Shown piece after piece: positions 1 to 64,000 of a DNA stretch of 64,000 nt. Source of the stretch: Chitinophagales bacterium (lineage in GTDB: Bacteria > Bacteroidota > Bacteroidia > Chitinophagales > JADIYW01); contig JAGNZZ010000008.1 of assembly GCA_017984135.1 (NCBI GenBank), positions 1-64,000 on the forward strand, in the 5' to 3' direction. The number at the start of each line of letters is the position of its first letter. Within the stretch, counting starts at the first letter, position 1. The notes under the pieces are model-generated. The model saw only the letters and a program-made list of their open reading frames with translations. It was not told the DNA's origin and searched no databases. The position numbers and the translations under genes were made by a program.

Positions 1-501
1 CTTTTACCAATGACGATTGGTGCTAGTGGTGTCAGAGAATATACAGCATTAAAACATGTGAATTTGGTGCATTTAGATTGGTCTTTGGAATATAAACCCA
101 TTCAATCAATCAAAACAAAAGCCTATTTTAAATATAGTTTTGGACAAGATTATCAAAAACAAAATTTGCCTTTAATTAGTCCATTTAGTTATCGTTTTAG
201 TTTGGCATACTATTATAAAGGATTGGAATTAGAGTTATCGGTGGATGGTGCTGCTAAGCAAAATAAATACAGCAAAACCTATGGCGAAGATTTGACTAAA
301 GCATACGCTTTGCTCCATTTTTCAGCAGGTTATTTTTTTACGATCAAAGAGCATCATCGCATCTATATTAAAGCCGGTATCGAAAATATTGTGGATACGT
401 ATTATTCTACTTTTTCAGATTGGAATAATATTCCAAGAAAAGGACGGAACTTTTTTGTCAATATTTCATTTGCATTTGATAAAGCAAGTAAAACGAAATA
501 A
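1..501 (+). CDS. TonB-dependent outer-membrane receptor, C-terminal fragment
   Basis: The frame is open from base 1, so the gene begins outside the window and only the last 166 or so codons are present. The sequence is a run of alternating aromatic/polar strands (LEYKPIQSIKTKAYFKYSF, YRFSLAYYYKGLELELSVDG, KAGIENIVDTYYSTF) and closes with a strand rich in aromatics, as expected for the end of an outer-membrane beta-barrel. The phrase GIENIVDTYY resembles the 'N-(L/I)-xD-xxY' element near the C-terminus of TonB-dependent receptors. It would import a metal chelate or an organic nutrient, but the substrate cannot be told from this piece. A non-TonB barrel is the main alternative. Confidence 0.75.
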   Translation, partial: LLPMTIGASGVREYTALKHVNLVHLDWSLEYKPIQSIKTKAYFKYSFGQDYQKQNLPLISPFSYRFSLAYYYKGLELELSVDGAAKQNKYSKTYGEDLTKAYALLHFSAGYFFTIKEHHRIYIKAGIENIVDTYYSTFSDWNNIPRKGRNFFVNISFAFDKASKTK

Positions 502-580
502 AATTTAATGTAATTAAGAAGAATAAATAATTATAAATGCGCTTTTAATGATATTCATTTTATAAAATGAAAAAAATCAT
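501..580. other. Intergenic gap with an AT-rich palindrome
   Basis: The region between two convergent genes holds an 18 bp perfect palindrome at 554-571 (TTCATTTTATAAAATGAA). It could act as a weak bidirectional terminator, but no clear U-tract follows on either strand. Confidence 0.3.
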
Positions 581-1348
581 TTAGTGAGGAATGCGAAATG
601 AATATCCAAGTGAGGCATACCATGCTTTTGCAAATGGATATAATTGCATACCACCTGATAAATCAAGTTGCATATTGTTTTTAATGCCATAAGCAACGCC
701 AACATCAAAACTATGTGTAGATTTTTCTTTTATCGGAAATCCACCAAAAAATTCATAATATAGATACCATTTTTCTTTTACACTAAATCCATTTACAAGT
801 GTATAAATAAATGTTGGATGTGGCGAATATCCATCCCATTCCATGCCACCATTATAGCCTAATGAAATATTTTTAGGAAGGCTATGTTCAAATGCAAATT
901 TAAAGGATGGTGCAAAATAAGTGGTTCGTACGTTTTTGGTAGATAAATATGGGATTTCCATATTGCCAATAAATGCTATTGCTGGCCTCGCTTTTCGTTC
1001 CTCGCAAATAGCTGTTTTAAAACCAATTCCAATGGGTGACAAACCTACTTTATACCTTTGAGTACTATCTTTAAATGAAATGACATCTGTAGTAAGCCTT
1101 AATTCAGTAGATTTAAATATTCCTACACGCCACAAGATGGTTGGATGTACAAATTGTAATTCTTTTTCTTCACTTTCTATATTCATGCCTATTTCCATTT
1201 GGAAAAATTTAAAAGGCAATGTCGATGGCGATTCTGTTTGGTCTGGTCTGTCTGTACTTATCGGTTCTATATTTAACCAAGTACTGTCTGCCGCTTGGAT
1301 GTTAAAGCTGCAAATGAGATGAAATGCAAATAAAATGTAAAATTTCAT
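581..1348 (-). CDS. Outer-membrane transporter, MetA/phenol-degradation family
   Basis: A 255-residue exported protein. The N-terminus is a Sec signal peptide ending near IQAAD, followed by TDRPDQTESPSTLP, the hallmark of the MetA-pathway (Phenol_MetA_deg) outer-membrane family. The rest alternates hydrophobic strands and ends in an aromatic-rich strand (SLGYSFRIPH) fitting a beta-barrel. Members are assigned to outer-membrane passage of small molecules, but most have no tested substrate. I chose the ATG at 1348 over a TTG two codons upstream. CAAATGTA at 1352-1359 (TACATTTG on this strand) sits just upstream and would give an almost leaderless transcript. The gene is monocistronic and convergent with the receptor fragment on its left. 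Confidence 0.7.
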   Translation of the reverse strand: MKFYILFAFHLICSFNIQAADSTWLNIEPISTDRPDQTESPSTLPFKFFQMEIGMNIESEEKELQFVHPTILWRVGIFKSTELRLTTDVISFKDSTQRYKVGLSPIGIGFKTAICEERKARPAIAFIGNMEIPYLSTKNVRTTYFAPSFKFAFEHSLPKNISLGYNGGMEWDGYSPHPTFIYTLVNGFSVKEKWYLYYEFFGGFPIKEKSTHSFDVGVAYGIKNNMQLDLSGGMQLYPFAKAWYASLGYSFRIPH

Positions 1349-1707
1349 TTCCAAATGTAAAAAATATATTTAACCGAATAAAAATTAATTTTTAAGGTTG
1401 TCTAAATTTATTTTATTGATAAACAAATTAAATGTTTGCTGTGTTATTTGTATTGTTGCATTGGATAATACAAATGCTTTTATGAGTAGAGTAGGCGATG
1501 AGTAGTGATAAATGTTATTCCATTATTTCATTTTTGCTGTTGCCAGATGACGTTTGCCTACGCCAAAACAAGGCTAAACTAAATTGCTGAAAAAGTTGTT
1601 GCTAAATAATTACGTACAACTAAAATCATTAATTATGTTTGAGTTTTATAAGGATAGTGCTGTGTTGATGGCATAAATTAATGGTAGCACAGCTAACATT
1701 TTTCTAT
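1349..1707. other. Intergenic region, about 360 bp
   Basis: AT-rich spacer between two leftward genes. Apart from the possible promoter box at 1352-1359 I find no open frame with coding character, no RNA gene and no strong hairpin. Confidence 0.4.
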
Positions 1708-2403
1708 TCAATTGGGTTCACGTATAATAAGTTTAAACCCAACTCCATGTACATTTTGGATTTCTACATCAGCATCATCTTTTAAATATTTTCGTAATTT
1801 GGTGATGTACACATCCATACTTCGGCCGGCAAAATAGCTGTCGTCTTTCCAAATTTTTAAAAGCATGTCTTCGCGCTTAATAGATTGGTTGGCATGTTTG
1901 CATAAATATTCTAAAAGGGCTGCCTCTTTTTTGGTTAGTGATGAAACCTCATCGCCTTTTACTAATTTTAATTCATCTACTTTTAATTGATATTTTCCTA
2001 TTTTAAATTCCTTTTGCTCCGGCACCAAGGATTTTGTACGTTTTAAAATAGCTTCCATGCGCATCACTAATTCATCAAAATTAAATGGCTTGGTGATGTA
2101 GTCATCGCCGCCAATTTTAAATCCTCGAATTTTGTCTTCTTGCATTTCGCGTGCAGTTAAGAAAATAATTGGCGTATCATCTTTCTTATCTCTTAATTCT
2201 TGAGCTAATGTAAATCCATCTTTCTTCGGCATCATTACATCAAACAAATAAATATCAAATTTTTCTTTAAAAATTGCACGTTCTGCTTCTAATCCATTTG
2301 GACAATGAGTTACCTCATAGCCTTTGTCGCTTAAATTATCTTTAATGATAAATCCTAAATTAGGATCATCTTCGGCTAATAAAATTTTTACACTGTTTTC
2401 CAT
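1708..2403 (-). CDS. rprY: OmpR-family response regulator (RprY-like)
   Basis: A 231-residue two-domain regulator. The receiver domain (about residues 5-118) has the acidic pocket EDD at 11-13, phospho-acceptor D55 in YLFDVMMPK, the T/S switch in FLTAREM and K105 in DYITKPF. A winged-helix DNA-binding domain follows (about 130-228) with LTKKEAALLEYLCKHANQ and SMDVYITKLRKYL. It starts 1 nt after the stop of the histidine kinase gene, so the two form one transcript and a cognate pair. The arrangement and sequence resemble RprXY of Bacteroidota; the gene symbol is inferred from that likeness. The regulated genes cannot be read from the sequence. Confidence 0.9.
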   Translation of the reverse strand: MENSVKILLAEDDPNLGFIIKDNLSDKGYEVTHCPNGLEAERAIFKEKFDIYLFDVMMPKKDGFTLAQELRDKKDDTPIIFLTAREMQEDKIRGFKIGGDDYITKPFNFDELVMRMEAILKRTKSLVPEQKEFKIGKYQLKVDELKLVKGDEVSSLTKKEAALLEYLCKHANQSIKREDMLLKIWKDDSYFAGRSMDVYITKLRKYLKDDADVEIQNVHGVGFKLIIREPN

Positions 2404-2404
2404 A

Positions 2405-3670
2405 CTATTTTTCTTTAGTGTGTAACCATATTATAAACGTAGTTCCCACTTTTGGAATGCTATGTAAGGCAATTTTTCCTTTATGTAATTTAATCATACT
2501 TTTTACATAAAATAAGCCTAATCCAAACCCTTTAATATCGTGTACATTTCCACTTGGCACTCTAAAAAATTTTTCAAAAATCATACTTTGAGAACTCGTT
2601 TCAATGCCTTTTCCATTGTCTTTTACTGCAATTTCAATCCCTTTGTGTTTGTTGGTTGTTTTGATTTCAATTTCTGGTATTTTGTCGCAATATTTTATGG
2701 CATTATCTAGCAAGTTATACAAAATATTTGTCAAATGCACCTCATCGCCACTAACAACCGAATATTTTGCTTGTAAATCCAAGCTTAATTTTCCTTCCAG
2801 TTCACTCACACGAGGTTCCATATTTTTAGCAATATTTTCAATCAGTTCATGCATGTCTATATCTGAAAGATTCAGCGCAATTTTATGAGAATCTATTTGA
2901 GAAACCTGTAATACTGATTCTACTTGACTTTTGAGACGTTTGTTTTCTTCTTGTATAATGGTTGCATAATGGTACAGTCGTTCCGGATGCTTAACAATAT
3001 CTTCTCTTTTTAAAACATCTGTAGCTAAAGCAATGGTTGAAATCGGTGTTTTAAATTCATGTGTCATATTATTCACAAAATCTGTTTTTATTTCACTTAA
3101 TTTTTTTTGTTTTAAGATGATTAAAATAGTATAAGTAAAAAATCCGATTACAATTAACAATACAATAGAGAAGAAAATTAAGAGCTTTAAATCGTCGTGT
3201 AAATACGATGTTTTTTTGGGAAATAATATGCCGATATAATAATTTTCATTAGGCTTTGCTTTTATTTTTAAACGTTCTATTTCACCGGTATTCTGTATGT
3301 TTACATATCTTCCGGTATAAAATGAATCTGTAGTACATTCGAAAATTCCGTATTCAAAATCTGAGTTTAAGTTCTGGTTTTTTGATTCAATGACTAAATA
3401 ATTCTCCAACATTTTTACATTCACCGGCGATGAAAAATCTAAGGTGTAATAGTTGGATGCTTTTTTGTTAATACCATCCAGTTGAGCTTTGTTTTTGGAA
3501 TCGTGAATCAACCTGTCAGCAACACTTTTTAAAGCCACAAATGCTCGATGATTGAATTGTTGTTCTTTTAAATCCATAGCTTTTTTTACCCAAAAAATCT
3601 GAGTCGCAATAATTCCGGCTAAAGAAATAAATGCCAATAATATGATATTTCGAATGACGGCTCTGCTCAT
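2405..3670 (-). CDS. rprX: Membrane sensor histidine kinase (RprX-like)
   Basis: A 421-residue inner-membrane kinase. TM1 spans about residues 9-27 and TM2 about 162-186, enclosing a periplasmic sensor of about 130 residues without recognisable domain. The dimerisation/phospho-acceptor segment holds H204 in NMTHEFKTPIS. The ATPase domain (about 300-421) shows the N box NLLDNAIKYCD, DNGKGIE and FGLGLFYVK. It should phosphorylate the response regulator encoded 1 nt downstream. A -7 box sits 8 bp before the ATG. The signal sensed is unknown. Confidence 0.9.
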   Translation of the reverse strand: MSRAVIRNIILLAFISLAGIIATQIFWVKKAMDLKEQQFNHRAFVALKSVADRLIHDSKNKAQLDGINKKASNYYTLDFSSPVNVKMLENYLVIESKNQNLNSDFEYGIFECTTDSFYTGRYVNIQNTGEIERLKIKAKPNENYYIGILFPKKTSYLHDDLKLLIFFSIVLLIVIGFFTYTILIILKQKKLSEIKTDFVNNMTHEFKTPISTIALATDVLKREDIVKHPERLYHYATIIQEENKRLKSQVESVLQVSQIDSHKIALNLSDIDMHELIENIAKNMEPRVSELEGKLSLDLQAKYSVVSGDEVHLTNILYNLLDNAIKYCDKIPEIEIKTTNKHKGIEIAVKDNGKGIETSSQSMIFEKFFRVPSGNVHDIKGFGLGLFYVKSMIKLHKGKIALHSIPKVGTTFIIWLHTKEK

Positions 3671-3677
3671 TTCATTT

Positions 3678-3685
3678 CAAAGATA
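3678..3685 (-). promoter_or_regulatory. Putative -7 promoter box of the histidine kinase operon
   Basis: CAAAGATA on the + strand reads TATCTTTG on the coding strand, matching the Bacteroidota -7 consensus TAnnTTTG. It lies 7 bp before the ATG, predicting a very short leader. No clear -33 TTTG is seen at the usual distance. Confidence 0.5.
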
Positions 3686-3733
3686 ATTGTATATAAAAGA
3701 ATAGTTGGTATCTTAACAAATATTTATACATTT

Positions 3734-4138
3734 TTATATTTCTTTCAGAAAATTAAGTGCCGTTCTAAAAATAAAACTTAAAAAATGAAACATGATGTAA
3801 AAAATGATGATAGTAGGTAGAATAGTATGTAGTTCCTGCACTTGGCTATATGGAAATTTTGATACAAAATTTCCGGTAAAATATACAAATGCAACTAAAA
3901 CGATAAAAACAAGACAAGACATTCCAATATATGGAAGTAATTTGTGCTGCAATATGCCAATAATTGGGTTATACACACTGAATAAAAAAAGTGGAATTAT
4001 AATGAAATTCCAAGTCATTACATCGCGTTTGTCTATAATTAAACATACAATTGATACAATTAAAATAATTAAAACGATGGCTAGTCCTTGTTTTATAGGA
4101 GGCACATTCTTTAAATTAAATGCTGATTTTTTTTTCAT
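3734..4138 (-). CDS. Small polytopic membrane protein, unknown function
   Basis: I do not recognise a family. The 134-residue product has a basic N-terminus (MKKKSAFNLKNVPP) and about four hydrophobic segments (roughly residues 15-35, 44-62, 70-93 and 105-130), so it is an inner-membrane protein. I preferred the ATG at 4138; a GTG five codons upstream at 4153 is possible. It lies 63 bp upstream of the histidine kinase in the same direction, so co-transcription is conceivable. The opposite strand also carries an open frame here, but its composition is that of a shadow. Confidence 0.6.
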   Translation of the reverse strand: MKKKSAFNLKNVPPIKQGLAIVLIILIVSIVCLIIDKRDVMTWNFIIIPLFLFSVYNPIIGILQHKLLPYIGMSCLVFIVLVAFVYFTGNFVSKFPYSQVQELHTILPTIIIFYIMFHFLSFIFRTALNFLKEI

Positions 4139-4193
4139 GGCTATTTTAAACACAATTAAATTACATCAAAATTAACTATTTGCCGCAAAATAG

Positions 4194-4201
4194 TAGATTT
4201 G
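4194..4201 (+). promoter_or_regulatory. Putative -7 promoter box of mazG
   Basis: TAGATTTG matches TAnnTTTG and ends 14 bp before the chosen mazG ATG. This argues against the upstream TTG at 4180, which would lie inside the promoter. Confidence 0.5.
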
Positions 4202-4215
4202 TACAAATATTTTTT

Positions 4216-4998
4216 ATGGATGCTCGCTTACAAGCTTTTGAACGCTTACTAAATGTAATGGATGATTTACGAGAAAAATGTCCTTGGGATAAAAAACAAA
4301 CGAATGCTACCTTGCGTAAGCTTACCATTGAAGAAACGTATGAATTGTCGGATGCCATTTTAAAAAATGATTCAAATGCCATTAAAGAAGAATTGGGCGA
4401 TTTGTTCTTACATTTAGTTTTTTATTCCAGAATTGGAAGTGAGCAAGCTCAATTTGATGTGTCAGATGTATTGAACGCTGTTTGTGAAAAATTAATTTAT
4501 CGCCATCCGCATATTTACGGCGATGTACAGGTGAAAGACGAAGATGAAGTGAAAAAGAATTGGGAACAATTGAAATTAAAAGAAGGCAAAAAATCGGTGC
4601 TGGAAGGTGTTCCCAGTAGTTTACCTGCATTAAACAAAGCACAACGTATTCAAGATAAAGTGCGTGCGGTTGGATTTGATTGGGATAATAAAGAACAAGT
4701 GATGCAAAAAGTAGAAGAAGAATTAGAGGAATTGAAAGAAGCTGTAAACAGTGAAAATCAAAATGAAATTGAATTAGAATTTGGTGATGTATTGTTTGCA
4801 TTGATAAACTATTCTCGATTTATTGGTGTTGATACGGAAAGTGCTTTAGAAAAAACGAATCTAAAATTTATAAAACGGTTTCAATGGATGGAACATTATG
4901 CCAATATACATAAACTAAATATGCATGAACTTAATTTGGAACAATTAGATGAAATTTGGAATTTAGCAAAAATTGCGTTAAACAAAAAGAGTGAGTAG
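4216..4998 (+). CDS. mazG: Nucleoside triphosphate pyrophosphohydrolase MazG
   Basis: A 260-residue protein with the two tandem MazG domains of full-length enzymes. It hydrolyses (d)NTPs to NMP and pyrophosphate, cleaning the nucleotide pool. The N-terminal domain has CPWDKKQT and the metal-binding IEETYELSDAI ... EELGDLFLH; the C-terminal domain has EEELEELKEAV ... ELEFGDVLFALINYSR. I place the start at ATG 4216 (MDARLQAFERL), which is what the family aligns to, not at the in-frame TTG at 4180. The last 8 bases overlap the start of the large histidine kinase gene, implying translational coupling. Confidence 0.93.
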   Translation: MDARLQAFERLLNVMDDLREKCPWDKKQTNATLRKLTIEETYELSDAILKNDSNAIKEELGDLFLHLVFYSRIGSEQAQFDVSDVLNAVCEKLIYRHPHIYGDVQVKDEDEVKKNWEQLKLKEGKKSVLEGVPSSLPALNKAQRIQDKVRAVGFDWDNKEQVMQKVEEELEELKEAVNSENQNEIELEFGDVLFALINYSRFIGVDTESALEKTNLKFIKRFQWMEHYANIHKLNMHELNLEQLDEIWNLAKIALNKKSE

Positions 4999-7900
4999 CG
5001 TTCGAAAACATATTAATTTGGTAGTGGCAATTGCTGGCATTCTACTGCTGTCTATCGGATTAGTAGTGGATACCATGCAAACCCTTTCGCCCAATATTCA
5101 TCGAGCAAAGCATATCATTGAGCGAAATTTACATAAAGAAGAACACATTGCCGAAAAAATTATTTCTACTAAAAAGGTATTGCAAACTACCAATGATTTT
5201 CAAAAACTAAAAGATTATTTTGAACATAATTATAAGGATAAATCTATACTATTTTATGTTTATAAAGATGGCGTTCTACAATTTTGGTCATCCAATGCTT
5301 TTGTTCCAGAGAATATTTCCAAGTTATCAGAACAAGATATTTTATTTTTAAAAGAAAATAATGGTTTTTATGAAGTATTTAGCAAAACATCATCCGATAA
5401 TCGGATTTCAGTGTTTGCTTTGATTCCTATTTATTATCAATTTGAAACTGAAAATAAATTTTTAGTGAATGGATTTGTTTGGAGTAATTTTTTCTTAAAA
5501 CGATTTATTATTTCCAATAAAATTTCAAAAACATCTACCTATATAGAAAACTCAAAAGGTAAAAATTTATTTTCAATACGCGTAGCAGATAATGCCGATA
5601 CAGTATCGAATCCATATACTATTTTCTTGGAAATTATTGGACTTTTATTGATTTTTTGGTCGATGTATCAAGTCGTTAAAAAACTATTAATCTCCAAAAA
5701 ATATATACTTGCTACTAGCAGCATACTATTTGTTGTTCTCTTGGTAGATGTAATAGTCAATCAATTAAAACTTCTAGCAATCACTAAAAATTCGCTGCTC
5801 TTTTCATCTAATCTATATGCTTCATCCGGCTTTAGCGATACGTTAGGAACTTTGTTTATCCGTGTATTTATGTTGACGTGGATGTTGTCATTATTGCGTT
5901 TCATCTCTATTGAACAAACTATTTTAAAAAAGAAAAGATGGTTGTTTTTTCTTCCAATGATGATATATTTTTTAATTGTGATTATCATACAAAGTGTTAT
6001 TCAAAATTCAGTTATCAGTTTTAATTTTTATTTGCTCAATTCATTAAGTCGATACACTTTCGTTAGTTTAATCATTTTTGGTTTGGCGTTTTCAAGTCTA
6101 TTATTTGTTATGCGTTGGATTTTTGAGCACGAATTTAGTCGGCATTTCTTTGTGCTTTGTGTGGTGGTGAGTTTAGTATGCGTAGGAATTGGATTTTATT
6201 TGCATCTTTTTACCGATATACTTTACGCCTTGTTCTTAGTTTTATGGCTGATTACGTTGCTTCTTTATTTTTATTATGAAAAATCATTTTTCCCAAAATC
6301 AAAAAAATACAAATTTCTTTCTAACTTAATTCTATTGTCGTTAATCTCATTTCTTACCTCAGTAATTATCATTTTTAACACCACACAAAAAGATATAGAA
6401 AAAAGAAAATATAGAATTAAAGAACTAGTATCAGAACAAGATATTGGCGAAGAATTTACCTTGTTGGAAACCGAAAATAACATTGAAAACGACTATTTTA
6501 TTAAATCTTATTTCAAGAATCCATACATTTCTACCGTTGATATAGATAAGCGTATTTCATCAAAATATTATAAACCTTTGTTGCGTAGATATAGCTTAAA
6601 TACCTATACGTTTGATAAAGATGGAACGCCATTAATCGGTACATCCCAAAAGTCATTTTCTAAATTATTAACAACAAAGAATTCTAGAAAATCAAAAAAC
6701 ATTTCTTCCCACTTTTATTATTTGCCTTTTAAAGAAAATGGAGAAAAATATTTAGGTTTCTTCACCATAAAAGAAGATTCTTCAAATCTCGGATATTTGT
6801 TTGTTGAATTTGTACCCAAAATTTTTAGTTCGTACAGTGCTTATCCTGAATTACTACTTAAACAAAAAAATTACTACGATGAAGAATACGATAATTTTTC
6901 ATACGCTATTTATGATACTCGCTATTTAATAAAACAAAAAGGAGATTATGAATATCAAGTAAATTTTAATTTCCCAATTGATACAACAAAAGAATTTTCT
7001 AATTATAAAACGAGCAATTATACACATACTATATTTTACAGCAACGAAAAACAAGTTATATTATCTGAAAAAAATAGACCTACATTAAGCACATTATCCG
7101 TATTCTCTTATTTACTTATCTTCTTTATTCTGTTTTTTGTTGTATTGGATTTTGTTGGATTTTCATACAACTTTTGGGGAAATGATTCCTTACTAAACTT
7201 CTTAAAAGGAAATACACTTCAAAAGCAAATTCAAAATTCAATGATGGCTTTAGTCTTGTTTTCTTTAGCCATTATTGCTATCGTTACAATGGTTTATTTT
7301 CAATATCAATACAATATCTACCAAAACAGTAAACTGATTAAAAAAGTGAATGCAGTTATGAAAAATGTGGCTCAGTATTATGTAGATGATTACCCGATTT
7401 ATGGAGAAAATACTTTCGATAAGGTAGTTCAGCAAAAACTTAATGTATTGTCATCTATCCATGCATTAGATATTAATGTGTATTCCACAAAAGGTGAATT
7501 GTTGCAGTCTTCACAACCTGAAATATTTAAACGTGAATTGGTGTCCGATAAAATGGATGTGGATGCTTATTTCAATTTAATTATCAAAGGAAAATCAAAA
7601 TATGTACACGATGAACAAATTGGAAATTTGAGTTTTTTAAGTGCTTATCAACCTTTACGAAGCAATGGAAAGGTAATTGGGTATTTCAATTTTCCATATT
7701 ATGGAAAACAAAAATCATTTCAAGAGGATATTTCATATTTCTTAGTAGCATTGGCAAATGTATATGTTATATTTTTAATTGCAGCTGCTTTGTTGGCTGT
7801 ATTTTTATCGCGTTCCATTACCAACTCATTAACCTTGATTTCAGAAAATATTAAAGATGTACAATTCGGAAAAGCCAATAAAAAAATTAATTGGAAAAAT

Positions 7901-8656
7901 AATGATGAAATTGGTTTATTGGTAAAGCAATATAATTTGATGCTTTCTGAATTACAAAATAGTGCAGATTTATTAGCCAAATCAGAACGAGAAGGTGCTT
8001 GGCGCGAAATGGCAAAACAAGTTGCTCACGAAATTAAAAATCCATTAACACCCATGAAGCTAAGTATCCAACATTTACAACGTGCTTTAAAAGATAATTC
8101 ACCAGATATTACAGAATTAACACAAAAAATATCGGAACGATTAATCGAACAAATAGATAATCTTTCCGGTATTGCTACTGCATTTTCTGATTTTGCAAAA
8201 ATGCCTCAAGGAGAATTTAATATAATAGATATTGAACCCATCTTACTTTCTACGGTGGAGTTATTTAGAGAAATTGAACACGTAGATATTACTCTGAAAT
8301 GCCCAATTCATGCTTGCTTTGTTTTTGGAGATAAAGATCAACTTTTACGTGTATTTACCAATATCATCAAAAACGCTACTCAAGCCATTCCTGAAGACAT
8401 AGATGGTCAAATTCATATTGATGTACTTGATGAGGCACGTCATTATTGTATTGTAATAAAAGATAATGGAATTGGAATTCCAACAGAGAAACATGCACAT
8501 ATTTTTGAACCTAATTTTACTACAAAATCCAGCGGAACCGGTTTGGGATTAGCAATTAGTAAAAATATAATTGAACGAATGAATGGCAGCATTACATTTG
8601 AGTCAGTAGTTAATGAATATTCTATTTTTTACATAAAAATACCTAAACATCAATAG
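4991..8656 (+). CDS. Giant multi-pass histidine kinase, NtrY-like
   Basis: A 1221-residue membrane kinase, well above the roughly 700-750 of classical NtrY. Layout: TM at about 8-28, a first extracytoplasmic region (about 30-205), a block of about seven hydrophobic helices (about 208-460), a second extracytoplasmic region (about 480-695), two TMs near 700-725 and 755-775, a third sensory region, a last TM near 915-940, then HAMP, phospho-acceptor H1013 in VAHEIKNPLTPMK, and an ATPase domain with NIIKNATQAI, DNGIGIP and GTGLGLAISKNI. HEIKNPLTPM is typical of the NtrY/NtrB branch. The start is GTG at 4991, overlapping mazG by 8 bp. No response regulator is adjacent. Confidence 0.88.
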   Translation: MSSVRKHINLVVAIAGILLLSIGLVVDTMQTLSPNIHRAKHIIERNLHKEEHIAEKIISTKKVLQTTNDFQKLKDYFEHNYKDKSILFYVYKDGVLQFWSSNAFVPENISKLSEQDILFLKENNGFYEVFSKTSSDNRISVFALIPIYYQFETENKFLVNGFVWSNFFLKRFIISNKISKTSTYIENSKGKNLFSIRVADNADTVSNPYTIFLEIIGLLLIFWSMYQVVKKLLISKKYILATSSILFVVLLVDVIVNQLKLLAITKNSLLFSSNLYASSGFSDTLGTLFIRVFMLTWMLSLLRFISIEQTILKKKRWLFFLPMMIYFLIVIIIQSVIQNSVISFNFYLLNSLSRYTFVSLIIFGLAFSSLLFVMRWIFEHEFSRHFFVLCVVVSLVCVGIGFYLHLFTDILYALFLVLWLITLLLYFYYEKSFFPKSKKYKFLSNLILLSLISFLTSVIIIFNTTQKDIEKRKYRIKELVSEQDIGEEFTLLETENNIENDYFIKSYFKNPYISTVDIDKRISSKYYKPLLRRYSLNTYTFDKDGTPLIGTSQKSFSKLLTTKNSRKSKNISSHFYYLPFKENGEKYLGFFTIKEDSSNLGYLFVEFVPKIFSSYSAYPELLLKQKNYYDEEYDNFSYAIYDTRYLIKQKGDYEYQVNFNFPIDTTKEFSNYKTSNYTHTIFYSNEKQVILSEKNRPTLSTLSVFSYLLIFFILFFVVLDFVGFSYNFWGNDSLLNFLKGNTLQKQIQNSMMALVLFSLAIIAIVTMVYFQYQYNIYQNSKLIKKVNAVMKNVAQYYVDDYPIYGENTFDKVVQQKLNVLSSIHALDINVYSTKGELLQSSQPEIFKRELVSDKMDVDAYFNLIIKGKSKYVHDEQIGNLSFLSAYQPLRSNGKVIGYFNFPYYGKQKSFQEDISYFLVALANVYVIFLIAAALLAVFLSRSITNSLTLISENIKDVQFGKANKKINWKNNDEIGLLVKQYNLMLSELQNSADLLAKSEREGAWREMAKQVAHEIKNPLTPMKLSIQHLQRALKDNSPDITELTQKISERLIEQIDNLSGIATAFSDFAKMPQGEFNIIDIEPILLSTVELFREIEHVDITLKCPIHACFVFGDKDQLLRVFTNIIKNATQAIPEDIDGQIHIDVLDEARHYCIVIKDNGIGIPTEKHAHIFEPNFTTKSSGTGLGLAISKNIIERMNGSITFESVVNEYSIFYIKIPKHQ

Positions 8657-8685
8657 TATTTAATTTCTTTCTTTTAAAAATAAAT

Positions 8686-8693
8686 TACCTTTG
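8686..8693 (+). promoter_or_regulatory. Putative -7 promoter box of hemL
   Basis: TACCTTTG matches TAnnTTTG, 36 bp before the hemL ATG and just after the kinase stop codon. Confidence 0.5.
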
Positions 8694-8729
8694 TGGTATC
8701 TGTTGTTAATCGATTTAATTTTATAGGAT

Positions 8730-10025
8730 ATGCAAACAACCTCTTCACAACTACTTTTCGAAAAAGCAAAAACGTTAATGCCTGGAGGTGTTAATTCTCC
8801 AGTACGAGCGTTTAACTCAGTGGGTGGAACTCCAATATTTATAAAAAAAGGGAAAGGTGCTTACATTACTGACGAAGACGAAAATCAATACATTGATTAT
8901 TGTTGCTCTTGGGGACCACTAATTCTAGGCCATGCAAATGAAAATACAGAACAGGCAATTATTGAAACAGTAAAAAACGGAACTTCATTTGGTGCGCCCA
9001 CAGCTTTGGAAAATGAGTTAGCCGAACTAATTCTTTCCAATCATTCCTATATAGAAAAAATTAGATTTGTAAGCAGTGGCACAGAAGCCGTGATGTCTGC
9101 ATTGCGTTTGGCACGAGGTGTAACCGGCAAATCTAAAATCATAAAATTTGAAGGCTGCTATCATGGTCATGTCGATTCATTGTTGGTGAAAGCCGGTTCC
9201 GGTTTAATAACTTTAGGTGAGTCAACTTCTGCTGGTGTTCCTGAAAGCTTTGCCAATGAAACCATCGTTTTGCCATTAAATGACGAAGAAGCTGTTGCTG
9301 CAACACTCGAAAAATTACATACCGAAATTGCTGCTATAATAATTGAACCTATACCTGCAAATAATGGCTTGTTGCTTCAATCACATAAATTTTTATTGCA
9401 TCTACGGGAAATGTGTACGAAGTATAAAGTACTATTAATTTTTGATGAAGTTATATCAGGGTTTCGTGTAGGATTTGAAGGCGCAACAGGATTGTATAAA
9501 ATCCAACCGGATATTATCACTTTTGGAAAAATAATTGGCGGCGGAATGCCAGTAGGTGCTTATGCATCCAGTCATGCAATCATGAATCATATAGCACCAT
9601 TAGGCAATGTATATCAAGCAGGTACTTTAAGTGGAAATCCAGTTGCCATGAGTGCAGGAATTGCTCAATTAAAAGCTTGTTTACATACAGATTTTTATCA
9701 TGATTTACAACATAAAACAGATCGATTGGTGGATGGCATCAAACAACATATTGAAACGAAAGGCTATGAAATTACCATCTATAATATTGGTTCAATATTT
9801 TGGTTTGCATTTTCAAATATGTCACACTTAACGAGAGCAGATCAAATTAATTCCGGTAAAATGAGCTTATTTGCCAAAGTGTATCATCATTTATTGGAAA
9901 ATGGAATCTATTTCGGTCCATCCGGATACGAAGTAGGATTTGTTTCTGCAGCACATACCGAACAAGATATTGATAAAACGATAGTTGCATTGAATCATGC
10001 TTTCGACACTGTTTTAAGCGGATAA
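8730..10025 (+). CDS. hemL: Glutamate-1-semialdehyde 2,1-aminomutase
   Basis: A 431-residue cytosolic PLP enzyme that converts glutamate-1-semialdehyde into 5-aminolevulinate, the committed precursor of tetrapyrroles in the C5 pathway. It has the family N-terminus PGGVNSPVRAF, the PLP-contact motif SSGTEAVMSALRLARG, GCYHGHVDSLLVKAGSG, the DE of LLIFDEVISGFR and the Schiff-base lysine K267 in TFGKIIGGGMPVGA. The length is normal. It stands alone with its own promoter box. Supply of haem fits the many haem proteins in this window. Confidence 0.96.
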   Translation: MQTTSSQLLFEKAKTLMPGGVNSPVRAFNSVGGTPIFIKKGKGAYITDEDENQYIDYCCSWGPLILGHANENTEQAIIETVKNGTSFGAPTALENELAELILSNHSYIEKIRFVSSGTEAVMSALRLARGVTGKSKIIKFEGCYHGHVDSLLVKAGSGLITLGESTSAGVPESFANETIVLPLNDEEAVAATLEKLHTEIAAIIIEPIPANNGLLLQSHKFLLHLREMCTKYKVLLIFDEVISGFRVGFEGATGLYKIQPDIITFGKIIGGGMPVGAYASSHAIMNHIAPLGNVYQAGTLSGNPVAMSAGIAQLKACLHTDFYHDLQHKTDRLVDGIKQHIETKGYEITIYNIGSIFWFAFSNMSHLTRADQINSGKMSLFAKVYHHLLENGIYFGPSGYEVGFVSAAHTEQDIDKTIVALNHAFDTVLSG

Positions 10026-10075
10026 AGTTTGCCTGAATTTTAGTTTATTTAATTTATCCTTAACCTCAATCTATC

Positions 10076-10092
10076 TAAACACTTCGTGTTTA
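10076..10092 (+). terminator. Weak hairpin after hemL
   Basis: TAAACAC, loop TTC, GTGTTTA forms a perfect 7 bp stem 50 bp after hemL. The U-tract is poor, so it may be a weak terminator or a leader hairpin. Confidence 0.3.
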
Positions 10093-10141
10093 TGGTGGCT
10101 TTTGTTTAAATTTGTTGGTTAATGTTTTAATAAACATATTC

Positions 10142-10149
10142 TAACTTTG
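10142..10149 (+). promoter_or_regulatory. Putative promoter of the threonine operon
   Basis: TAACTTTG matches TAnnTTTG, 27 bp before the thrA ATG. A TTG at 10115-10117 lies 24 bp upstream, slightly beyond the usual -33 spacing. No leader peptide with a threonine run is visible, so attenuation of the enterobacterial type is not supported. Confidence 0.5.
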
Positions 10150-10176
10150 ATTATAAAATATAGTATATAAAATAGT

Positions 10177-12642
10177 ATGAAAATTCTAAAATTTGGTGGT
10201 AGTTCTGTAGGCTCACATGTAAATGTACGTCGCATCATAGAAATTGTGAGGAGCAAAAAAGAACAAGGAGAAGAAGTGGTGTTGGTGTGTTCTGCTTTTA
10301 ATAAAGTAACAGATCAATTAATTAACGCCGGAAAATTAGCTGAGAAAAAAGATAATTCTACTTATATCGAAATCTTTGAGAGTTTCAAAGAACGCCATCG
10401 TTTGGCTATCGAAGAATTAGTGACGGATTCAGAAATAAAAAATGTAATGCTGGAAGAATTTGTAGACAGCATGCATCGTGTAGAAGATATTTTAAAAGGC
10501 ATCAATATGCTCGGAGAATTATCTGATAAAACATTAGCAAATTTAGTATCGTATGGCGAACGCTTTTCTTCATTTATAGTTGCTGGAGCATTGCGAAGTG
10601 CAGGTTTAAACGGCATTTATGTAAATGCAACTCAATTAATCCGAACAGATTCCAACTATTTAGCCGCTAAAGTAAATTTTGAAAAAACAAATAAAAATAT
10701 TCTAGACTTTTTTGAAGCGATTCATGGAGTTGCTGTAGTTACTGGATTTATTGGAAGCAATGAGCATGGCAATGTTACAACACTAGGAAGAGGTGGCTCA
10801 GATTATACTGCTGCCATATTTGGTGCCGCTTTAAAAGCAAATGCTATAGAAATTTGGACAGATGTGAATGGCGTTTTGACAGCAGATCCTCGACGTGTAG
10901 AACAGGCGAACACCATACCAACTTTATCCTATAAAGAAGCAATGGAATTATCCCATTTTGGAGCTAAAGTAATCTATCCACCAAGTATTCAGCCTGCATA
11001 TATTAAAAATATTCCACTGATAATTAAAAATACATTTAATCCAGAACATCCCGGAACATTTGTATCTAAAGAATCTGGAAAATCACCGAATGATATTAAA
11101 GGCATTTCTTCCATTTCAAATATTGCCGTATTGCGAATGGAAGGAACAGGTATGGTCGGAGTAGTTGGCATTGCCTCTCGTTTGTTTGGTTGTTTATCGC
11201 GCGCAAATGTGAACATTATCTTTTTAACACAAGGTTCTTCGGAGCATTCTATTTGTTTTGGTATTGTTCCAAATGATATTAAAAAAGCACAAAAAAGTGT
11301 AGAAGAAGAATTTAGATTTGAAATTCAAAATCGACTTATTGCCCCTTTGGTGGTGGAAACCAATAATTCAATTATCGCTGTCATAGGTGAAAATATGTCC
11401 AATGTGCCTGGCGTTTCAGCAAAAATGTTTAAAGCATTAGGAAATAATGGTATCAATATTAATGCGATTGCACAAGGCTCTTCTGAACTTAATATCACCG
11501 CAGTAATTGATAGCCACAATGAAGCTAAAGCGTTGAATGCCTTACACGAAATTTTCTTTGAAAACGATGTTCATTCTGTAAATGTTTTCTTAGTTGGACC
11601 CACCGGTTTGATTGGTAAAACATTGTTGAAACAAATCAAAAATCAGTTTGAGTATTTGAAGAAAGAAAAATCAATGCAAATCAATGTAACAGGTATTGTC
11701 AATTCTAAAAAAATGTTGATTGATAGCAATGGGATTGATTTAGAAAATTGGGAAGAAGCTATTGAAAAAAAAGGAGAAGTATCTAACCTAGAAAATTTTA
11801 CCAATAAAATTATCGACTTAAACTTTGCAAATTCTGTTTTTGTGGATTGTTCGGCAAGCAAGAATGTCGTTGAATTTTATGAAAAACTATTGAAAAAAAG
11901 CATTTCTATTGTGACTCCAAATAAGATCGCAAATACGTTAAGTCAAGATAAATATGTGCGTTTGCGACAATTGGCAAAAAAATCTAATGCTCAATTTATG
12001 TACGAAACCAATGTAGGAGCAGGTTTGCCGGTTATTGGTGTATTGCAATCTCTTTTAAATTCTGGAGATAAAATTTTGAAAATTGAAGCTGTTTTATCCG
12101 GCACATTATCCTTTATCTTTAACAATTTTAAAGACAACTTAAAATTCTCCGATGTAGTATTAGATGCAAAAGCAAAAGGATTTACAGAGCCAGATCCTCG
12201 AGATGATTTATCAGGATTAGATGTGGCAAGAAAAGCATTGATTCTATCTCGTGATAGCGGTGCGCAAATGGAATTAAACGAAATTAAAGTAGAAAATTTA
12301 GTTCCGGAAAATTTACGTGAGGTAGATGTGAAAACCTTCTTAGCCAAACTACCAGAGGTAGATGATACGTATGAAAAATTAAAAAATGAAGCAAAAGCAA
12401 ATGGTCACGTATTGCGCTACATGGCAGTAATTGAAAACGGAAAAGCCTCTATAGAATTAAAACCCGTTGATAGCTTACATCCATTTTATAATTTAAGTGG
12501 AAGTGATAATATGATTGTGTTCACAACAGAACGTTATAAAACCAATCCGTTAGTAATTAAAGGGCCTGGAGCTGGCGCAGAAGTAACGGCTGCTGGTGTT
12601 TTTGCTGAAATTATTACCATCGGAAATTACATGGCTGATTAG
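10177..12642 (+). CDS. thrA: Bifunctional aspartokinase / homoserine dehydrogenase
   Basis: An 821-residue fusion catalysing the first step (aspartate to aspartyl phosphate) and third step (aspartate semialdehyde to homoserine) of the threonine branch. The aspartokinase part (about 1-300) starts MKILKFGGSSVGS and has TTLGRGGSDYTAA and EIWTDVNGVLTADPR. Two ACT domains (about 310-460) should bind threonine for feedback control. The homoserine dehydrogenase part (about 470-821) has VGPTGLIGKTLLKQI, VTPNKIANTL, NVGAGLPVIG and AKGFTEPDPRDDLSG. The length equals that of E. coli ThrA. It heads thrA-thrB-thrC; the next gene starts 112 bp on. Confidence 0.96.
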   Translation: MKILKFGGSSVGSHVNVRRIIEIVRSKKEQGEEVVLVCSAFNKVTDQLINAGKLAEKKDNSTYIEIFESFKERHRLAIEELVTDSEIKNVMLEEFVDSMHRVEDILKGINMLGELSDKTLANLVSYGERFSSFIVAGALRSAGLNGIYVNATQLIRTDSNYLAAKVNFEKTNKNILDFFEAIHGVAVVTGFIGSNEHGNVTTLGRGGSDYTAAIFGAALKANAIEIWTDVNGVLTADPRRVEQANTIPTLSYKEAMELSHFGAKVIYPPSIQPAYIKNIPLIIKNTFNPEHPGTFVSKESGKSPNDIKGISSISNIAVLRMEGTGMVGVVGIASRLFGCLSRANVNIIFLTQGSSEHSICFGIVPNDIKKAQKSVEEEFRFEIQNRLIAPLVVETNNSIIAVIGENMSNVPGVSAKMFKALGNNGININAIAQGSSELNITAVIDSHNEAKALNALHEIFFENDVHSVNVFLVGPTGLIGKTLLKQIKNQFEYLKKEKSMQINVTGIVNSKKMLIDSNGIDLENWEEAIEKKGEVSNLENFTNKIIDLNFANSVFVDCSASKNVVEFYEKLLKKSISIVTPNKIANTLSQDKYVRLRQLAKKSNAQFMYETNVGAGLPVIGVLQSLLNSGDKILKIEAVLSGTLSFIFNNFKDNLKFSDVVLDAKAKGFTEPDPRDDLSGLDVARKALILSRDSGAQMELNEIKVENLVPENLREVDVKTFLAKLPEVDDTYEKLKNEAKANGHVLRYMAVIENGKASIELKPVDSLHPFYNLSGSDNMIVFTTERYKTNPLVIKGPGAGAEVTAAGVFAEIITIGNYMAD

Positions 12643-12754
12643 TAATTTGTTTTTGTTGAAATTGAAAGATGGTGATAATTAACAAATTTGTGAAAGGGAA
12701 AAATATAATTGAACGAAGTACCAATGCTATTTTCCAATAACCAGATAAGAAAAA

Positions 12755-13702
12755 ATGAAAGTTGGAGATAAAATAAAAGTTTTCGCACCTGCAACAGTTG
12801 CAAATGTAGCTTGTGGTTTTGACGTATTAGGCTTTGCAATTGATAAGCCTGGCGATGAACTAATTATGGAAATTACAGCAACAAAAGGCGTTGAAATAGT
12901 AGATATAGAAGGAGATGGTGGCGTTTTGCCTCGTGATGCCAAAAGGAATTCGGCTACGGTGGCCATTCAAGATTATTTAGACTGCATTGAAGCTGATTTT
13001 GGATGTAAGATTTGGTTGAAAAAAATGATGCCAAGTGGCAGTGGGTTGGGAAGTAGCGCAGCAAGTGCAGTAGCTGGTGTGTTTGCCATTAATATGTTGT
13101 GTAACGAAAAATTAAGTAAGCAAGAATTAATGCCATTTTTATTAAATGCAGAAAAAGCCGCATGCGATGCAGCTATTGCAGATAATGTAGCTGCAAGCTT
13201 ATTTGGCGGCTTTATTTTGGTGAGAAGCTATGAACCATTAGATATTTTACAAATTCCAGTTCCAGAAGATTTATGGTGTGCAGTTATCAATCCACATGTA
13301 ATTGTATTAACCAAAGAAGCACGTGAAATATTGCCGAAAGAAATTCCTTTAGCACATTCCTTACGTCAAAGTGCCAATGTTGGCGGTATGATGGTGGGCT
13401 TGTTGCGTGGCGATTATGAATTGATTGGTAGAAGCATGGTAGATTATATTGCAGAACCCTATCGGAGTAAATTAATTCCAGGATTTTATGAGATGAAAAA
13501 TGCAGCCATATCTGCAGGTGCTTTAGGAGCTAGCATTAGCGGTTCTGGCCCAAGTGTGTTTGCCTTGTGCCATGGAAAAGAAATTGCCAATAAAGTAGGC
13601 GAAGCATTAAAATCAGAAATGGATAAATTAAATATTGGTGCAGACGTTTATGTAAGTAAAGTAAATAACCAAGGACCCAAAGTATTGCCATTGACAGATT
13701 AA
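12755..13702 (+). CDS. thrB: Homoserine kinase
   Basis: A 315-residue GHMP-family kinase that phosphorylates homoserine to O-phosphohomoserine using ATP. Visible motifs are the N-terminal FAPATVANVACGFDVLGFAI, the ATP-binding loop MPSGSGLGSSAASAVAG and the C-terminal GASISGSGPSVFALC. The length is normal. It is the middle gene of the threonine operon, with 38 bp to thrC, and works between the ThrA and ThrC steps. Confidence 0.96.
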   Translation: MKVGDKIKVFAPATVANVACGFDVLGFAIDKPGDELIMEITATKGVEIVDIEGDGGVLPRDAKRNSATVAIQDYLDCIEADFGCKIWLKKMMPSGSGLGSSAASAVAGVFAINMLCNEKLSKQELMPFLLNAEKAACDAAIADNVAASLFGGFILVRSYEPLDILQIPVPEDLWCAVINPHVIVLTKEAREILPKEIPLAHSLRQSANVGGMMVGLLRGDYELIGRSMVDYIAEPYRSKLIPGFYEMKNAAISAGALGASISGSGPSVFALCHGKEIANKVGEALKSEMDKLNIGADVYVSKVNNQGPKVLPLTD

Positions 13703-13740
13703 TAGACTAAATAAATTTTTAAATTTTTGTATTCTTTAAA

Positions 13741-15048
13741 ATGAAATTATATTCCACTAAAAAAATATCACCAGACGTTGACTTGAAAGAGGCCGTTTTA
13801 AAAGGGCTTCCAGCCGATAATGGTTTGTATATGCCGTATGAAATTAAACCACTGCCTACTGAATTTTGGGATAATTTACACAGCTATACTTTTACAGAGA
13901 TGGCATTTCATATATCAAAACATTTAATGGGTGATGCCGTTCCCGAGGAATCCTTGAAAAAAATTATTCAAGATGCCTATAATTTTGATGCTCCTTTAAT
14001 AGATGTAGGTGATTATTCTATCTTAGAATTATTTGATGGTCCTACATTGGCTTTTAAAGATTTTGGTGCTCGATTTATGGGGCGATTAATGGGATATTTT
14101 TTACAAGGAAATAATACTGAAGTCAATATTTTAGTAGCAACTTCAGGCGATACAGGCTCAGCCGTGGCGCATGGTTTCCTAAATGTAAAAGGTATAAATG
14201 TTACTATTCTTTATCCAAAAGGAAAAGTAAGCAATATTCAAGAAAAACAATTCACCACCTTAGGTGCAAATATTACTTCAATCGAAATTGATGGTACTTT
14301 CGATGATTGCCAAGCTTTGGTAAAACAAGCTTTTTTAGATCAAGAATTAAATGAGAAATTGACTTTGTCATCTGCCAATTCCATAAATATTGCTCGTCTA
14401 ATTCCTCAAACTTTTTATTATTTCTATGCATACAAACAAGTTGCAAATAACAAGTTGCCTTTTTATTTTTCAGTACCATCCGGAAATTTCGGAAATTTAA
14501 CTGCCGGATTATTTGCTAAAAAAATGGGATTGCCTATTGCTACATTAATAGCATCTAACAATGCTAATAATATATTCACTCAATATATAGAAACTGGAAT
14601 TTTTGAACCTAAACGCTCCATTCAAACTTTGTCAAATGCCATGGATGTTGGCAATCCAAGTAATTTTGCTCGCATGATGGATTATTATGATAATAATATT
14701 GAAATGCTGCGTGAGGATATAGATGCTTATGCATTCACAGATGAACAAACTTCCGAATGTATTAAAGATGTGGCAGATAAATATAATTATATACTATGCC
14801 CACATTCGGCAGTTGGATACTTAGGCTTAGATAAATTTGTAAATGATAATGAATTAGATCCAACATATATAAATGGAATAGTTTTATCAACAGCACATCC
14901 TGTTAAATTTGGCGAAGTTGTAGAACCACTAATTGGAAAAAAAGTAGAAATTCCAGAGAGATTAAAGTCTATTATTGATGGAGAAAAATTATCAATACCA
15001 ATGTCTGCCGATTTCAATACGTTTAAGTCTTGGTTGTTGTCAAAATAA
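13741..15048 (+). CDS. thrC: Threonine synthase
   Basis: A 435-residue PLP enzyme that turns O-phosphohomoserine into threonine. The N-terminus MKLYSTKK is typical of this branch, followed by the Schiff-base lysine K106 in GPTLAFKDFGARF, the phosphate-binding ATSGDTGSAVAHGF and SVPSGNFGNLTAGL. It is the last gene of thrABC. The operon supplies threonine, and the dehydratase at 48964-50220 can use it. Confidence 0.96.
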   Translation: MKLYSTKKISPDVDLKEAVLKGLPADNGLYMPYEIKPLPTEFWDNLHSYTFTEMAFHISKHLMGDAVPEESLKKIIQDAYNFDAPLIDVGDYSILELFDGPTLAFKDFGARFMGRLMGYFLQGNNTEVNILVATSGDTGSAVAHGFLNVKGINVTILYPKGKVSNIQEKQFTTLGANITSIEIDGTFDDCQALVKQAFLDQELNEKLTLSSANSINIARLIPQTFYYFYAYKQVANNKLPFYFSVPSGNFGNLTAGLFAKKMGLPIATLIASNNANNIFTQYIETGIFEPKRSIQTLSNAMDVGNPSNFARMMDYYDNNIEMLREDIDAYAFTDEQTSECIKDVADKYNYILCPHSAVGYLGLDKFVNDNELDPTYINGIVLSTAHPVKFGEVVEPLIGKKVEIPERLKSIIDGEKLSIPMSADFNTFKSWLLSK

Positions 15049-15063
15049 TGAACATTTAAGCAC

Positions 15064-15095
15064 CTTAATCTATTTTATTGATTAAGCTAATTTTT
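15064..15095 (+). terminator. Possible terminator after thrC
   Basis: CTTAATC (15064-15070), a 9 nt loop, then GATTAAG (15080-15086), followed shortly by a T-rich run at 15091-15095. A modest, AT-rich stem placed right after the operon end. Confidence 0.4.
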
Positions 15096-15175
15096 ATATA
15101 CATGTTCCTGTTTTTAGGAAATAGTATTATTTATTCTCAATTTATTGATGTATTTTAGTATATACATTAATAAAA

Positions 15176-16417
15176 ATGAAACCTATTTTTACCTTTTGCT
15201 TAGTTTTTTTTAATCTATTTATATCCTTTTCTCAAACAAGGTATAAAGATGAATTATTTTCGGAACAAAAGCATTCAGATATAATTTATGGCGGAAATTT
15301 TGATAGCAAAAATCAATTTACCAATTTACTGATGGATGTTTATACACCTATGGGTGATACATCTACTGCACTTCGTCCAATTGTAATTTTTGTGCATGGT
15401 GGTTCGTTTGTAGGAGGCGATAGAAATGACCAAGCATTGAATAAAAATGCAGCGTTTTTTGCAAAGAAAGGCTATGTAACGGCAAACATAGAATATCGTT
15501 TGGAGCAAACTACCTTTATTGACCCAATAGTAAACTTTGCAGATACCTACAACTGGCATCGTGCTATAGCACGCGCCACACAAGATTTAAAAGCAGCGAT
15601 TCGTTATTTCAAAAAAGATGTAGCCACCAATGCCAATTCCTTTCAAGTAGATACCAATATGATTTTTATCTACGGTTCTTCTGCCGGTGCAATTACCGCT
15701 TTGCATGCGATATATTTAGATGACACTTTAGAAATGAATAGCGTATTTAAAGCGGCCTACAATGATGTTGGTGGATTAGATGGCAATAGCGGAAGTGCCG
15801 GTTACAATACGAAAGGAGTAAAAGCTATAGTAAGTTGCAGTGGAGCTATCGCCGATTTGAATATGGTAAATAATAACAAGGATATTGAATATTTAGGATT
15901 TCATCACACATTAGATTTTACGGTTCCTTATGACATAGGTTGTTTTGTTACAGTGGCTTGTTGGTTGGGAAATTATTATGGTGATAATAAAATATTTCCT
16001 AAAATAAAAAACAATGGAACCTATGCTGAATTTTATCCAATAGATAAGATAGGACATCCAGCGGACCAAGTTTCTGATTCTGTAACACGTATTATGGTAT
16101 TACAAAAAACAACCAACTTTTTATATCGAATTATGCAACAGGAAATAGTAACAACAATTAAGAATAATCGTGCGTTATCTTTTGAAATATTTCCCAATCC
16201 ATCATCTGGAAATGTTACAATTCAAATACCAAAAGAGGTTCAATTTATGCCAGTAAATGTATCAGTTTGTGATGTCTCAGGCAAAATTATTTTTACTGAA
16301 AACATAGAAAATAAAGAACAACTGGAATTAAATATGGATGTTGAAAGTGGTATGTATATCATTACGATTACCACTCAAAATCAACAGTATTTAGCAAAAC
16401 TAAATATTATAAAATAG
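15176..16417 (+). CDS. Secreted alpha/beta-hydrolase (carboxylesterase-like) with type IX sorting domain
   Basis: A 413-residue exported protein. A signal peptide (about 1-20, cut near ISFSQ) precedes an alpha/beta-hydrolase fold with the oxyanion motif VIFVHGGSFVGGD and nucleophile motif YGSSAGA, as in BD-FAE/carboxylesterase enzymes; a His in DKIGHPADQ may complete the triad. Residues from about 335 form a type IX secretion C-terminal domain (FEIFPNPSSGNVTIQIP ... VSGKIIF ... GMYIITI ... KLNIIK). It is therefore predicted to be moved across the outer membrane and released or anchored at the surface. The likely substrates are esters such as acylated sugars, but specificity is unknown. It converges with the PLP homeostasis gene, with 1 bp between stops. 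Confidence 0.85.
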   Translation: MKPIFTFCLVFFNLFISFSQTRYKDELFSEQKHSDIIYGGNFDSKNQFTNLLMDVYTPMGDTSTALRPIVIFVHGGSFVGGDRNDQALNKNAAFFAKKGYVTANIEYRLEQTTFIDPIVNFADTYNWHRAIARATQDLKAAIRYFKKDVATNANSFQVDTNMIFIYGSSAGAITALHAIYLDDTLEMNSVFKAAYNDVGGLDGNSGSAGYNTKGVKAIVSCSGAIADLNMVNNNKDIEYLGFHHTLDFTVPYDIGCFVTVACWLGNYYGDNKIFPKIKNNGTYAEFYPIDKIGHPADQVSDSVTRIMVLQKTTNFLYRIMQQEIVTTIKNNRALSFEIFPNPSSGNVTIQIPKEVQFMPVNVSVCDVSGKIIFTENIENKEQLELNMDVESGMYIITITTQNQQYLAKLNIIK

Positions 16418-16418
16418 G

Positions 16419-17144
16419 TTAGTTTTCATTCCAATAGTAACTGTCTGGATAAATACGTTTACCAAAAACAGCAGTGCCTACACGAATAATGGTTGCACCT
16501 TCTTCAATGGCAATTTCCAAATCGCCACTCATACCCATTGAGAGCTCGTTTAATGCTACATTTTTGATATTTAGTGCCATTAATTGTTGTTGTATTTTTT
16601 TTAGAAGTTGAAAACATGCACGTACTTTATCTGTTTCAGCACTGAATAATCCAATGGTCATTAATCCTTTTATTTTTAAAGTAGATAATGATGCCACTGC
16701 ACGAACAAGAGATTCAACTTCTTCAGGAGAAACGCCAAATTTGCTTGCTTCATTTGATGTGTTTACTTGTATAAAAATATCCAAAGTCTTATTTTCTAAT
16801 AATAATCGTTGATGTAATTTCTCTGCAATATCAATTCGGTCAATCGATTGAATACAAGAGACTTCACATTTTAAAATGTCTTTTATTTTATTACTTTGGA
16901 GATGACCTATAAAATGTTTTGTATGCTTTACATGTTTTAAATCATCATACTTTTCTTTCAATTCTTGAACTTTATTTTCACCGATTAGCGTTTCACCACA
17001 AGCAATGGCCATTTTTATATTTTCGGTGGAAACAGTTTTAGTGGCTAGTAAGAGTTTTATTTCATTTGAATTTCTACCCATTCTTTTACAAACGATTACT
17101 ATTCGTTTTTTTATTTCAGATATATTTATTTCAATAGCATTCAT
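16419..17144 (-). CDS. PLP homeostasis protein, YggS/PROSC family
   Basis: A 241-residue protein with a PLP-binding TIM barrel and no known catalytic activity; family members buffer pyridoxal phosphate. Visible are LLLATKTVS (with the PLP lysine), IGENKVQELKEKY, HFIGHLQSNKIKDIL, VNTSNEASKFGV, GLMTIG and the phosphate-binding LSMGMSGDLEIAIEEGATIIRVGTAVFG, which I quote in parts as LSMGMSGDLE and IRVGTAVFG. The length and motif order are complete. No operon partner is evident. Confidence 0.93.
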   Translation of the reverse strand: MNAIEINISEIKKRIVIVCKRMGRNSNEIKLLLATKTVSTENIKMAIACGETLIGENKVQELKEKYDDLKHVKHTKHFIGHLQSNKIKDILKCEVSCIQSIDRIDIAEKLHQRLLLENKTLDIFIQVNTSNEASKFGVSPEEVESLVRAVASLSTLKIKGLMTIGLFSAETDKVRACFQLLKKIQQQLMALNIKNVALNELSMGMSGDLEIAIEEGATIIRVGTAVFGKRIYPDSYYWNEN

Positions 17145-17285
17145 TTTATGTTTATTTATTTTTTAGTACACTCAAATAATAGGATTACTGATTTACTTTT
17201 TCATCTTTAGTAGTGAACAATAAAGTGAAATTTTACTCTAGCTCAGTTTATTTTAAACGTACTAATGTTTATTTTGTTTGTTCTA

Positions 17286-17495
17286 TTAGGCTTTGTACGA
17301 TTTCATAAACAGAAAAAGTTTTTCAGGTTTATGGTTAAACCATTGTCGTAATTCTGTAGATGGTGCAAGCTCACTATTCCAATGTTGTAGTGCAGCAATT
17401 TGTTTTGAAATGCCACGAGGCCATAATCTATCTACTAAAATTCGATAGCCATCATCGTCTGTTTTAATGTCATAAATTCTTTCAATTTTCAGCAT
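17286..17495 (-). pseudogene. DUF488 (YeaO-like) gene, truncated at the C-terminus
   Basis: The 69 codons match the N-terminal half of DUF488 proteins: KIERIYDIKTDDDGYRILVDRLWPRGISK, then a conserved LxxWN-ELAPSTELRQWFNHKPEK. Intact family members are about 115-120 residues and continue with a second half including a 'LLYAARD' type segment. Here a stop follows KSYKA, and none of the three frames beyond it on this strand restores the missing half. It is probably a decaying remnant, although a short functional protein cannot be excluded. The quoted motifs are split; the core is DRLWPRG. Confidence 0.7.
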
Positions 17496-17557
17496 AAATA
17501 AAATTACGAATATTCAAAATATGTTTTATCTTTAAATAGTTTAATAAATTTTTGTTA

Positions 17558-17575
17558 CTATGACTTTAGTCATAG
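17558..17575. promoter_or_regulatory. Dyad operator upstream of the cytochrome c lipoprotein (Crp/Fnr style)
   Basis: CTATGAC-TTTA-GTCATAG is a perfect inverted repeat with 7 bp arms and a 4 bp spacer, 53 bp before the ATG. The ATGAC-N4-GTCAT core resembles the TTGAC-N4-GTCAA/TTGAT-N4-ATCAA family of Dnr/Fnr sites. A one-mismatch copy lies at 21968-21981. The local Crp/Fnr protein is the obvious candidate binder; that is inference. Confidence 0.55.
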
Positions 17576-17628
17576 AACTTTTATAGAATTGAATATAACT
17601 TTATAACAAAATTAAACAACTGAATAAT

Positions 17629-18120
17629 ATGAAAAAGAAATTAATTATTGGTTTAATGGTGTCAATGCCATTTTTTTATGTAGCATGTACGAGTGGTAAC
17701 AAAGAATCTGCATCTACAGAAACTCCAGCGGAAACAACGGAAACAACAGAAGCAGCACCATCAGAAGACTATGATCCATCACGAGGTGAAGGTAAATATG
17801 ATTCTGCAAGCGTTGTCTTGGGTGCATTAAATGCTGATATGGCTAAAAATGGAAAATCTATCTCTGAAACGAAATGTTTTTCTTGCCACAAAACAACTGA
17901 CGAAAGATTAGTGGGTCCAGGTTGGAAAGATGTTACCAAAAGAAGAACAGCACATTGGATAATGAACTTTATCACAGATCCGGATCCAATGATCGACAAA
18001 GATCCTGAGGTTCAAAAACAATTAGAAACTTGTTTAGTTCGTATGCCAAACCAAAGTTTAGAAGAAAAAGACGCCAGAGAAATTGTAGAGTTTATGCGTC
18101 AAAATGATGGAGCTAAATAA
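17629..18120 (+). CDS. Lipoprotein c-type cytochrome
   Basis: A 163-residue exported cytochrome. The signal peptide ends in a lipobox (FFYVAC, Cys20), then a low-complexity Thr/Glu/Ala linker (about 24-50), then one class I haem domain with CFSCH and a C-terminal Met candidate in CLVRMPNQSL and the helix DAREIVEFMRQ. It should be membrane-anchored on the periplasmic side, carrying electrons to an oxidase or reductase. It has its own promoter region with a dyad operator and is followed by a strong terminator, so it is a single-gene unit beside the NO/oxygen genes. The identity of the partner is unknown. Confidence 0.85.
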   Translation: MKKKLIIGLMVSMPFFYVACTSGNKESASTETPAETTETTEAAPSEDYDPSRGEGKYDSASVVLGALNADMAKNGKSISETKCFSCHKTTDERLVGPGWKDVTKRRTAHWIMNFITDPDPMIDKDPEVQKQLETCLVRMPNQSLEEKDAREIVEFMRQNDGAK

Positions 18121-18154
18121 TGAAATAAGTTTTCATTAATTATAAAGAATTTGT

Positions 18155-18190
18155 GTGGGCACTTGCGTAGCAAGTGCCCACTTTTTTTTT
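18155..18190 (+). terminator. Strong rho-independent terminator after the cytochrome gene
   Basis: GTGGGCACTTGC, loop GTA, GCAAGTGCCCAC: a perfect 12 bp stem (18155-18181) followed directly by a run of nine T. It is the most G+C-rich hairpin in the window. Confidence 0.9.
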
Positions 18191-18230
18191 ATAAAATTGT
18201 ATTATTTAGTCTTATTTTATTTAAATTTAT

Positions 18231-18250
18231 CCACTAACAACAATTAGTGG
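18231..18250. promoter_or_regulatory. Inverted repeat over the start codon of a truncated haemoglobin gene
   Basis: CCACTAA-CAACAA-TTAGTGG has perfect 7 bp arms; the GTG start (18247-18249) is inside the right arm. It could be an operator, or an RNA hairpin that hides the start. Confidence 0.4.
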
Positions 18251-18612
18251 AAAACGATATTACAACAAGAACAGATTTAGAAAGGTTGGTTTCACTTTTT
18301 TATGAAGCAATAAAATCGAACGATGAAATTAGTTTCTTTTTTACTGAAACCATAATGGTAAATTGGGATTTACACGAAACTAAAATGGTTGATTTTTGGG
18401 AAAACGCACTGTTTTTTGAAGGAAATTATTCCGGAAACCCAATTGATGCACATCATCATTTACATACGATGGAACCAATGTCGTCTTCACATTATGAACT
18501 ATGGATTAAGTTATTTAATCAAGTAGTCTTTCAAAATTTTCAAGGAGAAAATGCCAATAAAATTGTTCAGCATGCAAAAGCAATTGCACAAATTTTACAA
18601 GACAGAAATTAA
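18247..18612 (+). CDS. Group III truncated haemoglobin (copy 1)
   Basis: A 121-residue single-domain globin of the 2/2 fold. The N-terminus LERLVSLFYEAIKSND, the WENALFFEGNYSG segment and the proximal-His region SSSHYELWIKLF match group III members; it aligns with the second copy at 22011-22406. These proteins bind O2 or NO, and are often linked to NO or low-oxygen physiology. GTG at 18247 is the only start that keeps the first helix; an in-frame stop lies directly upstream. An inverted repeat covers this start. Its stop overlaps the convergent membrane-protein gene by 4 bp. Confidence 0.88.
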   Translation: MENDITTRTDLERLVSLFYEAIKSNDEISFFFTETIMVNWDLHETKMVDFWENALFFEGNYSGNPIDAHHHLHTMEPMSSSHYELWIKLFNQVVFQNFQGENANKIVQHAKAIAQILQDRN

Positions 18613-19829
18613 ACTTCTCGATGTGTAATTTGTGAAATAACCATTAAAGTTGCACTTAAAAATAAAACAATGGCAGCAAATAACAAAAGTCCATTGATAT
18701 GTGGTATTAACGTGTACGTAAAGGCTGCAAATCCTTGTAATCCTAAGAAAAACTCATTAAGCAACACACCAATAAAAAATAATACAGAAGCGATAGCCGC
18801 AAATTTAGTTGGTTTTAAATAACCTTTATAGTAGCTATATCCTAATATAAATAAGGTATAAACACCTAAAAGCACTAAATGTAAATAGGCAATTACAATT
18901 GGTCTAAAACCAAAAACTAAGGTACTTAGTGATGGTATAATGGACACCGTTTGTAGTGTAAATTTGATGGTTATGGATATTATAGATCCATAAATAAATA
19001 GGGTAATCCAAGTTGGTTTTACATTATCTTTAATACTAATAATGGCTCGATAATTTTCAGAAATTAATTTTATCCAAGTGCCAAATTGTAATAAAGTGGC
19101 AATCACTGTAATGATATACAACCAAAGTGGCAACTTAATCCATAACAGTGAAAGAAATACAGTAAAAATGGAAGTGGTAAATAATATTTTGAAGTATTTA
19201 TTTGTGTCTATTAATCCTTTTGGTAAAAGAGTGATAGCGATGGCCATGCTGGCAAAAAAGAACCATCCACTGTATTGAAAGTGTAAAAAATAATACAGCG
19301 AACCTAAATAAAAGTTATGATTGATATGTTTACTTGCTAACATATAAGCAAGATAAAATGGACCTGCAGAAGATAGTATATTTAATAGTAAACCACCTAT
19401 TGCCCATGGTTTAGAGGCATTGTCTGTTGAGAATCGTTTGGCATCTTTTACAAAAACAAACGTGAATCCAACGGCTAAAATAATACTCAAAGTAGAAAAT
19501 GTAATTGATAATGCTTTATAACCTTGATAGGTGAAAAAAATTAGCATTCCGAAAGAACAAACAAGATTGGCTATAATTAGCATTTTATATTTTTTACGAA
19601 CGGCATTTCCAAGTTGTTCAATGACTATCATAGCTAATCCACAATAAAGAAAATGACTAATCCAGCCGCTAAATGCAAAGTGTGAATGTGCGTGCAATAA
19701 GTTTTTTTGTTGAAAAAATGGAAATTCGTATGCGATTTTGAAACGCATCATCATCCCGTAAAGTGCTACAATGGCTAAGTTTATTAAACCCCACTTTATC
19801 CAGTTATTAAATGTTTTTTCATTTTCCAT
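18609..19829 (-). CDS. Polytopic His-rich membrane protein, distant haem-copper oxidase/NorB-like
   Basis: A 406-residue integral membrane protein with about 12 hydrophobic helices. Several His lie in or next to helices: H46/H48/H50 in LLHAHSHFAFSGW, H168/H171 in SKHINHNFYLG, H183 in FLHFQYSGWFF, plus AYLHLVLLG and IPHINGLLL. This spacing recalls haem and CuB ligands in subunit I of haem-copper oxidases and NO reductases, but I cannot align the full motif set, so a NorB- or NnrS-like role is only inferred. It starts at ATG 19829, directly after the Crp/Fnr stop, so both are one transcript. The location among NO-defence genes supports a respiratory or NO function. Confidence 0.55.
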   Translation of the reverse strand: MENEKTFNNWIKWGLINLAIVALYGMMMRFKIAYEFPFFQQKNLLHAHSHFAFSGWISHFLYCGLAMIVIEQLGNAVRKKYKMLIIANLVCSFGMLIFFTYQGYKALSITFSTLSIILAVGFTFVFVKDAKRFSTDNASKPWAIGGLLLNILSSAGPFYLAYMLASKHINHNFYLGSLYYFLHFQYSGWFFFASMAIAITLLPKGLIDTNKYFKILFTTSIFTVFLSLLWIKLPLWLYIITVIATLLQFGTWIKLISENYRAIISIKDNVKPTWITLFIYGSIISITIKFTLQTVSIIPSLSTLVFGFRPIVIAYLHLVLLGVYTLFILGYSYYKGYLKPTKFAAIASVLFFIGVLLNEFFLGLQGFAAFTYTLIPHINGLLLFAAIVLFLSATLMVISQITHREV

Positions 19830-19832
19830 CAA

Positions 19833-20435
19833 TTAGAAATAAATTTTATGATTAATGATTTTAATTTTTTCCATTTCTTTCATCCTTTTGATGGTACGAA
19901 TTACTGTTTCAACTCTTAGCCCTGTAATGTCAGCTATTTGTTGCCGTGTATATGGAATTATTATCGCATTCATAGAATAATTATTTTTGAGTATTTTCTT
20001 TTTATGCTTCGTTAAAAATAATGCAATTTTATCTTCCGGAGTATGGCTTACTAAAATTTGTGCATGTGCTGCTTGTTCATACATTCTTTCTGAAAAGGTA
20101 TAAATCATGCGTTCTTTTAATTCCGGATAGTCATTTATAATAGCAATAAATTTTTCTTTCTGCAAAGTTAATATAATTGATGGAATAGTAGTTTGTGCTG
20201 AATTGGGATATGGCTTGTCTAGCAATAAAGCTGGTTCGCCAAAACTATGTTTTTCTATATAAATTCCTTGAATTAGTTCTTTTCCATTTTTATTGGATGA
20301 AAATACTTTTACTTCGCCACTTATAATTTGGAAATACGACTTAGGCTGAATGTCTTCTTTGTATATGTATTCGCCTTTGTCGTACTTTTTTGAGATACCG
20401 CCATACGCTATTAATATGTTATAATCTATATGCAT
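19833..20435 (-). CDS. Crp/Fnr-family transcription regulator
   Basis: A 200-residue regulator. The cyclic-nucleotide-binding-like domain (about 15-125) has GEYIYKEDIQPKSYFQIISGEVKVF (core YFQIISGEVKVF) and FGEPALLLDKPY. A winged helix follows (about 145-200): YTRQQIADITGLRVETVIRTIKRM is the Crp/Fnr recognition helix region. There is no N-terminal Cys cluster, so it is not an Fe-S Fnr; a haem- or NO-sensing Dnr-like type or another effector is possible. It is the first gene of a pair with the His-rich membrane protein. Dyad sites at 17558 and 21968 are candidate targets. Confidence 0.88.
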   Translation of the reverse strand: MHIDYNILIAYGGISKKYDKGEYIYKEDIQPKSYFQIISGEVKVFSSNKNGKELIQGIYIEKHSFGEPALLLDKPYPNSAQTTIPSIILTLQKEKFIAIINDYPELKERMIYTFSERMYEQAAHAQILVSHTPEDKIALFLTKHKKKILKNNYSMNAIIIPYTRQQIADITGLRVETVIRTIKRMKEMEKIKIINHKIYF

Positions 20436-20600
20436 AGTATGCTAAATTATTTTAGAGCTTGGCAATAATAATTTTTGAGTAGGAAATAAGGATAATTCAA
20501 TATACTAAATTCTTAGAAAATTGGCTGAATTATTTACAAAATAAAGTAGGGTTATGTTCTAGCGTTTAAACTGACGGGATGAGCGACAAATTTTTAAAAT

Positions 20601-20638
20601 AAAGCTACATCGGTTTGTTTTTCAAACCGATGTGCTTT
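20601..20638 (-). terminator. Terminator after the azurin gene
   Basis: AAAGC (20601-20605), one unpaired T, ACATCGGTTTG (20607-20617), a 5 nt loop, CAAACCGATGT and GCTTT. The stem is almost perfect over 16 bp. On the minus strand it is followed by a T-rich tract, which ends the RIC-azurin transcript. Confidence 0.8.
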
Positions 20639-20645
20639 ATACTAA

Positions 20646-21146
20646 TTATTCAACAATAAATGTACCTTTCATCATTGCTGAGTGTCCTGGAAATGAACAT
20701 AAGAATTCATAAGTACCTTTTGCCGGTGCAGTGAATTCAATGTCGGCAGTTTCGCCACCACCAATTGTTTTGGTGTGCGCAATCACCTCTTTTTCCAATG
20801 CTTTTGGAATATAGTCATTGTCTTTTGCATCAATAGCTGCTTTTGCGAATTCGTCTAAATTTGCACCAGCTGCTAATAAAACAAAGTTATGTCCCATAGC
20901 CGTAATTGGAGCAACGCCAGAATGTGTAAGCGTTAATTTTACAGTTTGACCCTCTTTAACAACAATTTCTGATAAGTCAAATTTCATGTCATCTCCACCG
21001 CTTATCGCTACTTCAGCTATGTTGCTTTCTGCAGCAGGAGCTTCAGTAGTGGTGGTTTCTGTTTCTGTTCCTTCTGTTTTGGAACCTTGGTTACAAGCAG
21101 TTGCAAAAAATGCACCGATTGCGAAGATTAAGAATAATTTTTTCAT
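20646..21146 (-). CDS. Azurin-type blue copper lipoprotein
   Basis: A 166-residue lipoprotein with a lipobox ending FFATAC (Cys18) and an acidic Thr-rich linker. The azurin domain (about 45-166) has all type 1 copper ligands: His in MGHNFVLL, and Cys, His and Met in FLCSFPGHSAMMKG, spaced as in classical azurins. It shuttles electrons in the periplasm, for example to cytochrome oxidases or NO/nitrite reductases. I start it at ATG 21146 (MKKLFLIF), since the in-frame TTG at 21194 overlaps the RIC gene. It follows RIC by 34 bp and precedes a terminator, so the two form one unit. Confidence 0.93.
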   Translation of the reverse strand: MKKLFLIFAIGAFFATACNQGSKTEGTETETTTTEAPAAESNIAEVAISGGDDMKFDLSEIVVKEGQTVKLTLTHSGVAPITAMGHNFVLLAAGANLDEFAKAAIDAKDNDYIPKALEKEVIAHTKTIGGGETADIEFTAPAKGTYEFLCSFPGHSAMMKGTFIVE

Positions 21147-21180
21147 TTTTTTTAAAATTGATTTTATGATGAAATAAAGG

Positions 21181-21906
21181 TTATACAGTTGCAAAAGTTT
21201 GCTCTAGCGCAATTGCTTTTGGAAATAAAATATTATTTTCTAAATGAATGTGCATGTGCAAATCTTCTTCGTATTCTTTTAAGAGTGCAAAAGTTACTTT
21301 ATACGTATTACAAGCATCTGCAGGTGGTGTGTAGTTATTCGTTAAATCTGCAATTTTTTGAAAACGTTCGCCTTCAGCTACATGTTCACTCATCATCATA
21401 CTAATTGGATTTTGAACGGTTCCGAAAGGAGCTTGCACGCTAGTACCATCTAATGTTGCTTTTACCATTTTTCGAATGAAAGGAAATAATATTAATTCTT
21501 CTTTTTTCATGTGCATCGTTAATTCTCCGGATGATTCTTTAAATTCGTCAAAAACAGTAATCAATTCAGGATGTCTGTCACCATGTACTTTCATTATTTT
21601 TTCTAAAAATGGCAAGATTTCTTGGATTTTTGTTTCCACATAACGATGGTGTTTTTTCTCAATATAATCGGCCAATAAATCTAATGGAAATGTATTGTAG
21701 TCGATGTTGTTGTTTTGTTGTTGTGTGGTCGCATTTTCCAATTGTTGAATAAGCGTTGCTACGTCAATGTTTTTTAATGTACAAGCTTCATCTATGCTTC
21801 TATTTCCATTGCAACAGAAATCTATTTTATTTTGCTTAAACACTGATGCTACTCGATAATCTTTTGCTACTAATTCACTAATAATTGTATCTTTTGTAAT
21901 GCTCAT
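21181..21906 (-). CDS. ric: Iron-sulfur cluster repair di-iron protein (RIC/ScdA/YtfE)
   Basis: A 241-residue cytosolic protein that restores Fe-S clusters damaged by NO or peroxide. The N-terminal ScdA_N domain (about 1-60) has the KIDFCCNGN motif; the haemerythrin-like domain (about 75-235) supplies the di-iron ligands in KKHHRYVET, VHGDRHPEL, MHMKKEELILFPF, MSEHVAEGE and MHIHLENNILFP. The length matches the family. A dyad related to that upstream of the cytochrome gene lies about 60 bp before the ATG. Neighbours (truncated haemoglobin, Rrf2 regulator, azurin) support a nitrosative-stress role. Confidence 0.94.
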   Translation of the reverse strand: MSITKDTIISELVAKDYRVASVFKQNKIDFCCNGNRSIDEACTLKNIDVATLIQQLENATTQQQNNNIDYNTFPLDLLADYIEKKHHRYVETKIQEILPFLEKIMKVHGDRHPELITVFDEFKESSGELTMHMKKEELILFPFIRKMVKATLDGTSVQAPFGTVQNPISMMMSEHVAEGERFQKIADLTNNYTPPADACNTYKVTFALLKEYEEDLHMHIHLENNILFPKAIALEQTFATV

Positions 21907-21967
21907 TTTTTTAGTATTTAATGTGATAAATTTTTTTCAAAATTAATTGTTACGTTACTTTTTGTAA

Positions 21968-21981
21968 ATGATTTTTGTCAT
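21968..21981. promoter_or_regulatory. Dyad operator upstream of RIC
   Basis: ATGAT-TTTT-GTCAT, one base away from a perfect dyad and from the ATGAC-N4-GTCAT site before the cytochrome gene. It lies about 62 bp before the RIC ATG. Just downstream is a tandem GTTACGTTAC at 21949-21958. Confidence 0.45.
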
Positions 21982-22010
21982 GTTCACAAATCCTGCTTGT
22001 TTCTATTTTT

Positions 22011-22406
22011 TTATAATAATGGTGTAGAACTGTTTTCTTGGTAATAATTTATTTTATATAAAAACATAGTGGCCATGCGTTCTCCTTGCCATTTTGCACG
22101 TTCTGCTCTAGCACCAACAAATAATGAATCTACAGTGGAATTAAACAATTGAACCCATCTGTCGAAATGTTGTTTCTCTACAGGTAATTTTGCATGTGGT
22201 ACAAATGGACTTCCAAAATAAGTATGTTCATCAAATAAAACAGTTTGCCAGAAACGATACATTTTTTCTAAATGTTGTGGCCATTTATCTTGAATTACCT
22301 TATTAAAGATATCCGCCAATAAATCATCTTTTCGTATCGTTTCATAAAACGTGTCCACCATTAATTGAACGTCTTTTATGTCTTTTAAATCTTGTAATGA
22401 TTCCAT
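22011..22406 (-). CDS. Group III truncated haemoglobin (copy 2)
   Basis: A 131-residue globin: MVDTFYETIRKDDLLADIF, WPQHLEKMYRFWQTVLF, FVPHAKLPVE and proximal-His motif EKQHFDRWVQLF. It follows the Rrf2 regulator by 3 bp, so the two are co-transcribed and the globin is probably controlled by that repressor. It aligns with copy 1 but is clearly diverged from it, which suggests an old duplication or separate acquisition. The expected function is NO or O2 binding; dioxygenase activity is not shown by sequence. Confidence 0.9.
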   Translation of the reverse strand: MESLQDLKDIKDVQLMVDTFYETIRKDDLLADIFNKVIQDKWPQHLEKMYRFWQTVLFDEHTYFGSPFVPHAKLPVEKQHFDRWVQLFNSTVDSLFVGARAERAKWQGERMATMFLYKINYYQENSSTPLL

Positions 22407-22409
22407 TGT

Positions 22410-22871
22410 TTATCGTTTACATTCTTTTAAATAACGTTCGCCATTTAGAATTGTTTTTCCAGATTTTACGCCAATGGCTAATTGCTCAATCGTAGTAGAT
22501 TCCAACATTTTTTTTAGCTCCATACGAACATTTACATATTGATGATGAAGCAAACATGGATTTTTATCACTGCATTCTGCCATTCCCATGGAACATGCTT
22601 TGTAAATCGCATCTCCATCAATGGCTTTCACAATTTGACTTAATTTAATTTTCTCTCGTTGTGCTTTTGTCATTTCAAATCCACCGTAAGGTCCTTTAAT
22701 GGATTCCACTAAGTTTTGCTTGGTTAATGTGCCTAATACTTTTGCAGTAAAAGCTTCTGGTGTACCAGTGTTTTCTGCAATGTCACCAATTTTTACACGC
22801 CTGTCTTCTTTTGATTGTATGGCAATATAAACCACTGCTTTTATTCCATATTCACATGCTTTTGAAAACAT
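22410..22871 (-). CDS. Rrf2-family Fe-S transcription repressor (NsrR/IscR-like)
   Basis: A 153-residue winged-helix regulator. The start at ATG 22871 gives the typical MFSKACEYGIKAVVYIA; an in-frame start further upstream at 22895 falls in the promoter. DNA-binding segment: RVKIGDIAENTGTPEAFTAKVL and the wing KGPYGGFEM. The Cys cluster CSMGMAECSDKNPC (C-x6-C-x5-C) should hold an Fe-S cluster, the sensor for NO or redox state in NsrR. It heads an operon with the truncated haemoglobin. A near-perfect palindrome overlaps its -33 box, suggesting autorepression. Confidence 0.92.
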   Translation of the reverse strand: MFSKACEYGIKAVVYIAIQSKEDRRVKIGDIAENTGTPEAFTAKVLGTLTKQNLVESIKGPYGGFEMTKAQREKIKLSQIVKAIDGDAIYKACSMGMAECSDKNPCLLHHQYVNVRMELKKMLESTTIEQLAIGVKSGKTILNGERYLKECKR

Positions 22872-22892
22872 CTTTTTTACGTAATTTGAGAG

Positions 22893-22900
22893 CAAAGATA
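22893..22900 (-). promoter_or_regulatory. Promoter of the Rrf2-haemoglobin operon
   Basis: On the coding strand TATCTTTG (+ strand CAAAGATA) with TTTG (+ strand CAAA, 22921-22924) 20 bp upstream. Both elements and the spacing fit the Bacteroidota -33/-7 consensus. It is one of the clearest promoters here. Confidence 0.75.
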
Positions 22901-22912
22901 ATAGCTTTTTTT

Positions 22913-22936
22913 ATTTCCGACAAATTTGTCCGAAAT
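22913..22936. promoter_or_regulatory. 24 bp palindromic operator overlapping the -33 element
   Basis: A core GACAAATTTGTC is flanked by C and by ATTTC/GAAAT arms. Only one base pair of the 12 is mismatched. Centred on the -33 box of the Rrf2 gene, it is placed to block transcription; the Rrf2 protein itself is the likely binder. Confidence 0.7.
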
Positions 22937-23002
22937 ATTTAACATACAGATTGAAGCGTATTAATTTGATATTAAAATATTGTAAATTACTGTTTAGGCA
23001 TT

Positions 23003-24136
23003 CTATTCGTCTAATTTAAATAGTTCACTTAATTGTTGTCGATTGATGGAATTTGGAGTTCCTTTTAAACAGAAATTTCGAATGTTACATATAATAGGAT
23101 TTTCCCAATGTGCAATTTTTCCAAGCAACCAACTTGTATTGACTACTTTGTGTGCTTTTTTTAATCGAATGGTATTGTATGCTTTAAATGCATCATTTAA
23201 TGAATAACCATTGCTTATTAATTTTCCTATGATATAGGTATCTTCAATGGCTTGGCAAGCTCCTTGTCCTAAATTTGGAGTAGTAGCATGTGCTGCATCA
23301 CCAATCAAACAAATATTTTTTTGATGCCATTTTTTTATAGGCTTCAAGTCTATAATTTCACTGAAAAATATTTTTTCAGGTAAAGTAGTTTTAATTATTT
23401 CTAAAATTTGTGGATGAAATTCTTTAAATCTTTCAGTTAATGGAATTTCCTTTTTATCACTATTGTCTTCATTAATCAATGCATACCAATACACTTCATT
23501 TTTATTAATTTTTACAAATCCAAATCGTTTTCCTTTATGCCAAGCTTCTAGTGCTTCATGAGTATAATGTTCCGGTAATTCTATTTCACAAACACCACGC
23601 CAACAAGGCTGATGCGCATTTCGTAATTTACCTTTTTCAAATAAAGAATCTCGAACAGTTGATTTTATTCCATCCGCAGCAATTACATACTTACTCGTTT
23701 GTGCACTACCATCTTCAAAATAGAGTTGAAAGCCGGCATTTATTTTTTCTATTTTCTCAATTTTTTTTGACAAATGAATATGTTTCCTGCCAATTTCATC
23801 TGCCAGTATTTGTTGTAAATCTGCTCGATGTATAGCAACATTATAAACGTGATATTTTTTTTCAAATGCAGCAACGTCAAAGGTAGAAAGTATATTAAAA
23901 TTATTATCTGTAATAGATAAAGCATTTACCTTATTACCAACGGTTTCAATTTTGTGATGAATGGCTAATTTTTTATAAACTTGCATAGCATTGTTGGCAA
24001 TAATGATTCCCGCACCAACAGGTTGTATGGCTGTTGCACTTTCAAATAGTTGAAATGGAATTCCATTTTGTTTGAGGATTAATCCCATTGTCAAACCTCC
24101 AATTCCCGCACCAATTATAGTGATTACTTCATTCAT
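23003..24136 (-). CDS. FAD-dependent monooxygenase (PHBH/UbiH family)
   Basis: A 377-residue group A flavoprotein monooxygenase. The N-terminal Rossmann motif ITIIGAGIGGLTMGL binds FAD, the conserved VIAADGIKSTVR (DG motif) contacts FAD and NAD(P)H, and CLIGDAAHATTPNLGQGACQAIED is the second FAD motif. Family members hydroxylate aromatic or isoprenoid substrates. No neighbouring pathway genes indicate the substrate; zeaxanthin-epoxidase-like and salicylate-hydroxylase-like enzymes are both possible. It appears to be a single-gene unit. Confidence 0.85.
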   Translation of the reverse strand: MNEVITIIGAGIGGLTMGLILKQNGIPFQLFESATAIQPVGAGIIIANNAMQVYKKLAIHHKIETVGNKVNALSITDNNFNILSTFDVAAFEKKYHVYNVAIHRADLQQILADEIGRKHIHLSKKIEKIEKINAGFQLYFEDGSAQTSKYVIAADGIKSTVRDSLFEKGKLRNAHQPCWRGVCEIELPEHYTHEALEAWHKGKRFGFVKINKNEVYWYALINEDNSDKKEIPLTERFKEFHPQILEIIKTTLPEKIFFSEIIDLKPIKKWHQKNICLIGDAAHATTPNLGQGACQAIEDTYIIGKLISNGYSLNDAFKAYNTIRLKKAHKVVNTSWLLGKIAHWENPIICNIRNFCLKGTPNSINRQQLSELFKLDE

Positions 24137-25082
24137 TTTAGCTATTAATTACTATGTGAAAATACATTTAATTTTGAATAATATTTTCCATTAATTTCAA
24201 TTCCTTATTAATCGCACAACTCTCACCTAAGTAATTGCCACGTCCTCCGAAAATTCTATAATTTACTTGTTGGAATTAATGAAATGATGATTAATATCTG
24301 TAAGTGTTTCTATGTACTGTTCCCATTTTATAAACATTACCAATTATGAAATTTAGATGCATTCATTATCGCTAAAATATTTAAAATTCAACATTTGATT
24401 CGCACATTGTTTGTATAAATTTTAAGTGTATGCTCATTCGGGTTGACTTCTAAGAAGGCATTTTTTTAGTTTTTTTTGCATTTGTTCAAATGCTTCATTT
24501 TTCATAAACACCAAAAATTAGAAAAGGCACCATCGCGTTTCTGTAACACAAAACCAGTAATAATTTTGCTACACACTTTAGGATACAGCATGGCTAATTT
24601 TAGGACTTTCATTCCATCATTGCTAGATCCAAAATAGTTGCTTTGGCAATTCCAAAAAAAATGCAAAATAATTACTGCATCGTTGGCATATTGTTCAAAT
24701 GAAAGTAGGTGTATTTCTGTATTCCGTGCGAACATGTGCTTCAATTGCGATTAATTTTCTCATTTTTGATAAATAATGAATAATTCTACCAAATGTAGTT
24801 TGTATCATAGAGCCACCACCTTACAATAATACTAGAAGTTAGCATCTCCAGATATTTTATAATACATTGAAATGCCATTTATTTTGGCATACCTATTTTG
24901 AAAATTTGCTTTATAGAATGTATTTTACCTGCAATTAAATTACTTAAATTATGTTACTTTCATTTCTGTTGACTTTTATTTGGTAGATAAAAATATTTCT
25001 TAACAATAGAGAATTTTAAAATTCCAATGCAAGCATTATATTTAGAATTATTTTAAACAATTATTTAAATATCAAAAAAAAC
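24137..25082. other. Long gene-poor gap, possible decayed gene
   Basis: About 950 bp without a convincing gene, unusual for this dense window. On the minus strand around 24500-24790 short frames lie next to each other: a 37-codon frame containing MRKLIAIEAHVRTEY, then a shifted 80-codon frame ending at 24502 with VIILHFFWNCQSNYFGSS and MKVLKLAMLYPKV. They could be remnants of one frameshifted gene, but I recognise no family. No tRNA, hairpin or repeat is visible. Confidence 0.35.
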
Positions 25083-26393
25083 ATGAATGACACTCCATTA
25101 GCTAAGATGTTTGTTGCTTTTAACAACGTTTTAGACAGTAAAGTGGGAACGTCTTTAGGCTTGCGTAAATGGGTAGAAAAAATTACCTATCAAGGCACGT
25201 ATCAAGGAGTAAACCTCACAAAAAAAGCATCGCGAATTTTTCCTAAAACTGGCAAACAAGAGGTTGCAAAACGATTAGACGATGCAAAAAAATCTGATTT
25301 ATTTGATTTGCATTTAACGGAAGAGCAACAGATGATTCAGCAAACTATTCAGCAATTTGCTACGCAGTATTTAAGAAAAAATGCCGAAAAAATAAATGTA
25401 GATTGTGCAATTCCAAATGAAATTATTAAAGAATATCAAGCTTTAGGGTTGCCATATTATTCCGTGCCCGAAGCATTAGGCGGTGTATTGACAGATAAAG
25501 CCACCGTTACTCAAATGCTCATTGCTGAAGAAATGGCTTATGGTGATTTAGGCATGGCCGTTGCCTTATTAACACCAGTCAATGCCTTAAATGCAATTAC
25601 TCGATGGGGAACAGCAGCACAACAAGAGCAATATATACCTGCATTTTTAGACGAGCAACAACCTTTGAATGCGGTGATTGCTATTAATGAACCTTCACCC
25701 TTGTTTGATCCATTTACATTGGCTACTCAAGCAGAAAAAAATGGGAATAAATATACCTTAAATGGCGTGAAAGCTACTGTACCATTGGTAAACTCAGCAG
25801 AGTTATTTTTAGTTGCTGCAAATGTAGAAGGCGAAGGACCAGCTTTGTTTTTAGTCGATTCATCTGCCGAAGGTTTGGAAGTGGAAACTCAAAATGCAAT
25901 GGGACTAAGACCTGCAGCAATGGGAAATATTAAGTTGAAAAATGTTGAAATAAATGCCGATGCACGATTAGGCGATGATACATTTGATTACGCGACATTG
26001 ATTAGTTATGCTCGTTTAGGTTGGTGTGCATTAGCCGTAGGCACCGCAAAAGCAATTTTAGATGAAGTGATTCCGTATGCTAATGAACGAATTGCGTTTG
26101 GAGAACCCATTTCTAACCGACAATCTGTTGCTTTTATGATTGCAAATATTCGAATTGAAATGGATAGTATGAAAATATTAATGGAACGTGCTGCTGCACT
26201 AGCAGAGCAAGGGAAACCATTTCAAAGAGAAGCATATTTGGCTGCCGTTGCATGCCAAGAATACGCCATGAACATTGGTACAGATGGCGTTCAATTATTT
26301 GGAGGAATTGGTTTTATGAGAGATTTTCCGGCAGAACGTTGGTATAGAGATCTCAGAGCAGTATCATGGAATTTTAATGCCATGCATCTTTAA
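25083..26393 (+). CDS. Acyl-CoA dehydrogenase (first of pair)
   Basis: A 436-residue flavoenzyme expected to oxidise acyl-CoA to trans-2-enoyl-CoA in beta-oxidation, passing electrons to ETF. The N-terminal helical domain contains LTEEQQMIQQTIQQFA, then GLPYYSVPEALGG, AINEPSPLFDP, the middle beta domain, and the C-terminal domain with YANERIAFGEPISNRQSVAFM and DGVQLFGGIGFMRDFPAERWYRDLRA. It carries about 60 extra residues in front of the usual start. The VQLFGGIGF block is well conserved; the usual catalytic Glu at the end is not obvious. It is 19 bp upstream of a second ACAD, so they are co-expressed and may form one heteromeric enzyme. Confidence 0.88.
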   Translation: MNDTPLAKMFVAFNNVLDSKVGTSLGLRKWVEKITYQGTYQGVNLTKKASRIFPKTGKQEVAKRLDDAKKSDLFDLHLTEEQQMIQQTIQQFATQYLRKNAEKINVDCAIPNEIIKEYQALGLPYYSVPEALGGVLTDKATVTQMLIAEEMAYGDLGMAVALLTPVNALNAITRWGTAAQQEQYIPAFLDEQQPLNAVIAINEPSPLFDPFTLATQAEKNGNKYTLNGVKATVPLVNSAELFLVAANVEGEGPALFLVDSSAEGLEVETQNAMGLRPAAMGNIKLKNVEINADARLGDDTFDYATLISYARLGWCALAVGTAKAILDEVIPYANERIAFGEPISNRQSVAFMIANIRIEMDSMKILMERAAALAEQGKPFQREAYLAAVACQEYAMNIGTDGVQLFGGIGFMRDFPAERWYRDLRAVSWNFNAMHL

Positions 26394-26412
26394 TCTTTAA
26401 AAATTTAAAAAA

Positions 26413-27612
26413 ATGAATCTCGAAATACCCAAAAAATTTAAACCAGTAAAAGAGGCTGCATTAATGGCAGCAAAATCAGTATTTAGACCGATTTCCCGAA
26501 AGTACGATACCTTGGAACATGATTATCCTAAAGAATTAGACTTATTTGCAGCCGCATTAGATGGCATGAATGATGCAGGTTCTTCAATAGGTGGTGCAAC
26601 TGGAAGTAGAGGCGAAACTGTAGATAAAAACGTAGTACGTAATGGCGGTAATATGGCTAGTGTGATTAATATTATGACGATGTGCTATGGTGATGTCGGT
26701 TTGTTATTAGCCATACCTCGTCAAGGCTTAGGAAATGCTGCCATTAGTGCAGTGGCAAATGATGAACAACTCCAACGCTTCGGAAAATTATGGGCAGCCA
26801 TGGCCATTACCGAACCAGGCGCCGGATCTGATTCTGCTGCGATTACAACAACAGCCGTAAAAGATGGCGATGAATATATTTTGAATGGTGAAAAGATATT
26901 TGTTACAGCCGGTGAGCGCGCAGATGCCATTGTGGTTTGGGCTTCTTTGGATAAAAACTTAGGTCGTGCAGCCATAAAATCTTTTGTGGTGGAGAAAGGA
27001 ACACCAGGCATGGAATTGGTTCGTTTAGAAACAAAAATGGGCATAAGAGCTTCCGATACTGCTGCAATTTCATTTGTGAATTGTAGAGTTCCTGCTGCCA
27101 ATTTATTAGGCTCTCCTGAAATTGATGTGAAAAATGGATTTGCCGGCGTGATGGAAACGTTCGATAATACACGTCCGTTTGTGGCTGCGATGGCTGTAGG
27201 TTGTGCAGAAGCAGCTTTAGAAAGAACGAAAGAATTATTGCAAAATCAAATCAACTTAAATTATACATCGCCTATTAATAATTTAAATGCCGTTGAAGCT
27301 GAAATTTTAAAATTAGAAGCCGATTATGAAGCAGCTAGATTATTGACTATCAAAGCAGCGTGGATGGCCGATAATAAAATTCCAAATTCAATGGAAGCTT
27401 CAATTTGTAAAGCGAAAGCCGGAAGAATTGGAAATAAAATTACTTTAAAATGTGTGGAACTATGTAGTAGTATCGGATATTCAGAAGGAGAATTGTTGGA
27501 AAAATGGGCAAGAGATTCTAAAATATTAGATATTTTTGAAGGCACACAACAAATTCAACAGTTGATTATAGCCAGAAGATTATTAGGTAAATCATCCAAA
27601 GATTTAAAATAA
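26413..27612 (+). CDS. Acyl-CoA dehydrogenase (second of pair)
   Basis: A 399-residue acyl-CoA dehydrogenase. Motifs are MAITEPGAGSDSAAITTTAV and GEKIFVTAGERADAIVVWA in the FAD/substrate region, and IFEGTQQIQQLIIARRLLG near the end, where the E of FEGT is the usual catalytic base. It follows the first enzyme by 19 bp and closes with a bidirectional terminator. The pair faces an acyl-CoA synthetase on the other strand, so the region handles fatty-acid activation and the first oxidation step. Chain-length preference is unknown. Confidence 0.93.
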   Translation: MNLEIPKKFKPVKEAALMAAKSVFRPISRKYDTLEHDYPKELDLFAAALDGMNDAGSSIGGATGSRGETVDKNVVRNGGNMASVINIMTMCYGDVGLLLAIPRQGLGNAAISAVANDEQLQRFGKLWAAMAITEPGAGSDSAAITTTAVKDGDEYILNGEKIFVTAGERADAIVVWASLDKNLGRAAIKSFVVEKGTPGMELVRLETKMGIRASDTAAISFVNCRVPAANLLGSPEIDVKNGFAGVMETFDNTRPFVAAMAVGCAEAALERTKELLQNQINLNYTSPINNLNAVEAEILKLEADYEAARLLTIKAAWMADNKIPNSMEASICKAKAGRIGNKITLKCVELCSSIGYSEGELLEKWARDSKILDIFEGTQQIQQLIIARRLLGKSSKDLK

Positions 27613-27633
27613 TTTATTGTAAATAAATAAATG

Positions 27634-27661
27634 ATAAACCTCGACTAGAGTCGAGGTTTAT
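27634..27661. terminator. Bidirectional terminator
   Basis: ATAAACCTCGACT and AGTCGAGGTTTAT pair perfectly over 13 bp around a 2 nt centre. A T-run follows on the + strand, and A-rich sequence precedes it. It serves both the ACAD pair and the convergent acyl-CoA synthetase, whose stop codon is adjacent. Confidence 0.85.
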
Positions 27662-27662
27662 T

Positions 27663-29486
27663 TTATTTAATCCCATTTTCGGCTATCTCTTTTAAATGTG
27701 CTGGAGTTAGTATTTGATAGTTTTCTTTTCTATTTCTTTTTATCCAAACAGGAGCACTTGTTTGGTCATAACTTTCTGTCTTTAATTCTTTTTTAATAAT
27801 TTTAAAGGTAGATGTAAATTCAAAATCATCTACGAATCGAATAAAAACAGGTACAGCATAAGAAGGCAATTCTTGTTGTAAATAATCTTCAAAATCTTTC
27901 CAATTGAAACTTGTTTTTTTATGGAGCTGAATGGCAGCCATTCCGGCTTTTCCATCTGTTTTAGGAATACTTACTCCATAAACAGTACTTTGATTAACTG
28001 CTGAAAATTTATTGATAATTTCTTCTACTTCTGCGGTTGATACATTTTCACCTTTCCATCTAAAAGTATCGCCTTCACGATCGACGAATTGCGTATGCAA
28101 AAAACCAATGTTTCGCATGATATCGCCAGTATTATACCACAAATCATTTTTGCTAAAAGCATTTCTGAAAATTTTCTTTTCGTTTTCTTCTTTTTTGATA
28201 TAACCAGGAAAAGGATATTTGTCGGAAATTTCAAAAATCATCAATCCCACTTCACCCCATTTTACTTTTTTCAAAAAACCTTTTCTATCATAAATTGGTT
28301 CACCTTTTTCTCGGTCGTATTCTATAATTTCAAACTTAGTGGCACACCAACCTACAGTGTTGTCTAAGTTGAGCGTATTGGTGAATGTCATATTTCCTTC
28401 TGATGAAGCATAAAATTCGTACACTTCTTTAATGTTAAAGCGTTCTTTAAAACCTTTCCAAATATCCGGACGCAATCCATTGCCTATAATTTTATTGATG
28501 TGATGTTGAGTGTCTAAACTGCTTGCAGGCGTATTGTATAAATACCTGCAAATGTCGCCAATATAAATGAATGCAGTTGCCTTGTATTGAATGGCATCTT
28601 TCCAAAATTCAGAGGCAGAGAATTTTCTACGAATGGCCATTGCTGCGCCACTGGCGGCAGAGCTTGACCATGCAATTAACAATGCATTAGAATGATAAAA
28701 TGGAATACTTACATAAATAACATCTTTACTGTTTAATCCTAAATTTACCTTGCCAAACCAATACATGCAACTCAACCATTTTCGATGTGTTTGTATAGAT
28801 GCCTTTGGCATTCCAGTAGTTCCAGAAGTGAAAATAAAGGCAAAAGGTGCGCCAGATTGTATTTCGCGTACGCCTTTTATGTTTGTTTTTGATAGCTTAG
28901 GAATGATGTTGGATGCTGAGATATAATGTGATGGAAGTGTTGTATCCTTCTTATCATGAATTCCGATAAAAACCTTTTTTGAAGGCGATTGAATGTCTGA
29001 TTTTATAGTTTCGAATGCATCTATTAATTCTTCACCTACAATAAAATATCCATTGTTTTTTTGGTTGATGCTATGTGCTAAAATAGATGCACGTTGATTG
29101 GAATTAATTAAAGAAGCAATTGCTCCAATTTTTGCTAATGCTGCTACTATAAATAGAACTTCAGGTCTGTTTTCTAAATAGACAATCACCACATCATTTT
29201 TTTGTACACCTTGTTCCAGCAAAAAGTGAGCATATTGATTTACTGTCTCATTGAGCTGCTCATGTGTCCATTTTTTTTCTTCAAATAAAATGGCATTTTT
29301 GTTTTTATAACGGATGGCATTATATTCTAATATTCTTCCTATTGATTGTTTATCAGAATCGTTAAGTAATAATGCAGGAATACCTCCAAAAATTAATCCT
29401 GGAATTTTACCAGGCAATCGTTGTAAAATTTGAGGAACGATATCAAACAATCGTATGCTTTGGTTTTTATTTGTGGAATTTGGCAC
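27663..29486 (-). CDS. Long/very-long-chain acyl-CoA synthetase (FATP/FadD6-like)
   Basis: A 607-residue AMP-forming enzyme that activates fatty acids with ATP and CoA. It has the adenylate motif IFTSGTTGMPKASIQTH, EFYASSEGNMTF, WYNTGDIMRN, FVDREGDTFRWKGENVST and the C-terminal FKIIKKELKTE. The order and the N-terminal ENRPEVLFIVAALAKIGAIASLIN block are like the FATP/FadD6 branch of very-long-chain synthetases. The start is GTG at 29486. It converges with the two acyl-CoA dehydrogenases and would feed them. Confidence 0.92.
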   Translation of the reverse strand: MPNSTNKNQSIRLFDIVPQILQRLPGKIPGLIFGGIPALLLNDSDKQSIGRILEYNAIRYKNKNAILFEEKKWTHEQLNETVNQYAHFLLEQGVQKNDVVIVYLENRPEVLFIVAALAKIGAIASLINSNQRASILAHSINQKNNGYFIVGEELIDAFETIKSDIQSPSKKVFIGIHDKKDTTLPSHYISASNIIPKLSKTNIKGVREIQSGAPFAFIFTSGTTGMPKASIQTHRKWLSCMYWFGKVNLGLNSKDVIYVSIPFYHSNALLIAWSSSAASGAAMAIRRKFSASEFWKDAIQYKATAFIYIGDICRYLYNTPASSLDTQHHINKIIGNGLRPDIWKGFKERFNIKEVYEFYASSEGNMTFTNTLNLDNTVGWCATKFEIIEYDREKGEPIYDRKGFLKKVKWGEVGLMIFEISDKYPFPGYIKKEENEKKIFRNAFSKNDLWYNTGDIMRNIGFLHTQFVDREGDTFRWKGENVSTAEVEEIINKFSAVNQSTVYGVSIPKTDGKAGMAAIQLHKKTSFNWKDFEDYLQQELPSYAVPVFIRFVDDFEFTSTFKIIKKELKTESYDQTSAPVWIKRNRKENYQILTPAHLKEIAENGIK

Positions 29487-29614
29487 GAATGAAATATTTT
29501 AATAAAAATACATTCTTCTTGTTTATATACCAACAAATGTCAGAAACTTAACTTGTTTTTTTTAGGTGAAATTGAAATTATTTAATCTTGGTAAAAGAAA
29601 AGAAATCGACATGA

Positions 29615-29809
29615 TTAGCTTTCAACCTTAGTTTTTTTTTCAAATAATGAAAATAATAATCCACCCATAACAGCTCCATAAATTGTGCTGTTTAGAGGTT
29701 TGGACGTAATCGCACAAGTTCCGGAAGCACATCCTACAAATTTCCAATATAAAAATCCCAAAATTGCACCCAATAGTACGCCAATAGTTATTAGTATTTT
29801 GTTTCTCAT
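29615..29809 (-). CDS. DUF6132 small membrane protein
   Basis: A 64-residue protein with two membrane helices (about 5-23 and 45-60). The FVGCASGTCAITSKPLNSTIYGAVMGGLL block matches DUF6132 as seen in many Bacteroidota (core GCASGTCAITS). The two Cys lie at the membrane surface and could handle a sulfur species, but no function is established. It starts 3 bp after the haem lipoprotein gene and is third in the operon with the persulfide enzyme, as such genes often are. Confidence 0.8.
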   Translation of the reverse strand: MRNKILITIGVLLGAILGFLYWKFVGCASGTCAITSKPLNSTIYGAVMGGLLFSLFEKKTKVES

Positions 29810-29812
29810 TTA

Positions 29813-30382
29813 TTAAAGCTCATTTATTTTTATTTTCCACATACCTCTTAAGTCACCTAATTGATAGTTGGTTGCCAGGTCATTTGGATATTTTGATTGT
29901 ATAATTTTAAGTGTACTTGATGCAATATCGTTGGTTGTTCCATGACATTTTATGCAAGTTGGCATAGCCAAAAAAATGGGTTTGTAGTAATAGGTTTCAC
30001 CATTTGTATTTTTTTGTAAGAAATGTTGTTTTAATGTTTTTATTTTTACCCACGCTTTTTTGTCTTCTTCTTTGCTAATTGAATTCTTTGGATTTCTATT
30101 TTTATCAGACAATCGTTGAATATTGGAATGGTATTTTTGTGCTATCGAATCGGTGATGGACATTGCTTGAAAAGAGCAATAATCAACGGCATGATCAGTA
30201 CCACCTTTTTTGATGGCTGCGCCAACATTTTGCAATAATACATTCTGCATGGCATTAGAAATGCTATCACCAAGTGCTAATTGTTTTTTTGCATTATTTT
30301 CAGCAACTTGTTCATGGTTATTTGATTGACCGCACGCTACCGATAAAATTGAAACAATGGCAATAAAAATATTTTTTTGCAT
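29813..30382 (-). CDS. DUF3365 (Tll0287-like) haem lipoprotein
   Basis: A 189-residue exported protein. A lipobox ILSVAC (Cys17) gives membrane anchoring; the body fits DUF3365, a fold found in haem-binding sensor-type proteins such as Tll0287. A single haem-binding CIKCH lies near residue 142 in LAMPTCIKCHGTT, and there is a conserved DYCSFQAMSITDS segment. It is the middle gene of the operon, 12 bp after the persulfide enzyme. A role as redox sensor or electron carrier for sulfide oxidation is inferred from context only. Confidence 0.8.
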   Translation of the reverse strand: MQKNIFIAIVSILSVACGQSNNHEQVAENNAKKQLALGDSISNAMQNVLLQNVGAAIKKGGTDHAVDYCSFQAMSITDSIAQKYHSNIQRLSDKNRNPKNSISKEEDKKAWVKIKTLKQHFLQKNTNGETYYYKPIFLAMPTCIKCHGTTNDIASSTLKIIQSKYPNDLATNYQLGDLRGMWKIKINEL

Positions 30383-30394
30383 CGCTATATAAAT

Positions 30395-31813
30395 TTAAAT
30401 ACTAGATGAAATTTTACTTGTACAAACATAATCTGTTCTAGGTAAATTGGTTTTTGCAATGGCATTAAATCCGCCATCAATTTCAGTAAAGTTTCTATAA
30501 CCACGTGCTTGTAAAATACTTGCAGCAATCATACTTCTATAGCCACCAGCACAATGCATAAAGAAATGTTCCGATGGGTTTATTTCTTTTATCCAATTAT
30601 TTATATTGGATAATGGTTTATTGTATGCATCTTCAATGTGTTCAGCAATATATTCGCTCTCTTTTCGAATATCAATTATCTTATCAGTGCCAATGCTTAC
30701 TAAATTAGCAAAGGCCTCAGAGGATATTCTATTTACGCTATCTATTTCTTTTCCGGCTTCTTTCCATGCTTCAAAACCTCCTTTTAGATATCCTAAAATG
30801 GAATCAAATCCGACTCTACTTAATCGAGTAATGGTTTCTTCTACTTTATCGTTTTCTGTTACTAAAAGAATAGGTTGTTTAACATCTGCTATCAGTGCGC
30901 CAACCCAAGGTGCAAAATCTCCATTTACTCCAATATTGACAGATTGTGGAATGAAACCAATGGCAAATTCCTTGTTATTACGTGTGTCTAAAATTAATAC
31001 ACTAGAATTTTCTGCAATATTTTCAAACTCAGTTACTGTTATAGCATTTAATCCTTGTTGGAGTACATTTTCAAAACTATTATAACCTGATTTATTCATA
31101 TCGACATTCATCCCAAAATAGGCTGGAGGTGGCAGTAATCCATCAGTTACTGCTTTTATGAATGCATCTTTATTTGGTTGATTTAAAGCATAATTCATTT
31201 TCTTTTGATTGCCTAATGTGTCAACTGTTTCTTTCATCATGTTTTTGCCACAAGCTGAGCCAGCGCCATGTGCTGGATAAACCGTAATATCATCCGCTAA
31301 TGGCAATATTTTTGTGTATAAACTTTCATACAACAAACCGGCAAGTTCTTCTTGTGTTCTATTGGCTGCTTTTTGAGCTAAATCAGGACGACCAACATCG
31401 CCTAGGAATAAAGTATCGCCACTAAACAATGCAGTTTCTTTGCCATTTTCATCAATAAGCAACAAGCAAATACTTTCCATGGTATGACCTGGTGTATGCA
31501 TTATTTTTATAGTAATATTTCCAATTTTAAATAGTTGATTATCTTCTGCAATAATAGCATCAAATGCTGGAGCAGCTGTTGGTCCAAATATAATTTTAGC
31601 ATCTGTAGCTTTCGCTAAGTCGATATGACCACTGACAAAATCAGCATGAAAATGTGTTTCAAAAATGTATTTTAATTTTGTATTGTCTGCTTCTAATCTA
31701 TCTAAATACGGTTTAGTTTCACGCAGTGGATCTATAATAGCAGCTTCTCCGTTTGAGGAAATATAATATGCACCTTGAGCTAAGCAACCTGTATAAATTT
31801 GTTCTATTTTCAT
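30395..31813 (-). CDS. Metallo-beta-lactamase-fold persulfide dioxygenase with two rhodanese domains
   Basis: A 472-residue cytosolic fusion. The N-terminal MBL domain (about 1-210) has THFHADFVSGH, the H of MHTPGHTMES and FSGDTLFLGDVGRPDL, typical of ETHE1-like persulfide dioxygenases. Two rhodanese domains follow (about 255-355 and 365-460). The first lacks the active Cys (LLVTENDKVE), the second keeps it in HCAGGYRS. The enzyme is expected to oxidise glutathione or low-molecular persulfides to sulfite and transfer sulfur. It heads the operon with DUF3365 and DUF6132. A GTTAC-TTTG-GTTAC direct repeat lies about 61 bp upstream. Confidence 0.9.
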   Translation of the reverse strand: MKIEQIYTGCLAQGAYYISSNGEAAIIDPLRETKPYLDRLEADNTKLKYIFETHFHADFVSGHIDLAKATDAKIIFGPTAAPAFDAIIAEDNQLFKIGNITIKIMHTPGHTMESICLLLIDENGKETALFSGDTLFLGDVGRPDLAQKAANRTQEELAGLLYESLYTKILPLADDITVYPAHGAGSACGKNMMKETVDTLGNQKKMNYALNQPNKDAFIKAVTDGLLPPPAYFGMNVDMNKSGYNSFENVLQQGLNAITVTEFENIAENSSVLILDTRNNKEFAIGFIPQSVNIGVNGDFAPWVGALIADVKQPILLVTENDKVEETITRLSRVGFDSILGYLKGGFEAWKEAGKEIDSVNRISSEAFANLVSIGTDKIIDIRKESEYIAEHIEDAYNKPLSNINNWIKEINPSEHFFMHCAGGYRSMIAASILQARGYRNFTEIDGGFNAIAKTNLPRTDYVCTSKISSSI

Positions 31814-31873
31814 TTTCGACTTGTTTATTGTTTATTGATAATACAAAGGTCGAATACTTTTATGTATTTGTCA

Positions 31874-31887
31874 GTTACTTTGGTTAC
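31874..31887. promoter_or_regulatory. GTTAC direct repeat upstream of the persulfide operon
   Basis: GTTAC-TTTG-GTTAC, two identical 5-mers spaced by 4 bp, about 60 bp before the start codon. Related GTTAC repeats occur at 21949-21958. It may be a regulator site; binder unknown. Confidence 0.3.
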
Positions 31888-31950
31888 ATAAAAAGCAATT
31901 TAAGTAATTTTGTAAAATGAGATTTTTTTTAAAAAATAAACAAGCTCAAA

Positions 31951-32958
31951 TTATTGTGCGTAAGGAATTGGCACTTCTATGTCATTGGAAAAAGAGATGC
32001 CGTTAATCTTATTTATCTTGAGTAAAATTTCAGTAGCTACTTCTAAGCTTTTTAGTCCATCCAACGCATTGATACATGGCTCTGAATTAAAAATTAAGCA
32101 TTCTGCAAAGCTATTGAGTTCTTCTTTTAACGCATCGTATTCATCTAAAACGATAGTGGATAAATTTAAATATTTAGTCGCTTCTACTTGTTTGAAAATT
32201 TTAGAGTTGTGAATGGCTTTTTCTGAAAGTTTCACCACTTCTGCTTCACGATGCAAAAAATCTAATGTAATGTGATTGTCTTTTTGGAAAAACGAAATTT
32301 TACGCATTTTCTGTACAGAAGTACGACTGGCGGTTAAGTTTGCCACACAACCATTGTCAAATTCGATGCGCGCATTGGCTACGTCTATTTGATTAGACAT
32401 AACCGAAACACCACTTGCATTAATGGTTTTAATATTTGCTTTTACCACAGAAAGTACAATGTCAATATCATGAATCATCATGTCTAAAATAACAGATTCA
32501 TCTGTTCGATGAGCATCAAAATAAGCCAAGCGATGTGCTTCGATAAACATGGGTTCTAAAGCTTGTTTTTTTAAGGCTAAATAAGCAGGATTAAATCGTT
32601 CTATGTGTCCAATTTGGAATTTTATACCAGCTTCACGAACCAATTCCACGATTTTTTTAGCTTCTTCTAAATTATTAGAGATAGGTTTGTCTAAAAAGAC
32701 ATGTTTTCCTTGCTTAATGGCTTTTTCAGCGTAGTAGAAATGAGAATCAGCCGGTGTGAGAATATCCACTGCATCGCATTTTTTAATCAATTCATCCACA
32801 TCATTAAAACATTGAATGGTATAATCTTCTTCAATGTGTTTTAGCTTTTCTGGTTCAATATCATAACATCCAACCACCTTAAAATAGGGCGATTCCATTA
32901 GCTTTTCAAAGTGTTGAACGCCTAATCTGCCAAGACCTATGATGCCAATTTTTATCAT
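31951..32958 (-). CDS. Gfo/Idh/MocA-family NAD(P)-dependent oxidoreductase
   Basis: A 335-residue dehydrogenase. The N-terminal Rossmann domain has IKIGIIGLGRLGVQHFEKL, then the family lysine in VFLDKPISNNLEEA (EKP-like). GHIERFNP continues the substrate domain. These enzymes oxidise or reduce sugars, sugar nucleotides or cyclitols. The ATG at 32958 is preferred, because the TTG at 32970 sits in the -7 box at 32968-32975. The substrate is unknown; no sugar genes are adjacent. Confidence 0.85.
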   Translation of the reverse strand: MIKIGIIGLGRLGVQHFEKLMESPYFKVVGCYDIEPEKLKHIEEDYTIQCFNDVDELIKKCDAVDILTPADSHFYYAEKAIKQGKHVFLDKPISNNLEEAKKIVELVREAGIKFQIGHIERFNPAYLALKKQALEPMFIEAHRLAYFDAHRTDESVILDMMIHDIDIVLSVVKANIKTINASGVSVMSNQIDVANARIEFDNGCVANLTASRTSVQKMRKISFFQKDNHITLDFLHREAEVVKLSEKAIHNSKIFKQVEATKYLNLSTIVLDEYDALKEELNSFAECLIFNSEPCINALDGLKSLEVATEILLKINKINGISFSNDIEVPIPYAQ

Positions 32959-32967
32959 TGATGTTAT

Positions 32968-32975
32968 CAAAAATA
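32968..32975 (-). promoter_or_regulatory. Promoter of the Gfo/Idh/MocA gene
   Basis: Coding-strand TATTTTTG with TTG 21 bp upstream (+ strand CAA, 32997-32999). It ends 9 bp before the ATG and rules out the TTG start. Confidence 0.6.
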
Positions 32976-33097
32976 ATATGCTACTCTCTTGTTTTCCAAT
33001 TAATTAATCCACTAAATGTGAATTAACGCTATTGTCAAATTTTAAAATAGATAATGTATGAATGTTGTTTTTAATAATTTCTTTATGAAAGAATGCC

Positions 33098-33105
33098 TAT
33101 TTTTG
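33098..33105 (+). promoter_or_regulatory. Putative -7 box of mtaB, leaderless transcript
   Basis: TATTTTTG ends 4 bp before the GTG start. If used, transcription would begin at or within a few bases of the start codon. Confidence 0.45.
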
Positions 33106-33109
33106 TGGC

Positions 33110-34426
33110 GTGATAACGGAAAGAAAAATAGCATATCATACCTTAGGTTGTAAACTCAACTTTTCAGAAACATCATCAATTGCCAGAAAAATGCAAGAGC
33201 GTGGTTTTAAAACAGTTGATTTTGATCAGTTTTCAGATGTATATGTTATTAATACTTGTTCGGTAACAGAACAAGCGGATGCTAAATGCAGAAACATCGT
33301 ACGTAAAGTGATGAAATTAAATCCAGATGCGTATGTGGTGGTGATTGGATGTTATGCTCAGTTAAAACCTAAAGAAATTGCATCCATAAAAGGAGTAGAT
33401 TTAGTACTAGGTGCTGCTGAGAAATTTAAATTACCTGAAATAATTACTGATTTAACTAAAAATCCATGCGGACAAGTTTTGGCATCAGAAATTTCCAATG
33501 CTAATTTTTTTGTAGATGCTTATTCTGTGGGCGATAGAACGCGTTCTTTTTTGAAAATTCAAGATGGTTGTGACTATAAATGTTCTTATTGCACCATTCC
33601 ATTGGCAAGAGGAAAAAGTAGAAGTGATAGCCCTGAAAATATTGTAAAAAATGCACAAGCATTAGCTGTAAATGGAGTGAAAGAAATTGTACTTACGGGT
33701 GTAAATACGGGTGATTATAGTAGTGAAAATGACACAATTAATTTTTTAGATATCATCAAACGTTTAGATGAAGTGGAAGGCATTGAACGTTTTAGGATTT
33801 CATCTATTGAACCTAATTTATTGACCGATGAAATTATTGAATTTGTGGCACAAAGTAAACGTTTTATGCCTCATTTTCACGTTCCATTACAAAGTGGGAG
33901 CGATAAAATTCTAGGCTTAATGCAACGTCGTTATAAAAGCGATTTGTATAAAAATAGAGTTGAAAAAATTAAATCGGAAATGCCAAATGCATGTATTGGT
34001 GTGGATGTGATTGTTGGTTTTCCTTCTGAAAGTAATGCCGATTTTTCAGAAACGTACCATTTTATTCGAGATTTAGAGGTTTCATATTTGCACGTTTTTA
34101 CCTATTCTGAACGACAAAATACAAAAGCATTAGACATTCAACCAGTTGTTCCGATGGAAATTAGAAATGAGCGCAATGCAATGTTGCGCACATTGAGTGA
34201 AAAAAAGAAATATCAATTTTACAAACAATTTTTGGGTGAATCTAGAATTGTTTTATTAGAAGCAGAACAAAAAGGCGATTTTATGCATGGTTTTACGGAT
34301 AACTATATTAAAGTGACTGTTCCTTATAACGAAAATCAAGTTAATGCTATAATGCCAGTGAAATTAGTTGATTTTGATGAAGCCGGAAATGTACTAGCAA
34401 CAGTATTGCATCATTCATTAGCATAA
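33110..34426 (+). CDS. mtaB: tRNA t6A methylthiotransferase MtaB
   Basis: A 438-residue radical-SAM enzyme that adds methylthio groups to t6A37 of tRNA to give ms2t6A. The N-terminal UPF0004 domain has AYHTLGCKLNFSE (Cys), INTCSV and GCYAQ, giving three Fe-S cluster ligands. The radical-SAM motif is GCDYKCSYCTIPLARG, and a TRAM-like C-terminal part holds GDFMHGFTDNYIKV. The GTG at 33110 is the only start that keeps the first Cys. Its last 16 bp overlap the convergent beta-lactamase gene. Confidence 0.93.
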   Translation: MITERKIAYHTLGCKLNFSETSSIARKMQERGFKTVDFDQFSDVYVINTCSVTEQADAKCRNIVRKVMKLNPDAYVVVIGCYAQLKPKEIASIKGVDLVLGAAEKFKLPEIITDLTKNPCGQVLASEISNANFFVDAYSVGDRTRSFLKIQDGCDYKCSYCTIPLARGKSRSDSPENIVKNAQALAVNGVKEIVLTGVNTGDYSSENDTINFLDIIKRLDEVEGIERFRISSIEPNLLTDEIIEFVAQSKRFMPHFHVPLQSGSDKILGLMQRRYKSDLYKNRVEKIKSEMPNACIGVDVIVGFPSESNADFSETYHFIRDLEVSYLHVFTYSERQNTKALDIQPVVPMEIRNERNAMLRTLSEKKKYQFYKQFLGESRIVLLEAEQKGDFMHGFTDNYIKVTVPYNENQVNAIMPVKLVDFDEAGNVLATVLHHSLA

Positions 34427-35307
34427 TATTCATAAATTGTTTTTGCGGTTTCGGCAATTGTTTTTTCTAAAATAACATAATCAGCATAAGCATCGTTTAC
34501 AAAAATGGCAATAGCCAAATGTTTTCCATTTGGTAAAGTGATAATTCCAACGTCATTTACCGCAGCTGTCATGCCATTTTCATTAGTGCCTGAACTGCCG
34601 GTTTTGTGGGCTACCTTAGTGCCATTTGGCAATAGATTCACGATTCGATTTTTACCAGTAGTAGTTTCGAGCATCACTTGATATAAAAAGGTAGTATTTG
34701 TTTCCGATAAAAATTTCCCATTGTAAAATTGAGTTAAAATAGAAACCATGGCATTGGGTGAACACACATTTTGGTATTGATTTTTCCATTTTTTTTGCAT
34801 GGTTACTTCGTTATATTTTATCATAAAATCATACACATTAAATTTTTGAATATACTTTTGTACGATTTTCGGTTTTCCTAAATGTTTGATTAAAACATCG
34901 CAAGCAATATTATCGCTTTGCGAAACCATATATTTTATTAAATCTTCGAATGAAACATTTATATTTCCATTTGGAAAACTATCACGCAGTGGACTCCAAA
35001 TGTCTTTTATCATTTCTTTGGGTGTAATATGAATTTTATGTTTTAGTGAAAATTCATTTTTATCAATTCTATCTAAAACTGCTAAAGCTATAGGAAATTT
35101 AAACACACTTTGCATCACACAAAGTTCATCTCCATAAAAAGAAAATGAACTTGAATCTTCCAATATAGATGCAGCAATGCTTACTTTTCCTTTTGCTTGT
35201 TTTGATATTGCTTGTATTTTAGCATAAAGAGAATCAGAATTTGCAAAGATGCTTTGATGAATAAAAAGCGCAACGAAGATGTAGGAAATTAATTTAATTT
35301 TAGGCAT
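34411..35307 (-). CDS. Class A serine beta-lactamase (subclass A2-like)
   Basis: A 298-residue periplasmic enzyme with a signal peptide (about 1-22). All active-site elements are present: S67-VF-K70 (SVFK), S131-D132-N133 in VSQSDNIAC, Glu167 in YNEVTM and K235-TG in AHKTGSSG. The extended region after E167 (QKKWKNQYQN) resembles PER/CfxA/CepA enzymes of Bacteroidota. It probably hydrolyses penicillins and perhaps cephalosporins; the spectrum cannot be read from sequence. It has its own promoter, no mobile element nearby, and base usage like its neighbours, so it appears to be chromosomal. Confidence 0.92.
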   Translation of the reverse strand: MPKIKLISYIFVALFIHQSIFANSDSLYAKIQAISKQAKGKVSIAASILEDSSSFSFYGDELCVMQSVFKFPIALAVLDRIDKNEFSLKHKIHITPKEMIKDIWSPLRDSFPNGNINVSFEDLIKYMVSQSDNIACDVLIKHLGKPKIVQKYIQKFNVYDFMIKYNEVTMQKKWKNQYQNVCSPNAMVSILTQFYNGKFLSETNTTFLYQVMLETTTGKNRIVNLLPNGTKVAHKTGSSGTNENGMTAAVNDVGIITLPNGKHLAIAIFVNDAYADYVILEKTIAETAKTIYEYYANE

Positions 35308-35325
35308 ACAATTTGTGTTTATTTA

Positions 35326-35333
35326 CAAAGTTA
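35326..35333 (-). promoter_or_regulatory. Putative -7 box of the beta-lactamase gene
   Basis: Coding-strand TAACTTTG, 18 bp before the ATG. No regulator gene such as blaR lies next to it. Confidence 0.5.
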
Positions 35334-35381
35334 AAATGATTTTGTATCTTGTAAGAAGAAAAAAATCCTAAAATATAAAAG

Positions 35382-36080
35382 ATGAAAAAAAATGTATTTC
35401 CCATTTGTATTCTAGCCGTTTTTATACTTGGAATTTCTGTAGCAAACGCAGGAAATTCGGATAAGAATAAAACAACACCTACAGCACCTGTTAAAGACAA
35501 ACAAGCTGAAAAACGCGTGGCAGATTCATTGGAATATGTGAATTTTAATGTAGATTCAAAAAATCATACCTTCCAAAACACGACCAATGAAATTTTATTA
35601 AATAATGGGATGAAAGTAACCTTTGTTAAGCTTTCTCGATTTGCCATTCCACGTGGGGTAAATGTTCAGATTCCAGATCCTATTTCACAGCGTTTTGCGT
35701 ATGAATTAGCAGCTGTGGAAATAAAAGTTACGAACACAACGAATCAGGAAATCAAATTAGGACAAAATACATCGGAAGCTTTATTTGTATCCTTTAAAAT
35801 GTTTGGAGCAGAAACCGTTTCTAAAGCATATAGCTCACAATATCCATTATCGTATGGTGCTATTTATTCTATGACAGAACCAGCTCAAACTCAAAAAGTA
35901 ACTCCTGTTTATCAAGCTACTTCATTGTTGGTGAATAATAATTATAAAGCACAGGAAACACGCACAGCAGATGGATATATTATTTGTTTGGCAAAAGCAG
36001 CCAAGAATATCGACAAAATCATCTTGCAAACTCAAGAATTTGGGACAAACAAAACCTATGCTTGCCCGGCAAAGTTGTAG
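35382..36080 (+). CDS. Exported protein of unknown function
   Basis: I do not recognise a family. The 232-residue product has a signal peptide (about 1-24, cut near ANAGN), a Lys/Asp-rich linker, then a beta-rich domain with VKLSRFAIPRGVNVQIPD and LAAVEIKVTNTTNQEIKLG, the latter like extracellular beta-sandwich modules that modulate ligands (DUF4352-like only by feel). It sits alone between the beta-lactamase, transcribed away from it, and mdh. Confidence 0.55.
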   Translation: MKKNVFPICILAVFILGISVANAGNSDKNKTTPTAPVKDKQAEKRVADSLEYVNFNVDSKNHTFQNTTNEILLNNGMKVTFVKLSRFAIPRGVNVQIPDPISQRFAYELAAVEIKVTNTTNQEIKLGQNTSEALFVSFKMFGAETVSKAYSSQYPLSYGAIYSMTEPAQTQKVTPVYQATSLLVNNNYKAQETRTADGYIICLAKAAKNIDKIILQTQEFGTNKTYACPAKL

Positions 36081-36154
36081 TTGATAGCAGTAAGATAACT
36101 GCCAGTTGTTCGTATTGCCGATGATAGGAGCCAACTTGTTGTGTAGATTGCCAA

Positions 36155-36175
36155 CTGTCCATTGTCCACTGTCCA
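36155..36175. repeat. Short tandem repeat, 3 x 7 bp
   Basis: Three copies of (C/T)TGTCCA in a G+C-richer island (about 36080-36180) that also contains variants such as CTGCCAGTT and GCCAACT. The island ends with CACAGTTTTTT. Such CTGTCCA/CTGCCA repeat islands occur in Bacteroidota spacers; function unknown. Confidence 0.6.
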
Positions 36176-36332
36176 CAGTTTTTTAGTAAAAGAAGAAAGA
36201 TAAAAATAGTCATTGGATTCTTTTTACTTACTACTTTCTACAAACAAAGTTGATAGTTAACAATCAAATCTTAAATCCTAATAAATAACCTAAAATTCTC
36301 ATTATTTTTTCGTAATCTTCGTTGCTTATGTC

Positions 36333-36340
36333 TATCTTTG
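36333..36340 (+). promoter_or_regulatory. Putative promoter of mdh
   Basis: TATCTTTGCACC matches the Bacteroidota -7 box with the typical following CA; 38 bp before the ATG. Confidence 0.6.
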
Positions 36341-36378
36341 CACCGATTTTTAATATTTTTAATCTAAAATAATATAAG

Positions 36379-37314
36379 ATGAAAGTTACTGTTGTTGGTG
36401 CAGGTGCAGTGGGCGCAACCGTTGCAGATAATATTGCACGCAAAGAAATTTGCCACGAAGTGGTTTTATTAGACATTAAAGAAGGCGTTGCAGAAGGCAA
36501 AGCCATGGACATGATGCAGACTGCAGCCTTGTTGGGCTTTGACTCTAAAATTAGTGGTTCTACAAATGATTATACGAAAACAGCCAACAGCGATGTGGTA
36601 GTAATTACATCGGGTTTGCCACGAAAACCTGGTATGACTCGTGAAGAACTTATTGGCGTAAATGCCGGCATTGTAAAAGGTGTGGCAGAAAATATATTAA
36701 AACATTCTCCAAATACAATTTTTGTTATTATCTCTAATCCAATGGATACGATGACTTATTTGGCATTGAAATCTACCGGAATTGCAAAAAATAGAATTAT
36801 AGGAATGGGTGGCGCTTTGGATAGTGCACGTTTTAGATTTTATTTATCTCAAGCATTAGGCTGTTCTCCAGCTCAATTAAATGCAGATGTTATTGGTGGT
36901 CATGGTGATACTACAATGATTCCTTTAACACGTTTAGCGACCTTAGGTTCCACACCGGTTTCTGAACTATTAGATGCTGAAACGTTACAAAAAGTTGCTG
37001 CAGATACAATGGTAGGTGGCGCTACATTAACCAAATTAATTGGTACTTCAGCTTGGTATGCACCAGGTGCAGCAGGTATGGCTATTGTTGAATCTATTTT
37101 AAGAGACGAGAAAAAAGTAATCACTTCTTGTGTTTATTTAGAAGGAGAATATGGTCAATCTGATATTTGCTTAGGTGTGCCGGTTGTAATAGGTAAAAAT
37201 GGTTGGGAAAAAATCATCGATTATAAATTAACGGACGAAGAGCAAGCGGCATTCAACAAAAGTGCTGATGCCGTTCGTGCAATGAATGATGTATTGAGTA
37301 CATTATCTTTGTAA
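36379..37314 (+). CDS. mdh: Malate dehydrogenase
   Basis: A 311-residue NAD-dependent enzyme of the LDH-like MDH group that interconverts malate and oxaloacetate in the TCA cycle. It has TVVGAGAVGATVADN for NAD, the Asp of LLDIKEG, the substrate arginine in SGLPRKPGMTREEL, NPMDTMTYL, and the catalytic His in IGGHGDTTMIPL. The length is normal. It has its own promoter and terminator. Malic enzyme at 51869-53077 also uses malate. Confidence 0.96.
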   Translation: MKVTVVGAGAVGATVADNIARKEICHEVVLLDIKEGVAEGKAMDMMQTAALLGFDSKISGSTNDYTKTANSDVVVITSGLPRKPGMTREELIGVNAGIVKGVAENILKHSPNTIFVIISNPMDTMTYLALKSTGIAKNRIIGMGGALDSARFRFYLSQALGCSPAQLNADVIGGHGDTTMIPLTRLATLGSTPVSELLDAETLQKVAADTMVGGATLTKLIGTSAWYAPGAAGMAIVESILRDEKKVITSCVYLEGEYGQSDICLGVPVVIGKNGWEKIIDYKLTDEEQAAFNKSADAVRAMNDVLSTLSL

Positions 37315-37334
37315 GAAAATAATAGTTTAATAGG

Positions 37335-37366
37335 AAGCAGTCAATTTTATTGGCTGCTTTTTTTGT
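37335..37366 (+). terminator. Terminator after mdh
   Basis: AAGCAGTCAA and TTGGCTGCTT (one G-U pair) around a 5 nt loop, followed by a T-run. Confidence 0.8.
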
Positions 37367-37408
37367 TATTATAAAACAAATACTATTCTTTATCGTTATT
37401 TTTACTCC

Positions 37409-38104
37409 ATGAAGATGCTTAAAATCTTAATCTTAATGTTCATCCTGTCGATGTTTGCTTTTTCTTGTAAAAAAGAGAAAACTGCTACGATTTCTTTTCA
37501 GCTAAAATCAACTTTTAAAACACCTTTAGGTAGAAATTATATTTTAGATGCTTCAAAATTAAAAATCTTATTTTCTGATTTTCGCTTGGTAACTGCTGCT
37601 GGAAATGAAATTAAATTGAAAGATTTTTTTTTATATAAATCCAATCAATCGAATTTTAGTGTGCAAATTCCGGAAGGTGAATTTGTTGCGTTTAAATTTT
37701 GTTTTGGAATTGATACATTTTGGAATAATAAAAATCCAATATCGTTTTCAAGTTCGCATCCATTAAGCGTGGAAGAAGGTTTATATTGGGATATGTTGAA
37801 ATATAGATTTGCAGTTGTAGAAGGAGCAATTGATAATTCGCCATCAAAAAATCAAACACCCAACACACCATTTTCTATGCACTTGGGTACAGATACTCTA
37901 TATTCAATTATAATTCCCAATCAGATTCCAAAAAATGGAACTACATTATTATGTCAATTTAATTTAGATAGTTTATTTATTTTGGATAAAGAACCTTTTC
38001 AAATAACTAATTTTAGTAATCATTCTGAACCCAGTGAAATCCCAAAAGCCATTGAAATAAAAAATAGTTTTATTAATAGTTTTTCTTCAAAATTGATTCC
38101 ATAA
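37409..38104 (+). CDS. mbnP: MbnP-family lipoprotein (copper-binding)
   Basis: A 231-residue lipoprotein with the lipobox FAFSC (Cys20). The body matches MbnP: SFQLKSTF at the start, DASKLKILFSDFRLV, VQIPEGEFVAFKFCFGIDT and EEGLYWDMLKYRFAVVEG, where a tryptophan follows the Y as in the family. MbnP binds copper, with a Trp converted to kynurenine by its partner MbnH. The start of mbnH is 2 bp downstream, so they are coupled. No methanobactin precursor or other mbn gene is present, so a copper role outside methanobactin use is likely. The quoted motifs are split from about residues 120-140. Confidence 0.82.
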   Translation: MKMLKILILMFILSMFAFSCKKEKTATISFQLKSTFKTPLGRNYILDASKLKILFSDFRLVTAAGNEIKLKDFFLYKSNQSNFSVQIPEGEFVAFKFCFGIDTFWNNKNPISFSSSHPLSVEEGLYWDMLKYRFAVVEGAIDNSPSKNQTPNTPFSMHLGTDTLYSIIIPNQIPKNGTTLLCQFNLDSLFILDKEPFQITNFSNHSEPSEIPKAIEIKNSFINSFSSKLIP

Positions 38105-38106
38105 AA

Positions 38107-39195
38107 ATGAAAATAAAGAAGCAGTATTTAATCAGTGTCGGGATTGTATGCTCGATTTTTACTTTTTTTTATGCTTGTCAGAAAGAAGAAAAATACATTT
38201 CTACACCTTACAATATTCCTGTTATTCCCAATTTTAGAGCGATGCCTGTAGATGCTGACAATCCAATGACTTTAGAAGGAATTGCATTAGGTAAGAAATT
38301 ATTTTTTGATCCCATTTTATCTTCAGACTCTACTATTTCATGTGCAAGCTGTCATAAGAAAAATAATGCATTTGCCGACGATATTCCAAAAAGTATTGGT
38401 GTTAATAATGCATTTGGTAAAAGAAACTCGATGCCATTATTTAATTTAGCATGGCAAAAAAATACATTTTTTTGGGATGGACGAGCCAATACATTACAAA
38501 AACAAGCGGTTTTTCCTATCGAAGATCCTTTAGAAATGCATGCTACCATTCCAATGGTTATCGAGCGTTTGCAAAATCATCCGACTTATGTTGATTTATT
38601 TTGGAAGGCATTTGGCACTAAAATGATTACCAAAGAATTGATGACCAAAGCCATCGAACAATTTGAAAACACATTGCTTTCTTACCATTCAAAATTTGAT
38701 GCTTATTTACGAGGTGAGGTAATGTTGACGGATGCTGAATTGCGTGGATTAGAAATTTTTAAAACGGAAAAAGGCGATTGCTTTCATTGCCATAGCAGCA
38801 CAGCAGTAGAAGTATTCATATCGCCGGATAGAACATTTGCCAATAATGGTTTAGATTCTGTAGTATCTATTTATGATTTTTCTGACGCTGGACTTGGATT
38901 AATTTCACTGAATACGTTGGATTATGGAAGATTTAAAATACCAACATTGCGCAATTTAGCATTTACAGCACCTTATATGCACGATGGCCGATTTTCTACA
39001 TTAGATGAAGTCATCGATTTTTATAACGATGGCCCAAAAGGTTCGCCAACCTTAGAACCTATTATGCGTGAAAAAGCCAACAAACGCTTGGAAGAATTCG
39101 GACATTGGGGTTTGCAATTATCTTCTCAAGATAAAGCAGATTTGAAAGCCTTTTTACTGTCTCTTTCTGATTCTACGTTTATTCAAGAAGATTGA
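38107..39195 (+). CDS. mbnH: MbnH-like di-haem cytochrome c peroxidase / MauG family
   Basis: A 362-residue exported di-haem enzyme. A lipobox FYAC (Cys24) anchors it. Two haem sites are C79-x2-C82-H83 (CASCH) and C225-x2-C228-H229 (CFHCH). PYMHDGRFSTLDEVIDFYNDG follows the second (core YMHDGRF). It belongs to the CCP/MauG family; pairing with MbnP makes the MbnH subgroup most likely, whose task is oxidation of a tryptophan in MbnP. As an alternative it may be a plain peroxidase. Confidence 0.85.
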   Translation: MKIKKQYLISVGIVCSIFTFFYACQKEEKYISTPYNIPVIPNFRAMPVDADNPMTLEGIALGKKLFFDPILSSDSTISCASCHKKNNAFADDIPKSIGVNNAFGKRNSMPLFNLAWQKNTFFWDGRANTLQKQAVFPIEDPLEMHATIPMVIERLQNHPTYVDLFWKAFGTKMITKELMTKAIEQFENTLLSYHSKFDAYLRGEVMLTDAELRGLEIFKTEKGDCFHCHSSTAVEVFISPDRTFANNGLDSVVSIYDFSDAGLGLISLNTLDYGRFKIPTLRNLAFTAPYMHDGRFSTLDEVIDFYNDGPKGSPTLEPIMREKANKRLEEFGHWGLQLSSQDKADLKAFLLSLSDSTFIQED

Positions 39196-39202
39196 CAGAT
39201 AT

Positions 39203-39730
39203 TTAATTACCATACAATATTTTCATACTGTTTAAATGATGTTGATGATGATAAATGGTAAAAAACAATAACTCACGAAGGCTCAAACTTCCCAATAATG
39301 GATGCGATACGAAATGTGTATCTAAATCATTTTCTTTTAATTTGTCAACAGCTTTCAATAACCGATTTGATGAAAGATTCCAAGCCGATTTAATGATACT
39401 TTTTGGAAAAAATAACGGATTTTTGGGCGTAAATAAAACGGGCGCTTTTGCTCCATTATTTAATCGCATTTGATATTGCCAAACCACTTCGTCGAAATTC
39501 CATTTTTGTCTATTGGCTGGCTTATACATCGCTTTTAAAATCATATTCGGCATCACTAATCCGGTTAATGTAATAGCATTTGATATGGATAAATGGTCAA
39601 TATTTTGAGAAATACTCCATTTGTTGTTTACTTGTTTTTTTAATGCATCGTTGTTTTTAGCATCTAAGTATTGACGAATTTCAAGAATCACCTTATTAAG
39701 CTCATTTTTAATATCTTCCTTTGTTTGCAT
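39203..39730 (-). CDS. DinB-family protein
   Basis: A 175-residue helical protein. The start is ATG 39730 (MQTKEDIKNELNKVI); upstream codons overlap the PriA start and do not look coding. WSISQNIDHLSISNAI and FTIYHHQHHLNSMKILYG show the three His (H in IDHL, and two near the end) typical of the DinB/YfiT four-helix metal site. Such proteins act as thiol or metal-dependent transferases in some species. No specific role follows from the context. Confidence 0.72.
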   Translation of the reverse strand: MQTKEDIKNELNKVILEIRQYLDAKNNDALKKQVNNKWSISQNIDHLSISNAITLTGLVMPNMILKAMYKPANRQKWNFDEVVWQYQMRLNNGAKAPVLFTPKNPLFFPKSIIKSAWNLSSNRLLKAVDKLKENDLDTHFVSHPLLGSLSLRELLFFTIYHHQHHLNSMKILYGN

Positions 39731-39756
39731 TTTAGTATTATTGTGCTGTAAAATAA

Positions 39757-42222
39757 GTGGAAACTTTTCATACATACAATACTTTTGTTCAAGTAATTCT
39801 TCCTTTGTCACTGCCAAAGTTATATACGTATGCCGTTCCTTCAGTTTTTGAAAATGAAATACAAGTAGGGAAGCGCGTGGAAGTACAGTTTGGTAAACAA
39901 AAACTATATACCGCAATTATTCATTCTATCATCAATGTTTCTCCAGTAGCGTATGTTCCTAAAGAAATTTTAGCAGTTGTAGATGAGCAACCTATTATTA
40001 CTTCAACACAATTGCAATTTTGGCAGTGGATGGCATCGTATTATATGTGTACCATAGGTGATGTGATGCAAGCTGCGTTGCCTGCTTATTTTAAATTGGA
40101 ATCAGAAACTAATTTCGTGCAAAACCTAAATACAGAAATAGACATATTACAGTTGCTCGATGATGAATATTTAGTTGTGGAGGCATTTCACCATCAACAG
40201 GAATTAAGCTTAAAAGATATTTCGGATATTTTACAACGTAAAACAATCAGTAAAACCATTAAAAGTTTATTAGAAAAAAGAATTATTTATGTAAAAGAAA
40301 CGATGTATGAAAAATACACACCAAAATTTGAAGCATTTGTATCATTAATAATTAAAAATAACCACAAAGAAAATACCATTAAAGAAGCATTTAAGTTGGT
40401 TTCTAAATCTGAAAAACAAGAAAATTTAGTATTGGCGTACGTAGAGTTATCAAAAAATAAAAACGTTGTAAAAAGAAAGGATTTATTAAAAAAAGCAAAT
40501 GTAACGAGTGATGTACTTAAATCATTAATTAAAAAAGAAATTTTTATAATTGAAGAGCAAATAGTGGATAGAATTTCAGACAAAGCAGAAGTAGAAGTAT
40601 CCAATTATTGTTTATCAGTGGAACAATCAAATACATTAATCAATATTAAAAATCAGCTCGAAGAAAAAGAGGTAGTATTGTTACAAGGCATCACATCCAG
40701 TGGTAAAACGTTAATATATATCGACTTAATTAAAGAACAACTTGCTAAAGGAAATCAAGTTTTATTTTTGTTGCCAGAAATTGCATTAACGGCACAATTA
40801 ATGCTTCGACTAGAGAAATCTTTAGGAAATATTGCTGTGTATCATTCTAAATACAACAATGCAGAACGTGTAGAGATTTGGAATAAAGTTTTGAAAAATG
40901 AAACGAAAATTGTACTTGGAGCACGTTCATCTGTTTTCCTACCTTTTCAAAAATTAGGGCTAATTATAGTAGATGAAGAACACGATGCTTCGTACAAGCA
41001 AAATGAGCCTGCACCACGTTATCAATGTAGAGATGCTGCAATTTATTTAGCAACACTAAATCATGCGAAAGTAGTATTAGGTTCAGCAACACCAAGTATT
41101 GAAAGTTATACCAATGCACAAACTGGAAAATATGGTTTGGCAAATTTGTATCACCGATTTGGTAATGTTCAAACGCCGGAAATTACTTTTGTTAGCCTTA
41201 GTGAAGCCAATAAGAAGAAAGAAATAATATCTGGTATTACGTTTGTTTTGCGAGATGAAATTCAACAAGCCTTAAACCAAAAAGAACAGGTTATTTTATT
41301 TCAAAATAGACGTGGCTACGCACCGTATTTAGCGTGCAACCAATGTAATTGGATTCCTCAATGTATGCATTGTGATGTGAGCTTAACGTATCATAAGTTT
41401 ACAAACGATTTACGTTGCCATTATTGTGGTTATATTCAAAAAACAATACGCGAATGTTCTGCGTGTGGTTCGCATGAAATACAACAAAAAGGCTTAGGCA
41501 CCGAACGTATAGAAGAAGACTTAAAAACCATGTTTCCATTAGCAAATATTGGTAGAATGGATTATGATACCGTGAAAACAAAGCATGGTCATGATAAATT
41601 AATAGAAAAATTTGAAGATGGTGACTATGATATTTTAGTAGGCACACAAATGGTCACCAAAGGATTGGATTTTTCCAATGTAAATTTAGTAGGCGTTTTA
41701 AATGCGGATGCTTTGTTAAGTTATCCAGATTTCAGAGCAACGGAACGAGCCTATCAATTATTGACACAAGTAAGTGGTCGAGCAGGTCGTCGAGCCAAAC
41801 GCGGAAAAGTAATCGTTCAAATAAGTAACGTACAACATGCTATTGTTCCGTTTATTTTAGAGAAATCATATCACGATTTTTTTAACGCACAAATGCAAGA
41901 ACGTAAACAGTTTAATTATCCTCCATTTACTCGTATAATAAAATTGACTATTAAGCATAAGGAACAACAAAATGCCATTGATGCGTCAAATAAAATTTCC
42001 GACTACTTACAAGTAAAATATGAAGGATGGATAATTGGTCCAAATATTCCAATAATTCAGAAAATTAATAATTACTATTTGCGTGATGTTTATATAAAAG
42101 TACCCAAACAATTTTTAGCATTAAACCAGCTTAAACACGACATACAACAAGCCATTAATGGACTATATCAATTTCAGTCTTTTAAACAAATTAGAGTAGC
42201 AATTGATGTGGATTGCTATTAA
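39757..42222 (+). CDS. priA: Primosomal replication helicase PriA
   Basis: An 821-residue DNA helicase for restart of stalled forks. N-terminal 3'-binding domain (LPLSLPKLYTYAVPSVF), Walker A in LLQGITSSGKTLIY, DEEH box in IIVDEEHDASYKQ, zinc-binding Cys set (CNQCNWIPQCMHCD, CHYCGY, CSACGS), then GTERIEEDL and the helicase C block TQMVTKGLDFSNVNLVG and SGRAGR. The start is GTG at 39757; no ATG gives the conserved N-terminus. It is convergent with the sugar transferase gene. Confidence 0.94.
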   Translation: METFHTYNTFVQVILPLSLPKLYTYAVPSVFENEIQVGKRVEVQFGKQKLYTAIIHSIINVSPVAYVPKEILAVVDEQPIITSTQLQFWQWMASYYMCTIGDVMQAALPAYFKLESETNFVQNLNTEIDILQLLDDEYLVVEAFHHQQELSLKDISDILQRKTISKTIKSLLEKRIIYVKETMYEKYTPKFEAFVSLIIKNNHKENTIKEAFKLVSKSEKQENLVLAYVELSKNKNVVKRKDLLKKANVTSDVLKSLIKKEIFIIEEQIVDRISDKAEVEVSNYCLSVEQSNTLINIKNQLEEKEVVLLQGITSSGKTLIYIDLIKEQLAKGNQVLFLLPEIALTAQLMLRLEKSLGNIAVYHSKYNNAERVEIWNKVLKNETKIVLGARSSVFLPFQKLGLIIVDEEHDASYKQNEPAPRYQCRDAAIYLATLNHAKVVLGSATPSIESYTNAQTGKYGLANLYHRFGNVQTPEITFVSLSEANKKKEIISGITFVLRDEIQQALNQKEQVILFQNRRGYAPYLACNQCNWIPQCMHCDVSLTYHKFTNDLRCHYCGYIQKTIRECSACGSHEIQQKGLGTERIEEDLKTMFPLANIGRMDYDTVKTKHGHDKLIEKFEDGDYDILVGTQMVTKGLDFSNVNLVGVLNADALLSYPDFRATERAYQLLTQVSGRAGRRAKRGKVIVQISNVQHAIVPFILEKSYHDFFNAQMQERKQFNYPPFTRIIKLTIKHKEQQNAIDASNKISDYLQVKYEGWIIGPNIPIIQKINNYYLRDVYIKVPKQFLALNQLKHDIQQAINGLYQFQSFKQIRVAIDVDCY

Positions 42223-42274
42223 AAATGAAAAGAAATTTTTACCATCCATATTCTAAATCTGAAATGCCTATTTT

Positions 42275-43663
42275 TCATTTTCCTTTTCCTTTCCACAATG
42301 TAATAATGGTATAAATCAATATTTTTATATCCATTATTAGCGAAATGTTTTCTAGATATAATAAATCATATCGCATGCGTTGTAACATTTGTGATAGATT
42401 GGATGCATAGCCAAATTTTACCATACCCAAAGAGGTAATTCCTGGCTTAATACGATGTAATAATTGGTATTGTGGTGCTGTTTTAATAATTTGCTGTATG
42501 AAGTATTGACGTTCCGGTCGTGGACCAACTAAGCTCATGTCGCCATTTAATACGTTCCATAGTTGAGGTAATTCATCCAGTCTATATTTACGCATGGTTC
42601 TGCCAAACGTTGTAATGCGTTCATCGTGATCAGAAGATAGTTGTGGTGTATCTGTTTCGGCATGTTCCACCATTGTTCTAAATTTTACTATCTCAAAGGC
42701 TTTGCCATTTAATCCTATTCGTTCTTGTTTGTAGAATACACTACCTTTTGAAGTAGCCTTAACTTTCAACGCAATAAATAAATAAATTGGAGCTAAAATA
42801 AACAAACCTAAACAAGCTAAAATGATGTCCACAAAACGCTTGCTGTGTTGTTGCCATGGCGTCATTAATTCGGTTGGAATTTCAATTAATTGTGATCCAA
42901 AAATACTTTGTGTTTTAAATTTTCCGGCAAGGATATCTAAATCATTTGGTAATAGCTGAATTGTTTTCTGTTGTTGTAAAAAATAGATGATTAATTTATC
43001 TAACCAATCTGCGTTATCTGAATGAATGGCTAATATCACATCTTCATAGTTTGTTGTGGACGATGAAATTGATTGTATCAAACTCTCATACGTTAAAGAA
43101 GGATTCAAAAGGTATTTTTCTGTTATTTTATTGGGCAAATAAATCTGTGCAGATTTTATTTCATGTTCAATTTTTAAGCAATTTTCTTCCGTGCCTACTA
43201 ATAAAGTAGGAACAAATAACTGACCATTTCGTATTTTATTTTTAATGCCATTCAATACCACCAATCTAAAAGAGAGCGTCACCGTTAACTGTAAGAAATA
43301 AAAGAATAGAAATAGGTGATAATAATCAGTGTAATTCCGTATGGCATCGTCTAATAATAACCCAAAAAATAAAATAATACTACCAAAAAATGTGTGTAAT
43401 ATGGTTTTATATATTTCTAATAATCTTGATTTTTTAATTAAACTGGTGTAACTGTTGCACAAGTAATAAAAAATAGTCCAACAAATGGGTAGCAATAAAA
43501 TACCAATGATAAAATTTTTATCTTGAAAAACGGAAACTAGTGAATAGGCACTTTGTTCAATGAAATCTTTTCTGAAAATAAAAAAACAAATCCAAGATAT
43601 CAATGCAGCACAATAATCTACAAGTAAGTATTGGTATATTTTTTTATGAATAATTAAGGACAC
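42275..43663 (-). CDS. Polyprenyl-phosphate sugar-phosphotransferase (WcaJ/PglC-like)
   Basis: A 462-residue membrane protein. About four or five N-terminal TM helices (about 10-150), a middle NAD-like or linker domain (about 160-260), and the C-terminal bacterial sugar-transferase domain with KRFVDIILACLGLFILAP, FYKQERIGLNGKAFEIVKFRTM, YRLDELPQLWNVLNGDMSLVGPRPE and KPGITSL (split at the DELPQLWNVL core). It moves a sugar-1-phosphate to a polyprenyl phosphate, starting an exopolysaccharide or O-antigen chain. The start is GTG at 43663. No other polysaccharide genes are near. Confidence 0.9.
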   Translation of the reverse strand: MSLIIHKKIYQYLLVDYCAALISWICFFIFRKDFIEQSAYSLVSVFQDKNFIIGILLLPICWTIFYYLCNSYTSLIKKSRLLEIYKTILHTFFGSIILFFGLLLDDAIRNYTDYYHLFLFFYFLQLTVTLSFRLVVLNGIKNKIRNGQLFVPTLLVGTEENCLKIEHEIKSAQIYLPNKITEKYLLNPSLTYESLIQSISSSTTNYEDVILAIHSDNADWLDKLIIYFLQQQKTIQLLPNDLDILAGKFKTQSIFGSQLIEIPTELMTPWQQHSKRFVDIILACLGLFILAPIYLFIALKVKATSKGSVFYKQERIGLNGKAFEIVKFRTMVEHAETDTPQLSSDHDERITTFGRTMRKYRLDELPQLWNVLNGDMSLVGPRPERQYFIQQIIKTAPQYQLLHRIKPGITSLGMVKFGYASNLSQMLQRMRYDLLYLENISLIMDIKILIYTIITLWKGKGK

Positions 43664-43712
43664 TTAACAAAAATACAAATTTTGTGGAGTTATCAGAACC
43701 TAAAAAATTAGA

Positions 43713-44363
43713 TTATACGGCAACTGGAAATCCATTTAATTCAACAGCATACCATATTCCAAAGAAATGCATGATACTTCCTGCAAATACAAATAAATGC
43801 CAAACTGCATGATGATAGGTGAATTTTTTCCAAGCATAAAAAATAACACCCAACAAATAAAATAAACCACCTAAAACAATAAATAATAATACTTTATCTG
43901 GTGTGAATTGCGTAATGGTATTAATTTCAAATAAACCTAAGCAACCCATTACAACATATAAAGCCGTAGAGATGGCATCATATTTTCCGGTTAAATAAAT
44001 TTTCTTAATGGTACCTATTAAAACGATGCTCCATAAAATCACAATAAACCAAAGGATTTTGTGAAATGGAATGGTTTGCATCAGTAAAGCAGTATAAGTT
44101 CCGGCAATTAAATAGTATATACTGATATGATCCGCGACACGTAAAATGCGTTTTGTTTTCTCATGCATAACAGCATGGTAAAAAGTAGAACTTAAATAAA
44201 CAGCGACTAACCCAATTGCAAAAAAAATCAATCCAACCAATCTGTAGTTTACATCATAGTGAGATGCTTTAACAAATAGAATAGGAATAAGCGTAGCAAA
44301 TGTTATAAAACCTAGTCCATGGGTAACTGCATTTGCAATTTCTTTTTTTATTTCGATTTTCAT
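43713..44363 (-). CDS. Haemolysin III / PAQR-family membrane protein
   Basis: A 216-residue protein with seven hydrophobic helices. The N-terminal EIANAVTHGLGFI, middle SSTFYHAVMHE and DHISIYYLIAGTYT, and the C-terminal HHAVWHLFVFAGSIMHF hold the conserved His and Ser/Asp set of the PAQR/YqfA family. I start it at ATG 44363; an earlier in-frame start at 44411 would run into the sulfatase promoter. These proteins are likely membrane metallo-hydrolases, but the bacterial substrate is uncertain. Confidence 0.88.
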   Translation of the reverse strand: MKIEIKKEIANAVTHGLGFITFATLIPILFVKASHYDVNYRLVGLIFFAIGLVAVYLSSTFYHAVMHEKTKRILRVADHISIYYLIAGTYTALLMQTIPFHKILWFIVILWSIVLIGTIKKIYLTGKYDAISTALYVVMGCLGLFEINTITQFTPDKVLLFIVLGGLFYLLGVIFYAWKKFTYHHAVWHLFVFAGSIMHFFGIWYAVELNGFPVAV

Positions 44364-44366
44364 TTC

Positions 44367-44374
44367 TATTTTTG
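44367..44374 (+). promoter_or_regulatory. Putative -7 box of the sulfatase operon
   Basis: TATTTTTG, 23 bp before the sulfatase ATG, between two divergent genes. Confidence 0.5.
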
Positions 44375-44397
44375 AAAGAATAAAGATAAAACAAATT

Positions 44398-46035
44398 ATG
44401 AAAAAACACAAACGTAAAATTGTGTTCCCCGTTATGCTTACATTATTAGTAAGTACATTTTTTGTTTCCTGTTACCCATTGTCAACCGGTGCAAAACGTT
44501 GGCGCATAAAATTTGATAAAAATCTGCTTTCATTCAAAAAACAGTATTTAGAAGATACCTTATTGGTAAATGAACATCAACCCAATATTATCTTAATAGT
44601 AGCAGATGATTTAGGAATTAATGATGTTAGCAGTTATGGCAATTCCATAGTAGAAACTCCTAATATTGATGCACTCGCAAAAGAAGGTGTTCGTTGTACG
44701 CAAGCGTATGTAACATCTGCTGTATGTGCACCATCACGATGTGGCATTCTCACCGGACGATATCAACAAAGAAGTGGATTTGAAACCCAGCAAATGGAGT
44801 ATTACCCAACCAATATAATAGAATATTTGACTGGAAAATACGTTTCTCAAAAAGATAGCAATTGGGTGATTGCCACGAAGCCTAGATATCCGTATGAATG
44901 GCAAATTGCCAAACAAGGAATTCCTCCAACTGAAATAAACTTAGCCGAACTATTAAAAAAAGCAGATTATACCACAGGTATCATAGGAAAATGGCATTTG
45001 GGTCAAAATCCCAATTTGAACATTCCCAACAAACGTGGTTTCGATTATCAATACGGATGTTATGGCGCATTTACGCTGTATTCAGAAAATGTAATTCAAG
45101 ATGATATCGTAAACTATAAAAGACAATCTTTTTCTGCAAAATATCAATGGGATATGGCTCGTAAAGATGATGCCATGATTTACGAAAACAATCATAAAAT
45201 TAGACATGAAAAACAATATATCACGGATGCCATTCGCGATCGTTCGATACGTTTTATTGATGAAAATAAAAATAAACCATTCTTTTTATACATTCCTTTT
45301 ACAGCACCTCATGAGCCATATCAAGCACAATTGGATTTATATATAAAAGAATTTCAAAAAGTAAAAGATAAAAAGAAAGCCGTTTATAATTCCATTATTC
45401 GTTCCTTGGACAATGCCATCGGTAAGATTCTTCAAAAAGTAAAAGACGAAGGTTTAGATGAAAATACACTTATCATTTTTATGAGTGACAATGGTTCTGC
45501 TTCTTATACTGGAATTACGAGTAATGAACCTTTAAAAGGAGGTAAGCTCACGCTATTTGAAGGTGGTATAAATGTACCTTTTATTCTGAAATGGAAGAAT
45601 CATTTGCCCGAAAATAGTATCTATCAAAATCCTATTATTTCCTTAGATATTTTTTCCACAGTTTCTGCTATTGCAAATATTCCATTGCCCAACGATAGAG
45701 TGTATGATGGCGTAAATTTAATCCCATTTTTAAAAAATGAAATTCAAATAGAACCACATAAAGAATTATTTTGGAGGATTGACCATGCTCATGCCATACG
45801 TAAAGGACAATATAAATTAATTTTTAGCTCACGTGATCAATGGAAAGAATTGTATGACTTAGAAAACGACAAAGGTGAAAATTTTAATCTGATTGATAGT
45901 ATGCCTGAAAAAGCAAAAGAATTGGAACAAGATTTATTAAAATGGGAAAATACGTTGCCCAAAAAACCTTTATGGCCTCGAATAATGGATTATAAATTTA
46001 TTTTGGACGGAAAAACCTACTTGTTTCCTGCTTAA
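44398..46035 (+). CDS. Sulfatase, lipoprotein
   Basis: A 545-residue type I sulfatase. A lipobox VSTFFVSC (Cys25) anchors it to a membrane. The active-site Cys110 lies in SAVCAPSRCGILTGRY, the CxPSR motif in which Cys becomes formylglycine. Metal ligands lie in VADDLGINDV, TAPHEP, and IIFMSDNGSASYTG. LFEGGINVPFILKW completes the fold. It hydrolyses sulfate esters, probably of glycans; specificity is unknown. The maturation enzyme is encoded 13 bp downstream. Confidence 0.93.
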   Translation: MKKHKRKIVFPVMLTLLVSTFFVSCYPLSTGAKRWRIKFDKNLLSFKKQYLEDTLLVNEHQPNIILIVADDLGINDVSSYGNSIVETPNIDALAKEGVRCTQAYVTSAVCAPSRCGILTGRYQQRSGFETQQMEYYPTNIIEYLTGKYVSQKDSNWVIATKPRYPYEWQIAKQGIPPTEINLAELLKKADYTTGIIGKWHLGQNPNLNIPNKRGFDYQYGCYGAFTLYSENVIQDDIVNYKRQSFSAKYQWDMARKDDAMIYENNHKIRHEKQYITDAIRDRSIRFIDENKNKPFFLYIPFTAPHEPYQAQLDLYIKEFQKVKDKKKAVYNSIIRSLDNAIGKILQKVKDEGLDENTLIIFMSDNGSASYTGITSNEPLKGGKLTLFEGGINVPFILKWKNHLPENSIYQNPIISLDIFSTVSAIANIPLPNDRVYDGVNLIPFLKNEIQIEPHKELFWRIDHAHAIRKGQYKLIFSSRDQWKELYDLENDKGENFNLIDSMPEKAKELEQDLLKWENTLPKKPLWPRIMDYKFILDGKTYLFPA

Positions 46036-46048
46036 ACAAAAAAGCAAT

Positions 46049-46996
46049 ATGATAAAAATTAGCTATTTCTTTATTTTGTTTAGTATGCTTTCATGCATAA
46101 CCAAACAGAAGAATTATGATGGCATGACTTTTATAAAAGGTGGAACATTTCAAATGGGCGCAGACAATGCACAAGCTCGTTTTGATGAATTTCCTAAGCA
46201 TAAAGTAACAGTTTCTGATTTCTGGATAGATAATACAGAAGTAACCAACGCGCAATTCAAAAAATTTGTTGATGCTTCTCAATATGTCACTACTGCTGAA
46301 AAAGATTTTGAATACACAGACAATCAAGGAAATAAAATAAAACAAAAAGCTGGCTCATTGGTATTTCAAAAACTAAAAAAAGAGGAGATAGCCAACCCAA
46401 ACACATGGTGGAAATTTGTAGAAGGGGCAAATTGGAAACATCCACAAGGACCCAATTCTTCCATTATCGATAAAGATAATTATCCAGTAGTACACATTTC
46501 TTGGTTAGATGCAAAAGCTTATTGTCAATGGAGTAATAAACGATTACCTACTGAAGCCGAGTGGGAATTTGCCGCAAGAGGTGGTTTGCAAAATAACCTT
46601 TATTCTTGGGGAAATGAACCCGTGAACATTGGCAACCCAAAATGCAACAGTTGGGATGGTAATTTCCCATATTTAAATTTATTGACAGATAAATTTGAAT
46701 TAAATGCACCAGTAAAATCATTTTCACCCAACACGTACGGATTATATGATATGGCTGGAAATGTTTGGGAATGGTGCAGCGATTGGTATGATGAAAATTA
46801 TTATTCAAAGTGTTTGGAAAATGCTACCTTTAATAATCCAGAAAACAAACAAGTGAACGAGCTTAAAGAAAAAGTAATTCGCAGTGGCTCGTTTCTATGT
46901 AATGATAGTTATTGTTCCGGCTTTAGAGTTGCAGCAAGAATGAAAACCAATATGGAAACCAGTTTAGAACATACCGGTTTCAGATGTGTAAAATAA
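46049..46996 (+). CDS. Formylglycine-generating enzyme, lipoprotein
   Basis: A 315-residue FGE-sulfatase family enzyme. A lipobox FSMLSC (Cys16) predicts export. It has FIKGGTFQMGADN, FWIDNTEVTNAQF, RLPTEAEWEFAARGGL, YGLYDMAGNVWEWCSDW and, at the end, SGSFLCNDSYCSGFRVAAR, with the paired Cys (C284/C289) of real FGE. FGE converts the sulfatase Cys to formylglycine using O2 and Cu. Being 13 bp after the sulfatase, it likely serves it, and the shared lipobox puts both in the same compartment. Nearest neighbour downstream: an outer-membrane protein 28 bp away. Confidence 0.92.
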   Translation: MIKISYFFILFSMLSCITKQKNYDGMTFIKGGTFQMGADNAQARFDEFPKHKVTVSDFWIDNTEVTNAQFKKFVDASQYVTTAEKDFEYTDNQGNKIKQKAGSLVFQKLKKEEIANPNTWWKFVEGANWKHPQGPNSSIIDKDNYPVVHISWLDAKAYCQWSNKRLPTEAEWEFAARGGLQNNLYSWGNEPVNIGNPKCNSWDGNFPYLNLLTDKFELNAPVKSFSPNTYGLYDMAGNVWEWCSDWYDENYYSKCLENATFNNPENKQVNELKEKVIRSGSFLCNDSYCSGFRVAARMKTNMETSLEHTGFRCVK

Positions 46997-47024
46997 ATAA
47001 ACAGAATTTTTTCTTACTAATAAA

Positions 47025-47738
47025 ATGAAATCTATTCTCCTTACTTTTTGTCTCTTATTAATCGGCTTTCATTTGAATGCAGATGAAGTGATTGAGGATA
47101 GCATTCCTGTTCAATTGGATATTTATAAACAAAAAAGAAAACCATTATTTTTTAAAACAGGCAGTCGTATTCATTTACAATTAGGTGGTCAATTGGGAGG
47201 CAACATTAACTATTTCAAGTATAAAAATGGGTTACAAAGAGACGTTTCAGTTGGATATCAAGGTGGACTATTCTTACGTGTAAGTAGGCAATTGGCTTTT
47301 GTTCAAATTGAAATAAATATGTTGCGTTCTTTAGTGTTTTTAGAAAATGGCGTGTTTAACCGTGAAATAGGTAGCAATATTCCTTTTGATAAATTGAAAT
47401 TAAAATATTATACCGTTGGAATGCCATTGATCTTTGGAGTGTATGCTGTGAAAAATCCATTGTACAAATTGCGAATTTATTCCGGTTTAGAGCTTGATTT
47501 TTTAACTAAGGTTAAAGCTACCATAGAACAAAATGACAATGAAATATATAGGTTAACGAAGCCAGAAAAACGAAAGATATTTAGAACCACACAGTTTAGT
47601 TTTCAATTGGGAACAGGTATGGATATCGCCATGTTTATTTTTGACGTGAAATACAGTATTGGTATGAGCAGTTACTTTAGAGAAAGATATAGAACTCAAA
47701 CACATCTATTTCAGTTTACAATGGGTGCTATTTTTTGA
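47025..47738 (+). CDS. Outer-membrane beta-barrel protein (PorT-like)
   Basis: A 237-residue exported protein. The signal peptide (about 1-19) ends near HLNADE. The rest, with LQLGGQLGGNINYFKY, YQGGLFLRVSRQLAFVQIEIN, YTVGMPLIFGVYAV, RIYSGLEL, FQLGTGMDIAMFIFDVKYSIG and a terminal FTMGAIF, looks like an eight-stranded barrel of the PorT/OMP_b-brl_2 type. It starts 28 bp after FGE, so it may be the last gene of that transcript. Function unknown. Confidence 0.75.
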   Translation: MKSILLTFCLLLIGFHLNADEVIEDSIPVQLDIYKQKRKPLFFKTGSRIHLQLGGQLGGNINYFKYKNGLQRDVSVGYQGGLFLRVSRQLAFVQIEINMLRSLVFLENGVFNREIGSNIPFDKLKLKYYTVGMPLIFGVYAVKNPLYKLRIYSGLELDFLTKVKATIEQNDNEIYRLTKPEKRKIFRTTQFSFQLGTGMDIAMFIFDVKYSIGMSSYFRERYRTQTHLFQFTMGAIF

Positions 47739-47789
47739 CATTTAACGATTTATTTTTATTTTCCTAATTTCTATTTTTAATCGACTTAT

Positions 47790-47797
47790 TACTTTCG
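47790..47797 (+). promoter_or_regulatory. Putative -7 box (TACTTTCG)
   Basis: TACTTTCG ends 7 bp before the ATG of the cyclotransferase gene; a TTTG to TTCG variant of the consensus. Very short leader. Confidence 0.35.
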
Positions 47798-47804
47798 CAT
47801 ATCA

Positions 47805-48197
47805 ATGGCAACTTTCTTATTTACTTATGGCACATTACGACTAAACAAAAGTCATCCTATGGCCAACTACTTGTCAATTAATTCAAAACTAGTAGGCTTG
47901 GGTATTTTATCAAAAGCAAAATTATACACAAATAATGAATTTCCAGCCTTAATAGAAACATCCGATGAAACCAATGAAGTAATTGGTGATGTATTTGAAT
48001 TGGATGCTCATTTTGATTGGAAAATACTAGACGATTACGAAGGCATCGGCATCGGCGAACCTCCTTATGAATATAGAAGAGTACAACGTGTAACGATTTA
48101 TGAAAATAAACCAATTGAATGTTGGGTGTATTTTTACAATCATCCTTTGTCAATTAATGCCCAACTTATCGAATCAGGTGATTTTTTAAATCCTTAA
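47805..48197 (+). CDS. Gamma-glutamylcyclotransferase-like protein (AIG2/GGACT fold)
   Basis: A 130-residue protein with the family start FLFTYGTLRLNKS (YGTLR loop), GDVFELDAHF and the catalytic-site DDYEGIGIGEPPYEYRR, where the Glu in DYEG is the general acid/base. Such proteins release 5-oxoproline from gamma-glutamyl compounds, but bacterial YtfP-like members are poorly tested. It is a single small gene followed by a short exported protein. Confidence 0.85.
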   Translation: MATFLFTYGTLRLNKSHPMANYLSINSKLVGLGILSKAKLYTNNEFPALIETSDETNEVIGDVFELDAHFDWKILDDYEGIGIGEPPYEYRRVQRVTIYENKPIECWVYFYNHPLSINAQLIESGDFLNP

Positions 48198-48236
48198 TCT
48201 AATTAAACAATCGGATTTATTTTGTGTTTTTATAAT

Positions 48237-48476
48237 ATGCGAAGTATCATTCTATTGATGAGTTTATTATTTTCTAATTTTGTAGATGCACAAGATAGCA
48301 CCTTTATTCAATCTCAATTGAAAAATAGAGTATTGAAAAATAATATTAACTATCCCAAAGATTCAATTTCCTTTCGTGTTCCAAAGTTAAAACAAGGCAT
48401 AATTTGTGATTTTGAAGATAAACTAAACAGGAAAAAAATACCATTAAATTTTAGCTTAGGCAATTTTAAATACTAA
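48237..48476 (+). CDS. Small exported protein, unknown function
   Basis: A product of about 79 residues with a convincing signal peptide (MRSIILLMSLLFSNFVDAQ) and a short mature part of about 60 residues with no recognised domain (VLKNNINYPKDSISF ... LNFSLGNF). An upstream TTG would add five residues but lies in an AT-rich leader. It sits between the cyclotransferase and the DUF1801 gene. It could be real, but there is no comparative support. Confidence 0.4.
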   Translation: MRSIILLMSLLFSNFVDAQDSTFIQSQLKNRVLKNNINYPKDSISFRVPKLKQGIICDFEDKLNRKKIPLNFSLGNFKY

Positions 48477-48500
48477 TATTGTATTTTAATTTCATTTTTT

Positions 48501-48890
48501 ATGGAAGAAATTTTGCTCTACCATCAATCATTGGCTGAACACGAACAGCAAATATGTACTTTACTTTCATCAATTATTACTAAAGAATTGAATACTTCAA
48601 CTTGTAAAATTTGGCATCGTCATCCCGTTTGGTTTATAAACAATAATCCAATTGTTGGGTATAGTAAACAGAAAGCAGGTATTCGTTTAATGTTTTGGAG
48701 TGGCATTGATTTTCATGAACCTATTTTGTCTGTTGAAGGTAGAAAATTTAAAGATGCATCTGTTTTCTTTAATGCAGTCAATGAAATTGATATAGCCATC
48801 ATTAAACGTTGTTTACATAAATCGAAAATAATCCAATGGGATTATAAAAATCTAATAAAACGGAAAGGAAAATTATTAAAAGTGGAATAA
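48501..48890 (+). CDS. DUF1801 family protein
   Basis: A 129-residue cytosolic protein. The block CKIWHRHPVWFINNNPIVGYSKQKAGIRLMFWSG, here cited as HRHPVWFINNNPIVGY and IRLMFWSG, is that of DUF1801/YdhG-like proteins, which have a small alpha/beta fold and no assigned activity. The end is Lys-rich (KRKGKLLKVE). It has no partner. Confidence 0.78.
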   Translation: MEEILLYHQSLAEHEQQICTLLSSIITKELNTSTCKIWHRHPVWFINNNPIVGYSKQKAGIRLMFWSGIDFHEPILSVEGRKFKDASVFFNAVNEIDIAIIKRCLHKSKIIQWDYKNLIKRKGKLLKVE

Positions 48891-48951
48891 TATTTAAGAA
48901 TAATAAATTTTGTTTAACTTATTTCTAGCTGTTTAATTCAGAACTAATCCT

Positions 48952-48959
48952 TAATTTCG
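48952..48959 (+). promoter_or_regulatory. Putative -7 box of the threonine dehydratase gene
   Basis: TAATTTCG, followed by CAGT and the ATG at 48964. A near-leaderless variant of the consensus. Confidence 0.4.
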
Positions 48960-48963
48960 CAGT

Positions 48964-50220
48964 ATGCCAACCGCTCTACCAAGTACCAAAGGAATTCTGC
49001 AAGCAAAAAAAAATCTTGAAGGAATCAGCGAAATAACACCCTTAAAACTCAATCAAATTCTTTCTGACGAAATTGGCGCAAAAGTATTTTTAAAAAGAGA
49101 AGATTTGCAAATTGTTCGTTCTTATAAAATTCGTGGTGCGTATAATTTTATATCTCAACTTAGTAGTGCCGAAAAAAAGAAAGGCGTAGTGTGTGCGTCT
49201 GCCGGTAACCATGCACAAGGATTTGCCTATTCTTGTAATTTATTAAAAATTAAAGGAACCGTGTTCATGCCAGCGCCAACACCTAAGCAAAAAGTGGAAG
49301 CAGTGCGACGTGTAGGAAAACAATTTATCGACATTGTGCTTTCTGGTGATACGTACGACGATGCAAAAGCAGCTGCATTTAAATTTATGCATACGCACAA
49401 TATGATTTTTGTTCCACCATTCGACCATAAATTAATTATTGAAGGGCAAGGAACCGTTGGCATTGAAATTTTAGAACAAATAGGCAAAAAGAAAATAGAT
49501 TATTTATTTGTGCCAATTGGAGGTGGTGGTTTGTGCGCCGGATTAATCACTTACTTTAAAGAATTTTCTCCCAACACAAAAATCGTTGGAGTTGAACCAT
49601 TAGGCGCTCCAGCAATGCATAATTCTATTCAAAAAAATAAAATTGTAAAACTCCAAAAAATAGATAATTTCGTAGATGGAGCAGCTGTAAAACAAGTTGG
49701 ACAAATTCCTTTTGATATTTGCAAATCGTATTTAGGCGATGTAGTGTTAGTGCCAGAAGGCCGAATTTGTACTAAAATTATGCAACTCTATAATTCCGAT
49801 GCTATCGTATTAGAGCCTGCTGGCACATTGAGCGTGGCTGCATTAGGTTATTACAAAGAAAATTTAAAAGGAAAAAATATTGTTTGTGTTATTAGTGGAG
49901 GAAATAACGACATAGAACGTATGCCAGATTTCAAAGAACGTTCTTTAATCTTTGAAGGATTAAAACATTTTTTCATTATCAAATTCCCTCAACGTGCCGG
50001 CGCTTTAAAACAATTTGTTACTAAAGTACTTTCAGACAATGAGGATATTACACTTTTTGAATATACCAAGAAAAACAGTAAAGAAAGTGGACCTGCATTG
50101 GTGGGTATAGAACTGAAATACAAAGAAGATTATGAACAACTTATTAAACGAATGAACAAATACAAAGTTGATTTTGTACCATTAAACGACAATCCCATGT
50201 TGTTTAATTTTTTAATTTAA
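48964..50220 (+). CDS. ilvA: Threonine dehydratase (threonine ammonia-lyase)
   Basis: A 418-residue PLP enzyme that deaminates threonine to 2-oxobutyrate, the first step to isoleucine. The Schiff-base K55 lies in IVRSYKIRGAYNF, with SAGNHAQGFA and the phosphate-binding VPIGGGGLCAGL. The C-terminal part (about 330-418) has a single regulatory ACT-like domain (KFPQRAGALKQFVTKVL), as in short IlvA of Bacteroidota. Thus isoleucine feedback is plausible. It would draw on threonine from thrABC. Confidence 0.93.
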   Translation: MPTALPSTKGILQAKKNLEGISEITPLKLNQILSDEIGAKVFLKREDLQIVRSYKIRGAYNFISQLSSAEKKKGVVCASAGNHAQGFAYSCNLLKIKGTVFMPAPTPKQKVEAVRRVGKQFIDIVLSGDTYDDAKAAAFKFMHTHNMIFVPPFDHKLIIEGQGTVGIEILEQIGKKKIDYLFVPIGGGGLCAGLITYFKEFSPNTKIVGVEPLGAPAMHNSIQKNKIVKLQKIDNFVDGAAVKQVGQIPFDICKSYLGDVVLVPEGRICTKIMQLYNSDAIVLEPAGTLSVAALGYYKENLKGKNIVCVISGGNNDIERMPDFKERSLIFEGLKHFFIIKFPQRAGALKQFVTKVLSDNEDITLFEYTKKNSKESGPALVGIELKYKEDYEQLIKRMNKYKVDFVPLNDNPMLFNFLI

Positions 50221-50229
50221 GCTCATTTT

Positions 50230-50712
50230 CTAATACTTAATTTTATATTTTTTGACCTCGAATAGCTTTTTTAAAGATAGCATTTGCGTCGTCCGTTTAT
50301 TTACTTGTTTAATAAATGGAATCTTTGGATCATCACTAAAACGAACACCATCACATTCAAAACAAATTAATAAGTATCGGATAATTTTTCCTTTTTTATA
50401 ATAATTTACAGCATGTCGTGGTATAAAACACTTAGCAACATCTTCTGTTCCATTTTGCTTTATAGCTTGACTTAAAGAATAAATCAAAGCACTAGATTTG
50501 TCTTTTTTAAGCCCATTCTTCCAAATCATTTTCTCAACAGCTATATATTTTTTATACGTATTTAACCTCAAACTGTCTTTCCAACTTGCACCATAATTGG
50601 ATACATCATTCGTTTTAAAATAACTCAATGTGATGCTATCATATACACCATTTTGCGCAAAAGATGAACTATAATAGATCATAAATAAGATGCATAATTT
50701 GCTCCATTTCAT
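50230..50712 (-). CDS. Small exported protein, unknown function
   Basis: A 160-residue product with a clear signal peptide (MKWSKLCILFMIYYSSSFAQ) and a charged body containing two Cys (AKCFIPRHAVNYY and LICFECDGVRFSDD) and many basic residues. I do not recognise a family. It lies next to and convergent with ilvA, and upstream of another small exported protein, transcribed away from it. Confidence 0.5.
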   Translation of the reverse strand: MKWSKLCILFMIYYSSSFAQNGVYDSITLSYFKTNDVSNYGASWKDSLRLNTYKKYIAVEKMIWKNGLKKDKSSALIYSLSQAIKQNGTEDVAKCFIPRHAVNYYKKGKIIRYLLICFECDGVRFSDDPKIPFIKQVNKRTTQMLSLKKLFEVKKYKIKY

Positions 50713-50836
50713 ACTTAAATGTACTATAAAAATTTTAACATAGATTGGTATTATTTTTGATTATTTTTGACCAACAATCAAGATTGTTTTCTTATTGATT
50801 AGTAAATTATATAAATAATTAAACCATAAATTAAGT

Positions 50837-51721
50837 ATGAAGCATTTCCTAATTCTATTTTTTGCAATGTTTTATATCCAAATAACGAATGCACAAACCA
50901 CCGATTTGAAAATTATTTCCAATATTGGTGTTCAAACGGATTATACTTTTGAAGGTGCGAAAGGAATTAACCTAACGTTTCAATATAATTTTTTGCCCAT
51001 AATTGAACAAACGCATAACGATACTATTTTAGAAGATAGTAAATTTTATTTAAAAATAAAATTATTTGAAAATAACCAATCGGTTATGCCAGCAGCTGGC
51101 TATCATGCCATTGAGAATGTGGATCAAAAATTAGAGTATGTAATTGTATTTTCAGGATTGGATTTTGACGCTTCCAAAATAAGCAAGAAAGTAACACAAT
51201 TTATACCATATTCAGCACTCAATATGCCTCAGGGTTTTCACGTAATGCATGTGCAGGCACAATTAAGTGGCAAAGATGCAGTTGGTACTTTGTATAAACA
51301 AACAATCCAAAAAGAAAAAATAGAATTTGACAAGCCAGCTACTCAAATTTTTACGATGAATATTGATCATGTTGAGGTGAATCCATTTAATTCTAGTGGA
51401 CAGGCTTGGGATTATGCCATCTTTAAAACAGATGCACCCGATGTAGGTGTGAATATTATGGTGGGAAATACAACTGTGTACAAAAAAAACGTAAACGATT
51501 CGTACATGTTTGCCGCCGGACCAGACGCGCGCAATATCTCGTTTACTATTTCTAAAAATGATAAAGTAGTCGTTAAAGTTGAAGATATAGACATCATGTT
51601 TCATGATTTTATAGCAAAATGGATTTTCTCCACCAATAAAATGCCTGGAGTATTATACACTTTTAAGAAGCCAAGTAGTACCAACATCAAATCATGCTTA
51701 CTTACTTTTACGTACGAATAA
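50837..51721 (+). CDS. Exported beta-rich protein, unknown function
   Basis: A 294-residue product. The signal peptide (about 1-19) ends near TNAQT. The mature part has repeated beta segments, for example LKIISNIGVQTDYTFEGAKGI and YAIFKTDAPDVGVNIMVG (partly cited as NIGVQTDYTF and DAPDVGVNIMVG), and looks like one or two extracellular domains. I do not recognise a family. No operon partner is seen; upstream are several T-rich promoter-like strings. Confidence 0.5.
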   Translation: MKHFLILFFAMFYIQITNAQTTDLKIISNIGVQTDYTFEGAKGINLTFQYNFLPIIEQTHNDTILEDSKFYLKIKLFENNQSVMPAAGYHAIENVDQKLEYVIVFSGLDFDASKISKKVTQFIPYSALNMPQGFHVMHVQAQLSGKDAVGTLYKQTIQKEKIEFDKPATQIFTMNIDHVEVNPFNSSGQAWDYAIFKTDAPDVGVNIMVGNTTVYKKNVNDSYMFAAGPDARNISFTISKNDKVVVKVEDIDIMFHDFIAKWIFSTNKMPGVLYTFKKPSSTNIKSCLLTFTYE

Positions 51722-51868
51722 TCTGATTTAATTGCTTTTGTTTTTGAAAATGGAAGGTTTAATTTTATATTAAGCCTATTATTTTATGGTTTTTTAAAAT
51801 AAATCAGTATTTTTTAGTTGTATCTTTAGCACTCTTCAATTTTATATTACATTAATTTATTATTTCAA

Positions 51869-53077
51869 ATGAAAGATTATTCCGCCGAATCGTTGGAGTT
51901 GCACGAAAAACTAAAAGGTAAAATTTCTATTTCTTTAAAAACAGAATTAGAAACGAAAAACGATTTGACATTATGCTATTCTCCGGGCGTTGCCGAGCCG
52001 GTGCGTCAAATAGCCAATGATATAGAAAAAGTTTGGGATTTAACTATTAAAGGAAATATGGTTGCAGTTGTTTCGGATGGATCTGCTATTTTAGGTTTAG
52101 GTAATTTAGGCCCCGAAGCGGCTATTCCGGTAATGGAAGGTAAAGCGATGTTATTTAAAAAATTTGCAGATGTGGATGCATTTCCAATTTGCTTAAATAC
52201 ACAAAATACTGAAGAAATTATTCAAACCATACGTAATATTGCTCCCGTTTTTGGTGGTATTAATTTAGAAGATATTTCATCTCCTCGTTGTTTTGAAATC
52301 GAAGAACGCCTTCAAACATTAGGCATTCCAGTTTTTCACGATGACCAACATGGAACGGCAATTGTAGTATTGGCTGGTATAGTGAACGCATGTAAATTAT
52401 TAAACAAAAAAATTGAAGAATTGAATGTTGTCATTAATGGTGCTGGAGCCGCTGGTTTGGCTATAACAAAATTATTGATTTGCAATGATGTAGATAAAGA
52501 TGTTTGTACACCAGTTAATCAAATTATTATGTGCGATTCTAAAGGTATAATTCATCGCGACCGTTCTGATTTAAATGATTTTAAACGAGAAATTTTAAAA
52601 TATACCAACCCAAATAATACAAAAGGAACACTTAAAACGGCCTTGAAAAATGCAGATGTATTTATCGGTGTTAGCCAAGCCAACCAACTTACCACGGAAG
52701 ATGTAATGACCATGAATCCTCAGCCTATCATTTTCCCATTGGCAAACCCAATTCCCGAAATTTCTCCAGAAGCAGCTTACAAAGGTGGTGCTGGCGTAGT
52801 TGGAACAGGAAGAAGCGATATTCCAAATCAGATTAATAACGTGCTCGCATTTCCCGGAATCTTTAAAGGTGCGTTGGAAATTCGTGCCCGCAGAATTACA
52901 CCTCGCATGAAAGTTGCAGCAGCTTATGCTATTGCAGATTGTGTACAAGAGTTAAGTAGAGATCACATCATTCCTTCTACATTAGATTTGAATGTTGCCA
53001 AAAATGTGGCACAAGCTGTAAAAGATGCTTATGTTGAAGATATGAAACGCTTGGAAACACCTAAGCATGCCTTGTAA
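51869..53077 (+). CDS. NAD(P)-dependent malic enzyme
   Basis: A 402-residue enzyme that decarboxylates malate to pyruvate. The N-terminal malic domain has [47 protein letters not shown] (core [13 protein letters not shown]) and [15 protein letters not shown]; the NAD-binding domain has [15 protein letters not shown] and [15 protein letters not shown]. It lacks the C-terminal phosphotransacetylase-like part of MaeB, so it is the short form. It links the TCA cycle to pyruvate, together with mdh at 36379-37314. A TATCTTTA at 51821 may be its -7 box. Confidence 0.92.
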
Positions 53078-53095
53078 TCGTATTTGAAAATATAC

Positions 53096-54352
53096 TTATT
53101 TAGTAACCGGTTTTCTATACCATCTGTTCTTGGACTTCTTTTTTTGTTGTGATTTAGGCGTTTGTGTCAATTCTTTCGGTAATTGCTCAACTATTTTCGG
53201 TTCTAATACTGTTTGTGCAATTAAATAAGGATGATCCGTTCTTACAGGAATTTGCTTGTTAATTAATTTCTGAATATCGCGAAGCAATAGTTTCTCTTCC
53301 GTATCACAAAATGATAAAGCAATTCCAGAATTTCCAGCTCTTCCAGTTCTTCCAATTCGATGTACATATGTTTCCGGCACTTCTGGTAATTCAAAATTAA
53401 AAACATGCGTCAAGTCATCTACATCAATACCTCGTGCGGCTATATCAGTAGCTACCAATACTCTAATCGCACCATTTTTAAAATTTTGCAAAGCTGCTTG
53501 TCTAGCATTTTGCGATTTATTACCATGTATCGCCGAAGATTTGATTGTTGCTGCATTTAATATTTTTACCACTTTATCAGCACCATGTTTGGTGCGTGTA
53601 AATACCAATGCACTTTTTATTTTTTTATCTTTTAATAGTAAGGTTAATAACGCTGCTTTATTTTTCTTCTCTACAAAAAAGATAGATTGGTCAATCGTAT
53701 CTGCGGTGGAGGAAACTGGTGTTACTTCTACTTTTGTTGGTTGTGTTAAAATAGAATTGGCTAAGTCTTTAATTTCATGTGGCATGGTTGCAGAGAAAAA
53801 TAGCGTTTGCCTTTTGTTAGGTAATTTAGCAATTACTTTTTTTACATCATTAACAAAACCCATGTCTAGCATTCGATCTGCTTCATCTAATACAAAAATT
53901 TGAATGGAACGCAAATCCACAAAACCTTGCTGCATTAAATCTAATAATCTTCCTGGTGTAGCAATTAAAACATCTACTCCTTTTTGTAAATCCATCACTT
54001 GTGCATGTTGAGAAACACCTCCAAAAATTACACTCCATTTTAATGGGATATGTTTTCCATAAGCTGTAAAACTTTCTTGTATTTGGATAGCTAATTCACG
54101 TGTGGGTGTTAAGATTAATGTTTTTGGCGCTTTCGATTTCTTTCCATTTACAAAGTCTTCTGCTAAAAGTTGTAATATAGGAATTGCAAATGCAGCTGTT
54201 TTTCCAGTTCCAGTTTGTGCGCATCCTAAAACATCTTTTCGTTGTAAGATGAGAGGAATGGTTCGCGCTTGAATTGGTGTTGGAGTTTCGTAACCTTCGG
54301 TTTGTAATGCCTTTAAAATAGGCTCAATTAAGTTTAAGTCTTTAAATAACAT
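53096..54352 (-). CDS. DEAD-box RNA helicase (RhlE-like)
   Basis: A 418-residue ATP-dependent RNA helicase. It has the Q motif (PTPIQARTIPLIL), Walker A AQTGTGKTAAFA, PTRELAIQI, DEAD in FVLDEADRMLDMGF, SAT, and HRIGRTGRAG, plus a basic C-terminal tail (KSQQKKKSKNRWYRK) for RNA binding. RhlE-type enzymes work in ribosome assembly, RNA turnover or cold adaptation. Its ATG is followed by a long AT-rich leader region (54353-54656) without promoter box. Convergent with malic enzyme. Confidence 0.93.
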   Translation of the reverse strand: MLFKDLNLIEPILKALQTEGYETPTPIQARTIPLILQRKDVLGCAQTGTGKTAAFAIPILQLLAEDFVNGKKSKAPKTLILTPTRELAIQIQESFTAYGKHIPLKWSVIFGGVSQHAQVMDLQKGVDVLIATPGRLLDLMQQGFVDLRSIQIFVLDEADRMLDMGFVNDVKKVIAKLPNKRQTLFFSATMPHEIKDLANSILTQPTKVEVTPVSSTADTIDQSIFFVEKKNKAALLTLLLKDKKIKSALVFTRTKHGADKVVKILNAATIKSSAIHGNKSQNARQAALQNFKNGAIRVLVATDIAARGIDVDDLTHVFNFELPEVPETYVHRIGRTGRAGNSGIALSFCDTEEKLLLRDIQKLINKQIPVRTDHPYLIAQTVLEPKIVEQLPKELTQTPKSQQKKKSKNRWYRKPVTK

Positions 54353-54656
54353 AAATAATTAAAATGAAATGTATTGAATATGCGTAATACAAGCAATGAT
54401 AAATAGCCACTTTCTGATTTTAAAAATCGACACATTCAAGTGGAACATTGCAAACAAAAAAACTTAAAAATGCAAGTTAGTTTTGTTGAATGAGTGGCAA
54501 AAATACAAAATCTAAAATAGAGTTCACATTATGCTTGTGTTGTGCTAATTTATTTACAGCCATTTTTTATAATCATAATCTTATTTGATTCAACACATCA
54601 TTCGCATTCAAAAATAAAAATGTATTTTTGCATATACTAAATTTTCCTGTTCGGAA
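54353..54656. other. Divergent intergenic region, about 300 bp
   Basis: Upstream region shared by the helicase and the PurF paralogue. It holds the purF promoter box; the rest is AT-rich with no hairpin or reading frame I can support. Confidence 0.4.
54623..54630 (+). promoter_or_regulatory. Putative promoter of the PurF paralogue
   Basis: TATTTTTGCA with TTCG (54601-54604) 18 bp upstream as a -33 variant; 27 bp before the ATG. Confidence 0.5.
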
Positions 54657-56552
54657 ATGAGCGACCAAATTAAACACGAATGCGGCATTGCCTTAATTAG
54701 GCTGCTTAAACCACTATCTTACTATAAAGAAAAATACGGCGACGTGCATTATGGCTTGAACAAAATGTATTTGTTGATGGAAAAACAACATAATCGTGGT
54801 CAAGATGGTGCAGGATTAGCAATCATTAAATTGGATACTCAACCAGGAAACGCGTATTTCGACAGAGAGCGAAGTGTGGACAAACAAGCTATCAAAGATA
54901 TTTTCAATAAAGTATTTAGTAAATTTTCGAATCTTAGCGATAAAGAGAACGATCAAATAAATAATATAGATTATTTGAAAAATAATTACCCTTACATGGG
55001 AGAATTATTGCTGGGTCATTTACGCTATGGCACACATGGCGGTAACGATATGAGTAATTGCCATCCACGAATTCGAGCAAACAATTGGAAAACTAGAACA
55101 CTTATTGTCGCCGGTAATTTTAACATGACTAATGTGGATGAATTATTCGACCGATTGGTAAGCTTGGGACAATTTCCAAGAGAAATGTCTGATACCATGA
55201 CGGTTTTAGAGAAAATTGGTCATTTTTTAGATGCAGAAAATCAACGATTATTTAAAAAATTCAAACAACGTGGTATGTCGAATACAGACATTACTCCTTT
55301 GATTGAAAATGAATTGAACGTTATAGATGTTCTACGAAATGCTGCGGATGACTTTGACGGTGGTTATGCAATGGCAGGTATGATAGGACATGGTGATGCT
55401 TTTGTGATGCGTGATCCAAACGGTATTCGTCCTGCTTTTTTTTACAAAGATGATGAAGTGGTTGTAGTAGCCTCTGAACGACCGGCTATACAAACAACAT
55501 TTAATATTCATAGAAATAAAATTCAAGAATTAAAACCAGGTCATGCATTGATAATTAAAAAAGATGGTAGCGTTGGTGAAGTGGAATGTGTGAAACCGTT
55601 GGAGAGAAAATCCTGTAGTTTTGAACGTATCTATTTCTCACGAGGTAGCGATTTCGAAATTTATCAAGAACGAAAAAAATTAGGTAAATTATTAGTACCT
55701 AATGTATTAAAAGCAGTCAATTTTGATATAAAAAATACTGTATTTTCCTATATTCCTAATACTGCCGAAATTGCATTTTTAGGCTTAACCGAAGAAATCC
55801 AACACCAACATATTCAACAAAATTTAGCGGATTTCCACGCAGGTAAATTAAAGTCGCTCGATGAATTAAATGCGCAATTAACTATTATGCCACGCATTGA
55901 AAAAATTGCCATTAAAGATGTGAAACTTCGTACATTTATCACTGAAGATACTACTCGAAACGACCTAGTGCATCATGTATATGACGTGACTTATGGTTTG
56001 GTGAATAACCATAAAGATACCTTAGTGGTTTTGGATGATTCTATCGTTCGTGGAACTACTTTAAAAGAAAGTATTTTGACAATGTTGGATAGATTGCAAC
56101 CTAAAAAAATTATTGTAGTTTCATCGGCACCACAAATCCGTTATCCTGATTGTTATGGCATTGACATGAGTAAAATGGGCAGCTTCGTTGCATTCCAAGC
56201 AGCGGTTCGTTTATGGAAAATTAAAGATGAAAAATTCTTACCCGATTTGTTTAGACGATGTAAAGAAGAATTACAAAAACCGCCGTTGGAAATGCAAAAT
56301 TTAGTAAAAGAAGTGTATGCACCTTTTACAGATGAAGAAATCTCTAAAGAAATTGCAAATATTGTGAAACCCAACCATATTTTCTCGGATGTAGAAGTTA
56401 TTTATCAAACCATTGATAATTTACATCAAGCTTGTCCAAATAATTTAGGCGATTGGTATTTCACCGGAAATTATCCAACACCAGGCGGTAATCGTGTAAC
56501 GCTTAAAGCATTTGTAAATTACATGGAAGGAAAAAATGTAAGAGCTTATTAA
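54657..56552 (+). CDS. Amidophosphoribosyltransferase-like protein (long form)
   Basis: A 631-residue protein, longer than the usual 470-510 of PurF. The N-terminal glutaminase has Cys9 in MSDQIKHECGIAL, the nucleophile expected after propeptide removal, QHNRGQDGAG, HLRYGTHGG and GNFNMTN. The C-terminal phosphoribosyltransferase domain has VVLDDSIVRGTTLKESIL (PRPP loop). Inserts of about 120-150 residues lie in between and at the end. The long type is a Bacteroidota paralogue; it may make phosphoribosylamine from PRPP and glutamine, or have another amidotransfer role. It has its own promoter and no purine genes beside it. Confidence 0.85.
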   Translation: MSDQIKHECGIALIRLLKPLSYYKEKYGDVHYGLNKMYLLMEKQHNRGQDGAGLAIIKLDTQPGNAYFDRERSVDKQAIKDIFNKVFSKFSNLSDKENDQINNIDYLKNNYPYMGELLLGHLRYGTHGGNDMSNCHPRIRANNWKTRTLIVAGNFNMTNVDELFDRLVSLGQFPREMSDTMTVLEKIGHFLDAENQRLFKKFKQRGMSNTDITPLIENELNVIDVLRNAADDFDGGYAMAGMIGHGDAFVMRDPNGIRPAFFYKDDEVVVVASERPAIQTTFNIHRNKIQELKPGHALIIKKDGSVGEVECVKPLERKSCSFERIYFSRGSDFEIYQERKKLGKLLVPNVLKAVNFDIKNTVFSYIPNTAEIAFLGLTEEIQHQHIQQNLADFHAGKLKSLDELNAQLTIMPRIEKIAIKDVKLRTFITEDTTRNDLVHHVYDVTYGLVNNHKDTLVVLDDSIVRGTTLKESILTMLDRLQPKKIIVVSSAPQIRYPDCYGIDMSKMGSFVAFQAAVRLWKIKDEKFLPDLFRRCKEELQKPPLEMQNLVKEVYAPFTDEEISKEIANIVKPNHIFSDVEVIYQTIDNLHQACPNNLGDWYFTGNYPTPGGNRVTLKAFVNYMEGKNVRAY

Positions 56553-56618
56553 TACAAAGTGTACTTTCAATTTTTCGTATATCTAAAATTATTAATACAC
56601 GTACATTAATTTTTTTTT

Positions 56619-56626
56619 TATATTTG
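56619..56626 (+). promoter_or_regulatory. Putative -7 box
   Basis: TATATTTG, 26 bp before the ATG of the small exported protein gene. Confidence 0.4.
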
Positions 56627-56652
56627 TGTTGTAAACAAACATTAAAACCTAA

Positions 56653-57099
56653 ATGAAATTTATTTCCACTATTTTATTAGTAGTAATACTAAGCATTCAA
56701 GTACATGCAACCGTTTTATTTAATAAGGATGATGTGAAATTAAATCATACCATAACTAAATACCAAACTGTATATGTGCCAAGTTTGAAACATAATATTG
56801 TAATTTGGAAAAGTACATTTGAATTAGAAAATAATAGCAAAAAATCAATTGCAATTCGCATCCCATGTTATTTAAACTTTGCGTATTCCTATTTGAATCC
56901 GGCAGAAATACAACAAGTACAAAAACTTGTAAATGATATTGAGATTTCAGACGCTTACAAGAACTATATTTCTGAAAAACCGCAGATGTTGAATGCTAAA
57001 AATAAAATTTTAAGTGAAAAATTTTTTGCAACCTTCGATAATGTCGATTTGAGATCTGCAACAATGGATTGGAAATTTAAATTTTCCTTTTGGTATTAA
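56653..57099 (+). CDS. Small exported protein, unknown function
   Basis: A 148-residue product with a signal peptide (about 1-19, cut near VHATV). The mature part is mixed, with IVIWKSTFELENNSKKSIAI as a beta segment and a central helix (NPAEIQQVQKLVNDIE). It ends in KFKFSFWY. I do not recognise the family. Its stop is 1 bp from the stop of convergent panB. Confidence 0.5.
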   Translation: MKFISTILLVVILSIQVHATVLFNKDDVKLNHTITKYQTVYVPSLKHNIVIWKSTFELENNSKKSIAIRIPCYLNFAYSYLNPAEIQQVQKLVNDIEISDAYKNYISEKPQMLNAKNKILSEKFFATFDNVDLRSATMDWKFKFSFWY

Positions 57100-57100
57100 T

Positions 57101-57919
57101 CTAATACTGTTCTTGATCGTTAGGAAAATCTCTATTTTTTATATCGGTAATATATTGTTGGGTTGCTGTTTTTATTTCATCATATAAATGTAGGTATTGA
57201 CGTAAAAATCGAGGCTTAAATTCGTGTGTAATTCCTAACATATCATGCGTCACCAACACTTGTCCATCTACATGAGAACCAGCACCAATGCCAATTACCG
57301 GAATAGATATACTTTCTGAAACTTGCTTGGCTAATGCAGCCGGAATTTTTTCTAATACTAATGCGAAACATCCAATACTTTCTAAGTATTTTGCATCTTC
57401 CATTAATCGCTCAGCTTCTTCTTCTTCTTTCGCTCGAACCGTATAAGTTCCAAATTTATAAATTGATTGAGGCGTTAAACCTAAATGACCCATTACTGGA
57501 ATACCTGCAGTTAAAATACGAATAATCGATTCACCTACCTCTTGTCCACCTTCTAATTTAACACCATGTCCACCGGTTTCTTTCATCACTCGAATGGCAG
57601 TATTCAAAGCTTCACGCGAATTGCCTTGATAGGAACCGAATGGCAAATCTACCACCACAAAACAACGCTTAATGGCACGTACTACACTTTGAGCATGGTA
57701 AATCATTTGATCTAATGTAATCGGCAACGTAGTTTCATGTCCAGCCATTACATTAGATGCAGAATCGCCAACTAATAAAATATCAATCCCAGCATCGTCT
57801 AATATTTTTGCCATGGAATAGTCATAAGCGGTTAACATAGAAATACGTTCGCCTCTGCTTTTCATTTCTCTTAGTTTTTGTGTGGTTACACGCTTAATTT
57901 CTGATTGTGCACTTGACAT
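57101..57919 (-). CDS. panB: 3-methyl-2-oxobutanoate hydroxymethyltransferase
   Basis: A 272-residue TIM-barrel enzyme that transfers a hydroxymethyl group from methylene-THF to 2-oxoisovalerate, giving ketopantoate for coenzyme A. It has [67 protein letters not shown] and [21 protein letters not shown] (cited in part as [14 protein letters not shown]). The length is normal. The remaining pan genes are not nearby. Confidence 0.95.
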
Positions 57920-58029
57920 GTGTTTTTTTTTGGAAAAGTGAAGTTATATAATATTTTACAAAAAGATGTTAACCTAAAATTAGTATTTCCCTTCTTCTAT
58001 CGTTTCAAGCATACTAAGCTACTTTTTTG

Positions 58030-58037
58030 TATTTTTG
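58030..58037 (+). promoter_or_regulatory. Putative -7 box of the methyltransferase gene
   Basis: TATTTTTGCA, 50 bp before the ATG at 58088. Confidence 0.5.
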
Positions 58038-58087
58038 CAACATCCATTTTTTTGTTTCAAAAAAATGGAATATAAATTAAGTACTAC

Positions 58088-58984
58088 ATGGAAATTATAC
58101 AACAATGTTACTGTTGCGGAAAAGAAGATTTTAGATTATACACACAAGCTAAAGATAATTACTATACGGAAACGTTTAATATTGTTCAGTGCAATCATTG
58201 TCATTTTATTTTTACCAATCCACGCCCGGATTTTAATGAAATTGGAAAGTATTATCATGCCGCAGATTATTTGTCACATCAAAGCCATACGAAAGGTTTT
58301 GTTCAATCTATTTATAGATTAGCAAGAAATTACATGAAAGGTAAAAAGCTCCAATTAATTCAGCAAGTCATTCAAAAAGAAAATAATTTTGCACTACTGG
58401 ATTATGGCTGTGGTACCGGTGATTTTTTAGGTTATATTCAAAAACAAAATATAACAGCAGAAGGTGTGGAGCCCGACGAACACGCCAGAAAGGTAGCCAA
58501 AGAAGTGAATCAAGTCACCACTTATTCATTAGAACAAGCCAATGAATTATCCACTCAAAAATTTGATGTAATTACACTTTGGCATGTGTTAGAACACATA
58601 CACCAGTTACATGAAAAAATTGAACAATTTCGTTCTTGGTTGAAACCAAACGGTAAATTAATTATTGCCGTTCCAAATATAGAAAGTTATGATGCTGCTT
58701 ATTATGGAAAACATTGGGATGCCTTAGATGTGCCACGTCATATTTATCATTTTTCTCCAACTAATTTAAGACAAATTGTGGAACAGCATTCACTTAAATT
58801 AATCCGTACGCATCCGTTGTTTTTAGATGCCTATTATATTGCTATGCGTAGTGAATGGAATAAAGGCACTCCTAGATTTATAGCATATTTTAAAGCTGTT
58901 TGGCGTGGATGGTTAAGTAATTTAGATGCCAAAAAAACTGGAAATTATTCTAGCTTAATTTATGTATTTGAGTATGCACACTAA
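58088..58984 (+). CDS. Class I SAM-dependent methyltransferase with N-terminal Zn ribbon
   Basis: A 298-residue cytosolic enzyme. The N-terminal CYCCGKEDF and QCNHCHFIF form a likely Cys4 Zn ribbon (about 7-42), then LLDYGCGTGDFLG is the SAM-binding motif I, and VITLWHVLEHIHQLHE is the post-motif region with ALDVPRHIYHFSP. The type is common in polysaccharide or lipid modification, with targets usually sugars or quinones. No neighbouring genes indicate a substrate. Confidence 0.85.
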   Translation: MEIIQQCYCCGKEDFRLYTQAKDNYYTETFNIVQCNHCHFIFTNPRPDFNEIGKYYHAADYLSHQSHTKGFVQSIYRLARNYMKGKKLQLIQQVIQKENNFALLDYGCGTGDFLGYIQKQNITAEGVEPDEHARKVAKEVNQVTTYSLEQANELSTQKFDVITLWHVLEHIHQLHEKIEQFRSWLKPNGKLIIAVPNIESYDAAYYGKHWDALDVPRHIYHFSPTNLRQIVEQHSLKLIRTHPLFLDAYYIAMRSEWNKGTPRFIAYFKAVWRGWLSNLDAKKTGNYSSLIYVFEYAH

Positions 58985-59303
58985 TTAATTTATTTTTTTT
59001 ATTTACTCTTATTTTTGCGCATTTTATTTAATTTATTGTCATTTGCTTTTTGTTTATTGAAAACAAATTGTTTTATTGATGTTTTAATGAGTTATATTAT
59101 TTTCATTTTTTATAATTTAATCCCATTTGTTTTCATTTTATTTTTTTAAAGATAAAATATACAGCAAGTATTAGAAATACAAATCCAATAAAATGATGAG
59201 TTTGAATGTTTCATTTTTTTTCATAAACTATTAGCGATATCATTACCTTTGTGAAATACGAATATAGAATATAAATTGTTTTTTAAACAAATAATTCACT
59301 TGT
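58985..59303. other. AT-rich intergenic region, about 320 bp
   Basis: Very AT-rich, mostly runs of T and A. It contains the promoter box at 59244-59251; otherwise nothing coding or structured that I can support. Confidence 0.4.
59244..59251 (+). promoter_or_regulatory. Putative -7 box of the DUF2269 gene
   Basis: TACCTTTG, 52 bp before the ATG at 59304. Confidence 0.5.
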
Positions 59304-59765
59304 ATGCTACCTGAAATTTACCATGCTATATTGTTGATTCATGTATTGTCTGCCATATTAGGTTTAGGACCAGGATTTGTGATGATATATGTGGTAACAC
59401 GCGCACAAACCATGACAGAACTTCGTCATGCCTATTTAATCCGCAATCGACTGCATGTATTTGTGATGGTAGGTGGCACTTTATTATTGCTAACAGGTTT
59501 GCTTATGGGTTTTTTAAATAGATATCTTTTATCTCAAGAATGGTATGTCATTAGTTTATCCTTGTTTTTAATAGCGTTAGCCTTTGGGCCATTATTACTT
59601 TCACCCAAATCAAAACCTATAAAAAAATTATTACAAGAGCATAAATCGGATATTATTCCGGATGAATATTATAGATTAGCAAAGAAATTATTTTTTTATG
59701 AACGCATTGAAAACCTAATTTTTATTGCTATTATTATTTTAATGATACTAAAACCTAATTTCTGA
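59304..59765 (+). CDS. DUF2269-type membrane protein
   Basis: A 153-residue protein with four hydrophobic helices (about 5-30, 47-68, 77-98 and 128-148). The start LPEIYHAILLIHVLSAILGLGPGF, with its conserved His, matches DUF2269 (cited in part as LLIHVLSAILGLGPGF). Function unknown. It precedes the CoA-disulfide reductase by 77 bp, with a palindrome in between, so the genes may be separately controlled. Confidence 0.75.
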   Translation: MLPEIYHAILLIHVLSAILGLGPGFVMIYVVTRAQTMTELRHAYLIRNRLHVFVMVGGTLLLLTGLLMGFLNRYLLSQEWYVISLSLFLIALAFGPLLLSPKSKPIKKLLQEHKSDIIPDEYYRLAKKLFFYERIENLIFIAIIILMILKPNF

Positions 59766-59803
59766 GTTTTATTTCTTGCTATGTAATATTGGTTACAAAA
59801 AGG

Positions 59804-59819
59804 ACGTGTAATTACACGT
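59804..59819. promoter_or_regulatory. 16 bp perfect palindrome before the CoA-disulfide reductase gene
   Basis: ACGTGTAATTACACGT lies 23 bp before the ATG. Perfect dyad, position suits an operator. GGTTACA lies at 59791-59797, as before the persulfide operon. Confidence 0.55.
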
Positions 59820-59842
59820 ATTTTTAGGATGAAATTTTAAGT

Positions 59843-61495
59843 ATGAAAATTGTAATTATTGGAGGTGTTGCCGGTGGCGCAACTGCCGCAACCAGATTGA
59901 GAAGATTGTCAGAAGAAAATGAAGTGCTGATTTTTGAAAAAGGCGAATATGTAAGTTTTGCCAATTGTGGCTTGCCGTATCACATCAGTGGAAAAATAGA
60001 ACAACGAGATGCTTTATTATTGCAAACTCCTCAAAGTCTAAAAGAACGGTACAATTTAGATGTTCGAATTTTATCGGAAGTTTTGTCTATTGATAGTACA
60101 AATAAAATGATTAAGGTGCAAGATTTGACGACCGGAAATACCTATTTTGAAAACTTTGATAAATTATTACTTTCACCAGGAGCAGCGCCTATACGACCGC
60201 CATTTGAAGGTGTTGATTCGGATAAGATATTGACACTTCGCAATATTCCGGATATGGATAAAATTATACAGAAAACAAAAGAAGCAAATCGTTTTGTGGT
60301 AGTTGGTGGAGGATTTATTGGATTGGAAGTAGCAGAAAATTTAATAGAATTAGGAAAAGAAGTTAAATTAATAGAACTTGGCAATCAAGTGATGGCACCA
60401 GTTGATTTTGATATCGCAAGTTTTATTCATGAGAAAGCAAATGAAAAAAAATTAGCTTTTTTACTAAATGTTGGTGTTCAAAAGTTTAAAGATAATGGTG
60501 ATTCTATTACTGTATTTTTAAGTGATGGCACGAGTGAAGAAACAGATGCCGTGATACTTGCCATTGGTGTAAAACCCGAAACACAATTGGCGAAAAATGC
60601 AGGATTAGCAATTGGTGAAACGGGTGGAATTTTAGTGAATGAATATTTACAAACTTCTCATCCAGATATTTATGCCGTGGGCGATGCAGTGGAAGTAACG
60701 CATACTATTCATCACAAAAAAGTACTAATACCATTGGCATGGCCAGCAAACCGGCAAGGTAGGTTGGTGGCTGATAATATTACTTTTGGAAATAAGTATA
60801 AATATGCAGGTAGTTTAGGTTCCTCCATTTTGAAATTTTTTGAACTTTCTGTTGCCAGCACTGGTTTAAATGAAAAAATATTAAAACGATTTCAGATTCC
60901 ATATAAAACGGCCATTGTTACGCGTGGACATCATGCAGGATATTATCCTGGTGCGAAAAATTTAGTGCTGAAATTAATTTTCAATGAAGAAGGAAAAATT
61001 TTTGGTGCGCAAGCAGTAGGCGAAAAAGGAGTGGACAAGCGAATAGATATTATTGCAACAGCTATAAAAGGAAATTTGAAAGTGTTTGATTTGCCTGAAA
61101 TTGAAGTGGCTTATGCGCCACCATATAATGCTGCGAAAGATCCGGTAAATATTGTAGGCTATACCGCAGAAAATATATTAAACGGAAATTTATCGATGTT
61201 GAATTACGATGAATTGTTTGATTTTATTCATCAACAAAATGCCATTTTATTAGATGTTCGTTCGGCGGATGAATTTGAAAATGGACACATCCAAAGTGCT
61301 GTAAATATAAATGTAGATGACCTAAGAGCGAACATAAATAAATTAGACCAATCAAAAACGTATGTAGTTTATTGTCAAGTAGGATTGAGAGGTTATTTAG
61401 CGCATCGCATATTAAAAAATAATGGATTTAATGTATTCAATTTAAATGGTGGTTATAATTTATGGTCAAAAATTTATCCTGAAAACAAAAATTAA
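59843..61495 (+). CDS. CoA-disulfide reductase with C-terminal rhodanese domain
   Basis: A 550-residue FAD/NAD(P)H enzyme. FAD motif VIIGGVAGGATAATRLRR; the active-site Cys42 in SFANCGLPYHISG is that of CoA-disulfide/persulfide reductases. NAD motif VVVGGGFIGLEVAENL. The rhodanese domain (about 452-545) has VYCQVGLRGYLAHRIL, with the Cys persulfide site. It reduces CoA disulfides or CoA persulfides and so supports thiol redox and sulfane-sulfur handling, in line with the persulfide operon at 29615-31813. A palindromic operator lies just upstream. Confidence 0.92.
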   Translation: MKIVIIGGVAGGATAATRLRRLSEENEVLIFEKGEYVSFANCGLPYHISGKIEQRDALLLQTPQSLKERYNLDVRILSEVLSIDSTNKMIKVQDLTTGNTYFENFDKLLLSPGAAPIRPPFEGVDSDKILTLRNIPDMDKIIQKTKEANRFVVVGGGFIGLEVAENLIELGKEVKLIELGNQVMAPVDFDIASFIHEKANEKKLAFLLNVGVQKFKDNGDSITVFLSDGTSEETDAVILAIGVKPETQLAKNAGLAIGETGGILVNEYLQTSHPDIYAVGDAVEVTHTIHHKKVLIPLAWPANRQGRLVADNITFGNKYKYAGSLGSSILKFFELSVASTGLNEKILKRFQIPYKTAIVTRGHHAGYYPGAKNLVLKLIFNEEGKIFGAQAVGEKGVDKRIDIIATAIKGNLKVFDLPEIEVAYAPPYNAAKDPVNIVGYTAENILNGNLSMLNYDELFDFIHQQNAILLDVRSADEFENGHIQSAVNINVDDLRANINKLDQSKTYVVYCQVGLRGYLAHRILKNNGFNVFNLNGGYNLWSKIYPENKN

Positions 61496-61511
61496 TTTCA
61501 TTTTTTCGTTG

Positions 61512-62042
61512 TTATTTTGGTTTTAACATAGCATAGATATCAAGGCTGATATAGTCACCATTTTTAATTTCACATTCGTGCATCGTACCTTCGTATTGAA
61601 ATTGAAGTTTTGCCATTGCTTTTTTACAATTTGAATTTTTTGATTCCACGAATCCTTCAATTCTATTTAGGTTTAACTGTTGAAACCCATAATCACATAT
61701 AATTGGCATGGCTTCCTGCATCAATCCTTTTCCCCAAAAAGATGGCAATAGCCAAAATCCGATTTCCGCTTTATGATGTTCTTTACTTAAATTATTTAAG
61801 CCACCTGCACCATAAAATATTGTATTGTCTAAAGAACAAATTGCCCACCAAATTCCTGTTTCATTTTTTTCTAGCTCAGCAAAAAAAGTCATTTGTTCTT
61901 GAGTGGCTTCTATGGTGTCATAGCTTACTCCATAATATTTAATAATATCAGGATGGGAAAGTCCCAAAAATACGTTTTCAATGTCTGATTGCTGAAATTG
62001 ACGCAATAAAAGGTTTTCAGTTTTTAGTGTTGGAAAATTCAT
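61512..62042 (-). CDS. GNAT N-acetyltransferase (RimJ/RimL-like)
   Basis: A 176-residue GNAT enzyme. The start TENLLLRQFQQSDIENVF is the family's first strand, then AEIGFWLLPSFWGKGLMQEAMPIICDYGF carries the acetyl-CoA loop (cited as FWGKGLMQEA), and NRIEGFVESKNSNCKKAMAKLQF completes it. It probably acetylates a protein N-terminus or a small amine. The start ATG has a -7 box 22 bp upstream. Confidence 0.87.
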   Translation of the reverse strand: MNFPTLKTENLLLRQFQQSDIENVFLGLSHPDIIKYYGVSYDTIEATQEQMTFFAELEKNETGIWWAICSLDNTIFYGAGGLNNLSKEHHKAEIGFWLLPSFWGKGLMQEAMPIICDYGFQQLNLNRIEGFVESKNSNCKKAMAKLQFQYEGTMHECEIKNGDYISLDIYAMLKPK

Positions 62043-62064
62043 AGTTTAAGTTGATCTGTTTATA

Positions 62065-62072
62065 CAAAAGTA
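62065..62072 (-). promoter_or_regulatory. Putative -7 box of the GNAT gene
   Basis: Coding-strand TACTTTTG, 22 bp before the ATG. Confidence 0.5.
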
Positions 62073-62092
62073 GAATAAACATTTAAAATAAA

Positions 62093-64000
62093 CTAACCGC
62101 CACCGCCACCTTCCACGCCACTATCAGAATCGATGAAGTTAGATTTCTTTTGTTTTTGAAGTTGATTTTTTGTTTCAGATTTTCCAAAACGATAGGTGAA
62201 CACGATATTTCCTTGAGTTGATTCCCAATATCGTTTTACGCTATTGGTATATGTAGCACCTTCTGTATGAACACCAAAATATTGAGTATGGAAAATGTCA
62301 TTAATATTTATGGCGATGCTAGCTCTGTTATCTTTTAAGAAATCATATTTAAATCCAACATTTACGAATACCATGGGCTTTATGGTACCTTGTAAAAATT
62401 TATTTTTACTTCTGTAAAACACCATCATCTGCAACGAAGCTTTTGAATTGATGTTGAATGTATTGGTCAATCGTAAGTTGTATTGGAAACTGTTTGAGCC
62501 AGCATCTAACTCACCATTTGGAATGTTTCCACGTAATTTATTTTGGTATAAATTAGCAGATAACATAAAATTCCACCAACGAAACATAGAAAATCTTCCC
62601 ATAAATTCCACGCCTAAATTTTGTCCGTTATTTAAGTTGTCGAAATTTACGATGGAACGTCCGCTGCTGTCAATGATATTAAATCGAGTAAATACATTGT
62701 AGGAATAACGATAATAAAATGTAGTGCTAAAGAATATACTTCGATGAAAAGTAGAATCTTTTTTTGGACTTTTTTTAATGTCAATATTTTTAAAATGATT
62801 CAGTTCGATAGCATGTGTATAAGCCGGTTTCAAGTTTGGATTTCCAGTTAAGATATTATATGGATCGCTGTAATTTCCAAAAGGATTGAGTTGATGTGCA
62901 TGTGGACGATTGATTCTTTTACTGTATGAAATACTTAATGAATGTGATTTTGGCAAATTAAATGACATAGATGCTGATGGGAAATAATCAAAATAAGCTT
63001 GTTTGTATTTTTGATTGCCCACTTTTTGATCAATACTGATATTGGCATATTCAACACGCATACCTACTTTGTAATTCATTACTTTTTTGACGGCACCTCC
63101 AAAAATGGCATAAGCTGCATTTATCATTTCTTTATATTTATAAGCATTGCTGATGCTACTATCGGCAACAAATTGTTGGGTGCTATTCACCAATGAATCG
63201 GCATTTAATTCGTTGTTTAAGCTGCGCATGGACCAACGATAGCCAATTTCTAATTTTGATTTTATTTTGTCGAAAGGTTGTGTATAATCTGCTTGCACGT
63301 AACCTGAATGAGTGGTTGAATAATCGAAATTACGTTGATATAATTCAATGTAATTTGACTCCACATCATTGATGTCAACAGCTTGTTGTTTGTAAGTTGG
63401 TTTATCTCTATCATTGGAATAAGCGTAATTTCCTAGTATAATTAAATCATTTGTTTTGGATTTAAAAGTTCTTTTATAAGAAGCATTTACATCCGCATTC
63501 CAATCTAAACCTTTTGAGCTGCTGTGTCGATTGTAAGCATCTATATAATCTACTAAAGAATCTAAGAAATCAGTTCTTAAACGCGATTTTCCTTTTCCAA
63601 TGGATTGACTTAATATTGTGCTGAATGAAAGTGTATTTTTATCTTTAAAATCATAATCAATGCTAGTGGTAAAATTATTTGAAAAATTATGGTTGGTGCC
63701 ATAATCATTGGTATTTAAATAATAAGGTGATTTGCCCGGATACATATTGTATCGTTGTCCATTTCCACCATGATAATTTTCTCTAAATCTAAAATTATAA
63801 GATGTAGAAAAACTTATGCCATTTCGTCTAAAATTTAAAGATACACCGGTATTGGCATCGTATTTAGTTCCGTAGCCAATTGTAAAATTTCCATTTAAAC
63901 CTACTTTCGCATTCTTTTTTAAGTTGATGTTAATAATGCCTGCATCACCTGATGCTTCATACTTTGCAGATGGATTGTTAATGATTTCAATGCTTTCAAT
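62093..64000 (-). CDS. TonB-linked outer-membrane beta-barrel protein, 5' end outside the window
   Basis: The frame is open to base 64000 on the minus strand, so the gene is cut by the window edge; 635 codons are present. The N-terminal part visible contains IESIEIINNPSAKYEASGDAGIINI (cited in part as IINNPSAKYEASGDAG), the end of a plug domain like TonB-dependent receptors of the OMP_b-brl_3 type. A long barrel follows, with repeated aromatic strands (SLSISYSKRINRPHAHQLNPFGNY, NLKPAYTHAIELNHF). The C-terminus is unusual: DSDSGVEGGGGG, a Gly-rich tail after the last strand (MIVFTYRFGKSETKNQ region). Confidence 0.85.
   Translation of the reverse strand: MESIEIINNPSAKYEASGDAGIININLKKNAKVGLNGNFTIGYGTKYDANTGVSLNFRRNGISFSTSYNFRFRENYHGGNGQRYNMYPGKSPYYLNTNDYGTNHNFSNNFTTSIDYDFKDKNTLSFSTILSQSIGKGKSRLRTDFLDSLVDYIDAYNRHSSSKGLDWNADVNASYKRTFKSKTNDLIILGNYAYSNDRDKPTYKQQAVDINDVESNYIELYQRNFDYSTTHSGYVQADYTQPFDKIKSKLEIGYRWSMRSLNNELNADSLVNSTQQFVADSSISNAYKYKEMINAAYAIFGGAVKKVMNYKVGMRVEYANISIDQKVGNQKYKQAYFDYFPSASMSFNLPKSHSLSISYSKRINRPHAHQLNPFGNYSDPYNILTGNPNLKPAYTHAIELNHFKNIDIKKSPKKDSTFHRSIFFSTTFYYRYSYNVFTRFNIIDSSGRSIVNFDNLNNGQNLGVEFMGRFSMFRWWNFMLSANLYQNKLRGNIPNGELDAGSNSFQYNLRLTNTFNINSKASLQMMVFYRSKNKFLQGTIKPMVFVNVGFKYDFLKDNRASIAININDIFHTQYFGVHTEGATYTNSVKRYWESTQGNIVFTYRFGKSETKNQLQKQKKSNFIDSDSGVEGGGGG

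Follow-up and report, generated by a model that had tools for sequence, protein, structure and literature searches.

The rrf2 Locus

The window, i.e., the whole stretch of 64,000 nucleotides that was analysed, carries on its minus strand a group of four genes that begins with rrf2 (22410–22871). The encoded protein has 153 amino acids with a CX6CX5CX2H motif, and belongs to the Rrf2 superfamily as judged by its winged-helix domain (PF02082, E 2.3e-27) and by TIGR00738 (97.9 bits, cut-off 73.3). Only 3 bp separate its open reading frame from that of a truncated (bacterial-like) globin (22011–22406; PF01152, E 3e-6), which is followed by a RIC/YtfE/ScdA di-iron Fe-S repair protein (21181–21906; TIGR03652, 242 bits, cut-off 204.7) and an azurin-like lipoprotein (20646–21146; TIGR02695, 107.5 bits, cut-off 105.1), the reading frame of which opens at 21194, with the ATG at 21146 assumed as start. 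A hairpin read by eye 3′ of the azurin gene on the same strand (ACATCGGTTTG / CAAACCGATGT, 20607–20633) is the probable end of the operon. The gap between the globin and RIC genes (21925–22010, minus strand) contains a partial inverted repeat, TTTGTGAACATGACAAA, possibly an extra site for another regulator.

Upstream of rrf2, an inverted-repeat search of the window found TATTTCCGACAAA|TTTGTCCGAAATA at 22912–22937 (26 bp, no strand assigned), with two arms of 13 bp (22912–22924 and 22925–22937) that pair at 12 of 13 positions (92%) and have no spacer between them. The conserved 28-bp motif described below corresponds to 22911–22938, where the plus strand reads TTATTTCCGACAAATTTGTCCGAAATAT, and the centre of the dyad lies ~53 bp from the rrf2 ATG (22871). 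In the direction of rrf2, i.e., on the minus strand, a −33 box TTTG (22924–22921) lies within the right half of the predicted operator, on its inner side, at an offset that is the same in orthologues, and is followed after 20 bp by the −7 box TATCTTTG (22900–22893), so that the rrf2 promoter has the form of a Bacteroidota sigma-A promoter (TTTG, 19–21 bp, TAnnTTTG), with transcription expected to start near 22888. Both elements had been claimed in a preliminary description of this DNA, namely a palindrome over the −33 TTTG of an Rrf2-haemoglobin operon and a second element 20 bp beyond it, and both are present as claimed.

Taken alone, the palindrome is only suggestive and is no proof of an operator, since 0.33 palindromes of 26 bp with at least 12 of 13 pairs are expected per shuffled 64-kb window. 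Another one of this quality is located at 27634–27659 between convergent genes and is probably a bidirectional terminator. A search of the window for the 12-bp core with up to two mismatches gave 5 matches with 7.4 expected, and thus no enrichment, and was dropped because the pattern is too short to inform. A matrix scan revealed no further credible operator within the window, the runner-up scoring 8.3 bits, and GACAAATTTTTA at 20585, considered as an extra operator, fails to match the motif. The reading as an RNA element was rejected, given that the site is upstream of the predicted transcription start and has no Rfam match.

Two further genes on the minus strand lie beyond the hairpin. A Crp/FNR-type regulator (19833–20435), situated between the azurin gene and an HCO-like gene, probably forms a separate unit. 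A membrane protein of ~400 amino acids (18609–19829), a homologue of which is kept in 37–39 of 80 Rrf2 loci, has no match in Pfam or NCBIfam, and its profile found none among PDB sequences. Its predicted structure (pLDDT 90) adopts a heme-copper-oxidase fold, with the highest TM-score (0.80) to the NO reductase NorB (3o0r_B), and His 46, 48, 50 and 317 are invariant; the protein may belong to a NOR-like or NnrS-like family, so far undescribed, that the Rrf2 regulator would control.

Conservation of the Motif Upstream of rrf2

The ortholog set, obtained from one genome-collection scan, consists of the 80 nearest Rrf2 orthologues with 50–73% identity. The preliminary description had made its case depend on the palindrome being present upstream of orthologues in close relatives, and there it is found, at the same distance, in every one of them: the 28-bp motif TTATTTMGGAYAAA|TTTGTCCGAAATAA precedes rrf2 in 80/80 loci, ~50 bp from the start, with the centre of the best-scoring site 43–65 bp (once 125 bp) from the start codon. 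A few of these sites are weak, down to 12.6 bits; in shuffled loci nothing of at least 12 bits was seen among 918,356 positions. Since the orthologue sites themselves had built the full matrix, a held-out test was made with a matrix from 9 training sites (that of the window and those of the 8 nearest loci) and a threshold at the 99% point of shuffled sequence, which was exceeded by 68 of 72 held-out loci and by none of 67 control stretches located 700–900 bp upstream. G-6, A-5, T+5 and C+6 are essentially invariant, while the flanks of the motif are not conserved. The two halves covary as expected for a dyad, with a score of 0.208 that was reached in none of 500 shuffles and that falls to at most 0.118 when the halves are slid, already much reduced by a shift of one base. 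The promoter is conserved as well, all six fixed bases of the −7 box being found in 68 of 81 loci (0.6 expected) and a −33/−7 spacing of 19–21 bp in 71 of 81. At 48–50% Rrf2 identity, a few relatives (L025, L026) have a weak box or none.

Conservation in orthologous loci excludes a chance origin of the palindrome, despite the expectation of 0.33 per shuffled window, and the joint alternative of a chance palindrome or of pure promoter conservation has a negligible probability: both halves are conserved in the 80 loci, also the one that lies upstream of the promoter boxes, and the result of the held-out test argues against it too. Binding of the palindrome by the Crp/FNR-type regulator (19833–20435) is likewise very improbable. 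The gene of this regulator lies in the same neighbourhood, and many bacteria use regulators of its type to control NO genes (PMC1274295). Crp/FNR boxes, however, are far shorter than the 28-bp dyad, and a homologue of this Crp is present in only 1 of the 80 orthologous loci, that of the nearest relative (L047), whereas none of the 80 lacks the palindrome. On this distribution Crp was rejected as the binder, and with only one other locus having it the Crp gene is not the conserved partner.

Co-occurrence of Motif and Regulator

A sample drawn evenly from the class, which may partly overlap the genomes that trained the motif model, comprised 36 genomes that encode a close orthologue of the regulator and 93 that do not; the motif was detected in 20 of the former and 6 of the latter (Fisher p = 5e-9), and two of these six carry it beside a more distant rrf2. 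The motif directly adjoins rrf2 in 15 of the 26 genomes of this sample with a match. When relatives were searched by motif, 9 of 11 were positive if they encoded an orthologue with 47% identity or more, compared with 0 of 13 lacking a close orthologue. Within the window's own genome the operator is the best match (26.9 bits, E 1.5e-5), and the matrix scan found no credible site for the two Rrf2 paralogues encoded there. Since it precedes the regulator gene in some 80 further Bacteroidota genomes and also marks nitrite-reductase, NO-reductase and repair genes, the 28-bp motif is very probably the binding site of the adjacent Rrf2 protein.

More distant Rrf2 proteins in which the recognition helix reads HFIAK in place of AFTAK (L030, L032, L033 and L034) have their dyad at the same distance but changed to AAAGATAAAAAACTCTTTTT, which may be a switch of specificity that arose naturally. 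Several candidate sites were discarded: a 16-bp pattern was swamped by chance matches across the genome, its second-best match (C49:241681) lacks a suitable target gene and was lost under the full model, and C34:7971 in the window's own genome is a partial match of 15.9 bits without matrix support.

Relation of the Regulator to NsrR and IscR

The preliminary description had called the regulator NsrR-like, which holds for the gene content, since NO-detoxification genes (globin, RIC, the NO reductases qNor and norCB, and nirK) are found in the genome context, but neither for family membership, with 37.1 bits against the cut-off of 182 of the NsrR equivalog NF008240, nor for the operator, as TTATTTMGGAYAAA|TTTGTCCGAAATAA, an even-centred GGAYAAA|TTTRTCC dyad, departs from the NsrR box gATGyAT-N5-ATrCATc (PMC1274295). 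The IscR equivalog TIGR02010 is missed likewise (66 bits, cut-off 207.55). With NsrR, the NO sensor of E. coli, Neisseria and Streptomyces, the protein shares the Rrf2 fold, three cysteines in the C-terminal half, an acidic residue at the position of Asp8, a lysine in the recognition helix, predicted autoregulation and targets of the hmp/ytfE/nor type; it differs in having Glu for Asp, the spacing CX6CX5C and an additional histidine. With IscR, the regulator of Fe-S clusters, it has in common the Rrf2 fold and C-X5-C-X2-His, and the half-site elements GAC and GTC are common to the operators of both. Unlike IscR, it contains CX6C instead of CX5C, and A/A/K at the positions of IscR Ser40/Glu43/Gln44.

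Across 81 proteins Cys93, Cys100 and Cys106 are invariant, as are Glu7, His109 and, in the recognition helix, Pro38, Phe41-Thr42 and Lys44, with the qualification that the rrf2 loci were fetched by peptide patterns including MFSKACEY, so that the N-terminal invariance in that stretch is partly selected. The invariant series Cys93-X6-Cys100-X5-Cys106-X2-His109 deviates from the CX5CX5CX2H of IscR, although the C-X5-C-X2-H part is common to both. Glu7, a putative ligand, aligns with Asp8 of E. coli NsrR, which in NsrR of S. coelicolor is a ligand of the cluster (PMC9338935), and His109 matches the IscR cluster ligand His107 (PMC4432287). For Lys45 of S. coelicolor NsrR a contact with G-6 was suggested (PMC9338935), and by analogy Lys44 would lie opposite G-6 of the motif, both being invariant.

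With the IscR-type histidine conserved, the signal could be Fe-S status. Rrf2 would then bind the site in response to Fe-S or iron status like IscR, and the NO genes would respond via NO-damaged clusters. This finds some footing in C-X5-C-X2-His as in IscR, in the higher score of the IscR than of the NsrR model (66/207 versus 37/182 bits), and in an Mrp Fe-S carrier and RIC being among the predicted targets. It is nevertheless unlikely, because NO chemistry dominates the targets (globin, qNor, norCB, nirK and hemerythrins), and the combination of Glu7 and Lys44 fits Asp8 and Lys44 of NsrR rather than Arg8 and Gln44 of IscR. No isc or suf genes were noticed among the neighbours of rrf2.

The Crp-FNR-type NO regulators HcpR, NnrR and DNR, of which HcpR occurs also in Bacteroides and Porphyromonas, likewise control NO and nitrite genes, but they are members of a different protein family and recognise short FNR/CRP-like boxes (PMC1274295). 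For this phylum, Rrf2/NsrR genes next to nos or nod clusters have been named, the operator not being given (PMC6264515, PMC13386854), and no earlier description of the 28-bp motif was found in the open literature, which was the scope of the search.

Proposed Mechanism

Very probably, the palindrome serves as operator for the Rrf2 protein encoded directly downstream, which would act as an autoregulatory NO-responsive repressor that works like NsrR on an operator of its own. A dimer of Rrf2 would carry an Fe-S cluster with Cys93, Cys100 and Cys106 as ligands, joined by a non-cysteine ligand that is either His109 or Glu7 from the partner subunit. It would bind the 28-bp dyad, cover the −33 box and shut off rrf2-globin-RIC-azurin. 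NO would destroy or nitrosylate the cluster, so that the dimer leaves the DNA and the derepressed cell makes the globin and the Fe-S repair protein and, in relatives, also NO and nitrite reductases; once NO is gone, repression would be restored. Binding by Rrf2, the type of cluster, the NO signal and repression rather than activation are what we infer from the sequences, the repressor and NO parts being well supported by position and gene content.

Because the operator covers the −33 box of an autoregulated promoter, the layout is that of a repressor, and the repressor arrangement with its regulator motif, put forward earlier, gains support from the dyad lying on this box and from its recurrence in the 80 orthologues. 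Some Rrf2 proteins, such as IscR, activate certain promoters, the annotation of E. coli IscR being that of a dual regulator; that Rrf2 is an activator at this site is, however, quite improbable, given that the dyad stands on the −33 box itself and that the copies at second promoters probably reach the −7 region, positions that block polymerase. Autoregulatory repression remains the preferred reading.

Predicted Regulon and Significance

Among the immediate neighbours of rrf2 in the 80 loci are homologues of RIC (66), the ~400-aa membrane protein (37–39), the globin (33) and a quinol NO reductase (11), and further neighbours include hemerythrin-like proteins and CcoN/CcoO-like cytochromes. In Muricauda-type genomes we read the genes preceding rrf2 as nosL-nosD-nosF-nosY. 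A second copy of the motif follows the rrf2 stop in 56 of the 80 loci (within L047–L126; e.g., L103:6448), standing before RIC, qNor (qNorB), cytochrome or globin genes. About half of these 56 have AAAAAAWTTTR at a fixed spacing of 3 nt before the second operator, in which A is preferred over G at +4, with TTTATCC commoner than TTTGTCC in the inner right half. Owing to the TTTR box 3 nt before and this preference for TTTATCC, the second operator probably spans the −7 region of the promoter of the next gene.

Away from rrf2, sites are located before norC-norB (L166), nirK (L218; TIGR02376, 351 bits, cut-off 296), globin (L211, L212) and CcoN-like oxidase genes (L210, L213), a hemerythrin-PAS gene (L214), genes for an Mrp Fe-S carrier (L171, L178) and a DUF2249 protein (L174, L179), ferredoxin-cupin pairs (L216, L217), and a RIC gene elsewhere in the genome (L224).

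We consider it reasonably probable, with less confidence than in the operator itself, that these proteins form a distinct Bacteroidota-centred class of NO-responsive Rrf2 repressors with a 28-bp operator of their own, hybrid NsrR/IscR ligands and operators in pairs (the first covering the −33 box of the rrf2 promoter, the second the −7 region of the gene that follows), which would be a main controller of NO and denitrification genes throughout the phylum, a reading that covers RIC, globin, qNor/norCB, nirK, cytochromes and genes beside nos. Apart from the HcpR system, which belongs to gut and oral species, little has been described of NO sensing in Bacteroidota, and it is the control of NO and N2O turnover in an abundant phylum that is at stake. 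An operator of 28 bp with defined key bases and a regulon that includes nirK, NO reductases and nos-adjacent genes makes this control testable.

Besides the rrf2 operator, the window's own genome has just one strong site (C23:25226; L128:1501–1528), positioned 87 bp upstream of the gene for a thiamine-diphosphate enzyme resembling acetolactate synthase or 2-hydroxyacyl-CoA lyase. An operator stands 70–87 bp before this enzyme in four genomes, the own one and those of L167, L169 and L182.
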